From: Spirochaetota bacterium
GTDB taxonomy: Bacteria; Spirochaetota; Spirochaetia; Treponematales; UBA12059
Assembly: GCA_029560805.1 (NCBI GenBank)
Contig: JAKQKE010000008.1
Span: forward strand, 46,382-110,381
Length of the DNA: 64,000 nt
Reading direction: 5' to 3'
Position numbers and translations under genes: made by a program. Under the pieces are notes generated by a model. That model saw nothing but the letters and a program-made list of their open reading frames with translations, had not been told where the DNA came from and ran no database searches. Each line of letters opens with the position of its first letter. The first letter of the stretch is position 1. Of this stretch, positions 1-64,000 are shown piece after piece.

Positions 1-453
1 CGCTATCAGGGCGCGTACGTCGCAGCGCTCGGCCCAGCGGCAGGCGGCGCAGGACGCGCCGGGGCAATCGAAGAAGTCGCTCACGCGCTCGAGCTGCTCG
101 ACGTGCCAGGACAGGTCCTCGATATAGGCGTCGAGCGACTCGCGGCGTCGCTTGGCGTCCTCGAGCCTTGCGCGGTACTTGGCCGCGAGGCTCTCCCTGA
201 CGGATACGCCGGTGCGATCGCGCTTGGCCAGGTCGAACAGCTCGCGTATCTCCGACAGCGTCAGGCCGTAGTCCTTGAGCTGCTGCACGCGCTTCAGGCG
301 CACGACGTTACGTTCCGAGTAGCGGCGATGTTCGGTCGCGTCCCGGTCCTCGGACTCGAGGAGGCCGAGCTCCTCGTAGTAGCGCAACGTCCTGGCCGTC
401 AGGCCGAACATGCGCGTTAGTTCTACTATTTTATACGATCGCTCGGGGCTCAT
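1..453 (-). CDS. MerR family transcriptional regulator (C-terminus runs off window start)
   Basis: Minus-strand ATG at 453 translates MSPERSYKIVELTRMFGLTARTLRYYEELGLLESEDRDATEHRRYSERNVVRLKRVQQLKDYGLTLSEIRELFDLAKRD, a canonical MerR winged-helix N-terminus. Absent from the ORF track, probably because it is truncated at the edge. Confidence 0.9.
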   Translation of the reverse strand, partial: MSPERSYKIVELTRMFGLTARTLRYYEELGLLESEDRDATEHRRYSERNVVRLKRVQQLKDYGLTLSEIRELFDLAKRDRTGVSVRESLAAKYRARLEDAKRRRESLDAYIEDLSWHVEQLERVSDFFDCPGASCAACRWAERCDVRALIA

Positions 454-461
454 TCAGGTTG

Positions 462-477
462 ACCTTTAACGTAAGCT
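462..477. promoter_or_regulatory. Candidate MerR-type dyad operator upstream of the MerR gene
   Basis: ACCTT-TAACGT-AAGCT imperfect dyad just upstream of the MerR start codon. Confidence 0.3.
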
Positions 478-600
478 TTCAAGAACGGAAGCCTGCGGCT
501 ACTCCGCGACTAGCACCGCGATAAGTATACTCATGGTCGAGTTTCGTGAATAGCGCGCCTCGAGCCGGAATGATGGAGGCGCCAAGACAGGAGTTCGATT

Positions 601-1629
601 ATGCACCGATACGTTCGTCCGTTTGCCGCCATCGCCTGCGCCGCGGGCCTGATGCTCGGAGCCTCGTGCGCGAAGCCTACGAAGGTAGCCGATCCGCTGT
701 CGGTCGCCGTGTTCGTTCCAGGCATCGCCTCCGGTAGCCCCATCTACGAGATGCTCGTGACCGGCGCGACGCGAGCCGTCGACGAGACGCCCGGCGCCAG
801 GCTCAAGGTCATCGAAGCCGGCTACGACCAGTCGACCTGGCTGGACAGTCTGCGCGACGCGGCCGCCTCGGGCGAATTCTCCGTCATAGTCAGTTCGAAC
901 CCGTCGCTACCGGAACTGTGCGCGAAGCTCGCTCCCGATTACCCGGGGCTTCGCTTCATTCTGGCGGACGCCTACCTGGCGGGCAACCCGGCCATCCATA
1001 CCGTGCTCTACAACCAGAAGGAGCAGGGCTATATCGTAGGCGTGCTGGCCGGCCTCGTGTCCAAGGATAGGGCCGGACCGGGCGCGCTGCGCGCCGCCCT
1101 CATCGCCGCGCAGCGCTATCCGACCCTCGACCGGCTGATCCGGCCCGGCTTCGAGGCCGGGCTCAAGGCCGTCGACCCGGCCTTCGAGCTGGAGTTCCGG
1201 GAGATAGGCAACTGGTACGACTCGGCCAAGGCCGCCGAGCTGGCCGGCTCGCTCTATGGCTCGGGCGTCGAGGTGATCCTACCGATAGCCGGCTCGGCCG
1301 GGCAGGGCGTCGTCGCGGCCGCCAGGGAGCGCGGTAAGGCGGCCGTATGGTTCGATGGCGGCGGCTATGCCCTCGATCCGGTAGCGGTCGTCGGCTGCGC
1401 CACCATAGCCCAGGACCGCCTGGTCTACGAGCGGCTCAAGTTGGCCCTGTCGGGCGACGAGTCGATCTACGGCCGTGCGGATGTCGTATCCGCCAAGGGC
1501 GGCTACGTCGGCTTCGACCGGGACGCCGATGCGTTCCGAGCCCTGCCTGAGGCGTTGCGCGCGGCGTTCGACGAGGCCGTGCGAGCCTTGGCCGAAGGCA
1601 GGCCGGACTTTTCGTTCGATACCTTCTAG
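601..1629 (+). CDS. BMP family (PnrA-like) ABC transporter substrate-binding lipoprotein
   Basis: Signal peptide with lipobox-like LMLGASC; BMP-like GxxxGxLAGLVSK region; followed by an ABC ATPase and two permeases. Confidence 0.85.
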   Translation: MHRYVRPFAAIACAAGLMLGASCAKPTKVADPLSVAVFVPGIASGSPIYEMLVTGATRAVDETPGARLKVIEAGYDQSTWLDSLRDAAASGEFSVIVSSNPSLPELCAKLAPDYPGLRFILADAYLAGNPAIHTVLYNQKEQGYIVGVLAGLVSKDRAGPGALRAALIAAQRYPTLDRLIRPGFEAGLKAVDPAFELEFREIGNWYDSAKAAELAGSLYGSGVEVILPIAGSAGQGVVAAARERGKAAVWFDGGGYALDPVAVVGCATIAQDRLVYERLKLALSGDESIYGRADVVSAKGGYVGFDRDADAFRALPEALRAAFDEAVRALAEGRPDFSFDTF

Positions 1630-1646
1630 CGGTATCCTCGTAGTGG

Positions 1647-3152
1647 ATGAACATCGTCAGGCTCGCGTCGATACGTAAATATTATAGATCCTCAGCCGCT
1701 CAAGCCCTCGACGGCGTCGACTTCGAGCTCGAATCGGGCGAGATCCACGCCGTGGTCGGCGAGAACGGGGCCGGCAAGTCGACCCTGGCCAGGATACTCT
1801 GCGGCTTCGAGCGGCCCGATTCGGGCGCCGTGTACGTCAAGGGTGCGCCGACCTCCTTCTCCTCCCACCGAGACGCGGAGCGAGTCGGCATAGGCTTCGT
1901 ACCGCAGTACTCGATGCTGGCTACCGGGCTGACTGCCGCCGAGAACGTGGCGATCGGTCACGAGCCACGCTGCTTCGGCCCGTTCACGGACCGACGTAGG
2001 GCTTCGTACGAGTTCTCGCTATTGGCCGACCGTTACGGCTTCACCGTCGATCCCGACGCCATCGTCGCTTCGCTATCGTCAGCCGAACGCCGCGAGGTGG
2101 AGATCCTGCGAGCCCTGGCCAGGGGCGGCAGCGTTCTGGTGCTCGACGAGCCGACGAGCATACTCGGGGAGAAGGAGGCCGCCTCGCTGTTCACCCTCGT
2201 CAGGAGGCTGCGCGACTCGGGCGCCGGCATAGTCTATATATCACACCGGGCAGGCGAGATCGTCAACCTGGCCGACCGGGTCACGGTGCTGCGCTCCGGC
2301 GTCGTGGAGCGTAGCTTCGCTGCCGCCGACGTCGACGAGTGCGAGCTGGCCGGCCTGATCGTTTCCGGCACTGCCTGCGTAGACCCCAACGCTCGCCGGG
2401 CCGGAGTGGCGCTCGGCGAGCCCGTGCTGACGATCCGGGGCGTTTCCCTCGGCGGCCGAGGCTCGGGCTCGCTGCACCGTGTTGACCTGACCGTCCGCTC
2501 GGGCGAGATCGTGTCGGTCGTGGCCCTCGGTGGAAACGGGCTGGAGTCGCTCGAGGACATCGCCGCTGGCGTCGTCGGCCCGGACGAGGGAGACGTGCTG
2601 GTCAAGGGCCGGCCCCTGGCGAAATGGCCGAGGCGGGAGCTTCGCTCGAGGGTGATGGCGTATCTACCCACCGACAGGGAGAACCGCGGTCTATCCCCGA
2701 AAGCCAGCGTAGCGATGAACGCCGTGGCTGGCCGCCTATTCGATTATTCGTTCGCCGAGTTCGCGGCCGGCTCGAGCCCGTTGACCGACGCGGGTCGCAT
2801 GCTCGGCGAGTTCGGCGTGGCCAACTGGAAGGGCAGGCGCGTCGACACGCTGTCCGGCGGCAACCGGCAGCGCGTGGTCGCGTCGCGCGAGCTGTCCGGA
2901 GACGCCGAGCTCGTCGTGGCGGCTAACCCTGCCCAGGGCCTGGATCGCGGCTCCCGCTCGCGGCTGCTCTCGCGGCTGGCGGCGATGCGCGACTCCGGCT
3001 CGGCGGTACTGCTCCTGAGCTCCGACCCCGACGACGCCGCCGAGCTCGCCGACCGCTCGTTCGCCCTGTATAGGGGGCGGCTGACGCCGATCGAGCGTAC
3101 GGGCTCGTTCGACGCCGCCTTCTCCGAGGCCTTGACGGGGGCGAAGCCGTGA
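1647..3152 (+). CDS. Nucleoside/sugar-type ABC transporter ATP-binding protein (duplicated ATPase)
   Basis: Walker A GENGAGKSTL, Walker B VLVLDEPTS, second lobe with LSGGNRQRVVASRELS; second-lobe Walker A is degenerate (GGNGLESLEDI), as is usual in this family. Confidence 0.93.
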   Translation: MNIVRLASIRKYYRSSAAQALDGVDFELESGEIHAVVGENGAGKSTLARILCGFERPDSGAVYVKGAPTSFSSHRDAERVGIGFVPQYSMLATGLTAAENVAIGHEPRCFGPFTDRRRASYEFSLLADRYGFTVDPDAIVASLSSAERREVEILRALARGGSVLVLDEPTSILGEKEAASLFTLVRRLRDSGAGIVYISHRAGEIVNLADRVTVLRSGVVERSFAAADVDECELAGLIVSGTACVDPNARRAGVALGEPVLTIRGVSLGGRGSGSLHRVDLTVRSGEIVSVVALGGNGLESLEDIAAGVVGPDEGDVLVKGRPLAKWPRRELRSRVMAYLPTDRENRGLSPKASVAMNAVAGRLFDYSFAEFAAGSSPLTDAGRMLGEFGVANWKGRRVDTLSGGNRQRVVASRELSGDAELVVAANPAQGLDRGSRSRLLSRLAAMRDSGSAVLLLSSDPDDAAELADRSFALYRGRLTPIERTGSFDAAFSEALTGAKP

Positions 3153-4216
3153 GCATCGCCACCCGTTGCCGATTCCGTTTCGACACGATTCATGACGCCG
3201 GCGGAACCAAGACCGCTATGAAATTAAGCGCCGCGCTCGCCAGCGCGGCCGCCCTCGCGGCCCTGGCGGCGGCATTCCTATCAAGCGAGCCAGCCTCGGC
3301 CCTGCGCGCTTTCTTCTTGGCGCCCTTCAGAACCAGGACCGCGTTCCTGTCCACCTTGGAGCTGGCCGCCCCCCTCGCCGTCTGCGCGCTCGGCGTGATC
3401 GTCACGTTCCGCGCCGGTCACTACAGCCTCGGGGGTGAGGGCCAGGCCTACGCCGGAGCGTTTGCCGCGGCCTTGGCCGCGCCCATCTTGTACGAGTCCC
3501 TGGGGCCGGCTTCGGCGCCGCTAGCGATCCTGGTCGGCGCCCTGGCAGGCGCCATCGTATCGGCTCCCTCGGCCATAGGCAAGCGCCTGGCCGGGGCCGA
3601 CGTGCTCCTGACGAGCATTCTAGTCTCCCAAGGCGTTATCTTCGCGGTGGATTGGGCCATAGGCGGGCCGTTCCGCGACCAGTCGAGCAACCTGGTGGCG
3701 ATGCGGGCCATACCGCGCGGCGCCCTACTACCGAGGCTCGCTCCGCCGTCGACCCTGACGGCGGCTTCGATCGTCGCCCTGGCCGCCTGCCTCATCGCGG
3801 CTTTCTACTTCGAGCGTACGCGGAGCGGGACGGCCCACGACCTCTACGGACGTAACCAACGCTTCGCCGAGCTGCAGGGCTTCGACGTCGCGCGCCTGTC
3901 CTGGGCGCCGATAGTAGCGGCCGGCGTCCTACACGGGGCGGCGGGCGCGATGATGGCGCTCGGCGCTCGGGGCACGGCCATCCGCGGCATGTCGGGCGGC
4001 ATCGGCTGGAGCGCTATCGGCGCGGCCCTGGTCGCCGGCTCGAGGCCCCAGGCCTTGCCGTTCGCGGCGCTCCTGTTCGCCTGGCTCGATTCCGGCTCGA
4101 GGCAGGCGGCTATCCTGTCCGACTTGCCGCCCGACGCCGGGCAGGCCATCAAGGCGATCGTCATCCTGGCCGTCAGCGCCAGGCCAGCGATCGCGGCGCT
4201 GAGGCGGCGGCGATGA
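3149..4216 (+). CDS. ABC transporter permease (nucleoside type, NupP-like); start could be ATG at 3218
   Basis: Multi-TM protein with FRAGHYSLGGEGQAYAG and GAxxGLLPAxLK-like motifs; overlaps the upstream ATPase by 4 nt. Confidence 0.87.
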   Translation: MSIATRCRFRFDTIHDAGGTKTAMKLSAALASAAALAALAAAFLSSEPASALRAFFLAPFRTRTAFLSTLELAAPLAVCALGVIVTFRAGHYSLGGEGQAYAGAFAAALAAPILYESLGPASAPLAILVGALAGAIVSAPSAIGKRLAGADVLLTSILVSQGVIFAVDWAIGGPFRDQSSNLVAMRAIPRGALLPRLAPPSTLTAASIVALAACLIAAFYFERTRSGTAHDLYGRNQRFAELQGFDVARLSWAPIVAAGVLHGAAGAMMALGARGTAIRGMSGGIGWSAIGAALVAGSRPQALPFAALLFAWLDSGSRQAAILSDLPPDAGQAIKAIVILAVSARPAIAALRRRR

Positions 4217-5061
4217 GCGCGCTCGTATCCTTGCTCGCCGGCTCGCTGGCCTTCATGGCGCCGCTAGCGCCTGCGGCCGTCGGAGGCCTCGTCACGGAGT
4301 ACGTCGGCGCGCTGAACATCGCTCTCGAGGGCTTCATCCTGATCGGCGCGTTCTCGTACGCCGCCGTCGGGGCCGTCGCCGGCCCGGTCGTGGGCTTCGG
4401 GGCCGCGTTGGCGATCACGGCGGTCGCGGCGGCCGGAGCCGACCTGTTCTCGCGCAAGGCCAAGGCCGATCCCTTCGTCGTCGGGCTCGGCGTCAATATG
4501 CTGGCGCCGGCCGCGGCGTCGATTGTATCCCAGTCGCTCTTCGCGACCAAGGGCGTGGCGGCAGTGGCCGGGCTGCAATCGACCCTGGTCCTACCCGGCC
4601 TGAGGATCAGTGATATTGCCGCCTTCGCCGTGGCGGCCGCGATCATCCTGGCCATCGCCGCGACCCCGTTCGGCACGCGGTCGCGGGCGGCCGGCATGAG
4701 CCCCGATTCCCTGGCGATGGCCGGGCTCGATTATGGCAAGGCTCGAGGCGCGGCCCACCTTGTATCGGGCCTGGCCTGCGGCGCGACCGGTGCGGCCCTG
4801 GCCGCGTCGGTCGGTGCCTGGGTGCCCAATATGAGCGCCGGGCGCGGCTGGATAGCCCTCGTCGCGGTATACCTCGGCGGCAAGCGGCTCGGCGGCACCG
4901 TCGCGGCCGTCGCCCTGTTCTCGGTCATGCTGTCTGCGGCAGCCTCGGCCCAAGCCGTCGTCGAGCTACCGGCGGAGCTGCTCCTGTCCATCCCATACTT
5001 CATCGCGGCCCTGGTCGTCATCGTAGGTGCCCGACGCACGGCCCGACGCCGCGGCACCTGA
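4213..5061 (+). CDS. ABC transporter permease (nucleoside type, NupQ-like)
   Basis: Multi-TM protein with EYVGALNIALEGFILIGAF motif; 4-nt overlap with the preceding permease. Confidence 0.88.
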   Translation: MSALVSLLAGSLAFMAPLAPAAVGGLVTEYVGALNIALEGFILIGAFSYAAVGAVAGPVVGFGAALAITAVAAAGADLFSRKAKADPFVVGLGVNMLAPAAASIVSQSLFATKGVAAVAGLQSTLVLPGLRISDIAAFAVAAAIILAIAATPFGTRSRAAGMSPDSLAMAGLDYGKARGAAHLVSGLACGATGAALAASVGAWVPNMSAGRGWIALVAVYLGGKRLGGTVAAVALFSVMLSAAASAQAVVELPAELLLSIPYFIAALVVIVGARRTARRRGT

Positions 5062-5089
5062 CCGTAAGACGAATACTCAGCCTCTCGGC

Positions 5090-5139
5090 TTGACTCGGGA
5101 TGGCGAGTGGGGATATATTCCTAGTATCCTGATAGGAAT
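5090..5139 (+). promoter_or_regulatory. Candidate promoter (TTGACT-18-TATATT) overlapping a perfect inverted repeat ATTCCTA-N9-TAGGAAT (5117-5123/5133-5139)
   Basis: Read directly; immediately upstream of the Rrf2 gene. Confidence 0.6.
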
Positions 5140-5153
5140 TAAGGGGTATCTGC

Positions 5154-5555
5154 ATGTTCTCCGTATCGGCCAGGACTCAGTACGCCATACGCGCCATGAC
5201 CTGCCTCGCCACCAGGCGAGAGAGGGCGGCGACGGCCGCTGAGATAGCCCAGGCGGAGAATATACCGGCGAAGTACCTCGAGGGCATTCTTTCGAGGCTT
5301 AAGTCCTTCGGCCTCATCGATAGCGAGCGCGGCAAGAATGGCGGCTATAGGATGGCCAAGGATCCGTCGGATATCACCATGCTCGAGATCGTCGAGGCTA
5401 TCGACGGCCGCATCAAGCCGGTCACCTGCGTCGACGCGATTGGCGCGTGCTCGCAGGGCGCCGCCTGCCACCCCAGGAATTTCTGGATCGGGCTCAAGTC
5501 GACCATAGACGCGTACCTCGCCGAGCGTACGCTCAAGGACGTAGTACAAGGATGA
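5154..5555 (+). CDS. Rrf2 family transcriptional regulator, IscR-like
   Basis: MFSVSARTQYAIRAMTCLA...AENIPAKYLEGILSRLKSFGLIDSERGKNGGYRMA; Cys pattern CVDAIGACSQGAAC (CX6CX5C) fits an Fe-S ligand set; next to iscS. Confidence 0.92.
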   Translation: MFSVSARTQYAIRAMTCLATRRERAATAAEIAQAENIPAKYLEGILSRLKSFGLIDSERGKNGGYRMAKDPSDITMLEIVEAIDGRIKPVTCVDAIGACSQGAACHPRNFWIGLKSTIDAYLAERTLKDVVQG

Positions 5556-6727
5556 CGACGATGGAACGAAGATTCGTGTACATGGATTACAACGCGACCA
5601 CACCGCTCAGGCCTGAGGTCAAGGCGCAGATGATCGAGGACCTGGAGCTATACGCCAACGCCTCGAGTCTCCATGAAGCCGGCAGGCGGGCTCGCTCGCG
5701 CATAGAGCGCTCGCGGTCGGCCGTGGCCGAGCTGATAGGAGCGAAGGACCCCGAGCGGGTCATCTTCACGAGCGGCGGCTCGGAGTCGAACAATACGGTC
5801 TTCGCCACGATGTTCCACCTCGGGCGTACGGGCGGCCGCAAGGGTATCGTCACCACCAAGATAGAACACCCTTGCGTGCTCAACGCGGCCAAATGGCTGG
5901 CCGAGGAGGGCTTTCCGGTTACCTTCCTCGACGTCGACGAGTACGGCGTGGTCGACATGGACCAGCTCAAGCAAGCGGTTGGCCCTGAAACCCTGCTCGT
6001 GTCAGTGATGGCCGCTAATAACGAAATCGGTACCGTCCAGGACATCAAGGCGATAGCCGCGGTGGCCAAGGCCGCCGGCGCCTATATGCACTCCGACGCC
6101 ACCCAGTCGGTCGGCAAGATCCCCGTATCGGTCGACGACTGGGGCGTCGACTATATGACGATGTCGTGCCACAAGCTGTACGGCCCCAAGGGCATAGGCG
6201 GCCTCTACGTTCGTGAAGGCTGCCCGCTCGAGCCCCTCATTAGGGGCGGGCACCAGGAGCATGGCTTCCGGGCCGGCACCTATAACAACCAGGGCATCCT
6301 GGGCTTCGGCCTCGCCGCGGAGCTGGCTAAGACGGAGCTCGAGGGCTACGTGGAGCGCGTCGGCGGTCTCAGGCGGAGGCTCCGAGACGGCATCCTGGCC
6401 GCCGTGCCCAAGTGCCGCGTCAACGGCCACCCCGAGCGCGTACTGCCCAACACGCTCAACGTATCCTTCCCCGGCGCCGAGGGCGAGGCTATCCTCCTGT
6501 CCCTCGACCTCGAGGGCATCCGGGTGTCCACCGGCTCGGCCTGCGCTTCTGGCAGCCTGGACCCGAGCCATGTGCTGATGGCCACCGGCGTCGGGCCGGA
6601 GCTGGCCCACGGCTCCATACGCTTCAGCCTAGGCCGTGACTCGACCGAGGAGGACGTCGACTACGTAGTATCTAGGATCGGCCCGATCATCGCGCGCCTA
6701 CGCTCGATGTCGACCGTTTCATATTAA
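5552..6727 (+). CDS. iscS: Cysteine desulfurase (NifS/IscS family)
   Basis: YMDYNATTPLRPEV, PLP Lys motif SCHKLYGPKGIGGLYV, active Cys motif GSACASGSLDPSH. Start set at 5552 (ATGA overlap with Rrf2) rather than the track start 5447. Confidence 0.95.
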   Translation: MTTMERRFVYMDYNATTPLRPEVKAQMIEDLELYANASSLHEAGRRARSRIERSRSAVAELIGAKDPERVIFTSGGSESNNTVFATMFHLGRTGGRKGIVTTKIEHPCVLNAAKWLAEEGFPVTFLDVDEYGVVDMDQLKQAVGPETLLVSVMAANNEIGTVQDIKAIAAVAKAAGAYMHSDATQSVGKIPVSVDDWGVDYMTMSCHKLYGPKGIGGLYVREGCPLEPLIRGGHQEHGFRAGTYNNQGILGFGLAAELAKTELEGYVERVGGLRRRLRDGILAAVPKCRVNGHPERVLPNTLNVSFPGAEGEAILLSLDLEGIRVSTGSACASGSLDPSHVLMATGVGPELAHGSIRFSLGRDSTEEDVDYVVSRIGPIIARLRSMSTVSY

Positions 6728-6764
6728 CGCGCCTAGCGCGCGGCTATTTGCGGAGGATGGTATC

Positions 6765-7370
6765 GTGAGCGACGCGTTCGCCTGGCTGTATTCGGATGTC
6801 GTGAAGGAGCACTTCACGAACCCCAAGAATGTATTCAACCCCGACGAGGGTTTCTCTCATAACGCCGAGGGCATGACCGGCAACATCAAGTGCGGTGACC
6901 AGATGCTGTTCATGCTCCGCGTCGAGGGCGACGTGATCCAGGATGTACGGTGGAAGACCTATGGCTGCGCCAGTGCCATCGCCAGCACCTCGATGCTGTC
7001 CGAGGTGGTCAAGGGCATGGCCATAAAGCAGGCCTACAACATCAAGCCGAATGACATCGTGGCCAAGCTCGGCGGCCTGCCCGACAACAAGATTCACTGC
7101 TCCGTGCTCGGCGACAAAGCCCTGCGCGCGGCCATCGACGACTACCTCTCCAAGAACGGCCGCTCAGGCGAGTTCCGGAACGAGGGCGCCAGGATCATCT
7201 GCACCTGCCTGAACATTAGCGACCGCGACATCGAGGACGCGGTCAAGGGGGGCGCTCGAGACTGGAACGGCCTGCAGGAACGAACCAAGATAGGCACCGT
7301 CTGCGGCGGCTGCAAGGAGGCCGCGGAGGAGCTCCTCCACGAGTACGTGCATATCTTCGGGGACGCGTAG
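6765..7370 (+). CDS. Fe-S scaffold: IscU/NifU N-domain plus BFD-like [2Fe-2S] domain
   Basis: Scaffold cysteines KCGDQM, YGCASAIASTS, HCSVLGDKALRAAI; BFD-like CTCLNI...GTVCGGCKEA. No C-terminal Nfu domain. Confidence 0.92.
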   Translation: MSDAFAWLYSDVVKEHFTNPKNVFNPDEGFSHNAEGMTGNIKCGDQMLFMLRVEGDVIQDVRWKTYGCASAIASTSMLSEVVKGMAIKQAYNIKPNDIVAKLGGLPDNKIHCSVLGDKALRAAIDDYLSKNGRSGEFRNEGARIICTCLNISDRDIEDAVKGGARDWNGLQERTKIGTVCGGCKEAAEELLHEYVHIFGDA

Positions 7371-7406
7371 GGAGCGATCCGCCGGGCCCTTCCGGCATCG
7401 GCGGGC

Positions 7407-7436
7407 TTGTCCGCGCGCCTGACTGGAGGCTATACT
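7407..7436 (+). promoter_or_regulatory. Candidate sigma70-like promoter TTGTCC-18-TATACT
   Basis: Upstream of the 7465 CDS. Confidence 0.35.
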
Positions 7437-7464
7437 ACGACCAGTCTGACGCTCGGAGCCCTGC

Positions 7465-9678
7465 ATGAAACGTTGCATCAAGCGGACCATAGCGATAGCC
7501 GTCGTCGTCGTATCGTGTCCGATCGCCCTAGCCGCGGCCGGCGGCGTTACCGTTCCAGAAGCCTTTTCGGAGCTACGCTACAGCGACGGCGACGACCCAG
7601 CCAGGGCCTCCCCGAGCTACGACGACTCGTCATGGGCGATGCTCGTCGCCCCGGCCGCCGTCGATCTCCGGGGCGGAGACGGCTATTTCTGGATCCGGGC
7701 GAGGGCTACCGTGCCGTCGTCCCTCGCGGCAGGGCCGATCTGGTTCGAGAGCGGCAAGATGGACTGCGCCTTCGACCTGTACGCCGGGGGCGTCTACATC
7801 GGCTCCCGGGGCGGGTTGCCGCCTGACTACTACGCTAGGCCGCAGACGAACACGGCGCTGCTCATCCCGTCGTCGGCCATCGAAGGCGGCACGGTGTCCT
7901 TGGCCCTGCGCTGCTACTACTCGGGTACCCGAGCCAGGATTCCGGGCTTCGCGCTGGCGGACTCCTCGAGAGCCGACTCGCTCCAGCACCTCGCGTCCTT
8001 CTTCGTCTCCAGGATCAACATAATACTCGCCGTGCTATGCGCCTTCATGGGCGTCTACTTCGCGGCCGGTTTCGTCTCCAAACGCGACGATACGGCCAGT
8101 CTCTTCTACGCATTGTCCCTATTCTTCGTGGCTTTCTACTTTTTCGATATGGGCACCGAGCGCCTCATGCTAGGCGGTCTTTTGCAGCGTGCCGTCGCTA
8201 GGTCGTGCCTTACGGCGTCGCTGTGCTTCTCGCTCCTGTTCTTCATACGGTTCTTCGATACCCGGGGCTTCAAGGCCGCGAAGGTCTTCGCCGCCCTCGA
8301 CATCACGGCGTTCACCGCCGCTTTCATCGTCTTCTCGAACGACGATGGCGTGGTCGACCTATTGTTCAACCTGAGCCTGGCGCCGGTATTCGCTATCATA
8401 GTCATCGCCCTGGCCATACTCGTCAAGGCGACCAGGAAGGGTCAGCGCGACGCGTTACCCATCCTGATAGGTATACTCGTCGGAGTCGGCTTCGCCGTCC
8501 ACGACATCGTGTTCCAGGTGTCCGGCAGGCAGCCCTTCGCCTGGCTCCAGGGCTTCACCTTCTTCTTCCTCAACCTTTCCATTTTCATAGCCACCTCGCT
8601 GCGATCCTCGACGCTACGCCGGGAGCTCGACGCCTACACCGCCGAACTTTCGTCCCAGCGGGACAAGCTGAGCTCGCTCCTGCGCGAGGTGGAGCGGGCT
8701 GCCGACGAGACCTCGAGCGTAGCCCAGACGCTCGAGGCGGAGGTGGCGGAGGTGGCGGACGAGGCTAGGCGCTCGGCAGCCTCCGCTAACGACATAGGCG
8801 TCTCGGCGTCGGCTCAGCGCTCGGCGCTCGACGGCGCCTCAGACTCCATCTCGAGCCTGCTCCGATCGATAGCGTCTGTCCAGGAGGAGCTGTCGCTCGA
8901 GGCCGCGAGCATCGAGCGCACGGCCCGCGACACCGGCGGCATGATAGACGGCATGACCAGGGTCGGGGCGTCCATCGAGGGTACGGCCACCTTCGCCTCC
9001 AGTCTCGACCGGCTGACCGCCGAGGCAACCGGATCGATGAACAAGCTAGCGGCATCGATGGACAAGGTAACGAAGGCGTCAGATGAGATACGGTCGGTAG
9101 TCGGGGCGGTGGGCGAACTGGCCGACCGGACCAACCTGCTCGCTATGAACGCCTCGATCGAGGCCGCGCACGCCGGCGCCGCCGGACGCGGCTTCGCGGT
9201 GGTGGCGCACGAGATAAAGGCGCTGGCCCAGGCCAGCGCCGAGCGTGCGGCCAGCATCGGTGACATGGTCGCGCGTATAGAAACCGCGGTTGGCGAGGGC
9301 GTCGAGTCGAACCGGACGGTCGGCGAGTCGCTGGCTAGGATAGCCGAAGGCGCGGCGAGCACGAGCGCCAGCGTAACCGAGGCCGCCCTCGAAGCCAGGC
9401 GACAGGTGGGCTCGGGAGCCCGCGTCGCCGAGGAAGCCAGAGCCCTCGCGGCGTCCGCGAGCAGGATGTCCGAGGAGGCCGAGACCGAGTCGCGACTATC
9501 GGAGCGAGCCTCCGCCGACATGAAGGCGCTCGAAGCCGGCCACGCGGCGATAGCCGATTCGGCCTCGCTCGTCATCGAGCGGAACGCTGGGCTCGCGGAG
9601 AAAGCCCAGGCGCTCAAGGTTCTGGCGGCTCGCGCCAGGGCTGCCGCCGACTCGCTCGTGAACGCAATGAGTCGATGA
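7465..9678 (+). CDS. Methyl-accepting chemotaxis-type protein with N-terminal 7TMR-DISM module
   Basis: Extracellular sandwich region, seven-TM segment, then coiled coil and MCP hairpin DRTNLLAMNASIEAAHAGAAGRGFAVVAHEIKALA. Confidence 0.88.
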   Translation: MKRCIKRTIAIAVVVVSCPIALAAAGGVTVPEAFSELRYSDGDDPARASPSYDDSSWAMLVAPAAVDLRGGDGYFWIRARATVPSSLAAGPIWFESGKMDCAFDLYAGGVYIGSRGGLPPDYYARPQTNTALLIPSSAIEGGTVSLALRCYYSGTRARIPGFALADSSRADSLQHLASFFVSRINIILAVLCAFMGVYFAAGFVSKRDDTASLFYALSLFFVAFYFFDMGTERLMLGGLLQRAVARSCLTASLCFSLLFFIRFFDTRGFKAAKVFAALDITAFTAAFIVFSNDDGVVDLLFNLSLAPVFAIIVIALAILVKATRKGQRDALPILIGILVGVGFAVHDIVFQVSGRQPFAWLQGFTFFFLNLSIFIATSLRSSTLRRELDAYTAELSSQRDKLSSLLREVERAADETSSVAQTLEAEVAEVADEARRSAASANDIGVSASAQRSALDGASDSISSLLRSIASVQEELSLEAASIERTARDTGGMIDGMTRVGASIEGTATFASSLDRLTAEATGSMNKLAASMDKVTKASDEIRSVVGAVGELADRTNLLAMNASIEAAHAGAAGRGFAVVAHEIKALAQASAERAASIGDMVARIETAVGEGVESNRTVGESLARIAEGAASTSASVTEAALEARRQVGSGARVAEEARALAASASRMSEEAETESRLSERASADMKALEAGHAAIADSASLVIERNAGLAEKAQALKVLAARARAAADSLVNAMSR

Positions 9679-10535
9679 GCGCGGCCGAGTCAGCCCTCGA
9701 CGAATCAGGTAGCGACGCGCCTTCGACCGACGAGGTGGCGGCCTTTAAGGCCGCGGTGCTCCGCCTGTATGAGCGGGAGGGCCGCGACCTGCCATGGCGC
9801 CGCCGCGTCGGGCCGTGGGCAGTACTCGTTTCGGAGGTGATGCTACAGCAGACCCAAGTCTCGCGCGTCGAGCCTCGCTATCGTTCCTGGATGGAACGTT
9901 TCCCGGACGCGGCCGCCCTGGCGCGCGCCGAGCTCGCCGAGGTCTACGAGGCGTGGCGTGGGCTGGGCTACAACTCGCGGGCCCTACGCCTCAGGGAGAC
10001 TGCGCGGGTTTGCGACGAGCGATACGGCGGCGTTCCCCCGGCCGACGAGCGCTTGCTCCTCGAGCTACCCGGCGTCGGCCGCTACACGGCCAGGGCTGTG
10101 TTGGCCTTCGCCTACGATCGACCCTCGGCGTTCCTCGAGACGAACATCCGGGCCGCCCTCATCTTTCACTTCCGCCCCGGTAGAGACCGAGTCGGCGATC
10201 GAGAGCTCGAGGCCCTGGCCGAGGCAGTGCTCGACCGTGACGATCCGAGGACCTGGTACTACGCGCTGATGGACTACGGCGCCTGGCTTAAGAAACAGGA
10301 GCCCAACCCGACGCGGAGGGCCGCCGCTTATTCGACGCAGTCGCGTTTCAAAGGTTCGGTCAGGGAGGCCAGGGGGGCTATCCTACGTGGACTCGCAGGT
10401 AGCGGGACGATCGCGCTGACTGAAATAGCCGCCGAGGACGGCATCGAGTACGCTCGGCTCGAGCGGGCCGCCTGCGGCCTCGTCCGCGACGGGCTCATCG
10501 TCCGCGATGGCGACGCGCTCCGTTTCGCCGACTGA
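9675..10535 (+). CDS. HhH-GPD DNA glycosylase, A/G-specific adenine glycosylase-like, lacking the [4Fe-4S] cysteines
   Basis: PWRRRVGPWAVLVSEVMLQQTQVSRVEPRY and LLELPGVGRYTARAVLAFAYDRPSAFLETNIRAAL; no CX6CX2CX5C after MDYGAWLKK. Confidence 0.85.
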   Translation: MSAAESALDESGSDAPSTDEVAAFKAAVLRLYEREGRDLPWRRRVGPWAVLVSEVMLQQTQVSRVEPRYRSWMERFPDAAALARAELAEVYEAWRGLGYNSRALRLRETARVCDERYGGVPPADERLLLELPGVGRYTARAVLAFAYDRPSAFLETNIRAALIFHFRPGRDRVGDRELEALAEAVLDRDDPRTWYYALMDYGAWLKKQEPNPTRRAAAYSTQSRFKGSVREARGAILRGLAGSGTIALTEIAAEDGIEYARLERAACGLVRDGLIVRDGDALRFAD

Positions 10536-10553
10536 TCGAGGCCTAGCCGCGAC

Positions 10554-11768
10554 CTAGCCGCCGAACAGCCGCCTAAAGAAGCGTATGAGCGCGTCGCGCA
10601 TGCGCACGAACAGGTTGCCGAGCGCCACGTCCTCCGCCGCCACCAGGTCGATGCGCCTGACGACGACGTCGCCGGAGGTGAAGACCGCCTGCCCGAGCCT
10701 GGTGCCGGCTGACACCGGCGCTTCCACCTCGGCGGTGGCCTCGATACGACAGCGTATAGAGCCGGCTAGCCTCGCCTGAACGGTAAATACCGGCGTATTG
10801 GCGTACGCGAGCGTCACCGTCTCGGAAGCCCCGCCCCAGGCCCTGGCGCTTCCGGGATCGGGCGCCTCCGGCCTCACCGTCTTCCAATTGGCGAAGGCCC
10901 AGTCGAGCAAGTAGGCACCGGAACGCGTACGGCTGTCGGGGCCGCCCGCCCCCCCGAGGGTGACGACGATGAAGCGGCTACCGTCGCGTTCGGCGGTGGC
11001 GATCAGGTTATAGCCCGACTCGTCGATATAGCCGGTCTTGAGGCCGTCGCAGCCGTCGTACTTGAACAGGAGCTTATTGGTCGTCTGGAGGAGTATCTTG
11101 ATGGCCGGTGGCTCGGCCCCTGCCGGCATCACGTCCTCGCGGGGAAAGTGCATCGTCGTCCTGGAGTGGTAGTCGCCGAGGGCGCCAGGGTGGCGCAGTA
11201 TGTAGGCGCGGGCCAGGACAGCCATCTCCCGGGCCGTGGTCGTATTGAGTTCCGACAGGCCCGATGGCTCGACGAAACGCGTCTCGGTCAGCCCGAGCCG
11301 TTCGGCCTCGGCGTTCATAAGGCCGGCGAAGGCCTCTTGCGAGCCCGCGAGCACCCTCGCGACGGTCTTGGCCGCGTCGTTGCCCGATATGACCGCCATG
11401 CCCCGGAGGAGGTCGTCGAAGGGCACGCTCATGCCCTCCTGCAGGTACATCAGCGATGACCGGTAGGGCAGGGTCACGTCATCCCTGGTGATGAGTACGC
11501 GGTCGGAGAGCCCGACGCGGCCCGAGTCGACGGCTTCGAGCGCGACCATCATGGTCATGATCTTCGTGAGGCTGGCCGGCGGGATGACGAGGTCGGCGTC
11601 GCGCTCGTATAGTACCTCGCCGTTAGCCATGTCGACCACGATGACGGATCTGGCGTCGACGGCGGCCGGACGAGAGGCGTTGGCTCCCGGCGCCTCGGCC
11701 GCGAAGGCGGAGGCGCCGGTCAGGAGCAAGGCGGCTAGGATCGTCGCGACGAGAGGAAGCTTTCTCAA
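10554..11768 (-). CDS. dacA: D-alanyl-D-alanine carboxypeptidase (PBP5/DacA family)
   Basis: SxxK motif PPASLTKIMTMMVALEAV, SGNDAAK, KTGYIDESGYN; C-terminal amphipathic helix RDALIRFFRRLFGG. Start assigned to TTG at 11768 ([15 protein letters not shown] signal peptide), not the track start 12164. Confidence 0.9.
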   Translation of the reverse strand: MRKLPLVATILAALLLTGASAFAAEAPGANASRPAAVDARSVIVVDMANGEVLYERDADLVIPPASLTKIMTMMVALEAVDSGRVGLSDRVLITRDDVTLPYRSSLMYLQEGMSVPFDDLLRGMAVISGNDAAKTVARVLAGSQEAFAGLMNAEAERLGLTETRFVEPSGLSELNTTTAREMAVLARAYILRHPGALGDYHSRTTMHFPREDVMPAGAEPPAIKILLQTTNKLLFKYDGCDGLKTGYIDESGYNLIATAERDGSRFIVVTLGGAGGPDSRTRSGAYLLDWAFANWKTVRPEAPDPGSARAWGGASETVTLAYANTPVFTVQARLAGSIRCRIEATAEVEAPVSAGTRLGQAVFTSGDVVVRRIDLVAAEDVALGNLFVRMRDALIRFFRRLFGG

Positions 11769-13153
11769 AAGTCCGCCTGCTTCACGGCCCGCGGGAAGGG
11801 GATCACGTCCCTGATGTTCTCGATGCCCGTTACGTAGCGGAGTAGGCGCTCGAAGCCGAGGCCGAAGCCCGCATGGGGCGCCGAGCCGAAGCGCCTGAGG
11901 TCCAGGTACCACCAGTAGTCCTCGGGCCTCAGTCCCTTCGCGCGCATGTTCTCGACGAGCACGTCGTAGCGGTACTCGCGCTCCGAGCCGCCGATAATCT
12001 CGCCGATGCGCGGCACCAGCACGTCCATCGCGCGCACGGTCTTGCCGTCGTCGTTCAGCCGCATGTAGAAGGCTTTGAGCTCCTTCGGGTAGTCGGTCAC
12101 GATCACCGGGCCGCCCACGACTGTCTCGGATAGGTAGCGCTCGTGCTCGGTCTGGAGGTCGCAACCCCAGTACGGCTTGAACTCGAATTGCTCCTTGCGT
12201 CGCTCCAGCTCGGCTACGGCGTCGGTGTAGCTCATGTGGGCGAAGCGCTTGGAACGCACGCCGTCGAGCATCTCGATGAGGCCCGGCTGCACCCGCTTGT
12301 CGAAGAACGCCATGTCGTCGCCGCAGCGGTCCAGGGCCCAGCCGAGGAGGTGCTTGACGAAATCCTCGGCCAGCTCCATGTCGTCGGCCAGCTCGGCGAA
12401 TGCGAATTCCGGCTCTATCATCCAGAACTCCGCCAGGTGACGCGTCGTGTTCGAATTCTCGGCTCGGAAGGTCGGACCGAAGGTATACACCTTGCCGAGG
12501 GCCATGCAGTAGGTCTCGACGTTCAGCTGCCCGGAGACGGACAGAAAGGCCTTCTTGCCGAAGAAGTCCTTGGCGTAGTCGACGGCCTCGCCGCGCTTGG
12601 CTATCGCGTCCAGGTCGAGGGTGGTCACCTGGAACATTTCGCCGGCGCCCTCGCAGTCGCTGGCGGTGATCAAGGGCGTATGCACGTAACGGAAGCCGCG
12701 GTCGTGGAAGAAGGTATGGACGGCGTAGGCCATCTCGTCGCGCATGCGCGCCGCCGCGCCTATCGTATTGGTCCGGGGGCGCAGATGGGCTATCTCGCGC
12801 AGGAACTCGAGCGAGTGGGCCTTCTTCTGGAGCGGGTAGCTATCGGCCGGGCAGTCGCCGATCACCTCGACGGATGTGGCCTTGAGCTCGACCGGCTGCC
12901 CCGCGGCGGGCGAGTCGACGAGCACGCCGCTCACGGCCAGCGAGGCGCCGGTCGTCACCCTGGCAAGAGTCGCCTCGAGCCCGGGCGCCGCGGCTCCGGA
13001 GTCGAAGACGCATTGGAGCCCGGAGAAGCACGAGCCGTCGTACAGCTCGACGAATGTGGCGCCCTTGGTCGAGCGCTTGGTGCGGGCCCAACCCTTGGCC
13101 GTGATCGCGGAGCCTACGGATCGCTCCGCCAGAATCGCTTTAATATCCTTCAT
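11765..13153 (-). CDS. asnS: Asparaginyl-tRNA synthetase
   Basis: Class II aaRS with N-terminal OB-fold; motifs [79 protein letters not shown]. Confidence 0.97.
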
Positions 13154-13262
13154 AGCATAGTAATACCACTAGGCGCCGTCCTTGGTCAAAGCCCCGCGCG
13201 CAGTATTTTTTCATCGGGAGATTCTGTGGTACTATATACGCATCCATCGTACGGAGTGATCA

Positions 13263-13775
13263 ATGTACTATAACACCGCGATTGCCTACCTGCTCTGGGC
13301 GCTCGGAGGCTTCGGCGCCCTGGGTTTCCATAGGTTCTACCTACGCAAGATACCCACGGGCCTCCTCTGGCTGTGCACCGGCGGCCTCGGCATGGTCGGA
13401 TCCATCTACGACTTCTTCACGCTGTCGGGGCAGGTGCGCGAGGCCAACATCCGCGCCGGCTACCGCGAGGCCCTCGACATGCCGCGCGAGCGCGTCGTCA
13501 TCCGCGAGCGCTATGTCGAGCCAAGCCAGGATCGCGCGCACGCCAAGGAATCGATCGAGAAGGTCATCCTGCGCACCGCCAAAAAGAACGGCGGACTCGT
13601 CACCCCGGGCGAGATTGCCATCGAGAGCGACTACGACTCGGAGGCCGCGAGGAGTGCCCTCGAGAAACTAGCCGCCAAGGGCTTCTGCGAGATGCGCGTG
13701 CGCCCGTCGGGCGTCATTGTCTACCGATTCCCCGAGTTCGCCGCCGGAGACGAGGGCTTCGAGCCGGGTATGTAA
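13263..13775 (+). CDS. TM2 domain-containing membrane protein with cytoplasmic winged-helix-like tail
   Basis: TM2-like ALGGFGALGFHRFYLRKIPTGLLWLCTGGLGMVGSIYDFF. Confidence 0.82.
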   Translation: MYYNTAIAYLLWALGGFGALGFHRFYLRKIPTGLLWLCTGGLGMVGSIYDFFTLSGQVREANIRAGYREALDMPRERVVIRERYVEPSQDRAHAKESIEKVILRTAKKNGGLVTPGEIAIESDYDSEAARSALEKLAAKGFCEMRVRPSGVIVYRFPEFAAGDEGFEPGM

Positions 13776-13793
13776 ACAGCGCGGAGGTACGGA

Positions 13794-14030
13794 GTGGATA
13801 GGAACCGCGACTTGATTCAATTCCGGATCGATCGCCGCCTGGCTGTGCTCGGGCCGTCGGGCAAGGACTGGACGGTCGAGCTCAACCTGGTCTCGTGGAA
13901 CGGGCGCGAGCCGAAGCTCGACCTGCGTAGCTGGGACCCTTCCCACGAGCGCATGGGCAAGGGCATAGCGCTGACGCGCGACGAGGCCGAACGGCTCAGG
14001 GACGCTCTCGCGGACTACTTGGCCACCTAG
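13794..14030 (+). CDS. PC4/YdbC-like small protein
   Basis: ELNLVSWNGREPKLDLRSWDPSHERMGKGIALTRDEAERL matches the YdbC/PC4-like pattern from memory. Confidence 0.75.
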   Translation: MDRNRDLIQFRIDRRLAVLGPSGKDWTVELNLVSWNGREPKLDLRSWDPSHERMGKGIALTRDEAERLRDALADYLAT

Positions 14031-14032
14031 AC

Positions 14033-14076
14033 GGCGCGGGTCGGGCCCGCGCCCGGCCGACCTGCGGGCTGGCCGG
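14033..14076. terminator. Two adjacent GC-rich hairpins between convergent genes (GGCGCGGG-TCGGG-CCCGCGCC; CCGGCC-N12-GGCCGG), no T-run
   Basis: Direct reading of 14033-14076. Confidence 0.35.
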
Positions 14077-14100
14077 CCTCTCCGTTCGTCCGCTGTCCGC

Positions 14101-15096
14101 TTAATCCCCCACGGCCCAGAGCGCGTACTCGCTCGCCGTGCCCGACAGATGGGGCAGGTAGTCGTCCCAGTAGTCAGCGGCGTATAGCTGCCACCGTAAA
14201 GTCGGTGTTTCGTCATAGATGCGGTTCCACTTGGCCTCTATACCGAGGAGCGCGTAGCGGTACAGTTCCGTCGTCGAGAGGTAGCCGTCGCCGTCGCGGT
14301 CGGCCGCCTTGGAGTTCGCGCCGCCCGCCTCGAGCAGGTAGCGCGTGAAGATGCCGTGGTCGCCCGATTCCCAGGAAAATTCGTCGGAGCCGGCGGCCGA
14401 TAGCACGACGTAGCCGGGTTCCGCGTCATAGGAGAAGGCCGCGACGGCGTCGCCGAACGCACCCACGAACCAGGTATAGGCTATATCGTCATCGTAGACG
14501 CCGTACGAGTCGGGGATAGCGTCGGTTGTGGCTCCGGCGGCGACGAAGCCGCCGGAATTGCAGCTGTCGAGCACGATCACGACGCGACCGAGCCCCGCGG
14601 TCTCGAACATGGCGCGTAGCTCCGAGGCGGTGATCATCGCGCCCAGGTCAAAGAAATAGCCCTCACCGGTTGCTACAATAGAACCATAGGGGCAGATGGC
14701 CGATTCTCCGCGAACGTCGTACGCGCCATGGCCGGAATAATAGAACAGCACTATACCGTCGAAGCCGGCCAGCGCGGCGATGTCCGCCTCGATCCGATCG
14801 CGGCTCGCCTGTTCGTTGGTGGTGGCTACGCTCGAATCGGCCACGCGCGTCGTCACGGACCATCCCTTGGCCGACAGCATCGCGCCCATGGCCCTGGCGT
14901 CGTCGTCGGTCAGGCTCAGGTTAACGCTCGAGCCGCCCTCGATGTACGTAGACACTCCGTAGACCAGCGCGACCCGGTTCGGCGGCTCTGGCATGGAACA
15001 GGCAAGCAGGCTCGCCCCGGCGGCCAAGGTTGCGGCGGCCGCTCCGAACGCAGCACGAAGCGCGTGGCCCGCGCCGCGTCCCAGGCGCCGACTCAC
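14101..15096 (-). CDS. Caspase-family (peptidase C14-like) lipoprotein
   Basis: Lipobox-like ASLLACS; catalytic-type FYYSGHGAYD (His codon 14728-14730) and VIVLDSCNSGG (Cys codon 14560-14562). Confidence 0.85.
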   Translation of the reverse strand: MSRRLGRGAGHALRAAFGAAAATLAAGASLLACSMPEPPNRVALVYGVSTYIEGGSSVNLSLTDDDARAMGAMLSAKGWSVTTRVADSSVATTNEQASRDRIEADIAALAGFDGIVLFYYSGHGAYDVRGESAICPYGSIVATGEGYFFDLGAMITASELRAMFETAGLGRVVIVLDSCNSGGFVAAGATTDAIPDSYGVYDDDIAYTWFVGAFGDAVAAFSYDAEPGYVVLSAAGSDEFSWESGDHGIFTRYLLEAGGANSKAADRDGDGYLSTTELYRYALLGIEAKWNRIYDETPTLRWQLYAADYWDDYLPHLSGTASEYALWAVGD

Positions 15097-15674
15097 GGCG
15101 CACTTTCCGCGGACGGCGTCGACGGCCGCTCCTGACGCGGCGATTCGTAGCGCAGCTCCACGACGGCCCGGAAGCCGAGCGACAGGGCGTCGGCGCGCAG
15201 GTACACCGGCAGAGACAGGCCTATCCCGAGCGAGAATCGGTCATCGAGACGGGCCGCGCGGTACGAGGCTCCCGGCTCTATATAGGGAAAGGCGAAGTAC
15301 GAGTACGACAGGTCGTAGCGGGCGAGCGCGCCGCCAGCGAGTACCCCGAACTCGAAGAGACCGAGGCGAAGGTTCGGGCCGGCGGCTAGGCTCAGTCCGG
15401 AGAAGCCTCGGTAGCGCGTCCAGACGTCGGTATAGGCCGAGGCAGCCTGCTTGACGACGCCGGCCCGGATCATCGCGGCTAATCGGTCGCCGCCGATACG
15501 AGCGCCTAGCTCGGCCGAGACCGCGGCGCCGGGGGCGGTGCCCGAGCCCATGCCTGAACTCAGGGCCACGCCGGGTGCTACTGAGGCTAAGAACGATACG
15601 GCCGGAGCGGGCGCCGCGAAGGCCGCCGTCGAGGCCAGGAGCGAAGCTAGTATGGTTAATCGAATAACGCGCAT
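15093..15674 (-). CDS. Secreted hypothetical protein, probable outer-membrane beta-barrel-like
   Basis: Signal peptide MRVIRLTILASLLASTAAFA; alternating Gly/aromatic strands; 4-nt overlap with the caspase gene. Confidence 0.6.
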   Translation of the reverse strand: MRVIRLTILASLLASTAAFAAPAPAVSFLASVAPGVALSSGMGSGTAPGAAVSAELGARIGGDRLAAMIRAGVVKQAASAYTDVWTRYRGFSGLSLAAGPNLRLGLFEFGVLAGGALARYDLSYSYFAFPYIEPGASYRAARLDDRFSLGIGLSLPVYLRADALSLGFRAVVELRYESPRQERPSTPSAESAP

Positions 15675-15763
15675 AGATGGGCTTTAACATGCCTCGAAAT
15701 TTGGATAAATTCAACCAGTACCCAAATCGACTCAGGTTCGTGTACCGAATAGAAAGGGATTCG

Positions 15764-16150
15764 ATGATTAAAACCCGTATCGCCGCTTCCACCGCCTTGG
15801 CCATCGTCGCCGCAACGACGATGGCGCTTGCAGCCTGCTCGGTCGATAAGAATCCGCGCGTCGAGCTCGACGAGACGCCTATCATATCCGCCGGCCTCGG
15901 CTGGGGCGTCGTCTCGCTGTCCTACGCCAGGCTGATGCTCGAGCCTTCGCTCGACGCGGCTGACTCGGGCACCTGCCGACGCGGCGACGTTGGCGAGCTA
16001 TTGGCCAGGACGCGAGTAGCCAAAGGCCGCGACGGCGGCGTCTGGTACCGCGCTCGCTTCGACGGAGGGACCGGCTGGCTGCACGAATCGGCGTTGGCTG
16101 TGTTCAGGACCGAGAACGAGGCCAGGAACGCGGTGGAGGCGAGGCCGTGA
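15764..16150 (+). CDS. Lipoprotein with SH3-like region
   Basis: MIKTRIAASTALAIVAATTMALAACS lipobox; VWYRARFDGGTGWLHESAL SH3-like. Start 15764 preferred (RBS-like agaaaggga) over track start 15677. Confidence 0.65.
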   Translation: MIKTRIAASTALAIVAATTMALAACSVDKNPRVELDETPIISAGLGWGVVSLSYARLMLEPSLDAADSGTCRRGDVGELLARTRVAKGRDGGVWYRARFDGGTGWLHESALAVFRTENEARNAVEARP

Positions 16151-17715
16151 GCCTTCCGGAGCTGGGCACTTTCCTGATCCCGCCGCTGGTAGGTTCGGTC
16201 ATCGGCCTGTTCACCAATTGGCTGGCGATCAAGATGCTATTCAGGCCGCTGGCTGAAAAACGGCTCCTCGGCCTGCGCGTTCCGTTTACGCCGGGCATAC
16301 TTCCACGTGAGCGAGAGCGTATGGCCCGCTCGCTCGGCGAGACCGTCGCGGTCGATCTCCTCGACGAGCGCACAGTCTCGGAACGGCTGCGTAGCCAGGC
16401 GTTCAAGGATGCCGTACGCTCGGCGGCCTACGGACTCGGCAAGAAGGCCCTCGAGGCCAAGCCGGGAGACCTCGTATCGGGGCTGGACGGCAAGACCGGA
16501 AAGGCCCTGCGAGACGTAGCGCTCGAGTTGCTGTCCGGCGTCGCCTCGAGCGGCGTCTTCGCCCGCTCGGTATCGGCCGGCGCCAAGGCCGCCGTAGCTG
16601 CGTCGAATGCCGTCAAGCTGTCCGATGTGGTGCCAGGCTCGGCCGTCGGGGCTCTAGCCGAGGCCCTGACTGGACCCGAGGGCGGAGCCAGGACCGCGGC
16701 CTTCCTGGCCGAGGCGCTCATGGACGCCTTCGAGATGGCGGCCGACGAGGGCAAGGCCGTCTCCGATATCGTCGGTGCCGACAGGCTTGTCGCCCTAGCC
16801 GAGAAAGCCGTACTCGCTGCCTATCCGTCGGTGATCGAGGCGACGGTCGGCATGATGGCCGACAAGAAGGTCGCCGCGTCGATGGAGAAGGCCGCGGCCC
16901 GCGTCATCAAGCGAGCCCTGGACCGTTTCAACTCGGTGCAGCGCTTCTTCATCAGCCTTGGGCAGTACGACAAGGCCATCATGGAGAACATGCCAGCGAC
17001 CATCGCCGACTTGGGCGATTCGATGCGCGGGATACTGTCGGAACCTTCGACCAAGGCGGCCGTACTGGCCAAGGCCGCGGCCGCAGCCAGGGGGTTCGCC
17101 GCTAGGCCTTTGGCCGGTTTCGGCTTCATGCGGTTAGCCGAGTCGCGCGAGGCCGCCAGGCTGTCCCTCGAAGAGGCGCTCCGCGACGCGCTGGCTCCGC
17201 TCGAGCCGCGAGCCATAGCCGGCATGATCTCCGGGATGCTCGACCGGGCCAGCCTCGGCGAGATACTCGAGGCCCTGCCCGGAGTGGCCGAGCGCATAGG
17301 ACCCGCCCTGGCCCGTTGGCTGGCCGGCCTATCCTCGAAGCGCCCCCCCGACGGCTCGGCTGGCGGAGCCATAGCGGCCGCCTTCTTCGCGGCCTTCGCG
17401 TCGTCCTTCGGCTCCGAGGCGTCTGGCGCGCCGCTGTCGGAGACCGTGTCGATCGACGACGAGGCGCTCGGCGCGATCGCGGCCTCGGCTGCCGATGGCC
17501 TTTCCGAGCTGGCGGCGGCCCAGAGCGGCGAGGTGATCAGGTCCATAGATATTCGTTCCCTCGTGGTTGATAAAATCGACTCGTTGGATATGATTGAAGT
17601 AGAACGAATGATCCTGAAAGTAGTGGATAAGGAACTCGGCGCCATCACCATGTTTGGAGGCATACTCGGGGCCGTCATCGGCCTTTTCCAGAGTCTCCTG
17701 TTCATGCTGCGATAG
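16147..17715 (+). CDS. DUF445 family membrane protein
   Basis: PLVGSVIGLFTNWLAIKMLFRPLAEKRLLGLRVPFTPGILPRERERMARSLGETV motif and C-terminal GGILGAVIGLFQSLLF. Confidence 0.9.
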   Translation: MSLPELGTFLIPPLVGSVIGLFTNWLAIKMLFRPLAEKRLLGLRVPFTPGILPRERERMARSLGETVAVDLLDERTVSERLRSQAFKDAVRSAAYGLGKKALEAKPGDLVSGLDGKTGKALRDVALELLSGVASSGVFARSVSAGAKAAVAASNAVKLSDVVPGSAVGALAEALTGPEGGARTAAFLAEALMDAFEMAADEGKAVSDIVGADRLVALAEKAVLAAYPSVIEATVGMMADKKVAASMEKAAARVIKRALDRFNSVQRFFISLGQYDKAIMENMPATIADLGDSMRGILSEPSTKAAVLAKAAAAARGFAARPLAGFGFMRLAESREAARLSLEEALRDALAPLEPRAIAGMISGMLDRASLGEILEALPGVAERIGPALARWLAGLSSKRPPDGSAGGAIAAAFFAAFASSFGSEASGAPLSETVSIDDEALGAIAASAADGLSELAAAQSGEVIRSIDIRSLVVDKIDSLDMIEVERMILKVVDKELGAITMFGGILGAVIGLFQSLLFMLR

Positions 17716-17742
17716 CGAGGGGCCCCGACCGTGAGGTAAAAA

Positions 17743-18774
17743 GTGGATGATGACAGGACGATCCTGATAGTCGACGACTCGCGCGCCTTCGCGCTCGCCG
17801 CGGCCGAGATGGTCGAGGGCGAGGGCTATGACGTGCACCTGGCCCATTCGGCCACCGACGCGCTCGAGGCTGCCGAGCGCGTCCGTCCTCGCGTCGTGTT
17901 CCTCGACGTGGTGCTACCCGACGGCGAGGGCTACGAGGTCTGTTCAGCCCTCAAGCGAACCTTCATGCACAGACCGCTCCAGGTCGTGATGATGTCCGCA
18001 GTCTACGATGCCAAGCGCATGGACAGGCTTTTGGCGACTGGCGCGGATGACTTCATCAAGAAGCCGTTCGAGGCGCTCGAATTCCAGCTCAGGCTTAAGG
18101 CCGCCCATATACGGCTCCAGGCGCAGACGAAGTTGATGCAGGAGCGTGAGTATTACCGTCAGGCGGTACGTCAGGAGGAGAACCTGACTATCAAGCTGCT
18201 CGACAGGCAACTCGGCCTCAAGGAGACGCTAGCCGACCTCGAGAGCAAGAAGGCGGGGCTTGAGCGCGAGAACACCGGGCTAGCCGCTGCCGCCCGCTTC
18301 GACGTGCTGACGAGTCTCCTCAATCGGCACAGCCTGAACGCCAGGCTCGAGCTCGAGGCGCGCCGCTCCGACGCCGAGGACGCGCGGCTGTCCGGCCTCA
18401 TGGTCGACGTGGACCGGTTCAAGGCCGTCAACGACTCGTATGGCCATCTCGTCGGCGACGAGGCGCTACGCTCCGTGGGCGACGCGCTACGCGCCTGCCT
18501 CCGCAAGGAAGACTTCGCGGGGCGCTACGGCGGCGACGAGTTTTTCGCGATCCTGCCCGGCAGCGGCATCGAAGCGGCGCTGGCGATAGCCGAACGCATA
18601 CGCTCGACCATCGCGGCCGCGGAGATACACCTCGGCGGAGTCAGGGTACGCCTCAGCGCATCGATCGGCGCGGCCGAGCGACGTAAGGGCGATTCGGTGG
18701 CCGAATGGATCGGCCGCGCCGACGCCGCCATGTACAGGGCCAAGAATGCTGGCCGCGACCGGGTGATGAGCTAG
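17743..18774 (+). CDS. Response regulator-diguanylate cyclase (REC-GGDEF)
   Basis: ILIVDDSRAF, VVFLDVVLPDGEG, K in FIKKPFE; RYGGDEFFAIL with RxxD I-site (RKED) five residues upstream of GGDEF. GTG start. Confidence 0.93.
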   Translation: MDDDRTILIVDDSRAFALAAAEMVEGEGYDVHLAHSATDALEAAERVRPRVVFLDVVLPDGEGYEVCSALKRTFMHRPLQVVMMSAVYDAKRMDRLLATGADDFIKKPFEALEFQLRLKAAHIRLQAQTKLMQEREYYRQAVRQEENLTIKLLDRQLGLKETLADLESKKAGLERENTGLAAAARFDVLTSLLNRHSLNARLELEARRSDAEDARLSGLMVDVDRFKAVNDSYGHLVGDEALRSVGDALRACLRKEDFAGRYGGDEFFAILPGSGIEAALAIAERIRSTIAAAEIHLGGVRVRLSASIGAAERRKGDSVAEWIGRADAAMYRAKNAGRDRVMS

Positions 18775-20117
18775 GCCTGGTGCCGGGCTCGCCTGGCCTC
18801 GAGCTCGGCGGCCGCGTACGCGCACAGGTAGAACGAACCGGTCACCAGGAGCGGTAGCCCGGCGGCGATCGCCCCGTCGATCGCCGTTCGTACGGCCTCG
18901 GCCGTATCGTCGATCCTCCGCACCTCGAAGCCATGCTCGATAAAGGTTCTCTCGAGAGCGGCGGTATCGCTCTCCTTGAAGGTGCCGGGGCGCGTGATGA
19001 CGACCTCCGTGAACGCCGATCGTAGCGATTCGGCCATGGCTCCGGCTGCCTTGTCGGCGGCGCACCCGAACAGCAGGGAGCCTCCTCCCGGGAAGAGGCT
19101 CGAGAAGTCGTCGACGCAGGCCCGGATCGAGTCGTCGGTGTGAGCGCCGTCCAGGATGACGCGGGTGCCGGCGTCGAGTATCTCGAAGCGGGCGCGGAGT
19201 CTGGCGGCGCTTAGGCCGCGAACGATATCGTCGCGGGTTAGCCCTATCGAGGCGCCCGCCAAGGCCGCCAGCGCCGCGTTCCTGAGCTGCACCGAGCCTA
19301 TCATGGGCGTCGCCAGCCTGGCGGGCAGGCGGTCGGCCGACGCTCCCGGAGCGAGCCACCGAACGTCCGCCTCGGTGCCTCGCTCGCTGATCGTCACGCC
19401 TGAAAGCTCGGCCGCCTCGTCGAGGACGGTCAGCGCGCAGCCGAGCCCCCGGGCCCGTTCACGTATGACCCGGAGCGCGTCTGGCTTGGTCGCGCTCGTG
19501 AACGCCGGCACGCCCGGCTTGAGTATCCCGGCCTTCTCGCCGGCTATCTCGGCTATCGTGTCGCCGAGCAGCTCGGTGTGCTCCAGTTCTATCGGCGTGA
19601 TCAGGCAGACGACCGGCCTGACCACGTTTGTCGAGTCGAGCCGGCCGCCGAGGCCTACCTCGAAGACGGCGTCCGTACAGCCGGCTCGCCTGAAGCACAG
19701 GAAGGCGAGCATCGTCAACAGCTCGAAATAGGTAGGTTCCTCGCCCCCGGGATAGCCATCGGCACGCTCCGCGTCGACCCCATCCGACAACTCCTCGGCG
19801 CAGGCAACGAGCGTGGCGTCGTCGACCGGTTCTCCGTCGATGGCTATGCGCTCCTTGAACGACAGGAGGTGCGGCGAGGTGTAGAGGCCCGTCCGCCGGC
19901 CTGAGGCGCTCAGCATGGCGGCGAGCATGGCGGCGGTCGAACCCTTGCCCTTGGAGCCGGCGACGTGGTAGACCCGGTAGCCCTCGTCGGGCCGGCCGAA
20001 CATTTCCTTGAGCCTGGTCATGCGATCGAGCCGGTACTCGGTCGGCTGCAGCTTGCGCTCGAAGTTGAGGAAGCGGTTCAGGTAGGCGTAGACCTGGTCC
20101 GAGCCTTCGAATTTCAT
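18771..20117 (-). CDS. folC: Folylpolyglutamate synthase/dihydrofolate synthase
   Basis: YHVAGSKGKGSTAAMLAAML, GLYTSPHLLSFKERIAIDG, FEVGLGGRLDSTNVV, ILDGAHTDDSIRA. Confidence 0.93.
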   Translation of the reverse strand: MKFEGSDQVYAYLNRFLNFERKLQPTEYRLDRMTRLKEMFGRPDEGYRVYHVAGSKGKGSTAAMLAAMLSASGRRTGLYTSPHLLSFKERIAIDGEPVDDATLVACAEELSDGVDAERADGYPGGEEPTYFELLTMLAFLCFRRAGCTDAVFEVGLGGRLDSTNVVRPVVCLITPIELEHTELLGDTIAEIAGEKAGILKPGVPAFTSATKPDALRVIRERARGLGCALTVLDEAAELSGVTISERGTEADVRWLAPGASADRLPARLATPMIGSVQLRNAALAALAGASIGLTRDDIVRGLSAARLRARFEILDAGTRVILDGAHTDDSIRACVDDFSSLFPGGGSLLFGCAADKAAGAMAESLRSAFTEVVITRPGTFKESDTAALERTFIEHGFEVRRIDDTAEAVRTAIDGAIAAGLPLLVTGSFYLCAYAAAELEARRARHQA

Positions 20118-21004
20118 GGTTCACCTCCGGCGAACGATACTGACCTGAGGATGGCGCCGGCCGCGTCGAGTCCGGTACAGGCTTCGAGGGCTTCGAAGCC
20201 CGGGCAGGCGTTCGTCTCGCAGACGAAGAACGACGAGCCAGTCTCGTCGGCGAACAGGAAGTCGACCGTGCCGTAGATCAGGCCCGAGTCGACGAAGACG
20301 CGCCTCGCCTCGGCCACGAGATCGCCTGGCGCGGCGAAGGGTACCATCGAACCGCCAGCGTGGGCGTTCGAGGCGAGGCCGGACCCCTCGCGCAGCACCG
20401 AGACGCAAGGAGGGATCTCGTCGTCGTCGCCCATTCCGGCGAAACGCGCGAAGAAGAAACGTAGGTCGCGCCCGCGGCTCGCCTCGACATAGTCCTGCGC
20501 GACGTAGCCGCCGGCTTCCAAGCCCGTACCGTCGCGGAGCCGCCCGTGGATCGCCTGCCAGGCTTCCAGCGATTCGACGAGTTCGACACCGCGGCCCATC
20601 TTGCCGAATCGAGGCTTGAGCACGAAGGGCGGTTCGAGGGGCGGTTCCTCCGAGCCCAGCTCGATGGCGACGGTTCTCGGGTGGCGCGCCCCTATCGCTG
20701 CGAAGCGTTCGGCCGAAGCGGCCTTATCGCCGGCGAGCCAGGTCGCGGCCGCGCCGTTGACGACGACGGGGCAGATCGATTCGAGCGCCTCGTACAGGGC
20801 TTGAGGCGCGTCGCCGCGGACCAGAGCCGCGTGGCCGTCGCAGAAGGCCAGGGCGTCGTCGATCGTCGACCAAGGCGGCAGGACCGTCGCGCCATAGTCC
20901 AGACCGTTGGCGGCGGCGGCCTCGCGGAGGCGCCAGGCGGGGTAGAAGGAGTCGAGGTACGATGCGTCGTCGGTCTTGAGTCCGTAGACGAGCCTGATGC
21001 CCAT
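20114..21004 (-). CDS. ATP-grasp (RimK-like) ligase
   Basis: FVLKPRFGKMGRGVELV, QDYVEASRGRDLRFF, GTVDFLFADETGSSFFVCETNACPGFEALEACTGLDAA; 4-nt overlap with folC. Confidence 0.8.
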   Translation of the reverse strand: MGIRLVYGLKTDDASYLDSFYPAWRLREAAAANGLDYGATVLPPWSTIDDALAFCDGHAALVRGDAPQALYEALESICPVVVNGAAATWLAGDKAASAERFAAIGARHPRTVAIELGSEEPPLEPPFVLKPRFGKMGRGVELVESLEAWQAIHGRLRDGTGLEAGGYVAQDYVEASRGRDLRFFFARFAGMGDDDEIPPCVSVLREGSGLASNAHAGGSMVPFAAPGDLVAEARRVFVDSGLIYGTVDFLFADETGSSFFVCETNACPGFEALEACTGLDAAGAILRSVSFAGGEP

Positions 21005-21037
21005 GGAGGCGGAGTATAGCGACCTATCGCGGCCGGC

Positions 21038-23254
21038 TCAAGCCAGCGTCACGTTCCAGAGGTTCGGCCAGGCGGCCTGGCCTGATTCGATGCCTTTCTT
21101 GAGGGCGTCGAGTACGACGGCGACGACTTCGGCGCCGATGGCCGAGGCTATGGCCGACCCGTAGGCCGAGTCGGCCGATAGCCAGGCCAGGATATCGCGC
21201 TCGCCGACGGAGCGCTGCGTGTCATAGCGGTACGGCTCGCTCCGTCTCGGTTCAAGGCCCATGGCGACGATGGCCTCCTCGAGGCGCTCCCGGGAGAAGC
21301 CTGGCGCGGCGCTCGACGCGAAGAAGGCTTCGTCGGCGGCCGTGAACGCCGCGAGCGTTCCCGCCTCGAGCAGCGGGGCGACGATGGTCGGCAAGGCGCC
21401 GGCTACCGGCGAGCGCTCGCAGAACACGAAGGCCGGGCGCCCGCCGTCGGCGCGTAGCCGCTCGACCAGGGCCCGCCCGCCCTCCACCGCGGCCTCGGCT
21501 CCGTAGGAGGACAGGAACCCCGCGGCGACGACCAGGTCGAAGACGGCGTGGCCCGCCGCGTCCATGGCCGTGTCGGCCACGCGCGCGGCGTCGGCGCAGG
21601 CGGCGAGGCTCGGGCGAAGAAGCTCTTCGACGTCCTTGAACGCGTAGGCCAGGCGGTCGATCGAAGCGGCGTCGCGGCAGACGCCGCAGACAGAGCCCTC
21701 GGCGCAGGTCCTGACCGCCTCGCGTAACATGAGGCCGTCGTCCGCCGCGAGCACGAGCACGTTCGCGTGCCTCGGCGGGAACGCCAGCTTGAAGACGAGG
21801 TCGCGGAGGCCGGAGAGCCCGCCGGCCGAGCTCGAGTCGGCGCGAGCCGTCCAGGAAGCCGCCTGCGCATGGCTCGTCGGCGCGGCCGTCGGCCGCGGGA
21901 CGTCGAGCTCTCCAGACAGCCAGGCCGCCAACTGGGCGTCACGGCGCCTGAGAACCTCATCGCGCACGCGAGCCTCGTGGCCGAGCGAGCCCGGCTGGTA
22001 GAAGACGGCGCCCTTGAGCGAGTCGGGTAGGTATTGCTGGGCGGTCCAGTGGCTGCGGTAGGCGTGCGGGTAGAGGTAGCCTGCGCCGTGGCCGAGGCCC
22101 TCGGCATCGCGGTTGGCGTCCTTCAGGTGATCCGGCACCTCGGCTCGCTCCGCCTCGACGGCCGCGAGCGCGTCGAAGTAGGCGAGCGCCGAGTTGGATT
22201 TGGGCGCGGTGGCCAGGTACAGGGCGGCCTCGGCCAGGAGGAACTGCCCCTCGGGCAGGCCGATGCGCTCGTAGGCCTCGGCGCAGGAAGCCACCACGCC
22301 GAGGGCGGCCGGGTCGGCCAGGCCAACGTCCTCGGCCGCCGAGATGAGGAGTCGCCTGAAGATGAACCGCGGATCCTCGCCGGCGTAGACCATGCGAGCC
22401 AGCCAGTACAGGGCCGCGTCGGGGTCGGAGCCGCGCAGGCTCTTGATCAGGGCGCTCGAGGCGTCGTAGTGGTAGTCGCCGTCGCGGTCGTACAGTACGG
22501 CGCGTCGCTGGATGCTCTGCTCGGCGGCGTCGAGCGTGACGAGGACCCGCTCCCCGTCGGCCGGTGGCCAGGGCTCGACGCTCGTCTCCACGGCCAGCTC
22601 GAGCGCGTTGAGAAGGCTACGCGCGTCGCCTTCGGCCACCTTGACCAGGTGCTCGAGGGCTCCATCGTCGAACTCGACCTTCCATCGGCCGTAGCCTCGC
22701 TCTCGGTCGGACAGGGCGTAACGCGCGGCGGCGACCAGGTCATCGTCCCCGAGCGGATGGAGTTGGAACACGCGCGAGCGCGACACGAGGGCTTTGTTCA
22801 CCTCGAAGAAGGGATTCTCCGTGGTCGCACCGATCAGGACTATGGTGCCGTTCTCGACGTAGGGCAGGAGGGCATCCTGCTGGGACTTGTTCCAGCGGTG
22901 CACCTCGTCGACGAAGAGTATGGTCTTGCGGTCGTACAGCTCGCGCTCGCGCTTGGCGGACTCGACGGCGTCGCGTATGGCCTGGACGCCGGCGAGCACC
23001 GCGTTAATCGAAATGAAACGCGAGCTGGTCGTGTTGGCTATGACTCGGGCGAGCGTCGTCTTGCCGGTGCCCGGAGGACCGGAGAGGATGATCGACGACA
23101 AGCGGTCGCGCTGGATCGCCCTCCTGAGCAGACGGCCGGGGCCGACGATGTGGTCCTGGCCTATGAACTCGTCGAGGACGCGCGGCCGCATCCTGTCGGC
23201 CAGCGGGCCGCACCCGTCCGTATGGACGGAGCCCGAGAATAAGTCCTCGCTCAC
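21038..23254 (-). CDS. RarA/MgsA AAA+ ATPase fused to a C-terminal Rossmann (methyltransferase-like) domain
   Basis: RPRVLDEFIGQDHIVGPGRLLRRAIQRDRLSSIILSGPPGTGKTTLARVIA, LFVDEVHRWNKSQQDALLP, GATTENPFFEVNKALVSRSRVF; about 270 extra C-terminal residues starting near LVFKLAFPPRHANVLVLAADDGLMLREA. Confidence 0.9.
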   Translation of the reverse strand: MSEDLFSGSVHTDGCGPLADRMRPRVLDEFIGQDHIVGPGRLLRRAIQRDRLSSIILSGPPGTGKTTLARVIANTTSSRFISINAVLAGVQAIRDAVESAKRERELYDRKTILFVDEVHRWNKSQQDALLPYVENGTIVLIGATTENPFFEVNKALVSRSRVFQLHPLGDDDLVAAARYALSDRERGYGRWKVEFDDGALEHLVKVAEGDARSLLNALELAVETSVEPWPPADGERVLVTLDAAEQSIQRRAVLYDRDGDYHYDASSALIKSLRGSDPDAALYWLARMVYAGEDPRFIFRRLLISAAEDVGLADPAALGVVASCAEAYERIGLPEGQFLLAEAALYLATAPKSNSALAYFDALAAVEAERAEVPDHLKDANRDAEGLGHGAGYLYPHAYRSHWTAQQYLPDSLKGAVFYQPGSLGHEARVRDEVLRRRDAQLAAWLSGELDVPRPTAAPTSHAQAASWTARADSSSAGGLSGLRDLVFKLAFPPRHANVLVLAADDGLMLREAVRTCAEGSVCGVCRDAASIDRLAYAFKDVEELLRPSLAACADAARVADTAMDAAGHAVFDLVVAAGFLSSYGAEAAVEGGRALVERLRADGGRPAFVFCERSPVAGALPTIVAPLLEAGTLAAFTAADEAFFASSAAPGFSRERLEEAIVAMGLEPRRSEPYRYDTQRSVGERDILAWLSADSAYGSAIASAIGAEVVAVVLDALKKGIESGQAAWPNLWNVTLA

Positions 23255-23260
23255 GGCCCG

Positions 23261-24430
23261 CTATTCCCTGACCCAGCCTCCCCAGGCGCCGTTCTCGTAG
23301 GTGTTGGACCATGGGCCGACACCGTCGGTCAGAGCGAATATCCTGCGCTTGCCACCGCCAAGGTCGAACGAGGGCATCGAGGTGATCGACGTGCCTGACA
23401 GGCTCGCCGCGAAATTCGTGGCGTCCGATACGATCGAATGGGCGGCTAGAGGGGCGATAGCCGCCGAGAAACCGCCCGACAGGTCGAACTCCAGGTAGCC
23501 GTCGACCGGGGGAGTGTCGCTCGAGCCGCGCGGCTTCATGTTCGTGCCGACGAGCAGGACCTTGTCCGAGGCGACGTAGGTAGGCTCGGACAGCGAGAAG
23601 ACCTTGTCCTTAGCGTTGACGAATGGACCGGCGCTCGTCCAGGCGGCGCCGTCGTAGTAGTGCAGGTAGCCGGTCCTCGTCGAGACGATGACGCCGCTAT
23701 CGTAGGCGCAGACGCCGGAATACGATGAGTCCCCGGAAGGCGGCTCGGTCGCTGCTACGGACAGCGCGCCGGCGGACGCGCCGGACACGAGGGCCGCGCC
23801 GGCGGCGAACCAATAGGAGCCGCTGACGTAAGCGACCGAGGACGGCAGGCCTATCGCCGCGCTATCGGCGATGGAGCTGGCTACGAAGGAGCCGCCATCT
23901 AGGTAGTAGATCGAGTAGGCGGCGGCATCGCTCGTGCTCCTGCCGTTCGCAGCGATCGCGAACAGGGTGCCGTTCGCGGCCATGATCGAGCGGATATACC
24001 GATCGGTGGGCAGTCCTGCTACCTTGGTCCAATCGGTACCGTTCGCGGTCGACCAGACGCCGAGGCCGTTGCCTGTCAGCGAGTCTGTGAACAGCACGTA
24101 CATCGTTCCGCCGACGACCGTGCCGCTACCCGCGAGCACGGTCGCGCTACCGAAGGCGGCCGGCAGGGTAACCTCGTTCGTCCAGTTGGCCTGGCCATCG
24201 GCCTTGGCCCAAAACACGCCAACGCCGGCGTAGTAGCTATCGCCAAGCCGTGCGACGAAGGAGGGGCTCGAATACTGGAGGGCCTTGGTCATGTTGTTCG
24301 AGATGGGCTTCTCGTTGACCACCCGGGAGAAAATGCCCGCGGGGTCCTCGGCGCAGGAGGTCAGGGCGACGGCCGCGGCGACGACTGCGAGGATCGATAG
24401 CGTGTTTAGCGCATGGCGACGTACATTCAT
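23261..24430 (-). CDS. Hypothetical lipoprotein, beta-propeller-like
   Basis: Lipobox VALTSC; repeated aromatic/Gly motifs. Confidence 0.6.
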   Translation of the reverse strand: MNVRRHALNTLSILAVVAAAVALTSCAEDPAGIFSRVVNEKPISNNMTKALQYSSPSFVARLGDSYYAGVGVFWAKADGQANWTNEVTLPAAFGSATVLAGSGTVVGGTMYVLFTDSLTGNGLGVWSTANGTDWTKVAGLPTDRYIRSIMAANGTLFAIAANGRSTSDAAAYSIYYLDGGSFVASSIADSAAIGLPSSVAYVSGSYWFAAGAALVSGASAGALSVAATEPPSGDSSYSGVCAYDSGVIVSTRTGYLHYYDGAAWTSAGPFVNAKDKVFSLSEPTYVASDKVLLVGTNMKPRGSSDTPPVDGYLEFDLSGGFSAAIAPLAAHSIVSDATNFAASLSGTSITSMPSFDLGGGKRRIFALTDGVGPWSNTYENGAWGGWVRE

Positions 24431-24445
24431 TCTTCGATCCTCCGC

Positions 24446-25069
24446 TTATAGGTGATAGGCGACCGACAGCGTCGCGTCCAGAAAGAAGCCGACGCGCGTG
24501 TTCTCGGGATACTCGGTCATGATCTGCGGTATGATGTTCGCATACAGGTTGAGGCCATAGCTCATATCACTCGACGCTTTCCAGAGGAAGGTGCCGCCCG
24601 CCTTGAACAGCGGGTCGACGTGCTTATAGTTGCCGAGCGAGCTGATGGCGACGCCGAGGCCGGCGCTCGGCGCTATGACGAAGGCGCCGATGGGAAAGGC
24701 CATCACGGCCCGTAGCGCCAGCGGCGCTATGAACAGCTGGTCGTCGTTGACCGTACGTATGAAGTCGCCGGACAGATCCCCGGCGAGGCCCCAGCGTTCG
24801 CTCAGAAAGCCGGTATACGACAGGGAGAACGAAAAACCGGCGGCTGAATTCGGACTCTCGAACGCGGACTCGGTCGGATTAAAGAAGCCGAGGGGTACCG
24901 ACGTGCCGAGGGATAGCGCCAGGATGCCATCGCCTCGCTCGAAAGCGCCGAATACGGCAGAGGCCATAGGCGTCTGAGGAGCGGCCTCCTGGGCTGCGGC
25001 GGCGTTGGTCGCGACCAGGGCGGCTACGGCCATGGCGGCCGAGAATGCAATCGTGTGAAGGGAACGCAT
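24446..25069 (-). CDS. Secreted outer-membrane-type beta-barrel hypothetical protein
   Basis: MRSLHTIAFSAAMAVAALVATNAAAAQ signal peptide; beta-rich sequence. Start reassigned to 25069 from 25648. Confidence 0.6.
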   Translation of the reverse strand: MRSLHTIAFSAAMAVAALVATNAAAAQEAAPQTPMASAVFGAFERGDGILALSLGTSVPLGFFNPTESAFESPNSAAGFSFSLSYTGFLSERWGLAGDLSGDFIRTVNDDQLFIAPLALRAVMAFPIGAFVIAPSAGLGVAISSLGNYKHVDPLFKAGGTFLWKASSDMSYGLNLYANIIPQIMTEYPENTRVGFFLDATLSVAYHL

Positions 25070-25164
25070 CGGTCCTCCGAGTGTATCGCGGTTGTTACGG
25101 CGGGGCAGACTATAGCACGCGCCCGACGACTCTGAAAAGGCGCGAGAGCGTCCGTGGTTACCGG

Positions 25165-25725
25165 CTAGGACGGTTTCGCGTTGACGCGGGCCGACGATAG
25201 GGTGGCCCAGGACGACGATCGGCTTTCGTCCGGCGCCCAGGTCAACTCGATCTGGGCGAGCAGGTAGGTCTTGGCTCGGATGGCGACGACAGGCATCAGC
25301 TCGACGATGGGCGCGGCACGCTCGCCGACGCCAGCAAGGGTCGCGCAATAGGAACCGTGCCCGGCCTGGAACGGCCCGGGGCGGTACTCCGTATCGGCGC
25401 CCGCCTCGGAGAAAGCGGACGCCAGCCCGCGGGCCTCGGCCGCGTATTTCTCCGGAATACGTATGAAGACGTCGTCCCCGAATCGTTCGAGTCCGACCAG
25501 CTCGAACGGCAGGCGGCTCCTCGCGGCCGCCGCGGCGAGAGCCGCGCCGTCGACCGGCCTGGCCAGCCACGATAGCACCGGATAGTCGAAAAACGCCCGG
25601 GCGCTGGCCGCGCCGAGCTCGGTCCAGAACGCCCTGCGAACGCCGCATAGCTCCTTGGCCACGTTGCCTGGCGGTATCATCGCGAGCGCTATGGAAGCGA
25701 CGGTTTCTATTGTTCCCAAAGGCAT
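25165..25725 (-). CDS. Hypothetical protein
   Basis: ORF from MPLGTIETVASIALAMIPPGN; the upstream track extension to 26259 is antisense to the 25774 gene. Confidence 0.5.
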   Translation of the reverse strand: MPLGTIETVASIALAMIPPGNVAKELCGVRRAFWTELGAASARAFFDYPVLSWLARPVDGAALAAAAARSRLPFELVGLERFGDDVFIRIPEKYAAEARGLASAFSEAGADTEYRPGPFQAGHGSYCATLAGVGERAAPIVELMPVVAIRAKTYLLAQIELTWAPDESRSSSWATLSSARVNAKPS

Positions 25726-25773
25726 GAAGGCATAGTATACTCGGTCTATCCTCCTGTAAAGGAAAGTTCGGCC

Positions 25774-26544
25774 ATGCTTAGAAAGATAGAGTTCCTGACC
25801 GAGAGGATCACCGCGGTTCTGGCCTCCTGGCCGAGCGTTGACAGCGTCCTCTCGATGAACCCGTCGGAGACCGACGCGATCGACCCGTACTTCGCCCTCG
25901 TCTTCGACGTGTATTACGACGGCGAAATACCGTCGAGCGACGAGCGCCAAGCCATGTACGACAACCCGGGAGCCTTCGAGTCGTCCGCGGTGGTGGAGAA
26001 GGATCGCTTCTTCCTCGATGGCCTGCCGATACGCATCGAGTTCAAGAAGGTCAAGATACTCGAGGATTTCGTGCGTAACGGCTACGACGCCCGCTGGGCC
26101 TTCGGCACCGTCGGCACCTACGTCATATACCGCGTCGTCAACGGCAAGATCCTGTTCAAGCGGACCGACCGCCTCGAGCGCGTACTGGCGGCGCTGAAGA
26201 ATTGCCCGGATGCATTCTGGCTCAGGATCCGCGAGGCTCAGCAGTCCAAGATGGAGCATTGCCTGAGCGACCTGGGTGGGGCCGCCATGAAGGACGACCG
26301 CTACTTCTATTTTATATCTCTGGCAGGCTTCATGCGCGCCTGCGTGTCTGCCCTCTTCGCCATCAACCGGCGCTTCGAGCCGTCGGACAGGCAGATGGCC
26401 GATTCCCTGGCTGAGCTGCCCGTGTTGCCGGAGGACTTTTCCGGGCGATGGTCGAATCTGCTCCGTACCGACGATTCGGTCTATCCGCAGAAGCGCTACC
26501 AGATTGCGCAGCTCATCACGCGTGACGTGTTAGCCCTTGAGTAG
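25774..26544 (+). CDS. Nucleotidyltransferase-like protein (DUF4037-like, tentative)
   Basis: MLRKIEFLTERITAVLASWPSVDSVLSM... N-terminal NT-like layout and helical C-terminal half. Confidence 0.5.
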   Translation: MLRKIEFLTERITAVLASWPSVDSVLSMNPSETDAIDPYFALVFDVYYDGEIPSSDERQAMYDNPGAFESSAVVEKDRFFLDGLPIRIEFKKVKILEDFVRNGYDARWAFGTVGTYVIYRVVNGKILFKRTDRLERVLAALKNCPDAFWLRIREAQQSKMEHCLSDLGGAAMKDDRYFYFISLAGFMRACVSALFAINRRFEPSDRQMADSLAELPVLPEDFSGRWSNLLRTDDSVYPQKRYQIAQLITRDVLALE

Positions 26545-28144
26545 GCTCCTCCGCGGAACCCGCCTCGTAATCGGTCTCGCTGCGGCCGCGGCTGTCATAC
26601 CCTGCTCCTGCGCCGCCGGTTACGTCGATGGACTGAGCTTCTTCGACTCGGACGGCGGGGCGTCGCGCGTCGCGAGCGAAGCGGACGGCGGCTCGAGCGT
26701 CCCGGCGGGAGCGACGGCCATCTATCGGCCGGAATCGGGGTATAGGGCCGGGGCTATCGAGGATCTAGCCGTCTTCGTACGCGGTTCCGGCGCGGTTCGC
26801 GTGCGGCTCCTGCCCCGAGGCCGGGATCCCGAGCCGCTCGCGTCCGTCGAGGCCGCGCTAGCCCGTGCCGACGAGAGCGAACTTCGCCTGCGTCTTTCGC
26901 CCGGCATGGAATTCTCTTCCATCGAAGTCTCGGCGCTCGATGGCGGCGCCGAGGTCCTGGGCTTCGCGGTCCTTCCTGTATTCGAAGGCTACGCGCGCTC
27001 GGGCGCGCGTGTGACGATGGGTCATGGCGTCGTCGCAGGCGCGGAACCGGGACGATATTTCGTTCGGTTCCCCCTTGCCCAAGGTGATCGTTCCTCGCTG
27101 GTAGCGAGCCTCGCCGGCGACGGCGCCGTCAGCCTGATGGTTATCGGGCCGGACGGACGGGAGCGAGTCGCCTATACCGCGACGGTACGCGGCGGCGACC
27201 TGCTGGCCGTACCTACGGCCGGCTTCGGAGTGGCGGCGGCCGTCGTCGTCGCGTCAGGCTCGACGATAGCCTCGGTCCAGACCGAGGCGGGCAGTGGCGC
27301 CCCGTTGTCCGATTTGCACGCCATTCTGTCCATGCCCGCCCCGGCCGGCGATTACTCGATCTACCGCTGGGACGTACTGCCTCGCACCCTCGTGCTCGAT
27401 TTCGCCGATTACGATACGCAGGATCGATACCTGAAGCGCCTAGCCTTCTTCGCCGAGAAGCCGGGCTTCAGGGGACGCCTGGCCGCCGACGACGAGATAG
27501 CCGGTCTCCATGGCTGGAACGCCCACGACTATCCGACCTTCACGCTAGCGAGGTTCTACGCCCTGGCCGCCGATACCGGCTTTCGCCTGAACGCGGAGGA
27601 GGAACGCTTCCGCGCCCTGCTACTCGAGCATGGAATCCTGCGGCTCGGCGACGACGGCCGTCCCGAGGAAGGCGAGGGCGCGGTCATCTCCATAGCCCGC
27701 GAGTCATCGGACGAGCTCAGACGCCGCTTCATCGACCACGAGGCGTCGCACGCGCTGTTCTTCCAGGATCCAGAGTACCGGGCGCTGGCGACGAGGCTCT
27801 GGAACGGGCTCGGGCCGGAGGCGCGGTTCTTCTGGAAGACTCACCTGGCTTGGCGATCCTACGACGTGCGCGATGAGTACCTCTGCGCCAACGAGCTGCA
27901 GGCTTACTTGACCCAGCAGAGTCTTCGGGCCGCCCCGTCGTACTTCATGGCCATAACGTCGCGCCTCGCAGCGGCCTATCCGGATCGCGCCGAGCGGCTC
28001 ACCAGCGAGGAGGCGGTCGTGCTCGCATCTATCCGCGCCTGCGGCGAGGAACTAGACGCGTACCTGCGCCGGGCTTGGGGGCTGTCAGCCGGGCGCTTCG
28101 GCCGCGTCGCGAGCGACTACGCGGGTCGCTCTGCGAGTCGTTAA
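26537..28144 (+). CDS. Secreted protein with C-terminal HExxH metallopeptidase-like domain
   Basis: N-terminal signal; FIDHEASHALFF (27737-27751) plus NELQAYL (Glu codon 27893-27895) as a candidate third ligand. Confidence 0.65.
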   Translation: MSRLLRGTRLVIGLAAAAAVIPCSCAAGYVDGLSFFDSDGGASRVASEADGGSSVPAGATAIYRPESGYRAGAIEDLAVFVRGSGAVRVRLLPRGRDPEPLASVEAALARADESELRLRLSPGMEFSSIEVSALDGGAEVLGFAVLPVFEGYARSGARVTMGHGVVAGAEPGRYFVRFPLAQGDRSSLVASLAGDGAVSLMVIGPDGRERVAYTATVRGGDLLAVPTAGFGVAAAVVVASGSTIASVQTEAGSGAPLSDLHAILSMPAPAGDYSIYRWDVLPRTLVLDFADYDTQDRYLKRLAFFAEKPGFRGRLAADDEIAGLHGWNAHDYPTFTLARFYALAADTGFRLNAEEERFRALLLEHGILRLGDDGRPEEGEGAVISIARESSDELRRRFIDHEASHALFFQDPEYRALATRLWNGLGPEARFFWKTHLAWRSYDVRDEYLCANELQAYLTQQSLRAAPSYFMAITSRLAAAYPDRAERLTSEEAVVLASIRACGEELDAYLRRAWGLSAGRFGRVASDYAGRSASR

Positions 28145-28157
28145 GCGTCCATCCAGC

Positions 28158-29870
28158 TCAAGCCCCGTCGCGCGAGCGACGTAGCTCATTCAGCACAATG
28201 CCGGCACACCAATCCCGGGTGTCGGTCAAGAGCTCGTCGGGCCTCGCCTGGGTCTCGCCGGAAAGGCGCCCGAATACGGCCGCAGCCGGCAGCATCGTCG
28301 TCCATACGTCTTTCTCGTGCGGAGACAGCCCGTCGAGGTAGGCTGCGGCGTGACGGTATGGCGCTGGAAGAGCGACGATATCCGCGTGGTACGCTGACAG
28401 GAATTCGAGCGGCCTCTGGTACGGTCGACCCGCGGCGAAAACCCTGCCCGAGTCCCGGCCGCGAGGCGGTACGTTGCGCAAGGTCTCGGCGCGCACCCCG
28501 AAACCGCGCTCCCGCTCTATCCTGCACGAGGCGACGGCCGCTAGACGTTCCAGCCTCTCCTTGTACATGACCAGGGGCTTCGTAACGTAGCGGAAAGCGC
28601 CGTCATCGTCGTCCTCCCTCGAGATGCTCTGGTTGCGGTACAGAAACTCGGCGAAGAGCGACTCGGACGGCCGTAGCCTCGACTGCCGCACGTCGAAATA
28701 CGGATAGATGTAGGTGCCTCGCGCGTAGCTCTTACCGAAGGGATAGGAGAAGTCAGCCCCGAAGATCCTGACGGTCGACGCCCCGAGGTACTCGGCGAGC
28801 GATACGGCAGCGTGAGTCACGTTGCCGCCCGAGGTGTCGAGTACGGGGAAGGCGCGGTAGCGAGAGGCTATGTATCGTGACAATGGGTGACCGGAGGAGA
28901 AAAAATACGGCCGAACGGCCAGGCGCGACAGGGTGGGCGGCGAGGCCAGGTCGAGGAAGAGCGGCACATCCGGCGGCAGGCCGAGCGAGAAATGGTAATA
29001 GCTGATCTGCTGGCAATCGATGCTTATCACCGCGTCGGGCCGAATGCCCCGACCGAGCAAGGCGCGCAGGCTCGTGTCGGTGGCGATCAGAAACGCGTCC
29101 TTGGGCCTAAGGCGGATCTCCTCGGCGTATCGTTCGAGAGACGGGCCGGCCGCAGTAATATAGGCCGAGCGTATGGGCCCGACAGGCGGCGTCGGCGCGT
29201 TGGACAGCTCGAGGTTACGGACGATATTCGAGAACCAGCGCTTGCCGAAGAACGATTGAACCGAGTAGTCGTCTGATATGGCGTCTATGGATCGGCGTAT
29301 GGCATCGGCGGCCCTATGGAACGGCTCGGGCGACGCGTCTATCCTGCCGCGCAGGGGAACCGAGACGATGTCGCCGGTCACCGCTGGCACGTAACACCCG
29401 GCGATAACCTCGTTCAGTTCGGCCTCCTCCGGATCGACGAGGAGCCTGAGCCTTCGATCGCCGAGCACATGGGTTAGGTCGACGCGTTCAAGCACGGCGC
29501 GTAACGTGGTGGCCCCGTATTCGACGATCAGACCCCTGGTCACGAGGTCGGCCTCGAGCATGGCGGCGGCCTCATAGCCTGCCCCGAGCCCGAGGAAGAC
29601 ATAGAACGCCGCCTTGCTGTAGCTCGAGGCGAGTCGCCCGGCCTCTCGCACCGGGTCGAACCTGGAATGCATAAGGGCTTGGCGGGAGCCTAAGCCGACG
29701 AAGGGTACCGGATGCCCCGAACGGGAGGTTTGGACGCCAACGCGCGGATCAGATCGCGCCGAGCGTATCCTGTCAGCGCAGACTGGCCCGTGGCACGAGG
29801 CCACGGCCAGCATATTGCGCTCGAAGAGCTGCGCGTCGAGCGGCTCGTGAGCCAGGTTAGCCTCAGCCAT
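28158..29870 (-). CDS. DUF115/MptE-like, motility-associated factor (Maf)-type glycosyltransferase family protein
   Basis: AYITAAGPSLERYAEEIRLRPKDAFLIATDTSLRALLGRGIRPDAVISIDCQ; IFGADFSYPFGKSYARGTY. Confidence 0.82.
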   Translation of the reverse strand: MAEANLAHEPLDAQLFERNMLAVASCHGPVCADRIRSARSDPRVGVQTSRSGHPVPFVGLGSRQALMHSRFDPVREAGRLASSYSKAAFYVFLGLGAGYEAAAMLEADLVTRGLIVEYGATTLRAVLERVDLTHVLGDRRLRLLVDPEEAELNEVIAGCYVPAVTGDIVSVPLRGRIDASPEPFHRAADAIRRSIDAISDDYSVQSFFGKRWFSNIVRNLELSNAPTPPVGPIRSAYITAAGPSLERYAEEIRLRPKDAFLIATDTSLRALLGRGIRPDAVISIDCQQISYYHFSLGLPPDVPLFLDLASPPTLSRLAVRPYFFSSGHPLSRYIASRYRAFPVLDTSGGNVTHAAVSLAEYLGASTVRIFGADFSYPFGKSYARGTYIYPYFDVRQSRLRPSESLFAEFLYRNQSISREDDDDGAFRYVTKPLVMYKERLERLAAVASCRIERERGFGVRAETLRNVPPRGRDSGRVFAAGRPYQRPLEFLSAYHADIVALPAPYRHAAAYLDGLSPHEKDVWTTMLPAAAVFGRLSGETQARPDELLTDTRDWCAGIVLNELRRSRDGA

Positions 29871-31464
29871 CGCAGCCTCCGCGCATCGAAAAGAGGGCTT
29901 GCTCGGCCGCCGAGTGGACGGCGAGGAGTTCGCGTTCTGTCGCCTCGCCCCTGGCCATCGAGGCGACGAGGGGCGCGGTGGCCTCGGGAGCGAGGGCCCT
30001 GTATACCGTCATGGCATCGAACGGCATCGGAACCGACGAGGCCAGAGCCTCGGTTGCGCCTGCGAGCGAGGCTTCGAGCGACGACGATACGCGGTCGAGG
30101 TAGCCTTCACGCCGAATGGCCGCCGAGTCCAGACTCGAGTCGCGCGAGCCATCGTCGAGCGGTGTAACAACGGGCGGCTCACCCCTCGTCGGCGGAAGGT
30201 CGTCGAGCCTGGCAATGCGAGGCACCGGAGTCGGCACGGGGGAGTCGGAGAGCCTGAACGCCCTGGCGCTATCGCCTAGCGGCGGCCGAATCGACAAGGC
30301 GTAGGCGGAGAATGCGCGAGAGAGGCGCCAAGCGCCTACGGCCGCCTGATAGCCGTCGAACGTCCTGGAAGCGCCGGCCGACGTTACGGGCCTCGTTCTT
30401 GAAGCCAGCGCTAGGTCGAGCGAGTCGAAGGGGTAGGGCCTGCAATGGTCCTCATGCCCGAAGGCGGCCAGGTCGTAGCCGGCGAGGGTTACCGGACCTC
30501 CGGTACATGCGAGCGCGAGCGATAAGGCGGTGCCGGCGGCGCTACCGGACGCCGAACAGCGATGGTCTTCGAAACCTGCAGCCTCGACGGCCGCACGCTC
30601 GAACGGTAAGCCAGTATCGAGCGCTAGGATAGGGCATCGATAGAGGGCGTCCTCGGTGGCGAAGGCGCTCGGGGACAGCGCGATCGGGATTCCGAGTTCC
30701 GTGATGGTCCGAAGGTGCAGGGCGTTCCAGAAACCGGGATCGGTGGCTACGGCTAGGTCGGGCGTCAGGCCGGCGGCGACGAGCGCCGGAACGGCCGAGG
30801 CAAGGGCCCACAAGGCAATATCGTCGCGGCGACGGCTAAGCTCGGGAAGGAACCGCATAAGGCTCGGGCCGGCGCAGGCGATGACGATAGGGCCGTCGCC
30901 GTTGCGTATACGGACCTGTCTCCGGGCGGCGGCGGCGAAACGGGCCGCATTGCGTAGCCATCCGGCTGACCAGTACGCGCTCGTCGCGGCGTCGGAGCTG
31001 GCTGACTCGAGCGCGTCACGCAGGGCGAGCCTGATGCGCTCGCTCTGCGCGGTGAAGCGCCTGGTCACCGGCGTCCACTCGATGACCGACACGCCGCCAG
31101 CCATGCGGCCGTCCGCCAAGGATCGGGCCAGGACGGATTCGAGCGGCTCTGCCACGCCTGGGCGCCAGGTAATGGCGGGCTTGCCGAGCTCATGTGCATG
31201 GAAGAGGTCGCAGGGCTGAAGCGAGACTAATCGCGCCCTAGGGAGGAGTTCCGATACGGCCTCGTGGATATAGCCCATGCCGCCGCCAATGATGTAGACG
31301 ATGGCCGGGCGTTTCGAGCCGATACAGGCGCGAACGTGCCTGGCGGCCTCCCGCTCCGGGGCGTATCGGGAGTGGAACGAGGTTGGATCGGGCTCAGGGA
31401 ACGTCGGGCTCCCGATACGCGCCTCACAGCCCATCGATGAAGGAGCGGATCTTGGCTTCGGCAT
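29863..31464 (-). CDS. Second DUF115/MptE-like (Maf-type) protein
   Basis: VIACAGPSLMRFLPELSRRRDDIALWALASAVPALVAAGLTPDLAVATDPGFWN; GYDLAAFGHEDHCRPYPFDSLD. Confidence 0.8.
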   Translation of the reverse strand: MPKPRSAPSSMGCEARIGSPTFPEPDPTSFHSRYAPEREAARHVRACIGSKRPAIVYIIGGGMGYIHEAVSELLPRARLVSLQPCDLFHAHELGKPAITWRPGVAEPLESVLARSLADGRMAGGVSVIEWTPVTRRFTAQSERIRLALRDALESASSDAATSAYWSAGWLRNAARFAAAARRQVRIRNGDGPIVIACAGPSLMRFLPELSRRRDDIALWALASAVPALVAAGLTPDLAVATDPGFWNALHLRTITELGIPIALSPSAFATEDALYRCPILALDTGLPFERAAVEAAGFEDHRCSASGSAAGTALSLALACTGGPVTLAGYDLAAFGHEDHCRPYPFDSLDLALASRTRPVTSAGASRTFDGYQAAVGAWRLSRAFSAYALSIRPPLGDSARAFRLSDSPVPTPVPRIARLDDLPPTRGEPPVVTPLDDGSRDSSLDSAAIRREGYLDRVSSSLEASLAGATEALASSVPMPFDAMTVYRALAPEATAPLVASMARGEATERELLAVHSAAEQALFSMRGGCDG

Positions 31465-32280
31465 CGGGGCCAGATAGCTTCAACGATGTATATGGTCCGG
31501 TAGCCAACGGCCAAGAAGGCTCTACGGCCAGCGCGCGCCTCAGCGTACGAGCGACCTGGGCCGCGACCAGCTCGGCGTCACCGGCGTTATGCGTATAAAA
31601 GGCCATTAGGCACGAGCCGTCCGCCAGGCCGAAGGCTCGCCCGCTCGTACCGAGTATCGACGATACGCAGGCCATCAGCTCTTCATTCAGGCTAGAAGGC
31701 GACGATAGGGGGCAGCGCCGAACGGCGGCGCTTGATAGCTCCAGGGTCCTCAGCATGGCCAGCGACACGAAGGAGAACTGTTTGGCACTCCCTATCCTGA
31801 TGAGCTCCTCGGCTGACGCGGGCTCGACCTGATGCATGGCTATCCTGAACGTAGCGGCGGGCGACGTCCGTCCTATGCGCCTGAGGGTATTTTGTACCGA
31901 GTCGGATAGAGATGTCGAGGAGGGCGTTATAATGAACTGGTCGCCCTCAAGGCGTAGCGTCTCGACGGGCTCGCCACCTACTTTGAGGGAGGGTAGCGAT
32001 TCTGCGGACATGGAGTCGGGTAGATCGGCGCCGTACGCGGCGAAGCGGACTACAGACTCGACCCGCTTCGAGTAATAACCGACCCAAGGATAGCCCGCGG
32101 CGGCTAAGGCCTCGATCGCTAGCCGGAGACCTAGATGACGGTTATCTATGCCCCCGAGGAGCCTATCGATAGACTCGTGATATACCGCGGAGACTTTTTT
32201 TTTTGGCTTATGGCCAGAAGGCCATCATTCCTAGCGGCGAGCGCGTCTGAACGGCTCGCCGCCTTCTCTAAAAGTCCCAT
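31424..32280 (-). CDS. Hypothetical protein of the DUF115 operon; 285-aa frame split at an A10 tract (0-frame product 44 aa, stop at 32146; full product after -1 shift)
   Basis: Minus strand ATG at 32280: MGLLEKAASRSDALAARNDGLLAISQKKK then, after -1 shift, VSAVYHESIDRLLGGIDNRHLGLRLAIEALAAAGYPWVGYYSKRVESVVRFAAYGADLPDS-MSAESLPSL... continuous with the 31424..32011 track ORF. Confidence 0.75.
32159..32176 (-). promoter_or_regulatory. Candidate RNA hairpin downstream of the slippery site: GAGUCUA-UCGA-UAGGCUC
   Basis: 7-bp stem (one U-G) with tetraloop, 17 nt 3' of the AAG codon in the minus-strand mRNA. Confidence 0.4.
32195..32204 (-). repeat. Homopolymer A10 (T10 on +) containing in-frame A_AAA_AAG slippery heptamer
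   Basis: AGC CAA AAA AAA AAG TCT read on the minus strand. Confidence 0.95.
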
Positions 32281-34718
32281 CACAGCAACCCCAGATCGTC
32301 GAATAGCCGTTTGTACGTATCGTAATACTCGCTCGAGGCGAACTCCTCGATTTTCTCTTCCGGCAACGAGGCGAGTAGCTGGTCAAGATAGACCAGCACC
32401 GACTTAACGTCGCGCTTCAGCTTGTCGGGCGTCGAATCGGCCGTGGCTTCCGCTTCAGCTCTGGAGTGCGTTGTGGGAGCCGCCTCGGCGCGCGGCGGAG
32501 CCTTGGTGACAGGCGCTTCATCGACGGCTAGCTCGGGCTCGAACCTGGCGAGCGGCTCATCCCCGACGATCTCCTCGACTGCACTATCGGCTTCGTCGGC
32601 GAGCGGCTCATCCGCGACGATCTCCTCGACTGCACTCTCGGCTTCGTCGGCGAGCGTATCGTCATCGATTAGCTCGAGCTCCTCGGCTACCTCATCCTGT
32701 TCCAGGCCTACGAATAGGGAATCGTCGAGACTCGTGGCTATTTCATCCGGATGGTAGGACAGGTCGGATGCCTGGGGCGTTTCGAGCGGAGCCTCCACGA
32801 CGAGCTCATCGACGGAATCGTCGCCGAAATCATCGAGCGTGAGTTCCTCGAGGACGTCATCGCTTGGTAGCAGCTCCTCGACCGGCTCGGTCGACTTCTC
32901 GGCATGGAGCTCGAGCCCGCCTAGCTCTTCAGGCTCGATGACCTCCTCGAGGTCCATTGCGTCCTCTACCTCGTCGATGGGTTCGTCGAACGAGTCCACC
33001 GTCGAGACGACAGGTTCGTCTCCAGCGTCTATGTCGAGTACCAGCTCCGATTCATCGTCGGCGGCCTCTATGACCGGCAGGTCCTCGTCGTCCCCTTCGA
33101 AGGCGGGAGCGAGGTCGATATCGAGATCAGTCTCGCTCGGTTCGACGAGAGGAACGTCCTCTATGGGCATGCCCTCGAGCTCCTGGAAATCCCGAGCCTC
33201 GGTATCGTCGTCCAGGAAGCTCGTGTCCTCGGGCCCGGGGATGATCGGCGTAACTCCATCGATGGGCTCGACGGCTTCGATCCCCTCGCCCGAAAGGTCA
33301 GCGTCCGCGAAGCTCGTAGCTTCCTCCGCTAGCTCGATGGTTTCGATCCCGGGCTCCGAGGCCTCGGCGTAGACGCCGTCCTCAGGCAATAGCTCGACGT
33401 CGTCGGGTATCGACAGTTCGGGAGCCTCATCCTCGGGTTCCTCCGAAACGGTCTCCTCGGTGAAGTCGGCCGTATTGAGGATGTTGTCAAGCTCGTCGCC
33501 GGTCAAGGCTATCGTGTCGTCATCCTCGTCGTCGAAGAAGCCACCGGATGCATCGGCTAGCTCATCCTCGACGCCTTCCGCGGAGGCCGCTTCACCGACG
33601 GAGGCTCCAGCCGCTTTGATGCTGCTCAGCTGGTCGCGAAGGCTCACGAGCTCCTGCTTAATCGATGACAGTTCGCTAGCGATCTGCCTGAGCAGGTCGG
33701 AGGACGGAGCCGAGGAGGCGAGGTCGTCCGATACGGCCTGGATGTCGTCGAAGCCAGATTCGCCGGAACCGATGGATACGCTCTCTATCTCGAGGTCGGG
33801 GATGATCCCGATGCTCGCGTCGTCGTCGGAATCTATGAAGGAGTCGAGCGATATGCCCTCGGAATCGTCGGTCGGCTCGCTCGCGATCGGTGCCTCGCGA
33901 ACGGCTACGGGAGCGGGCTTGGGCTTGGGTTCGTCGAGGCCTATGGAATCGAGATCTATCGATTCGAATTCCGAGCTCGAGCCCAGGATGTCGTCTTCGG
34001 AGGAGAAGGTATCGGTCGCCTCCTCCGATTCCGCCGATGGGATGGTGTCGTCGAACTGAAGGTCGATATCGAGGGATTCGAACTCCTCGTCAGCTTCGGC
34101 CGGATCGGCTACAGCTGGGCTGGCCGAAGCTGGGCTGGCCGCGAAGCGCTCTAGGTCGTCGAGCGCGGGCCCGGTCGGGCCGTCGTCATCGAGGCCGAAG
34201 TCCTCGATACTGATCTCAGTGGTCTCGAATGCATCGACCGAGGCCGATCGTCGCTCGGCCGGAGGTTCCGCCGCTGGCGCCTCCGTCTTTACCTCGTCGA
34301 AATCGAGATCGTCAAGGGACATGTCTATGACCGTGCTCTCCACGACCCCGTCGTCGAGCTCGTCGCCCGTATCGGGGACGTCCGCCTCGGAGATGCCGTC
34401 CTCGTCGTCGAGCGGGGCGAGGGATTCGAAATCGTCGAAGTCGATGCTCTCGGCCTCACCTTCGAGAGGTGTCTCGGCCGGGGTCTCGACGGCCGTATCC
34501 AGATTCGGTAGGTCGAACGAATCGAGCAGTTCCTCTTCCTCGGCGAGCAGGACCGCATCCGAGCCTTCGGCCGAAGTCGAGGCTACCGATCCATCGGCAA
34601 CGAGCGTGTCGTCGGTCAGGTCTTTCGGCTCCGCCTTGACCCAGACGCCGTATCGTTCAAGATCGTGCTCGGGGGTAGGAATGGGATCTGGCTTCCCTTG
34701 CTGGGTCTTATTCTGCAT
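32280..34718 (-). CDS. Large highly acidic low-complexity protein with conserved-looking C-terminal tail
   Basis: 812 aa, Asp/Glu-rich; C-terminus VKSVLVYLDQLLASLPEEKIEEFASSEYYDTYKRLFDDLGLL; TGATG overlap with downstream ORF. Confidence 0.85.
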   Translation of the reverse strand: MQNKTQQGKPDPIPTPEHDLERYGVWVKAEPKDLTDDTLVADGSVASTSAEGSDAVLLAEEEELLDSFDLPNLDTAVETPAETPLEGEAESIDFDDFESLAPLDDEDGISEADVPDTGDELDDGVVESTVIDMSLDDLDFDEVKTEAPAAEPPAERRSASVDAFETTEISIEDFGLDDDGPTGPALDDLERFAASPASASPAVADPAEADEEFESLDIDLQFDDTIPSAESEEATDTFSSEDDILGSSSEFESIDLDSIGLDEPKPKPAPVAVREAPIASEPTDDSEGISLDSFIDSDDDASIGIIPDLEIESVSIGSGESGFDDIQAVSDDLASSAPSSDLLRQIASELSSIKQELVSLRDQLSSIKAAGASVGEAASAEGVEDELADASGGFFDDEDDDTIALTGDELDNILNTADFTEETVSEEPEDEAPELSIPDDVELLPEDGVYAEASEPGIETIELAEEATSFADADLSGEGIEAVEPIDGVTPIIPGPEDTSFLDDDTEARDFQELEGMPIEDVPLVEPSETDLDIDLAPAFEGDDEDLPVIEAADDESELVLDIDAGDEPVVSTVDSFDEPIDEVEDAMDLEEVIEPEELGGLELHAEKSTEPVEELLPSDDVLEELTLDDFGDDSVDELVVEAPLETPQASDLSYHPDEIATSLDDSLFVGLEQDEVAEELELIDDDTLADEAESAVEEIVADEPLADEADSAVEEIVGDEPLARFEPELAVDEAPVTKAPPRAEAAPTTHSRAEAEATADSTPDKLKRDVKSVLVYLDQLLASLPEEKIEEFASSEYYDTYKRLFDDLGLL
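32547..32657 (-). repeat. 51-bp tandem repeat (17 aa) in the acidic protein
   Basis: ADEAESAVEEIVADEPL / ADEADSAVEEIVGDEPL; two near-identical DNA copies plus a partial one. Confidence 0.85.
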
Positions 34719-34824
34719 GGCGCGCGCACTCCATCGACTGGATTGATCTCATCCAAATATCGGCAGAAACCGGATAAATACATAGAGCATACGACTGAAA
34801 TTACTCTAATCGCGCTTCTTCCTA

Positions 34825-35388
34825 TTGTCAACCGTATCGGAATTCCGGATGACGCTGGTAAAGAAAGAAGGCGCTCGTTCCGTAAATAGAGTGATGAAAC
34901 GAATAGTGATACTTGCCTGTTGGATAGCCGTCGCGTCCTACTGCGCCATGGCCGTCGTATGGGGTCCGAGCGGCGTCATCGTGACCAAGCGGGCCTTCGA
35001 TACGGCCGCGACGATGCGCCGTAATATAGACGATCTGGCCAGGCGCAACGAGCGCTACGCAGCCGAGCTCGAAGGCCTGCGTAACGCCTCCGAGCCTACC
35101 GCGCTCGAGGCCAGGTCGATTGGCTACCTGGCGGCTGACGAGGTAGCCGTTCGCTTATCGCTCGAACCCGAGCCGGCAGTACCGGCTGAAGCCGGCAGAC
35201 TACTCGAGTATACAGGCGCCTCGGCGCTCGCGGAGGCGCGGATCAAGGATATCGCCGCGATGGCCGGCATGGTCGTCCTGTTGGCCGGCCTGGCGCTGAG
35301 GGCCGCTCGATCGGCTCGATCGGCTCGATCGGCGCAGGGGCGCGCCGGTCAGCGCGAGATCCTGGTCCAGGAAGCCTCCCGGACGTAA
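34825..35388 (+). CDS. FtsB/DivIC-like membrane protein with coiled coil; start uncertain (34825-34894)
   Basis: VMKRIVILACWIAVASYCAMAVVWGPSGVIVTKRAFDTAATMRRNIDDLARRNERYAAELEGL: TM followed by coiled coil. Confidence 0.6.
   Translation: MSTVSEFRMTLVKKEGARSVNRVMKRIVILACWIAVASYCAMAVVWGPSGVIVTKRAFDTAATMRRNIDDLARRNERYAAELEGLRNASEPTALEARSIGYLAADEVAVRLSLEPEPAVPAEAGRLLEYTGASALAEARIKDIAAMAGMVVLLAGLALRAARSARSARSAQGRAGQREILVQEASRT
35305..35331 (+). repeat. Three tandem 9-bp repeats GCTCGATCG (encoding ARSARSARS)
   Basis: Direct reading. Confidence 0.9.
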
Positions 35389-36326
35389 TCGTTGTCGATA
35401 AGTAGCTCGTCGCCGGAGTAGCTGACGGCTACCGATTCCTTCATGCCGGACAGGAGGTCTCGGGTCGCGTCGAGGCGGAAGACCCATCGCATGGGCCTGG
35501 CGCGCTCGGCGATAGCCTTGGCCATCGCGAAGCTGACCGAGGAGGCCTTGTACAGCGCGGCGTCATTGGCTTGGTCCTGGGCGATGACGACCTCTCCTCC
35601 GCGTATCGTCACGCGCAGTTTTAGGGTGCCGCCTCCGCTCAGTACGGCCAGGCCAGCGCCATTCGGGAAGATACGTACCGTTTCGAGGCCCTTGTCGCCC
35701 CTCCAGGTGCCGCTGATGTCCGAGACGCTCGGCCGGTCGACGAACATGGCGCTCGCCTCGGGCTCGACCGTGTCGATGGCCTGTGTCTGCGTGGCGGATG
35801 CCGCTAGGTCGGCCGAAGCCTGGAAGGTCGCGGGGCTGGCGGCCGTTGGTAGGCCGCCCGTCGGTTCGAGGCCGAATAGCCGCCTCGTGGAAGCGCGAGC
35901 GCGTAGCACGATGTCGCTGATGGATTCGGCGGTATCCGCTACCGATAGCATGATGCCGTCCGATACCCTCGTGACCTCCAGGCTGAGCACGAACAGCTCG
36001 CCGATTCTGCCGATAGAGCCGTTGACGATGAAGTCCGCCGTCAGGGGCAGGGCGACGGCGGTCGTCTCCCCGCGGCTCAGGGCCGCCTCGGTCTCGACGA
36101 GGGCCCTGTCTTGCCCCTGGGCGTCGACGACCCTGAACGAACGCGTCTCGACGATGTAGGAGACGACGAGGCGCTCGAGCATCGCGGCCTCGCTGGAGCC
36201 GACTCCTACGGCCGTGAACGGCGAGACCCTGACCACGGCTTGGCGTTCTTGGGCGCCTAGCGGCGCGGGGCATACCAAGGTGACGCCGAGGACTGCGACT
36301 ATGGCGATCGGAAGCGATTGTATCAT
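35349..36326 (-). CDS. Secreted CsgG/LpoB-like hypothetical protein
   Basis: Signal peptide; AVVRVSPFTAVGVGSSEAAMLERLVVSYIVETRSFRVVDAQGQDRALVETE...ADFIVNGSIGRIGELFVLSLEVTRVSDGIML. Confidence 0.55.
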   Translation of the reverse strand: MIQSLPIAIVAVLGVTLVCPAPLGAQERQAVVRVSPFTAVGVGSSEAAMLERLVVSYIVETRSFRVVDAQGQDRALVETEAALSRGETTAVALPLTADFIVNGSIGRIGELFVLSLEVTRVSDGIMLSVADTAESISDIVLRARASTRRLFGLEPTGGLPTAASPATFQASADLAASATQTQAIDTVEPEASAMFVDRPSVSDISGTWRGDKGLETVRIFPNGAGLAVLSGGGTLKLRVTIRGGEVVIAQDQANDAALYKASSVSFAMAKAIAERARPMRWVFRLDATRDLLSGMKESVAVSYSGDELLIDNDYVREASWTRISR

Positions 36327-36357
36327 GTGACCTCCCTTCGCCTGACGGTCTCGGAGC

Positions 36358-36753
36358 TCATCGGTCGTCTATCCCAAATAGCCTTCGGAAGAAGGACAGG
36401 ATGGCGTACCAGGCGCGCCTGAGGAAACCGGGGTTGCGCAGGCGCTCGAGCCTGAGCAGCGCCTGCTCGATCTCGTCCCTGTCGAGGGGGAAGCGCTGGA
36501 TGTTCTCCTCGATCTCGAGCTCCAGGCGCTGCGCGGCGTCGCTCTTGCCGACGACGGTAGCCTCGATGGTCGACCAGCCCAGACGCCTGGCGGCCTCGAG
36601 CCTTCGCCTGCCGGCTATGAGCACGTTCCGCCGGGTAACGGTAATGGGATGCAATTGCCCGAAGCGATCCATGCTGGCCGCCAGCTGGTCGATATCGCGA
36701 AGGTCCTTACGTATTCGCTTGCGTATTCGGATGGAAGCGACCTCGATCTGCAC
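36358..36753 (-). CDS. ParB N-terminal-domain protein with C-terminal amphipathic helix
   Basis: VASIRIRKRIRKDLRDIDQLAASMDRFGQLHPITVTRRNVLIAGRRRLEAARRLGW...LELEIEENIQR; C-term RRAWYAILSFFRRLFGIDDR. Confidence 0.82.
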   Translation of the reverse strand: MQIEVASIRIRKRIRKDLRDIDQLAASMDRFGQLHPITVTRRNVLIAGRRRLEAARRLGWSTIEATVVGKSDAAQRLELEIEENIQRFPLDRDEIEQALLRLERLRNPGFLRRAWYAILSFFRRLFGIDDR

Positions 36754-36803
36754 GCGTACCTCCGGCGTCGTACTTGAGCTTAATGGTATCGCCGATCGGG
36801 TGG

Positions 36804-39461
36804 CTAATCAAGGATTCGGGCGCTATCCTCGGCGGTCGGCGACTCGGCCGAGGGGCTGCGCTCGGTTCCCGGTACGGAGGCCCCGGCGAAGGGGTCGAAC
36901 GGATCGAATCGTCCAGGCGGATCGGCCGGTTCGGGAACGGTCGCGGAACCGGCCCCGTCTTCGACCCTGTAGCGCTCGATGTCGGCCTCGAGGGAGCGTA
37001 GCAGCGAATCCAGGGAACTCGGGTCGAAGTCGAGGCTCGAATCGACCCTGCCGCCGCCCACGACGGCTTGCTGGGACGATAGCGTCCGGATGGTCGTCTC
37101 GGCCTGCTCGGATTTGAACTCGTGCAGGTCGCAGTAGCTCTTGGGCTGAGTGCCCTCGTAGTAGGTGAGCGTCAGGGTGCCCTCGTCGCAATATTCAGTC
37201 GGCAAGAGGCCGGAGACGGAGCAGACGGTGACGTCGATGAGGCCGCTCTGGGGGCGGATAAAATCCTTGGCCGGCAGCCCCCGGTGTATCTCGGCCATGT
37301 AGTCGGCCCAGGCTATGCCCGCGATGGCGGCGCCGGACTGGCTGACGCCGAGCGAGTTGCCCGGCCTGTCGAAGCCGAACCAGATCGCCGTCGTCATGTA
37401 CGGCGTGAAGCCCACCGTCCAGGCGTCCGCCCAGTTCTGGGTCGTGCCGGTCTTGCCTGCTGCGGGTATGGTATAGCGCTTGCCGTCGGCGTCGCGATAG
37501 GTGAACTTGGCTCCGGACGAGGTCGGCCAGGCCAGGGTACCGACCTTCACGACGCGCTGTAGCATGTCGGTCATCACGTAGGCGTTCTGCGGGGAGACGA
37601 CCTGTATGCCGGAGCCCTTCTTCTTTTGCTCCGCGCGCAGATCCTTCTCAGGGTCGAGGAGGGGCCGTCCGTCCCTGTCCTCGATCGACCGTATGGCAAT
37701 CGGCGTGACCTCGCGGCCCTGATTGGCGAATACTGCGAAGGCCCTGGCCATGCGTAGCGGCGTTACGGCGCTAATACCGAGGGCCAACGGATAGACCCGC
37801 GGGAAGGTGGTACGAACCTGCTCCGGGTCGGTAATATCGAGCAGGGCGGCCGCGCGGTTTATGGCCGCATCGAAGCCGATGCCGTCGAGCACCTTGACGG
37901 CCGGCACGTTCATGGACTTGGCCAGCGCGTTCCAGGTAAGCACCTGGCCCTGCCACTCGCCCTTGTAGTTGAGCGGGATGTACGGCGTACCGTCCTCGTT
38001 ATAGAAGACTACCGGCGCGTCGTAGATCAAGGTGCCGGGCGTGAAGCGCCTCGAGTCGATCGCGGCGGAGTAATAGAGAGGCTTGAAGCAGGAGCCGGGC
38101 ATCAGCTGGGCCTGGGTCGCGCGTATCAGCTGGTTGGACTGCTCGAACTTTGAGCCGCCGACTATCGCCTTGATATGCCCGGTCGCGTTGTCGATGGTGA
38201 TGAGCGCGCCCTCGACGGTATTCTTCTCCATCTCGGTCTTGGCGGCTCCGTAGCTGGCGTTGGTCGCCAGTTTGAGCGGCTCGAGGCCGAACATGAGCGC
38301 CATCGCGTCCACGGTGGGGTTGACGCTCTTCCGGTAGTATTCCATGGCCTTGCCTCGGACCTTGGTCTCCTCGAAGAACATCCCCTCGAGGTTGAAGGCG
38401 AGGCCGAGCAGCTCGGCCATCGGCGCATAGATCCGCTCGGCTTCCTTGAGGCGGCGCGAGCTGGTCGAGGCGTAGTCGCGGTTGACCTGGGCTATATAGC
38501 GGCTCATGTACTTGTCGGCCACCGCCTGATAGTCGAGGTCGAGCGTCGTGTGGATGGTTAGTCCGTCCTTGTAGAGGTCGATCGAGCCGTACAGCATCTT
38601 CTCGAGGTCGCGTCGGACGTACTCGCTGAACCAGGGGGCCTTATCGTCGCGGGCGTAGAACGCGCCCGAGGCGACGCGGGTATAGTCGTAGTTGTCCCAG
38701 TACAGCGCGAAGGACTCGTCTGCGGCGTCCTTCGTCACGTAGCCGAGCTCTATCATCTGGTTGAGCACCTCGCGCGAGCGATCCCTCGCGACGTTGGGGT
38801 TCCTCAGTGGATTGTAACGGGTAGGGCTCGACAGCTGGATCACGAGGATGGCCGACTCGGCGATGCTGACATCCTTGGCGGAATGCCCGAAGAAGTACTT
38901 GCTGGCCGCCTCGACGCCGTAGACTCCCGGCCCCATGATCATGCGGTTCATGTACATCTCGAGGATTTCCTGCTTCGAGAAGCGCCGCTCGAGCTGGAGG
39001 GCCCACCACAGCTCGACGAATTTGCGCCTGAAGCTTATATCCCGACGATCGGCGTACAGGGTGCCGGCGAGCTGCAGGGTCAGCGTGGAGCCGCCGCCCA
39101 TATTCCGTCCGGTCACGATGCCTACGAAGGCCCTGAAGTAGCCCTTGAGCGTAAAGCCGGGGTGGGTCCAGAACGACTGATCCTCGCGGGTCACGAGGGC
39201 GTCGATCAGGTGCTGCGGCATATCCTTGATCGAGACGAGCTCTCGCTTCTCGCTCGAGGCGAACTCGGTAATGAGCCGCCCGTCGCTAGCGAGTAGCCTG
39301 GATGGCAGGGGCGGGTCGAAGGTGGAGAAATTCTCGACCGACATGATATTGCGTACCGACGCTATAGCGACCCCGAACGCGACGCCGAGCGCTATGGCGA
39401 CGACGACGGCGGAGACGATCAATATCTTCAATACTTTGCTGACGGACTTCCCGGATGCCAT
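36804..39461 (-). CDS. Penicillin-binding protein 1A (bifunctional transglycosylase/transpeptidase)
   Basis: GT51 EDQSFWTHPGFTLKGYFRAFVG, GGSTLTLQLAGTLY; transpeptidase PGSCFKPLYYSAAID, SMNVPAVKVL, AGKTGTTQNWADAWTVGF. Confidence 0.95.
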   Translation of the reverse strand: MASGKSVSKVLKILIVSAVVVAIALGVAFGVAIASVRNIMSVENFSTFDPPLPSRLLASDGRLITEFASSEKRELVSIKDMPQHLIDALVTREDQSFWTHPGFTLKGYFRAFVGIVTGRNMGGGSTLTLQLAGTLYADRRDISFRRKFVELWWALQLERRFSKQEILEMYMNRMIMGPGVYGVEAASKYFFGHSAKDVSIAESAILVIQLSSPTRYNPLRNPNVARDRSREVLNQMIELGYVTKDAADESFALYWDNYDYTRVASGAFYARDDKAPWFSEYVRRDLEKMLYGSIDLYKDGLTIHTTLDLDYQAVADKYMSRYIAQVNRDYASTSSRRLKEAERIYAPMAELLGLAFNLEGMFFEETKVRGKAMEYYRKSVNPTVDAMALMFGLEPLKLATNASYGAAKTEMEKNTVEGALITIDNATGHIKAIVGGSKFEQSNQLIRATQAQLMPGSCFKPLYYSAAIDSRRFTPGTLIYDAPVVFYNEDGTPYIPLNYKGEWQGQVLTWNALAKSMNVPAVKVLDGIGFDAAINRAAALLDITDPEQVRTTFPRVYPLALGISAVTPLRMARAFAVFANQGREVTPIAIRSIEDRDGRPLLDPEKDLRAEQKKKGSGIQVVSPQNAYVMTDMLQRVVKVGTLAWPTSSGAKFTYRDADGKRYTIPAAGKTGTTQNWADAWTVGFTPYMTTAIWFGFDRPGNSLGVSQSGAAIAGIAWADYMAEIHRGLPAKDFIRPQSGLIDVTVCSVSGLLPTEYCDEGTLTLTYYEGTQPKSYCDLHEFKSEQAETTIRTLSSQQAVVGGGRVDSSLDFDPSSLDSLLRSLEADIERYRVEDGAGSATVPEPADPPGRFDPFDPFAGASVPGTERSPSAESPTAEDSARILD

Positions 39462-39509
39462 ATCGCCGAAAGCCTACGCGAAAGCTCGCCGGTAGGTCAA
39501 GCTGGATAT

Positions 39510-39536
39510 AAAAAAGGCCGGTCCCGAAGACCGGCC
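39510..39536 (-). terminator. Minus-strand intrinsic terminator GGCCGGTC-TTCGG-GACCGGCC-TTTTTT, upstream of the PBP1A gene
   Basis: 8-bp GC stem followed by T6 on the minus strand. Confidence 0.8.
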
Positions 39537-39758
39537 CGCCCTGACAGGCTGTCTGCCTCCGCCGCGACGAATTGGGAGGGGGGCCGCGACGGCGCCCGAC
39601 ATTCTATATATCGGAACCGGAACGCGTTTTTTAAAGATAAATAATTGCATAGGGAACGCATGATTGCGTATATTTATCCACGCATTGACGAACGATTCTA
39701 CTTATCGATATCATTCGAGAAAATAAGATACTGTTTTATCGATTCATCTTTTGCATAG

Positions 39759-40844
<1,086 letters not shown>

Positions 40845-40859
40845 CTGTAGCCTACCTAC

Positions 40860-40887
40860 GGCCCGCCTGGCAGGCGGGCCTTTTTTT
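40860..40887 (+). terminator. Intrinsic terminator GGCCCGCC-TGGCA-GGCGGGCC-T7
   Basis: Direct reading, immediately 3' of gap. Confidence 0.9.
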
Positions 40888-40907
40888 CACGCCGACTACG
40901 GAGGAAG

Positions 40908-42170
40908 ATGATGATCAGGACCATCAAGGATACGAGCCTGTCCGGCAAGCGCGTCGTGATGCGCGTTGACTTCAACGTGCCGATGAAGGACGGCGTCGTG
41001 CAGGACGACACGCGCATCCTAGCGGCGATACCGTCGATAGAGTATATCCTGGCCCAGGGGGCCAGGAGCGTTACGCTGATGAGCCACCTCGGGGATCCCA
41101 AGAAGGATTCCAAAAAGGCTAAGGAGAAGGCAGAGCAGGCGGGCAAGGCCTGGGACGAGGCGGCCTATATAGCGGGTAAGCACCGCATGAGGCCGGTGGC
41201 AGACTATCTCGCCGCCAAGCTCGGACGCCCGGTCGTATTCGCCGGCGAGGACGGATGCTACGGCAAGAAGGCTTTCGTCGAGTCCCAGCCCGACGGCACG
41301 CTGATCATGCTCGAGAATACGCGCTTCCATAAGGAAGAGACGAGCTCGGATCCGGCGGAGCGCGACGCCATGGCCAAGGAGCTGGCTGGCTACGGCGAGG
41401 TGTTCGTCAATGACGCCTTCGGCACGGCCCACCGCGACCACGCGTCGACCGCCTCCATCGCCAAGTTCGTGCCGGTCGCCGTCGGCGGCTTCCTGATGGA
41501 CAAGGAGGTCCGATACCTCGAGCCGATGGTTACGAACCCGCCCAAGCCGATGGTCGCCATCATCGGTGGCGCCAAGGTTAGCTCCAAGATCGCGGTGCTC
41601 GAGAGCCTGATCAAGAACGCCTCTGTCCTGATAATCGGTGGCGGCATGGCGTATACCTTCCTGAAGGCCCAAGGGCGCTCGGTCGGCGCTTCGCTCGTCG
41701 AGATGGACCAGCTGGAGACCGCCAAGGCGGTGATGGACGCCGCGAAAAAGGCCGGCGTGGCGATCGTGCTGCCCGTGGACCACCTCTGCGCCGACCGCTT
41801 CGACGCGGCCGCCGAGCCCAGGGCCGTCGACGGCGTCGACGTGCCCGACGGGCTCATGGGCCTCGACGTCGGTCCGAAGACCCTCGTTGCCTACGGCGAG
41901 GCCATCTTCCAGGCCAAGAGCGTCGTCTGGAATGGCCCCGTCGGAGTCTTCGAGTTCGACGCTTTCGCCGGCGGCACCGAGGCGATAGCCAGGATGGTCG
42001 CCGACGCCACCGGGCGCGGGGTCGTCACCGTCGTGGGCGGCGGCGACTCGGTCGCGGCCGTCAATAAATTCGGCCTGGCCGACAGGATGAGCCACGTATC
42101 CACTGGCGGAGGCGCGTCATTGGAGCTGCTCGAGGGCAAGAAGCTGCCGGGCATCGAAGTCTGCCGCTAA
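40908..42170 (+). CDS. pgk: Phosphoglycerate kinase
   Basis: [80 protein letters not shown]. Confidence 0.98.
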
Positions 42171-42202
42171 GCCGCGGCTACGCACTAATCAGGAGTACTA
42201 TC

Positions 42203-42955
42203 GTGAGGAACTACTATATCGCCGGCAACTGGAAGATGCATAAGACCGTTGCCGAGTCCGTGGCCCTGGCCAAGGCGCTCGTCGCTGAGCTAGGTTCGTG
42301 CGGCGAACGCGTGATGATAGCGCCGGCCTTCACGGCTCTATCCGCCGTGTCGGAGGCCATCAAGGGAAGCCGGATCGTGCTCGGAGCCCAGAATATGGGC
42401 CCGGAGACGCAGGGCGCCCATACCGGCGAGGTCTCGCCATGGATGCTCAAGGACCTCGGGGTCCGAGCCGTCATACTCGGTCACTCGGAACGCAGGCACT
42501 CGTACGGCGAAAGCGACGCTCTGGTTAACAAGAAGGTCCTGCTGGCGCTAGCCGAGGGGCTCGAGCCGATACTCTGCGTCGGAGAGACGCTCGAGGAGCG
42601 CGAGGCCGGAAGGCTCGAGGCCGTGGTCGGCACGCAGGTCCGCGAGGGTCTCAAGGGCGTGAGAGCCGAAGACCTGGCCGCGGTAACCATCGCCTACGAG
42701 CCGGTCTGGGCCATCGGCACCGGCAAGACGGCCACGCCCGACGATGCCGACGCGGTTCACGCGTATATTCGCGGCGTGATAGCCGGTTTGTACGGCGAGG
42801 CCGCAGCCAAGGCCATGTGCATCCAGTACGGCGGCTCGGTCAAGCCGGAGAACGCCGCCGAGCTGATGGCCAAGCCGAACATCGATGGCGCGCTCGTCGG
42901 GGGCGCCTCGCTCAAGGCCGAGAACTTCGGCCCGATAGCAAATTTCAGGTCGTGA
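42203..42955 (+). CDS. tpiA: Triosephosphate isomerase
   Basis: YIAGNWKMHKT, AVILGHSERR, VTIAYEPVWAIGTGKTATPDDA, YGGSVKPENAAELM. GTG start. Confidence 0.98.
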   Translation: MRNYYIAGNWKMHKTVAESVALAKALVAELGSCGERVMIAPAFTALSAVSEAIKGSRIVLGAQNMGPETQGAHTGEVSPWMLKDLGVRAVILGHSERRHSYGESDALVNKKVLLALAEGLEPILCVGETLEEREAGRLEAVVGTQVREGLKGVRAEDLAAVTIAYEPVWAIGTGKTATPDDADAVHAYIRGVIAGLYGEAAAKAMCIQYGGSVKPENAAELMAKPNIDGALVGGASLKAENFGPIANFRS

Positions 42956-42962
42956 ACGTGCG

Positions 42963-42991
42963 AAGCCGCGGGCCTGGCGCCCGCGGCTTTT
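42963..42991 (+). terminator. Intrinsic terminator AAGCCGCGGGC-CTGGC-GCCCGCGGCTT-TT
   Basis: Direct reading, 3' of tpiA. Confidence 0.85.
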
Positions 42992-43138
42992 CGTCATGAC
43001 GCCCCTTGCGCGGCCGCTTCGATCTGGTATAGTATCGCGCGAGGCGGCGTCTACCCGGCGCATCGCGCCGAATTAATCCGGCGCGGCGCGTCGGATAGGT
43101 CGCGTAAGCCAGACCCAATACAAATCGGAGTCAATCAG

Positions 43139-43477
43139 ATGGGTGTTTTCGGCATAGTGCTTCTCGTTCTCTTCGCGATCGTCTGCCTGTTGCTCATATT
43201 TATGGTCGTCATCCAGGATCAGGAAGGCGAGGGCCTCGGCGGGCTCTTTTCCGGAGCCGGCAACGCGGCGTTCGGTTCGCGATCGTCGAGCGTGGTCGTC
43301 CGCTTCACCTACATACTTGGCGGACTATTCTTCGTTATAGCGTTCGGCCTCGCCGTCCTGAACAAGGGCTCCGTCGGCAACGTCGAGGACGCCGTGCGCG
43401 CCCAGGGCGGCCAGGCAACGGAATGGTGGAGCCAAGAATCCGCCCCCGCTACCGAGACCGCTCCCGCCGCCGAATAG
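43139..43477 (+). CDS. secG: Preprotein translocase subunit SecG
   Basis: Two TMs with VVIQDQEGEGLGGLFSGAGNAAFGSRSSSVVVRFTYILGGLFFV. Confidence 0.92.
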   Translation: MGVFGIVLLVLFAIVCLLLIFMVVIQDQEGEGLGGLFSGAGNAAFGSRSSSVVVRFTYILGGLFFVIAFGLAVLNKGSVGNVEDAVRAQGGQATEWWSQESAPATETAPAAE

Positions 43478-43484
43478 GACGCAC

Positions 43485-43973
43485 GTGCCTTCGAGGCCGC
43501 TCTCACTCAGCGACCTGTTCCCCCGGGACAGGATATGCGTCGACCTCGCGAGCGCCGACAAGGAAGCCTTGTTCGTCGAGCTCGTCGATCTGATAGGATC
43601 GACGGGCTCGACGCATTTCGACCGAGAGGACGCGCTCGCCTGCGTACTGGAGCGGGAGAGCCGCATGTCCACCGGTATACGCCCCGGCGTCGCGCTACCC
43701 CATGGCAAGACCGATGGCGTCGACCGTTTCTTCGGGGCGATAGGCGTCTCAAGGCTCGGGATCGATTATGACGCTCCGGGCGGCGAGCCCGTACGGATTG
43801 CCTTCATGCTCATATCGCCGCGGTCGATGGCGAGCGATCATTTGGCCATCCTGAAACAGCTCGCGGGGCTGCTCGACGCCCCGGGCTTCGTCTCCGGGAT
43901 GATCGCCGCCTCGGATCCATCGGAAGCCCATAGGATCATTGAGCGCTATGAAGCGCAGAGCATAAAGGTTTAA
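43485..43973 (+). CDS. PTS EIIA (PtsN/fructose-type) domain protein
   Basis: VCVLERESRMSTGIRPGVALPHGKTDGV, active-site HGK; SDHLAILKQLAGLL. Confidence 0.9.
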   Translation: MPSRPLSLSDLFPRDRICVDLASADKEALFVELVDLIGSTGSTHFDREDALACVLERESRMSTGIRPGVALPHGKTDGVDRFFGAIGVSRLGIDYDAPGGEPVRIAFMLISPRSMASDHLAILKQLAGLLDAPGFVSGMIAASDPSEAHRIIERYEAQSIKV

Positions 43974-43983
43974 AGAAACGAAC

Positions 43984-44796
43984 GTGAAAGATTACTACGC
44001 CATCCTCGGGATCCATCAAGAAGCCTCCCTGAAAGAGATCAAGAGCGCGTTCAGGAAACGGGCCAAGGCTCGCCATCCAGACATCGTCGGGGACGACGAC
44101 GAAGCGATGCGCCTATCGATCGAGGCGTACAAAGTCCTATCCGATCCTGCCTCGAGGCGGGAGTACGATAGGGGGCGACTGCGTATAGTCAAGGGCGAGG
44201 CCGAGGGCTCCTTCGATTACCGGCGCTGGCTGATGGAACGCCTCGACCAGAACGAGTATGTGGCCAAGCTCGTCTTCTATGATTTACTCCATGACAGGGA
44301 GGATGAGGCGCTCCAGCTGTACGAGAGGATCCGCGATTCCGACGACGGGCGCCTCGAGCGTTTCTTCGAGCGGCCGGAGGCGATGGACGCCGAGTACTGT
44401 ATCGCCGAGGAATATGCCTCCCGAGGGCGCTTCGTCGACGCGTTCCGCGTCATGCTGAAGCTCATCGCCATGGAACAGCGGTCGTCCGGCTTCGGATACT
44501 TCTACGAGGTGGTGCTGGCACGGTTCAGGCGGCTGGTCCTCGAGGACCTCTATCGCGTGCTGGAGCCTGAAGCCTACCTGGAGACGCTCGGGGAGGCCCT
44601 CGAGCTACGGAGCTCCGCCGAGAATGACGCCCAATTCCTGCGAAGACGAGCCGAGCTGCTGCTACGCCTCGGCCGACCTTCCGAGGCCAAGTCGGCCATG
44701 GCCAGGGCCTGGGCTCTGGCTCCGAGGATGCCCGGCCTCAAAAACCTGGCCAGGAAGTTGTCGTCCGGCATGGCGAAGCCGGCGAGCCTTGAATAG
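43984..44796 (+). CDS. J-domain (DnaJ-like) protein
   Basis: KDYYAILGIHQEASLKEIKSAFRKRAKARHPDIVGDDDEAMRLSIEAYKVLSDPASRREYD; HPD motif. Confidence 0.92.
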   Translation: MKDYYAILGIHQEASLKEIKSAFRKRAKARHPDIVGDDDEAMRLSIEAYKVLSDPASRREYDRGRLRIVKGEAEGSFDYRRWLMERLDQNEYVAKLVFYDLLHDREDEALQLYERIRDSDDGRLERFFERPEAMDAEYCIAEEYASRGRFVDAFRVMLKLIAMEQRSSGFGYFYEVVLARFRRLVLEDLYRVLEPEAYLETLGEALELRSSAENDAQFLRRRAELLLRLGRPSEAKSAMARAWALAPRMPGLKNLARKLSSGMAKPASLE

Positions 44797-44892
44797 GCTC
44801 GCGGTTTCCATTAACCTGAGGCGTCTCCCGTTTGTTATCATGCGTCGTCGGCGTTTAACCGGCGCACAAATCGATGTGTCCTGGAGTGTACG

Positions 44893-45924
44893 ATGCGTAC
44901 TAGACTGATCGCGATCGCCCTTTCGTGCCTTGCGGCCGTTCCTTCGATCGCTCAACCCATGAAGGGCACGAGCCTCGGCGCCCCGCTCGCCACCGTCAAG
45001 CTGATCAAGACCGATATCGTTGCCGACAAGGCCTTCAAAGACGACGTAGCCAAGCTGGAGAAGAGCCTAGGCAAGACCCTGAGCGCCGACGAGCGCAAGG
45101 CCTACCTGGACGACGTTATCAACGACCTCCTGTTCTACCAGATGTGCGAGCGCGACGGCGTCAAGGTCTCGGACGGGGAGATCGACTCCTATATCGCCAA
45201 GCTACGCTCCCAGCGGCCAGCCGGAGAGAGTGACCAGCAGTTCGCGGCCTTCCTCGCCTCCCAGGGCATACCCTTTAGCGAGCTGAAGGACTATTACCGC
45301 AAGCAGGTACTCATCCAGCGCTGGCTTATGACGGCTCGCTCATCCGAGCTATCGTCGATCAAGCCGATATCCGGCGACGAGATCGTATCGACCTATGAGC
45401 TGTACAAGGCCCGCCTCGTCAGGCCGGACACGGTCAAGGTCGCGTTCCTGTTCTACCAGTACCGCGATTCGAGCGCCGCTGAACGCGCCAAGGGCGCCGA
45501 GGTCATGAAGGGCCTGTCGGCTCGCCTAGCGAAGGGCGAGTCGTTCGACGTCTTGAGGCTGACGGCCAAGGATGGCGGTTACGCCGCCAACCAGGATCCG
45601 GTCTATTTCGAGCGTAGCGACGTGTTCTTGTCGAGGTTCGGCAAGGCCTTCTACGATACCGTGTTCGCCCTCTCGGACGGAGAGAACTCGGCCGCCTTCG
45701 AGAACGAGGCCGGCTGGTGGATCGTCAGGCGGCTCGAGTACCTGCCTCAGAAGCAACTCGAGCTGTCGGACCCATACCGCCTCGGACAGGCGGGCACCGT
45801 GCAGGACTATATCGGCCAGCTCCTGGCGCAGCAGCGCGAGAGCGAATTCCTACAAAAAACCTTCGCCGAGCTGTTCGTCAAGCTACGCGCCCAGGCCGAG
45901 ATCAAGATCCTGGGGACTCCCTGA
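44893..45924 (+). CDS. SurA N-domain-like/peptidylprolyl isomerase-type periplasmic chaperone
   Basis: Signal peptide; MCERDGVKVSDGEIDSYIAKLRSQ...FAAFLASQGIPFSELKDYYRKQVLIQRWL. Confidence 0.78.
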   Translation: MRTRLIAIALSCLAAVPSIAQPMKGTSLGAPLATVKLIKTDIVADKAFKDDVAKLEKSLGKTLSADERKAYLDDVINDLLFYQMCERDGVKVSDGEIDSYIAKLRSQRPAGESDQQFAAFLASQGIPFSELKDYYRKQVLIQRWLMTARSSELSSIKPISGDEIVSTYELYKARLVRPDTVKVAFLFYQYRDSSAAERAKGAEVMKGLSARLAKGESFDVLRLTAKDGGYAANQDPVYFERSDVFLSRFGKAFYDTVFALSDGENSAAFENEAGWWIVRRLEYLPQKQLELSDPYRLGQAGTVQDYIGQLLAQQRESEFLQKTFAELFVKLRAQAEIKILGTP

Positions 45925-46349
45925 TGGCGTCGAGGCGTAAGGCGAGGATACTCGCGTTCCAAGCCATCTACGCTTGGGATGCCTCCTCCGTCGGCTACGA
46001 CGAGCTCCTGTCCTTCTCGTGGCTCGGCGAGGATAGCCTGGCCAGTAGCGACGAGGAGCTTAAGGCTTTCGCCGGGCTCATCGTCTCAGGTACGATAGAG
46101 AATGTCGAAGCCGTCGACGCCGCGATCAAGCGGCACCTCGAGCATTGGGCCTTCGAGCGGCTCAAGAGGGTCGATCTAGCCATCCTGCGCGTGTCGGTCT
46201 ATTCGCTCGTTTACCAACGGGACATACCGGCCCAGATAACGATTGACGAGGCGATCGAGATCGCGAAGGAATTCGGCTCCGAGGATTCGTACCGCTTCAT
46301 AAACGGCGTGCTGGATGCCGTATGGAAAGAGCGGGGCGCGGAAGCCTGA
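45924..46349 (+). CDS. nusB: Transcription antitermination factor NusB
   Basis: MASRRKARILAFQAIYAWD...HWAFERLKRVDLAILRVSVYSLVYQRDIPAQITIDEAIEIAKEFGSEDSYRFINGVLDAV. Start 45924 (TGATG overlap), not 45717. Confidence 0.95.
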   Translation: MASRRKARILAFQAIYAWDASSVGYDELLSFSWLGEDSLASSDEELKAFAGLIVSGTIENVEAVDAAIKRHLEHWAFERLKRVDLAILRVSVYSLVYQRDIPAQITIDEAIEIAKEFGSEDSYRFINGVLDAVWKERGAEA

Positions 46350-47914
46350 CGCGGGGCGGCCCGCGATGGACCGCGCTCGCGATCGCGGCGGGGGTATCCG
46401 CCACCCTCGGCGTCGCGGCGATCGTCGCGATCGCGCTATCGCTACGGCCAGGCTCCGATAGATCCTTCGGCGCCTTGTTGGCCAGGATAGACGCGTCGCC
46501 CGTGACGGCCTCGGCGGAAGCCTACCTGAATGCCGCCGCCTTGGCGAAGGGCTCGGAGGACCGCCTGCGCGTGCTGAAGCGGGCGGCGCTCCGCGATAGC
46601 GCCCTCTACGCCGATGTGGCCGCGGTCATGACGGGAAGCCCGGTCTCGCAGCCGGTGGCCCTGGCCGCTCTCGATGCCTACCTTAAAGCCGGCCGTTTCG
46701 TCGAAGCGCTGTCGCTCTTCGACGGTCCCCTCGATCCTAGGACCAACGCCGCCGCGCTCGCCGAGACCGTCGTCACGGCTGCGCGCGCCGGTCGTGCGCT
46801 CAGCCCATCGATCGACCAGCTGGTCGCCTGCTTCGACGCGACCGGCGACTCGTCGTTCCTGACGAGCGCCGCGATCGACGCCATGCGGAAGGGCGACCGT
46901 CAAGCCGCTAGCATGCTCCTGCGCGACGCGGAGCTCGCCCCGTATCGCCTTCTATGGGACGCGATGGCGCTCGAGCCCCTGGCTCGGCGGGTCCCGGTAT
47001 CGGAGGAGCCGCTCGAGCTGGCGGTACGAGCCGACGCGGAACGGCTCTTGGGCGAAACCGTGGCCGCCACGGCATCCTACGCGTTCATCGTTACGAATTA
47101 CCCCGATTGGTCATGGAAGCCGTATGCGTCGCTGGCGCGCCTCTGTGGCGTCGAGGGCGCCTCTGCGGCGCCGCGCTGGCCGTATTCGGCCGTGCCCGGC
47201 TCGTCCGAGAGCCTAGCCAGCCCGACGGCGCTAGCCGAACGCCTCCACGGCGAGATGCTCGGCCGTTTCTCGGACGATAGCGACGCCGTTATCGAGCGGG
47301 CTTCCTGGCTGTATGACAACGACAGGTCGGCAGAGGCCTCGAGCCTCCTCGTCGGCCTCGAGGGCGAGCGGGCTTCCATCGCCAGGCTGGCGTACGGCTC
47401 TCCCGATCGGGCCGTGCCGGACGCCGCTCGCCTCGCGGCGACATACCCGCTATCGGCTGCCGCCGTAGACGCGGCCCTCGGCGCGTTCGCGAGCGCCGGC
47501 TCGTGGGATCGCTTCGTCGCCGCTCTGGGCGAGGCCTCGGCGGCGGAGCTTCCGTTACCGAGGCTCTGGTTCTGGGAGGCCGTCTATAGCGCGCTGAACG
47601 GAGAGCCGGCCCAGGCCGCGGAGGCGATCAGACGCAACGGAGGCGCCTTATCGGACTATGCCTCGGCCTACGATATCGGTATCCTCGAGCTGGCCGCCGG
47701 CGACTATCGCGCGGCCGCCGACGCCCTCGGCGCTGCCGCGGCTATCGCCGGTTCGGCGGAAGCTATGGCCAAGGCTTATGTGCTGCTCGGAGACGCGCTA
47801 TCCGAGCAGCGGCTGACACGCGAGGCGCGCGGCGCCTACGAGGCGGCTCTCGGGGCCGATCCCGGCAGCCGGGACGCCCGGTCCAAGCTCTACCGCCTCG
47901 ACGCCTCGCCGTGA
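46322..47914 (+). CDS. TPR-like membrane-anchored hypothetical protein
   Basis: N-terminal TM; helical repeat content with C-terminal TPR-like AEAMAKAYVLLGDALSEQRLTREARGAYEAALGADPGSRDAR. Confidence 0.7.
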   Translation: MERAGRGSLTRGGPRWTALAIAAGVSATLGVAAIVAIALSLRPGSDRSFGALLARIDASPVTASAEAYLNAAALAKGSEDRLRVLKRAALRDSALYADVAAVMTGSPVSQPVALAALDAYLKAGRFVEALSLFDGPLDPRTNAAALAETVVTAARAGRALSPSIDQLVACFDATGDSSFLTSAAIDAMRKGDRQAASMLLRDAELAPYRLLWDAMALEPLARRVPVSEEPLELAVRADAERLLGETVAATASYAFIVTNYPDWSWKPYASLARLCGVEGASAAPRWPYSAVPGSSESLASPTALAERLHGEMLGRFSDDSDAVIERASWLYDNDRSAEASSLLVGLEGERASIARLAYGSPDRAVPDAARLAATYPLSAAAVDAALGAFASAGSWDRFVAALGEASAAELPLPRLWFWEAVYSALNGEPAQAAEAIRRNGGALSDYASAYDIGILELAAGDYRAAADALGAAAAIAGSAEAMAKAYVLLGDALSEQRLTREARGAYEAALGADPGSRDARSKLYRLDASP

Positions 47915-47969
47915 ACCGCCACACCGCGAAGCGACGAGCCAAGGCCGCTCGCATGATTTTCGCGCCGCG

Positions 47970-48767
47970 ATGAAGCGGCCGGGCTCCCAAGCCCAGAAAG
48001 GCACTCTCGTGATACGCTTGAAGAACGAAAAGCAGATGGCCGGCATCAAGGCGTCCTGCAGGCTGTTGTCGGATATGTACGCCGAGCTCAGGCCGAGGAT
48101 AGCGGCTGGCGTAACGACCGGCGAGCTCGACCGCTTCGCCCATGCCTATATCGTCGAACACGGCGGCACACCAGCCTTTCTGAACTACGGCGACCGATCG
48201 AATCCGTTCCCGGCGACGCTCTGCGTGTCCATCAACGAGGAAGTTATCCACGGCATTCCAGGAAACCGCGTCATCCGTCCTGGAGACGTCGTCGGCATCG
48301 ATAGCGGCATCGAGCTCGGCGGCTTCTATAGCGACGCGGCCTTCAGCGTCGCCGTCCCCCCGGTCGCTCCCGAGACCGAAAAACTGCTGCGCGTTACCCG
48401 CGAGTGCCTTGAGCGAGCGATAGCCGCGGTCAAGCCTGGCGCCAGGATCCACGACGTCTCCCGCGCCGTATTCTCGCACGCCCGCGCCAACGGTTTCGGC
48501 GTCGTCAGGCAGTTCTGCGGTCACGGCGTCGGCTTCTCCCAGCACGAGGACCCGCAAGTCCCGAACTACGTCGGGTCGGGCCCCAACCCGCGTATCGTGC
48601 CAGGCATGGTCATCGCCATCGAACCGATGATAAATGCCGGCGGGGACGGCGTGGCCGAACTCGATGACGGCTGGACGATCGTTACCCTCGACGGCTCCGC
48701 CTCGGCACATTTCGAGCATACGGTCGCCGTGACGGCGACCGGCGTCGAGGTTCTGACGGCCTGGTAG
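47970..48767 (+). CDS. map: Methionine aminopeptidase, type I
   Basis: INEEVIHGIPGNRVIRPGDVVGIDSGIELGGFYSDAAFSVAV; CGHGVGFSQHEDPQVPNY; VIAIEPMIN. Confidence 0.96.
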   Translation: MKRPGSQAQKGTLVIRLKNEKQMAGIKASCRLLSDMYAELRPRIAAGVTTGELDRFAHAYIVEHGGTPAFLNYGDRSNPFPATLCVSINEEVIHGIPGNRVIRPGDVVGIDSGIELGGFYSDAAFSVAVPPVAPETEKLLRVTRECLERAIAAVKPGARIHDVSRAVFSHARANGFGVVRQFCGHGVGFSQHEDPQVPNYVGSGPNPRIVPGMVIAIEPMINAGGDGVAELDDGWTIVTLDGSASAHFEHTVAVTATGVEVLTAW

Positions 48768-48877
48768 CCGTGGCCCGTGAGGAGTAACCGAACGGCGACG
48801 CAATTAGTTATCTTTGCATAGTCGGTCGCGGCGAGCCGACGGCCAACCATTCTTCTAATACGTTCGGAGGTGTACCG

Positions 48878-50383
<1,506 letters not shown>

Positions 50384-50413
50384 TGCTACAGTAAAGAACA
50401 AAGAGAGGTTCCG

Positions 50414-51019
50414 ATGAGCAAGGAATTCATATCGTACAACCAGGTGCGGAACAACGCTCTCAAGCTGGCGCATAGGATACACCTGGACGGGTTCGTCCCC
50501 GACATCATCTACGTTTCCTTGCGCGGCGGAGCCTATCTCGGCAACGTCATGAGCGAATACTTCAAGGCGGTCAGGAGCGACGCGCGGCCGGTGTTCTACG
50601 CGGCGGTCGTCGCCCGCTCCTATACCGACATTCACAAGAACGAGCAGGTCCGCGTCGACGGCTGGACCTATAGCCCCGAGTACCTGAGGAACGGCGACAA
50701 GGTGCTGCTCGTCGACGACATCTACGATACCGGTCGGACCATCAACCACCTGGCGAGCGTCATACTCGAAAAGGGCGTACCCCGCCGCGACCTCAAGATC
50801 GCCGTGCACGACTACAAGATAGTCGACTACCGCGGCGAGCAGCCGGCCATCAAGCCAGACTACTGGTGCCGGCTCCATGAGATACGCAAGCCCGAGGATG
50901 AGCGCTGGATACACTACATGAGCCACGAGCTGATCGGGCTGACCGAAGAGGAACTCAAGGAATACTACTATCCCGAGGATCCGGAGCTCCAGGAGATCCT
51001 CTCGGTACTGAAGGGCTGA
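50414..51019 (+). CDS. Phosphoribosyltransferase (hypoxanthine/xanthine-type)
   Basis: PRPP-binding KVLLVDDIYDTGRTINHLA. Confidence 0.88.
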   Translation: MSKEFISYNQVRNNALKLAHRIHLDGFVPDIIYVSLRGGAYLGNVMSEYFKAVRSDARPVFYAAVVARSYTDIHKNEQVRVDGWTYSPEYLRNGDKVLLVDDIYDTGRTINHLASVILEKGVPRRDLKIAVHDYKIVDYRGEQPAIKPDYWCRLHEIRKPEDERWIHYMSHELIGLTEEELKEYYYPEDPELQEILSVLKG

Positions 51020-54009
51020 TGTCGGCCGCCGGGCTTCGATCGCTAACGGCTGTAGCGCTGTTCGCCGCGGCCGCCCTATGCCACGCCGACCCCGATACGG
51101 CCGCCTCCTACGAGCCGGCTCCCGGGGTGCTCGGTCCGAGCCCCGGCGCCTACGCGGCTACACAGGTCCTCGTACCGGCGACCCTATCGGCCGGCGCCCG
51201 CGCCGCATACCGCTTTTCCGGTCAGGAGGCGTGGTTGCCGTTCGACCGGCCGCTCTACCTCTCGGCCTTCCCGGGCGAGGAGCGCCACTACTCGATAGAG
51301 TTCGGCAACCCACGTTCCCCGTCCCCCACGACCTTGTCGTATGTCATAGACCTGCGCCCGCCCGAGCCGCCGACCTTCAGCGCGCCTCCGGGTGACGCAG
51401 GCGCTTTCCTGTCGGTATCCGTAGCGTCCGATTACGATGTTTTCGTCAGCGTGAACGGCGGACCCTTCGCTCAGGCGCAGGTCGGCTCGAACCTGGAGTT
51501 CCGCGCGCCACCCGACGCCACCGCCGTGGTTTCGCTCGCGGCCTACGCCGTCGACGCCGCCGGTAACGCGTCCAGGGTGGCGTCATCTCGGTGGCGTCTG
51601 TGCCCCGAAGGCGTGGCGCCGTCGTTCCCGTTCGACGCCTCGGCCCCGGTACGTAGCGTCATCATGGCCGATGCCGGAGCCTACTTGGCGGCTGAGGTCG
51701 CCGACCTCGTCGGATCGGCCAGGCTAACAGTCAGGGCTCCCGCCGGCACCGTACCCTGCGTCGCCGTCAACGCCTCGGAAACGCCGTCGCCAGCGTCCTT
51801 CGTCGAACTGCCGGGCGAAACGTCGTCCGCTTCCTGCGTCGTGCCGTACCCCTGGGGCTATGAGATCCCGATCGAGATACGCTACGGCTACATCGAAGGC
51901 GGGGTCGTCCACATGGCGGCCGATAGGCTACGCCTGCTACCGCGCTTCCCCGCCGAGGAGGCGTCGATGGCTCCGGCCGAGGCCGCCGCGCCGGAGATAT
52001 ACGCCTACGGGTCGGCCGCCTTCGTCCATTGGCCGGCGGGTCCGTGGGCCATCATGTATTCCATCGCTGACGGCGACTTTATCCAAGGCGCGGCGCCACT
52101 GCGCGTCGAGCTCGGCGCACAGCCCATACCGATACGCTATTACGCCCTCGGGCAGGACGGCGTCCGCTCGGCGGTCTCGATGGCGACGCTACCGCCCAAG
52201 GCCTCGTCGTTGCCGCCTCCACTCGGCGGCGTGACGCATGGCGGCACGTACGGCGGCACGGTCATTGTCGTCCCCGGAGGGGAGCCGAGACCGCGATACG
52301 AGCTATCCGACGACGGCTCTGCCCCACGGGCGATAAGCGGCTCCAGCCCGGTCCTGCCGGCCGGCGGCCTTTCGATAGCGGGGCGCCCCGGCGAGACGGT
52401 ATTCTATAGGCTACGCGTCGCCGCCGAAGCCGAGTCTGAACGCTTCGTCAGCTTCGCGATAGACCGGGAGCCCCCGTCCGTCCCTGCCATCGGCCGGAGC
52501 CTGCGTAGCTACGCGGCCGCCGACACGCTCGTGTCCTTTAGAGAGCAGGAAGGCGCGGTGTTCGTATCGGTCTCCGAGGACGGATCGGGTCCGTTCGCGC
52601 GATACGACGAACCGATCGCCATCGCGGGTTCGGACGAAGGCCGCAAGCGCTATGTCGTGCGCGCCTACGCCGAGGACGAGTTCGGTAATCGTTCCGCGGA
52701 GATGCCTCGATTCGAGCTGATGATAGACCGTTCGACCCTGTACGTCGACGCTCGCGGCCGACCCGGCGCCTCGGGCGCGCCCGACGACCCGATAGCCGGG
52801 CTCGACGACGCGATCGAGGAAGCTCAGCGAGCCGGGAAGCGATTCGTCTACGTACGTGGGGGCGGTTCAATCGGCCGTAGCGTGGTCGTGAGCGGCCGGC
52901 TCGAGGTCAGGGGTGGCTTCGACGATAGCTGGAACGAGGTGCCGGGCGCGGCCACCGCCGTTTCGGTCCGAGTGCCTCCGTCGTCGTCATCGTACGCTTT
53001 CGTCGTCGACGGAGGGGCGCTGACCCTGTCGTCGATGACGTTCTCGCTCAAGGCCGACGGCGCCGGGGGGCTCGCGCTGGCGCGCTCAGGCTCGCTCGAA
53101 TTGACCCGTTGCTCGATAGAGTCTACAGGAGGCATCGAGGTGGCGGCCGTCAGGTCCACCGGGGCCGACGTCACCGTCTCGTCGTCGACTCTACGCTCCT
53201 CCTCGGCGGTCACGGGCAGGGGTATAGATCTGTCCGGAGGCAGGCTCGTCGTCTCGGACTCGACGATAGCCTGCGACCGGTCGGTTCGGCTGTTCGACGC
53301 GATCCGCGTGAGCGACGCCGAGGCCTTCGTCTCCGGCCTGCGCATCGACGCCGAACCGTCGCACGCGTTCTCGGCTTTCAGCGTGTCACGCTCGCGGGCC
53401 TCGATCGAGCGATGCATCGTCAACGTATCGGGCGGTTCCTCGTCGTGCCGGGCCTTCAGCGCCGGCTCCTCGGAGCTTACCGCCTCGTCGGTCTACGTCC
53501 ACGCCGCCTGGAAAGGCTCGGTCGAGCTATTCAGCGCCATATCCGGGTCGACGATGCGACTGGCCCACGTCACGGCCATAGCGGACGCGCCGGCGGCCCT
53601 GTTCGCGTCGGCGACCGGGTCGAGCGTCGAGATAGTCAACTCGATAGCCTCGTTCTCGGGCGGCGGCTCGGCGTTCCTGCGCCTCGACGGCGGCGCCGGG
53701 TCGGTCCGGCTGGCGTCGAACTGCCTCTGGGGCTTCGAACGCCTCGCCGAGCTATCGTCCCATCGTCGCCTCATCGCTACCGTCGCCGAGTTGAACGGTG
53801 CGTTCAGTTCTGGCGCGGCTCCGAACAGGCTCGAACGCCCGTCCGAGATTTTCCAATCCACGATCAAGGGTCTGTATCGCCTGTCCCGCTCGTCGGTCTG
53901 CGTCGACGGCGCGACGGCCGTGCCTTGGGCCGCCGGAAGCGACCTGTTCGGCTCGCCCAGGCCGACGGGCGAGGGGGCCGCCGTGTCCATCGGGGCTGAG
54001 GAGCTATAA
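51019..54009 (+). CDS. Large secreted protein with Ig/chitobiase-like repeats and C-terminal parallel beta-helix region
   Basis: Signal peptide; YAVDAAGNASRV, AYAEDEFGNRSAE repeats; LYVDARGRPGASGAPDDPIAGLDDAIEEAQRAGKRFVYVRGGGSIG then repeated short beta-strand turns. Confidence 0.7.
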   Translation: MSAAGLRSLTAVALFAAAALCHADPDTAASYEPAPGVLGPSPGAYAATQVLVPATLSAGARAAYRFSGQEAWLPFDRPLYLSAFPGEERHYSIEFGNPRSPSPTTLSYVIDLRPPEPPTFSAPPGDAGAFLSVSVASDYDVFVSVNGGPFAQAQVGSNLEFRAPPDATAVVSLAAYAVDAAGNASRVASSRWRLCPEGVAPSFPFDASAPVRSVIMADAGAYLAAEVADLVGSARLTVRAPAGTVPCVAVNASETPSPASFVELPGETSSASCVVPYPWGYEIPIEIRYGYIEGGVVHMAADRLRLLPRFPAEEASMAPAEAAAPEIYAYGSAAFVHWPAGPWAIMYSIADGDFIQGAAPLRVELGAQPIPIRYYALGQDGVRSAVSMATLPPKASSLPPPLGGVTHGGTYGGTVIVVPGGEPRPRYELSDDGSAPRAISGSSPVLPAGGLSIAGRPGETVFYRLRVAAEAESERFVSFAIDREPPSVPAIGRSLRSYAAADTLVSFREQEGAVFVSVSEDGSGPFARYDEPIAIAGSDEGRKRYVVRAYAEDEFGNRSAEMPRFELMIDRSTLYVDARGRPGASGAPDDPIAGLDDAIEEAQRAGKRFVYVRGGGSIGRSVVVSGRLEVRGGFDDSWNEVPGAATAVSVRVPPSSSSYAFVVDGGALTLSSMTFSLKADGAGGLALARSGSLELTRCSIESTGGIEVAAVRSTGADVTVSSSTLRSSSAVTGRGIDLSGGRLVVSDSTIACDRSVRLFDAIRVSDAEAFVSGLRIDAEPSHAFSAFSVSRSRASIERCIVNVSGGSSSCRAFSAGSSELTASSVYVHAAWKGSVELFSAISGSTMRLAHVTAIADAPAALFASATGSSVEIVNSIASFSGGGSAFLRLDGGAGSVRLASNCLWGFERLAELSSHRRLIATVAELNGAFSSGAAPNRLERPSEIFQSTIKGLYRLSRSSVCVDGATAVPWAAGSDLFGSPRPTGEGAAVSIGAEEL

Positions 54010-54024
54010 ACGAGCCGTGGCGAT

Positions 54025-54708
54025 TCAGCGCGCCTCGGACTCCACGTAGGCTCGCACCAGCCGTAGCGGAGCCGCGGCCAGGAACTCGGACTCGACGACA
54101 TGCCCTCCGCAGACGCCTCTCGAGGCGAACAAGGCCGCGTCATGCTCGTCCTGGCTGTAGTCGGCCTGTCCGTCCTCCACATGCACCACGGTGAAGCCGC
54201 GCTCGGACGCTTGCCTGGCCGTGGTATCGACGCACTGGCTCGTGGCCAGCCCAGTCATAACGACGGCCGAGACGCCGAGGCCTCGGAGCGTCTCCTCGAG
54301 CCGCGGCGTCGAGAATCCGGAGTAGGTGGCCTTGTCTATGATCGCGTCGCCCGGGCGCGGGGCGATCTCGTCCGGTACGTCGGCCATCGCCTCTCCGCGG
54401 AGCGGGTAGGCGCCATCGAAACCCAGCCGGGCGGCCGACTCGTTGAAGGCCCTGAAAAAGCGGTGCAGATCGCTGCGGTCCGTCTCCGAGGCGCATAGCC
54501 GCAGGTAGACGGTGGGCCAGCCGACGGCGGAGAAGGCCTGTCTGAGCCTGGTTACGGCGGGGAACACCGACGTCTCAACGCGCCGGCCTATGTACGCCAT
54601 GCAACCGGGCCAGCATCGCTCGGAGTAGCGGTAGAACGGCGAGCCGGGGTTGAGGTAATAGTTCTGCACGTCGACGACGAGCAGGGCGGCGGATGGAGCA
54701 TCCTTCAT
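54025..54708 (-). CDS. Isochorismatase/nicotinamidase-family cysteine hydrolase
   Basis: ALLVVDVQNYYL, DKATYSGFSTPRLEETLRGLGVSAVVMTGLATSQCVDTTARQASERGF. Confidence 0.88.
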   Translation of the reverse strand: MKDAPSAALLVVDVQNYYLNPGSPFYRYSERCWPGCMAYIGRRVETSVFPAVTRLRQAFSAVGWPTVYLRLCASETDRSDLHRFFRAFNESAARLGFDGAYPLRGEAMADVPDEIAPRPGDAIIDKATYSGFSTPRLEETLRGLGVSAVVMTGLATSQCVDTTARQASERGFTVVHVEDGQADYSQDEHDAALFASRGVCGGHVVESEFLAAAPLRLVRAYVESEAR

Positions 54709-54712
54709 GTGT

Positions 54713-55984
54713 CTAGATGATGCTACCCGGCATGACCACCGAGTTCTTGGGGATTACGATGACCCCGTCCACGATGTAGTAGTCGCCGTACTCGCCGTCG
54801 GCGCGATCCCTCGCGTCGATGCCGATGCGGCAGTCGGCGCCGATCCTCGCGTTTTTATCGATGATGGCGCCCTTGATGATCGATCCGCGGCCTATGCCTA
54901 TGTTCGGCACGCCGCGCTCGGCGTTCTCCCGCTTCTGGGCCTCGGTCTCGTAGTAATCGGCGCCCATGCAGACCACGCCATCGAAGTTCGCTCCCGTCTC
55001 GATGATGGTGCGGATTCCGACGATCGACCTCGAGATCGACGCGTTCGTGATGATGCAGCCGTCGGAGGTGATGGCCTGGTTCATCGTGCTGTAGTTGATC
55101 TTCGACGAAGGCAGGTTGCGGCGATGGGTGTAGATCGGGCTCGTCTCATCGTAGAAGTTGAATTCTGGCGCGATGTCGGTCAGGTTGAGATTGGCCTCGT
55201 AGAAGGAACGCACGGTACCGATATCCTCCCAGTACCCGTCGAAGATATACGAGTTGACCGGGCGGCTGGCCAGGATCTCGGGAATTATCTCCTTACCGAA
55301 ATCGTTCGAATCGTTCTCCAGGGCAGATTCGAGCAGACCGGCGTCGAAGATATAGATACCCATCGAAGCCAGGTACTCCTTCGATCCTCGCCGTTCCTTG
55401 AGCATGGATTTCGGAATCTTGTAGTCGGAGATGTCTTTGACCGGTCCCGGCTTCTCCTGGAATTCGACTATGCGGCCATCAGCGTCGATTTTCATGATGC
55501 CGAAGTCGCTGGCGTCCTCCCGTGAGACGGTGGTGCAGGCTATGGTCAGGGCCTTGCCTGATTCCAGGTGCCTCTGGAACATGTCCGCGAGGTCCATGCG
55601 GTAGAGCTGGTCGCCCGACACGATCAGGTAATGGGAAGGTTGCTGGGTCCTGAAATGGACCAGGTTCTTACGGACGGCATCGGCGGTGCCCTCGTACCAG
55701 CCGGAATGGGTGAGCGTCTGCTCGGCGGCGAGAATCTCGGCGAAGCCGTTCGAGAAGTTGTCGAAGACGTAGGTCTTGGCGATGTGCAGGTGGAGGGAGG
55801 CCGAGTTGAACTGCGTCAGGATGTAGATCTGCTTGAAGCCGGCGTTGATGCAGTTCGATATGGGGATGTCGACGATCCTGTAGCGGCCTCCGAACGGTAC
55901 CGCCGGCTTGGCCCTATCCTTGGTAAGCGGGAATAGCCTCGTACCCTTGCCACCCCCGAGCACGATCGACAGCACCTTATGCAT
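54713..55984 (-). CDS. glgC: Glucose-1-phosphate adenylyltransferase
   Basis: SIVLGGGKGTRLFPLTKDRAKPAVPFGGRYRIVDIPISNCINAGFKQIYILTQFNSASLHLHI. Confidence 0.96.
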   Translation of the reverse strand: MHKVLSIVLGGGKGTRLFPLTKDRAKPAVPFGGRYRIVDIPISNCINAGFKQIYILTQFNSASLHLHIAKTYVFDNFSNGFAEILAAEQTLTHSGWYEGTADAVRKNLVHFRTQQPSHYLIVSGDQLYRMDLADMFQRHLESGKALTIACTTVSREDASDFGIMKIDADGRIVEFQEKPGPVKDISDYKIPKSMLKERRGSKEYLASMGIYIFDAGLLESALENDSNDFGKEIIPEILASRPVNSYIFDGYWEDIGTVRSFYEANLNLTDIAPEFNFYDETSPIYTHRRNLPSSKINYSTMNQAITSDGCIITNASISRSIVGIRTIIETGANFDGVVCMGADYYETEAQKRENAERGVPNIGIGRGSIIKGAIIDKNARIGADCRIGIDARDRADGEYGDYYIVDGVIVIPKNSVVMPGSII

Positions 55985-56096
55985 CGCTCTCCTCCGTTCT
56001 ATTTTTTAGCCCTTCGCGCCGCTTCAGTATAGCACGCCAACGGCGGCGGTGGCATCGATTTACCAAACTCGCCGTATACCGTATCATAGTATAGCC

Positions 56097-58424
56097 ATGA
56101 TCGAAGAAGACGCCATAGACCCCGTCGATAGATTCCTCTCCGACCCCGAGCTGGCCCCCAATATTGCCTTCGTGAGGCGGGTGCCGGCCGCCCCGGCCTC
56201 CTGGGCCGAACTGCCGGAGCGGCTCGACGACGGGCTACGCGCGGCCCTCGACTCCCGCGGTGTCGAACGGCTCTACAGCCACCAGCGGGCCGCCTGGGAC
56301 GCCGTAGGGGCCGGTATGGACATCGTCGTCGTCACGCCGACGGCGAGCGGCAAGACGCTCTGCTACAACCTGCCGGTGGCCCAGGCCCTGATCGACGACC
56401 CGGAAGCCAGAGCGCTGTACCTCTTTCCGACCAAGGCCCTGTCCCAGGACCAGCAGGCCGAGCTGAACGCCCTCGTGCTCGGTGGCGACCTCCCGATCAA
56501 GGCGGCCACCTACGATGGCGATACTCCCCAGTCGACCAGGAAGGCCGCCAGGGACTCGGGTCGCATCGTCATCAGCAATCCCGATATGCTCCACTCGGGG
56601 ATCCTACCGAACCACGCCAAGTGGATCAGATTCTTCGCGGGGCTGCGTTATATCGTGGTCGACGAGATGCACGCGTACCGGGGGGTTTTCGGTAGCCACG
56701 TCGCCAACGTGTTCCGCAGGCTCCTCCGCGTGGCCGCCTATTATGGGGCCTCGCCGCGCTTCATACTATGCTCCGCGACCATCGGCAATCCGGCCGAGCT
56801 GGCGACCGCGCTGATCGGCCGGCCCGTCGTCGCCATCACCGATAACGGGGCGCCTCGGGCTCCCAAGGCCGTCGTGTTCTACAACCCGCCGCTCGTGGAC
56901 CCGGTTCAGGGCATCAGGCGCAGCTCGGCCGACGAGTCGATGTCGCTGGCCGCCAAGCTGCTCGCCTCCGGCACGAGGACCATCCTATTCGCCCGTTCCA
57001 GGCTGCGCGTCGAGATACTCGCCTCCTACCTGAATAAGCGCTTCGAGAACGTCTACAACGACAATAATCGAATCCGGGTGGAGCCATACCGATCAGGCCT
57101 CCTGCCGAACGAACGCAGGCAGATTGAGCGCGGCCTGCGGGACGGCTCCATCCACGGCGTCGTCTCGACGAACGCGCTCGAGCTGGGAATAGATATAGGC
57201 GGCCTCGACGCGGCGGTGATAGCCGGATGGCCGGGGAACCTCGCCTCGTTCTGGCAACAGGCGGGCAGGGCAGGCCGCCGCTCCGGCGCCTCGATGGCGG
57301 TCTACGTCGCCTCGAGCTCTCCCGTGGACCAGTACATGATAGAGCACCCGGAACGATGCTTTGGCTCCGCGGCCGAGAACGCCAGGATAGACCCCGACAA
57401 TCCGTATATCTACGCCGACCACGTCAAGTGCGCCGCCTTCGAACTGCCGTTCGCCAAGGAGGAGCGCTTCGGCTCCGATCCCGGGGCCGTCTTGTCGTTC
57501 CTCGAGGAGGAGGGCACCGTCAGGCTGGCCGCTGGGCGCTATTACTGGTCCGACTCAGGCTACCCGGCCGAGAAAATATCGCTGCGATCCGCCACCGCCG
57601 ATAACGTGGTGATCATCGATACGACAGCTGGCAGGAACGAGGTGCTCGGAGAGATGGACCGCCCGAGCGCGAAGGAACTGGTGTTCGACGACGCCGTCTA
57701 CATACACCGCGGTAGACAGTTCATCGTGCTCAAGCTCGACATCGAGAACCGCCAATGCCTCGTCGAGGAGCGAGAGACCAACTACTATACCGACGCCGTC
57801 GTCAAGACCGACATCAAGGTTCTGTCGGAGGACGAGCGGCTGGGTTCGGCCGCGCTGCCCATCGTGCTCGGCGACCTGCTGGTACGTTCCAGCGCCGAGA
57901 AGTTCAAGAAGTTGCGCTTCCATACCAACGAGAATATCGGTTACGGCGAGATCTATCTGCCTCCCGAGGAGATGCAGACACGGGCGATCGCGCTGCTCTT
58001 CCCGGAAGGCGGCGCCGCCGGCTCCGCCCTCGCCGCTATGGGCGACGGCGAACGGGCCGCGGCGCTATCGGCCTTCTGCGGCATACTACGCGCCCTGTCA
58101 CCCGTCGAACTCCTATGCGACAAGGGAGACATAGGGGCCACCTGGCGGTTGAGGGACGATCATTACGCGGTGCCGGCCGTGTATGTCTGGGATCGCTATC
58201 CCGGCGGCACTGGCCTGGCCGAGGCCCTATCGTCTTCCCTAGTGCCGGTGCTCGAGGCGGCCTCCGGGCGTATAGCCGCTTGCGACTGCGACGACGGCTG
58301 CCCGTCCTGTGTCGGGCTCGCGGATGACGCTCTACAGGCGACCGGACGCAGGAAGTCAGGCGGTCTGGCCTTGGTACGACTGGCCCTCGAGGCGCTGGAC
58401 GGCTCGTCCCGGAGCGGCCGCTGA
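56097..58424 (+). CDS. DEAD/DEAH helicase, YprA/MrfA-like with C-terminal Cys cluster
   Basis: PTASGKTLCYNLPV, DEMHAYRGVFGSHVANVFRRL, ALELGIDIGGLDAAVIAGWPG, QQAGRAGRR; C-terminal CDCDDGCPSCVG. Start 56097 preferred over 56049. Confidence 0.93.
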   Translation: MIEEDAIDPVDRFLSDPELAPNIAFVRRVPAAPASWAELPERLDDGLRAALDSRGVERLYSHQRAAWDAVGAGMDIVVVTPTASGKTLCYNLPVAQALIDDPEARALYLFPTKALSQDQQAELNALVLGGDLPIKAATYDGDTPQSTRKAARDSGRIVISNPDMLHSGILPNHAKWIRFFAGLRYIVVDEMHAYRGVFGSHVANVFRRLLRVAAYYGASPRFILCSATIGNPAELATALIGRPVVAITDNGAPRAPKAVVFYNPPLVDPVQGIRRSSADESMSLAAKLLASGTRTILFARSRLRVEILASYLNKRFENVYNDNNRIRVEPYRSGLLPNERRQIERGLRDGSIHGVVSTNALELGIDIGGLDAAVIAGWPGNLASFWQQAGRAGRRSGASMAVYVASSSPVDQYMIEHPERCFGSAAENARIDPDNPYIYADHVKCAAFELPFAKEERFGSDPGAVLSFLEEEGTVRLAAGRYYWSDSGYPAEKISLRSATADNVVIIDTTAGRNEVLGEMDRPSAKELVFDDAVYIHRGRQFIVLKLDIENRQCLVEERETNYYTDAVVKTDIKVLSEDERLGSAALPIVLGDLLVRSSAEKFKKLRFHTNENIGYGEIYLPPEEMQTRAIALLFPEGGAAGSALAAMGDGERAAALSAFCGILRALSPVELLCDKGDIGATWRLRDDHYAVPAVYVWDRYPGGTGLAEALSSSLVPVLEAASGRIAACDCDDGCPSCVGLADDALQATGRRKSGGLALVRLALEALDGSSRSGR

Positions 58425-58428
58425 GCGT

Positions 58429-59571
58429 ATGGCCGGTAACCTGCGGGCCCGCCTGGCCAGGATCCGCGAGGCGGCGGCCGAGCCGCAGCGCCCCGTCCCC
58501 ATCCATCAGGCGTCGGACGATATCGCCACCTTCCCCGAAGGCTGGGAGACGATAGGCCACGGCCTCAGGTTCCACGAGAGCGTACGACGAAACGACGCCA
58601 TGGCCCCGCCCCACGCCGCTATCGACCTCGCGATCTTCTCGGCGCGGCTATCGGGGACGATAGAAGCCGGAAACCTACTGTTCTTCGACCTGGAGACGAC
58701 GGGCCTATCCGGCGGAGCCGGCACCGTCGCCTTCCTAGCCGCCTTTGGCAGCTTGCGCGCCGATGGCTCGCTATCGATCCGCCAGTACTTCATGGACGAC
58801 TATCCGTTTGAGCCGGCCCTAATAGCCGCGATGGGCGATGAGTTCGCCCGCGCGGGCGCTGTCGTCAGCTACAACGGCTCGTCGTTCGACTTGCCGCTCT
58901 ACGCGGTCAGGCGCACCATGGTCGGCCTCGGGCCGGCTCCCGACCTCCTCCACGCCGACGCACTGCACGCGGCCCGTCGTCTCTGGCGGCGATCGATGCC
59001 GGATTGCTCGCTCGCCTGCTTGGAGGCCGCGGCTCTCGGCGTGCGTCGCGTCGGCGACATTCCGGGAAGCGAGGTGCCGACGGTGTGGTTCGACTTCCTT
59101 CGGGTCGGCCCGAGCGATCGCTTGGCGCGGGTCTTCGCCCATAACGAGCAGGACATCGCGTCGCTCGCCGCTCTGGCCTTCGCCGTGCACGACGCCGCCC
59201 ACGGTAGGCGGGAGCTACCATCCGTCGACGCCGTCGGTCTCGCCGAGCTACGCTCCAGGGTCGATGAGGCCCTGGCCGAACGCACCCTGACCGCAGCGCT
59301 GGAGGCGGGTGACGCCAGGGCGACGCGCCCGCTCATGAGGCTGTACCGTCGGACCGGGCGTTGTGGCGAGATCGCGCCGCTCGTGCCATTCCTACCCGAC
59401 GACCCGGCCGGGCTGTTCTCGAAATCGGTCTACGCTGAGCGGCGCCTCCGCGACCGGCGCGAGGCGCTCAGGCTGGCGGAACTGGCCGAGGAACTCGGTC
59501 GAGGAGCCCTGCGCGATAGGGCCGCGAGGCGGGCAGCCCGCCTGCGCGCGGGGCAGACGGCGTTTCGTTGA
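58429..59571 (+). CDS. YprB/MrfB-like RNase H-fold exonuclease
   Basis: LLFFDLETTGLSGGAGTVAFLAAFG, VVSYNGSSFDLPLYAVRRTM, HNEQDIASLAAL: DEDD-type motifs. Start 58429, not 58309. Confidence 0.88.
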   Translation: MAGNLRARLARIREAAAEPQRPVPIHQASDDIATFPEGWETIGHGLRFHESVRRNDAMAPPHAAIDLAIFSARLSGTIEAGNLLFFDLETTGLSGGAGTVAFLAAFGSLRADGSLSIRQYFMDDYPFEPALIAAMGDEFARAGAVVSYNGSSFDLPLYAVRRTMVGLGPAPDLLHADALHAARRLWRRSMPDCSLACLEAAALGVRRVGDIPGSEVPTVWFDFLRVGPSDRLARVFAHNEQDIASLAALAFAVHDAAHGRRELPSVDAVGLAELRSRVDEALAERTLTAALEAGDARATRPLMRLYRRTGRCGEIAPLVPFLPDDPAGLFSKSVYAERRLRDRREALRLAELAEELGRGALRDRAARRAARLRAGQTAFR

Positions 59572-59578
59572 TCGTTCT

Positions 59579-60673
59579 CTAGGTAGCTTCGTCGTCGTCG
59601 TCTGAGCCGAGCCAGGACTCGAGGCTCAAGGCGGATCCGAGCGTATCCCCGAGCTGGCCGCAGGCTCCGGAAACACCCCTGCCGCGCCGAGCCCTGCGTA
59701 CCGCGTTGACGCCCCTACGCTCCAGCTCCCTTTCGAAGGCCTCGGCTTCGCCCCTGGCCGGCTCGCGATGGGGTAGGCCGGTCACCGGGTTCCACGGTAT
59801 CACATTGACCTGGGCGTTGAGCGGGCGTATCCACGCGGCCATGGCCGCGGCGCTGTCGACTCCTGAGTTCTCGCCGCCCATGATGGCCGCCTCGAGCGTC
59901 ACGCGATCGCCGGTCTTGGCCTGGTAATAGAGCAGGGCTTCCTTGAGCGCGGCGAGGTTCCACGAGCGATTGACCGGCATCAGCGAGCTACGCAGAGCGT
60001 CTTCTGCCGCGGTGAGCGATACCGCCAGCCGTACGTGCGGGCCGTTGTCAGCGAGGTCGACGATGCCCGGCACGATGCCGCAGGTCGAGATGGTTATCTT
60101 GCGCTTGGATACGCCGAAGCCTTCCGGGTGCATCAGGATGACGATGGCCTTCCTGAGCGACGCGAGGTTATCGAGCGGCTCGCCCATGCCCATGAACACG
60201 ATGTTCGACGGCTTGCCTCGCAGGGCCGACAGGTGTACGAACTGCTCGACAATCTCGTCGGGACCGAGATTGCGCAATAGGCCGAGAGTACCAGTCTTGC
60301 AGAACGCGCAGGCCATGCGGCATCCGACCTGGGTGGAAAGGCACGCCGTGCGGCGGCCGTCGGCGTCGGTCAGCAGGACAGCCTCGACCGCGGCTCCGTC
60401 TTCCAGCGCGATCTTGAGCTTGACCGATCCGTCGTCCGCCTCCAGCCTTTCGGCGACGCGCGACGAGTAGAGCGGCGTCGACGAAAGACGCTCCCTGTCG
60501 GCGGCTGGAAGGTCGGTCATGTCGCCGAAACCGGCCGCGCCCTTGGCTATCCACTTGAATACCTGCTTCCCGCGGAAGGCCGGCGACAGCGGCAGGGCCG
60601 AGGCTATCTCGGCGGGAAGCAAGCCGGCGACGCCGACCCGCCGGGACCGGGCATTTCCGGGCTCGGCGCTCAC
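59579..60673 (-). CDS. rlmN: 23S rRNA (adenine2503-C2)-methyltransferase
   Basis: CLSTQVGCRMACAFCKTGTLGLLRNLGPDEIVEQ (CX3CX2C), NIVFMGMGEPLDN, ISTCGIVPGI, GRGVSGACGQL. Confidence 0.96.
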   Translation of the reverse strand: MSAEPGNARSRRVGVAGLLPAEIASALPLSPAFRGKQVFKWIAKGAAGFGDMTDLPAADRERLSSTPLYSSRVAERLEADDGSVKLKIALEDGAAVEAVLLTDADGRRTACLSTQVGCRMACAFCKTGTLGLLRNLGPDEIVEQFVHLSALRGKPSNIVFMGMGEPLDNLASLRKAIVILMHPEGFGVSKRKITISTCGIVPGIVDLADNGPHVRLAVSLTAAEDALRSSLMPVNRSWNLAALKEALLYYQAKTGDRVTLEAAIMGGENSGVDSAAAMAAWIRPLNAQVNVIPWNPVTGLPHREPARGEAEAFERELERRGVNAVRRARRGRGVSGACGQLGDTLGSALSLESWLGSDDDDEAT

Positions 60674-61815
60674 GAGTTCTGGATCTTGGCCATCAGATCC
60701 TGGATATGCGGGTTGCGGATACCGAGGCGCATGAAGTCCTGTAGCGTCTCCTCGGCCTTGCGCCTATCGCCGACGGCGAGGTAGCACTGGGCCAGCTCGA
60801 GGTGTAGACGATAGTTCTTGGCGTCGTTCTGGACCAGGCGCTTGAGCGACTCGATAGCCGACTCGACCTTGCCCTGAAGCCTCGAGATGGTAGCCAGGCC
60901 GAGCACCGCGTACACGTCGAATTCGATGTTCAAGGCGCGCTCGTAGTAATCGGCCGCCTCCTCGAAGCGGTCCATGCTCCTATAGGCGTCTCCGGCCCTC
61001 GTCAGGATGACCTTGTTGCGTGGATCCTTGTCCAATATCCGGTTCCAGTAGTCGAGCGAACGCTGGGGCTCGCCGGTGCCCCGGAAGCAATCGGCCAGGC
61101 CGAACAACGCGTAGAAATTGTCAGGCTCCTTGACCAGAGCCTTTTCGAAGTACGGGACGCCCTGATCGAACTGCTTGAGCTTGCGGTAGCAGTTGCCTAT
61201 GGAGGTCAGCACCCTGATGTCGACCATGTCGCCCTGGGCGTCGACCATGCGCTGCCAGTAGTGGAGCGCGTCCCGGTATTCCTTAAAATCGTAGTGAAGG
61301 TGGCCGAGACCGATAAGGGCATAGGGGTTGTCCATCTCCATCTCGAGCACGCGCAGGTAGATGGCCTTTGACTTCCTGAAATCGCGGACCTTGCGGTAGG
61401 CGTCGGCTATCCGCGTCAGTACCGTTATGTTCTTATTGTCGTGAAGGAGGTACTGCTCCCAGATTTCGATGGCCTTTTGGTACTGGTTGAGCGCCTTATA
61501 GCAGTCGGCCAGGCCGAAGAGGGCGTAGTTGTTGCCCGGGTGGTAGATCAGACATTTCTTGTAATAGTCGACGGCATCGCGGTGCGACGAGCGCTTCCTG
61601 GCCGCGTCGCCGAGGCCGACGAGAGCGTAGTTGTTCTCCGGGTCCTCCTCGAGGATCTTCCTGAAATTGCGCTCCGCGTCGCTTATCCGGTTCTCCTTGA
61701 GATACTGGTATCCCTTCTTGGACAGTTCCGCGATTTCGGCGAGCGCGTTGTTCTGCTGGGGGGCCGTCCCGGCGTCGAACTCGAACTCGTCATGTTGGTT
61801 GGTTTGGTCGCTCAT
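60670..61815 (-). CDS. TPR repeat protein
   Basis: Successive TPR units, e.g. NYALFGLADCYKALNQYQKAIEIWEQYLLHDNKN. Confidence 0.92.
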   Translation of the reverse strand: MSDQTNQHDEFEFDAGTAPQQNNALAEIAELSKKGYQYLKENRISDAERNFRKILEEDPENNYALVGLGDAARKRSSHRDAVDYYKKCLIYHPGNNYALFGLADCYKALNQYQKAIEIWEQYLLHDNKNITVLTRIADAYRKVRDFRKSKAIYLRVLEMEMDNPYALIGLGHLHYDFKEYRDALHYWQRMVDAQGDMVDIRVLTSIGNCYRKLKQFDQGVPYFEKALVKEPDNFYALFGLADCFRGTGEPQRSLDYWNRILDKDPRNKVILTRAGDAYRSMDRFEEAADYYERALNIEFDVYAVLGLATISRLQGKVESAIESLKRLVQNDAKNYRLHLELAQCYLAVGDRRKAEETLQDFMRLGIRNPHIQDLMAKIQNS

Positions 61816-62150
61816 TCTGTATCCTTCTCGTCTAGCATTTTTCTTATCGCCATAGCCGCTCTCTCGATCAGCTCGGCGCTTCGCGCTTGGTCATGGGCTA
61901 GCTTGAACATCTTCAACGCGTCGACTGGCCGACCGGCGTCCATGTAGGACTCGCCGACGCGAATAAGGCCGTCGGAGTAACCGGTCGTCTGGAAGATGCG
62001 GCGGGCCGTCTCCAGGTCTCCACCATTGTAGAGCATATTCCCGCGCCGGTTAAGATGAGCCTTCTGTTCGGCCGATAGCTCGCCGTTAGGCTCGTCGACC
62101 GTCTTTATCAGTCCGCCGTCGGGGAAAACCTCACGTAAACGCTCGTCCAT
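61812..62150 (-). CDS. Small TPR-like hypothetical protein
   Basis: NMLYNGGDLETARRIFQTTGYSDGLIRVGESYMDAGRPVDALKMFKLAHD; 4-nt overlap with the TPR gene. Confidence 0.75.
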   Translation of the reverse strand: MDERLREVFPDGGLIKTVDEPNGELSAEQKAHLNRRGNMLYNGGDLETARRIFQTTGYSDGLIRVGESYMDAGRPVDALKMFKLAHDQARSAELIERAAMAIRKMLDEKDTE

Positions 62151-62357
62151 CGGGACTCCGTGACCGGCGAAGCGCCGAGAGGCGCGCCGGTTGTTTTGGT
62201 ATTGAAGAAAATATAGTTGACTTCATATAAATAATCAATTCACTTGCGAGGATACGGTCTTGATGAAAAATAATCGGCGCGTGATATAGTTTTTTTTAGT
62301 AACCGGATGAATCATCATGCGGGGCGGCCGTAACGCCCCCCGGGACGGGAGCGCCCG

Positions 62358-62525
62358 ATGCTATGTGACGAACTCGGTCTCTACGCGGCTGACTCGATGT
62401 ACGCCGAGGACTCCGAACAGGCTCTGCCTCCCTCCGAGACTCGTGTCGTGGACGAGCCCATCGGAACGGACCGTTCCATGCTGGACTACCGGCTGATAGC
62501 TATCCTGCGGTCCTTGGATCGATAG
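62358..62525 (+). CDS. Unlisted 55-aa small ORF
   Basis: MLCDELGLYAADSMYAEDSEQALPPSETRVVDEPIGTDRSMLDYRLIAILRSLDR; downstream of an AT-rich promoter-like region; too short for the ORF track. Confidence 0.4.
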   Translation: MLCDELGLYAADSMYAEDSEQALPPSETRVVDEPIGTDRSMLDYRLIAILRSLDR

Positions 62526-63084
62526 CCATCGCCATACGGTAGAAGCGAACCGTCGATCGGCCATAGGCTCGCTCGTCCTCAAGCGATAGCCCGGCGTGCG
62601 ACTCCGGCAAGCTTTCCTCGGCGGGGTAATGGATCATGACGAGCCCGCCCGGCTCGACCACGCCGCGCTCGGCTATGGAGCGGACGATATCGGCCTTATG
62701 GGCGTACGGGAAGGGCGGATCGCAGAAGACGAGCGAGTAGCGCCTCTCGCATCGCAGTATGAAGCGTTCGACAGGCATGCACCTGCATTCGACGCGATCC
62801 GGGGCGATGGAAACGTTCTTGATGAGCGAGCCGAGCTTGCCGCGGTCTCGCTCGACGCAGGTGACCGGAGACGCTCCGCGGCTAGCCGCCTCGAGGGCTA
62901 TGATGCCCGAGCCCGAGAACAGATCGAGGAACGATAGCCCGTCGAGCGGCCCGACGATGGAGAAGATCGACTCGCGCATCCTGTCCATTGCCGGTCGGAT
63001 CTCGTAGTCGCCCTGCGGGACCTGTATCCGGCGACCCTTGAGGACGCCGCCGGTAACCCTGAGCGTACTGGCCCCCTGGCTCAT
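62500..63084 (-). CDS. rsmD: 16S rRNA (guanine966-N2)-methyltransferase
   Basis: LRVTGGVLKGRRIQVPQGDYEIRPAMDRMRESIFSIVGPLDGLSFLDLFSGSGIIALEAASRGA; VFCDPPFPY. Start at MSQGAST (63084). Confidence 0.93.
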   Translation of the reverse strand: MSQGASTLRVTGGVLKGRRIQVPQGDYEIRPAMDRMRESIFSIVGPLDGLSFLDLFSGSGIIALEAASRGASPVTCVERDRGKLGSLIKNVSIAPDRVECRCMPVERFILRCERRYSLVFCDPPFPYAHKADIVRSIAERGVVEPGGLVMIHYPAEESLPESHAGLSLEDERAYGRSTVRFYRMAMAIDPRTAG

Positions 63085-63542
63085 CGTTGCCTTTCCCTGA
63101 ACTCCCGCTGCAGCTCGCGCTTGACGTCGCGTTCCTTCATCGACTCGCGCTTGTCGGCGAATTTCTTGCCCTTGCACAATCCTAGCTCGACCTTGACCCG
63201 CCCCTTCCTGAAGTGGAAGTCAAGGGGGACGAGCGTGTAGCCCTTCTCGTTGACCCTGCGCTCGAGGCGCTTCAGCTCGGCCGCGTGGGCTAGGAGCTTC
63301 CGCGGCCGGTCGGGATCGTGGTTGAAGATCGAACTGCATGAGTACTCGGCTATGTGTACGTTCCGTAGCCAAAGCTCGCCGTCCTCGAACGAGGCGTAGC
63401 CGTCGGGGAACGATACCTTGCCTATCCTAAGCGACTTGACCTCCGAGCCTTGGAGCGATATGCCGCATTCGAGCGTTTCCTCGACGACATAGTCGAAACG
63501 CGCGCGCCGGTTCAGCGCTATGATCTTGACGCCTTCCATCAT
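63081..63542 (-). CDS. smpB: SsrA-binding protein SmpB
   Basis: IIALNRRARFDYVVEETLECGISLQGSEVKSLRIGKVSFPDGYASFEDGELWLRNVHIAEY; GLCKGKKFADKRESMKERDVKRELQREFRERQR. Confidence 0.97.
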   Translation of the reverse strand: MMEGVKIIALNRRARFDYVVEETLECGISLQGSEVKSLRIGKVSFPDGYASFEDGELWLRNVHIAEYSCSSIFNHDPDRPRKLLAHAAELKRLERRVNEKGYTLVPLDFHFRKGRVKVELGLCKGKKFADKRESMKERDVKRELQREFRERQR

Positions 63543-64000
63543 CGCTCCGCCGGAACCATCGCCACGCGGAAGCCGAGGTACGCGCTACAGCCGCTCGCCC
63601 TGACAGGCCCGCGAGACGACAGGGTAACGAGATCGGCCCGATTGGCCCACGACCCGCCCCTGACGACTGCCTCGGGCGAGGGAAAGCGCTCTCGGCTCGC
63701 TATCCCGGCGGCGGGATGCGGGGCGTACGAGTCGGCGCACCATTCCCAGACGTTACCGAGCATGCCCCGCAGTCCAGCGGCGTCGGGCCGCAGGAGAGCC
63801 GGGGCGAGCGGCGCGTCGTATCCGCCATCGAGCAGCACGGCGCCCATGGTGGCGCTGGCGCCCGAGGTGGCAGCCGCGTACGACCACTGAGCCTCGGTCG
63901 GCAACGCGAAACGGTAGCCGGCTGGCGCGTACGCGGATAGCCAGGCGCAATAGGCCTCGGCAGCGGGTTTCGATACGTAGCGTAGCGGATCGGAGTCGGC
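63539..64000 (-). CDS. Formylglycine-generating enzyme/sulfatase-modifying-factor domain protein (partial, continues past window end)
   Basis: ...YCAWLSAYAPAGYRFALPTEAQWSYAAATSG...GLRGMLGNVWEWCADSY...VVRGGSWANRADLVTLSSRG...YLGFRVAMVP. Frame is open to the window edge. Confidence 0.9.
   Translation of the reverse strand, partial: ADSDPLRYVSKPAAEAYCAWLSAYAPAGYRFALPTEAQWSYAAATSGASATMGAVLLDGGYDAPLAPALLRPDAAGLRGMLGNVWEWCADSYAPHPAAGIASRERFPSPEAVVRGGSWANRADLVTLSSRGPVRASGCSAYLGFRVAMVPAER

Follow-up and report, generated by a model that had tools for sequence, protein, structure and literature searches.

A conserved A10 tract that splits a spirochaete gene is probably a programmed transcriptional slippage site

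Does an A10 tract that splits a gene near its 5′ end mark an error or a decaying gene, or is it a site at which the gene is recoded? The window, i.e., the whole 64,000-nt stretch of spirochaete DNA that was analyzed, carries such a gene (Table 1). The initial annotation had proposed that a 44-aa frame is split at the A10 tract and is continued in the -1 frame to a product of 285 aa, and both the coordinates and the translation were reproduced. The 0-frame is translated as MGLLEKAASRSDALAARNDGLLAISQKKKSPRYITSLSIGSSGA followed by the stop codon, and from the tract the -1 frame extends through 257 codons to its own stop. For the window gene, a tract of 8 or 11 A residues was computed to be in frame and a tract of 10 out of frame. 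The tract had been described as conspicuous, and indeed no second A10 was found on either strand of the 3.33-Mb genome. When the A9 tracts elsewhere in this genome were considered as further recoding sites, they proved not to lie in comparable split genes.

Table 1. Features of the split gene and of its neighbours in the window
Feature	Coordinates	Strand	Description
0-frame ORF of the frameshift gene	32146..32280	(-)	N-terminal peptide, 44 aa; ATG 32280-32278, stop 32148-32146; MGLLEKAAS...GLLAISQKKK...; two GLL-type motifs
A10 slippery tract	32195..32204	(-)	Frame junction; CAA AAA AAA AAG in the 0-frame
-1-frame (trans-frame) coding part	31424..32203	(-)	Predicted GAF-like and degenerate GGDEF-like domains; stop 31426-31424
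195-aa ORF, ORF-caller output	31424..32011	(-)	ATG 32011; under-call
Upstream acidic protein, 812 aa	32280..34718	(-)	C-terminus SVLxYLDQLLASLPEEKIEEFASSEYYDTYKRLFDDLGLL, very conserved
MptE-like/DUF115 gene 1	29863..31464	(-)	PF01973, 1.7e-14, 54.4 bits (gathering 34.6)
MptE-like/DUF115 gene 2	28158..29870	(-)	PF01973, 1.5e-25, 90.4 bits (gathering 34.6); overlaps gene 1

The split at the A10 tract explains why an ORF caller would give just the 195-aa fragment. When G000 and G003 were compared, the dN/dS of the 0-frame before the tract was 0.075/0.415 (about 0.18), and that of the -1 frame over the 60 codons from the tract to the ATG of the 195-aa ORF was 0.222/0.637 (about 0.35); the two other frames of the same 60 codons gave 0.291/0.383 and 0.362/0.172. 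These substitution patterns show purifying selection on the -1 frame that begins at the tract itself. It follows from the values of the 60 intervening codons that this frame is translated from the tract on and that ATG 32011 is not the real start; since those codons are conserved in the -1 frame, the 195-aa ORF is considered an under-call.

A search of 59 relatives yielded orthologues in 10 genomes, and those with the 5′ end present had A9 or A10 at the same position, beyond which the coding frame is displaced. For a wider survey the very conserved C-terminus of the upstream acidic gene was used as the anchor, together with 80 named loci. The anchor was recovered from 352 of 394 genomes in the order and from 226 of 395 in the class; the gene directly behind it usually starts with MGLL.KA or a close variant, and the N-terminal motif of the 0-frame peptide is conserved among the orthologues. 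As a result, 63 distinct tract-bearing alleles were collected from 20 families of the class, with a tract of A9 to A13 at the same place (exactly A10 in 53 of them): 50 need a -1 shift (one extra A), two need +1, and 11 are in frame. The 52 split alleles, which belong to 17 families, comprise 46 A10, three A9, one A11 and two A12 tracts, all with the homopolymer at the frame junction, and two additional -1 A10 alleles outside the 63 (L123 and L127) were read by eye. No disrupted orthologue without a run of at least nine A residues was observed among the loci that could be scored. Thus, the alignment of homologues that had been suggested as a check bears out a real frameshift, conserved in orthologues, by which the 44-aa frame is joined to the frame behind it, with the A run kept at one place.

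This conservation goes well beyond chance, because 60 other orthologues keep a run of A9-A13 even when the identity to the window protein after the tract falls to 7-20%. The 65 tract-bearing loci were picked for having the tract, so that only the count of runs elsewhere in them is unbiased, and this count amounted to just five other A/T runs of at least 9 in 242 kb. Nor does AAA AAA AAA reflect a codon habit, since nearby Lys codons are 59 AAG and 11 AAA. In the window's own family (f1), 19 of the 20 readable genomes are split (17 A10 and two A9) and neither A8 nor A11 was found; the exception, G012, has an in-frame A10 in a different codon phase. In Treponema, Breznakiella and several other families the gene is uninterrupted and has no long A run. 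On a gene tree of 123 proteins, too saturated for dating origins, the presence or absence of the tract changed at least 13 times, and four of the changes are forced by well supported branches. Taken together, the A10 tract is an old slippery site that has been maintained on purpose, rather than a sequencing error or the mark of a broken gene, and it probably yields two proteins from the one gene.

Some loci depart from this arrangement. At L012/L032, near the upstream stop, the end of the upstream gene runs on into the frameshift gene in one G003 haplotype (EYYGILRHV...), with an indel near a contig end. In the complete genome of Brucepastera parasyntrophica (L078:5159-6300) the orthologue is disrupted twice, by A9 near the start (-1) and apparently by T8 further on, which reflects either double slippage, decay or homopolymer errors. 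A shorter MGLL protein of 112-147 aa without the tract, which probably lacks the GAF part, was observed in some termite-gut-type spirochaete MAGs (L026, L028, L033, L044, L061 and L076).

The best explanation is that the A10 tract is a programmed transcriptional slippage site, which we regard as probable on the basis of sequence comparison. RNA polymerase would stutter on the tract and add A residues to a fraction of the transcripts, so that those with 11 (or 8) A residues would be in frame and would direct the synthesis of the 285-aa GAF/degenerate-GGDEF protein, and unslipped transcripts would give the N-terminal peptide only. This short product (15-79 aa across the alleles) retains in the window both GLL-type motifs, without the domains. 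The site itself would set the ratio of the short to the full-length product. In the 0-frame of the 50 alleles of the -1 class the run is in phase 1 in 36 cases, in phase 0 in seven and in phase 2 in seven; since the phase varies, it is the pure run length, and not a phased heptamer, that is conserved. No conserved downstream structure was found over 54 alleles (mean z -0.56; 9% below -2), and no consistent SD-like element, which was absent from most of the 54. A long pure run without phase or stimulators is how sites of transcriptional slippage have been characterized (PMC1088944, PMC3711429, PMC4256274). The slippage of RNA polymerase that the initial annotation had listed as an alternative fits these data, whereas the dnaX-like heptamer and hairpin that it described are not the conserved part.

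The direction of the shift is also consistent with slippage by the polymerase. When Escherichia coli RNA polymerase slips, insertions are reported to be favoured about threefold relative to deletions (PMC6260861), and mRNAs with 10-15 A residues arise from the A11 site of tssM (PMC4256274); because of this insertion bias, the finding that 50 of the 52 split alleles need one more A fits slippage. The two A9 (+1) alleles (L006 and L008) could not be served by -1 ribosomal shifting, and loss of one A would serve them, so that nothing but slippage by the polymerase or an unusual -2 shift would account for them. The in-frame A10 alleles retain the run and their off-frames mostly stop early, which suggests that two products may be the constant. 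Counting against slippage, 11 tract-bearing alleles are in frame, so that the split is not obligatory, and the uniform -1 direction is equally predicted by ribosomal shifting.

The main rival, programmed -1 ribosomal frameshifting or sliding on A_AAA_AAG or A_AAA_AAA, would produce the full-length protein from the unedited A10 mRNA, and we consider it rather unlikely, but by far the closest competitor. A_AAA_AAG is the best -1 ribosomal site of E. coli; it does occur in the 0-frame of the window gene, as had been claimed, and in 28 of the 36 phase-1 alleles (28 of the 50 -1 alleles), the other 22 having A_AAA_AAA or another last base. In addition, every A10 allele contains an in-phase A_AAA_AAA, 50 of the 52 split alleles have the -1 direction at any tract length (A9-A12), and sliding of ribosomes along repeated AAA codons has been reported (PMC4363877). 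However, a heptamer would suffice for such a shift, whereas run lengths of 9-12 are maintained in every phase, neither a stem-loop nor an SD-like stimulator is conserved alongside (the predicted structure in the 60 nt after the window tract is not unusual, z about -1.1, and is not conserved), and the A9 (+1) alleles are left unserved. Phase variation, in which replication slippage alters the tract so that the gene is turned on (A8/A11) in some members of the population and off in others, is improbable. A homopolymer at the frame junction, a difference of A9 versus A10 between close relatives (G004 and G022) and lengths of 9-13 across the class would be in keeping with it, but the lengths are strongly biased to A10, close relatives are almost never in frame (one of 20 in the family f1, and that one by the other codon phase), random length change would equalize the 50:2 ratio of -1 to +1 alleles, and both haplotypes of the MAG G003, which differ at 10 of 430 positions, hold A10. 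Variable tract length as the main role, also raised previously, was consequently set aside.

That the two frames encode separate proteins, the 0-frame peptide ending and ribosomes re-initiating in the downstream frame, is very improbable. That the 0-frame ends soon after the tract (median 8.5 codons) would be compatible with re-initiation, but the distance between the tract and the first start in the downstream frame ranges from 2 to 119 codons, and the position of this start is not conserved; the window gene has it at codon 61 (ATG), preceded by the 60 codons conserved in the -1 frame, and 11 tract-bearing orthologues as well as many tract-less ones are one continuous protein. Finally, an indel introduced by sequencing or assembly, or a pseudogene in decay, might be suspected, as most genomes surveyed, that of the window included, are MAGs, and the individual A9 calls in G004 and G022 could be errors. 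As a general explanation it is refuted, since independently assembled genomes of 17 families share the split, with 52 distinct alleles among them, and purifying selection acts before as well as after the tract, and the sequencing indel considered at the outset is thereby discarded.

We then turn to the protein that transcriptional slippage would restore. The AlphaFold2 model of the part after the tract (pLDDT 90.9) has a GAF-like domain and, behind it, a GGDEF-type fold that is ferredoxin-like, and among the fold matches in the PDB, DosP, diguanylate cyclases, PelD and GAF proteins were on top, with modest partial TM-scores; hence, it is predicted to be a GAF plus a degenerate GGDEF-like domain. 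By eye, ADGSCL occupies about the site of the GGDEF signature, and neither a GGDEF nor an RxxD motif was seen, so that cyclase activity is unlikely because the signature is not present. The Pfam search gave no match for the window protein, and Pfam GAF was matched only weakly by five of 61 relatives (best E about 1e-3 to 1e-4); no NCBIfam family was found for any member, and a PDB sequence search returned only marginal matches. Naming the protein by Pfam or NCBIfam was rejected, as no model covers it.

The gene was placed by the initial annotation in an operon with DUF115 genes, and two neighbours with PF01973 (MptE-like, formerly DUF115) were found. Upstream, its ATG shares TGATG with the stop of the acidic gene, and downstream its stop is overlapped by the likely start of MptE-like gene 1 (ATG 31434). 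The acidic protein has no Pfam match, although hardly any of its 50 C-terminal residues varies across the class. The gene that follows overlaps the full-length stop or begins no more than 10 nt from it in 47 of 62 tract-bearing loci, mostly without an SD-like sequence, and it is MptE-like in the three loci tested (L058, L086 and L025). Given this overlap of start and stop, coupled translation of the next gene would depend on the slipped fraction and would probably be limited too. The flagellar or surface role suggested by the initial annotation is putative. A tentative extension is that of an ancestral, class-wide slippage valve, in which the conserved A10 itself, and not its frame, would meter both the GAF/GGDEF-like protein and the MptE-like envelope or flagellar modification genes via the overlapping start and stop codons. 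In this view, lineages may have alternated between slippage that restores the product and slippage that truncates it, two products being retained throughout.

To our knowledge, apart from dnaX and genes of mobile elements, conserved programmed slippage is known from few chromosomal genes, and the gene described here is a new case of a type of recoding already known. The tract is retained in about 20 families within a single class, also in GC-rich genomes that have almost no other A10, and the in-frame, out-of-frame and tract-less orthologues offer a natural series for asking whether selection acts on slippage or on frame. No description of the gene was found in the freely accessible main texts that were searched; that of PMC3711429 names no such spirochaete gene, and a GeneTack cluster for this gene may exist in its supplementary tables. 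The predicted order of the two domains, GAF and then degenerate GGDEF-like, is that of PelD-type proteins, which differ in that the identity is about 10-12%, the whole-chain TM-scores are modest and an extra N-terminus with GLL motifs is present here.

The textbook slippage gene is dnaX. In E. coli its -1 ribosomal frameshift takes place at A_AAA_AAG with an SD-like element and a hairpin. The window gene shares with it the heptamer in the 0-frame and the -1 direction, but has no SD-like element or conserved hairpin, and its run exceeds the length required and is not tied to one phase across the orthologues. The Thermus thermophilus dnaX and the A10 dnaX cluster, in which slippage is transcriptional (PMC1088944, PMC3711429), likewise have an A9/A10 homopolymer and two products from one gene. 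In the genomes surveyed here, the dnaX template is in frame and slippage truncates the product, whereas the template of this gene is usually out of frame and slippage would restore it. An in-frame A10 was observed in dnaX of the genera g8 (L125, L126 and L132) and g9 (L128, L134 and L141), where the off-frames stop after 1-6 codons in a tau/gamma-type arrangement, and in that of G008 (L135), near the 3′ end; in G014, G015 and G021 the only two A10 tracts per genome are those of this gene and of dnaX, and the window genome's own dnaX has no A10. An ftsK-like gene of G013 (L138) also carries an in-frame A10, with off-frames that stop within 2 codons. The tssM1 gene of Citrobacter rodentium, in which transcriptional slippage occurs at A11 (PMC4256274), is, like the gene described here, interrupted at a long A run; slippage adds A residues and restores the full-length protein, short and long forms coexist, and no ribosomal stimulators lie nearby, as is proposed here. 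The tssM1 site is located late, after about 807 codons, whereas here it lies near the 5′ end, so that the short form is small, and, unlike that of tssM1, the A run of this gene is conserved across a bacterial class.
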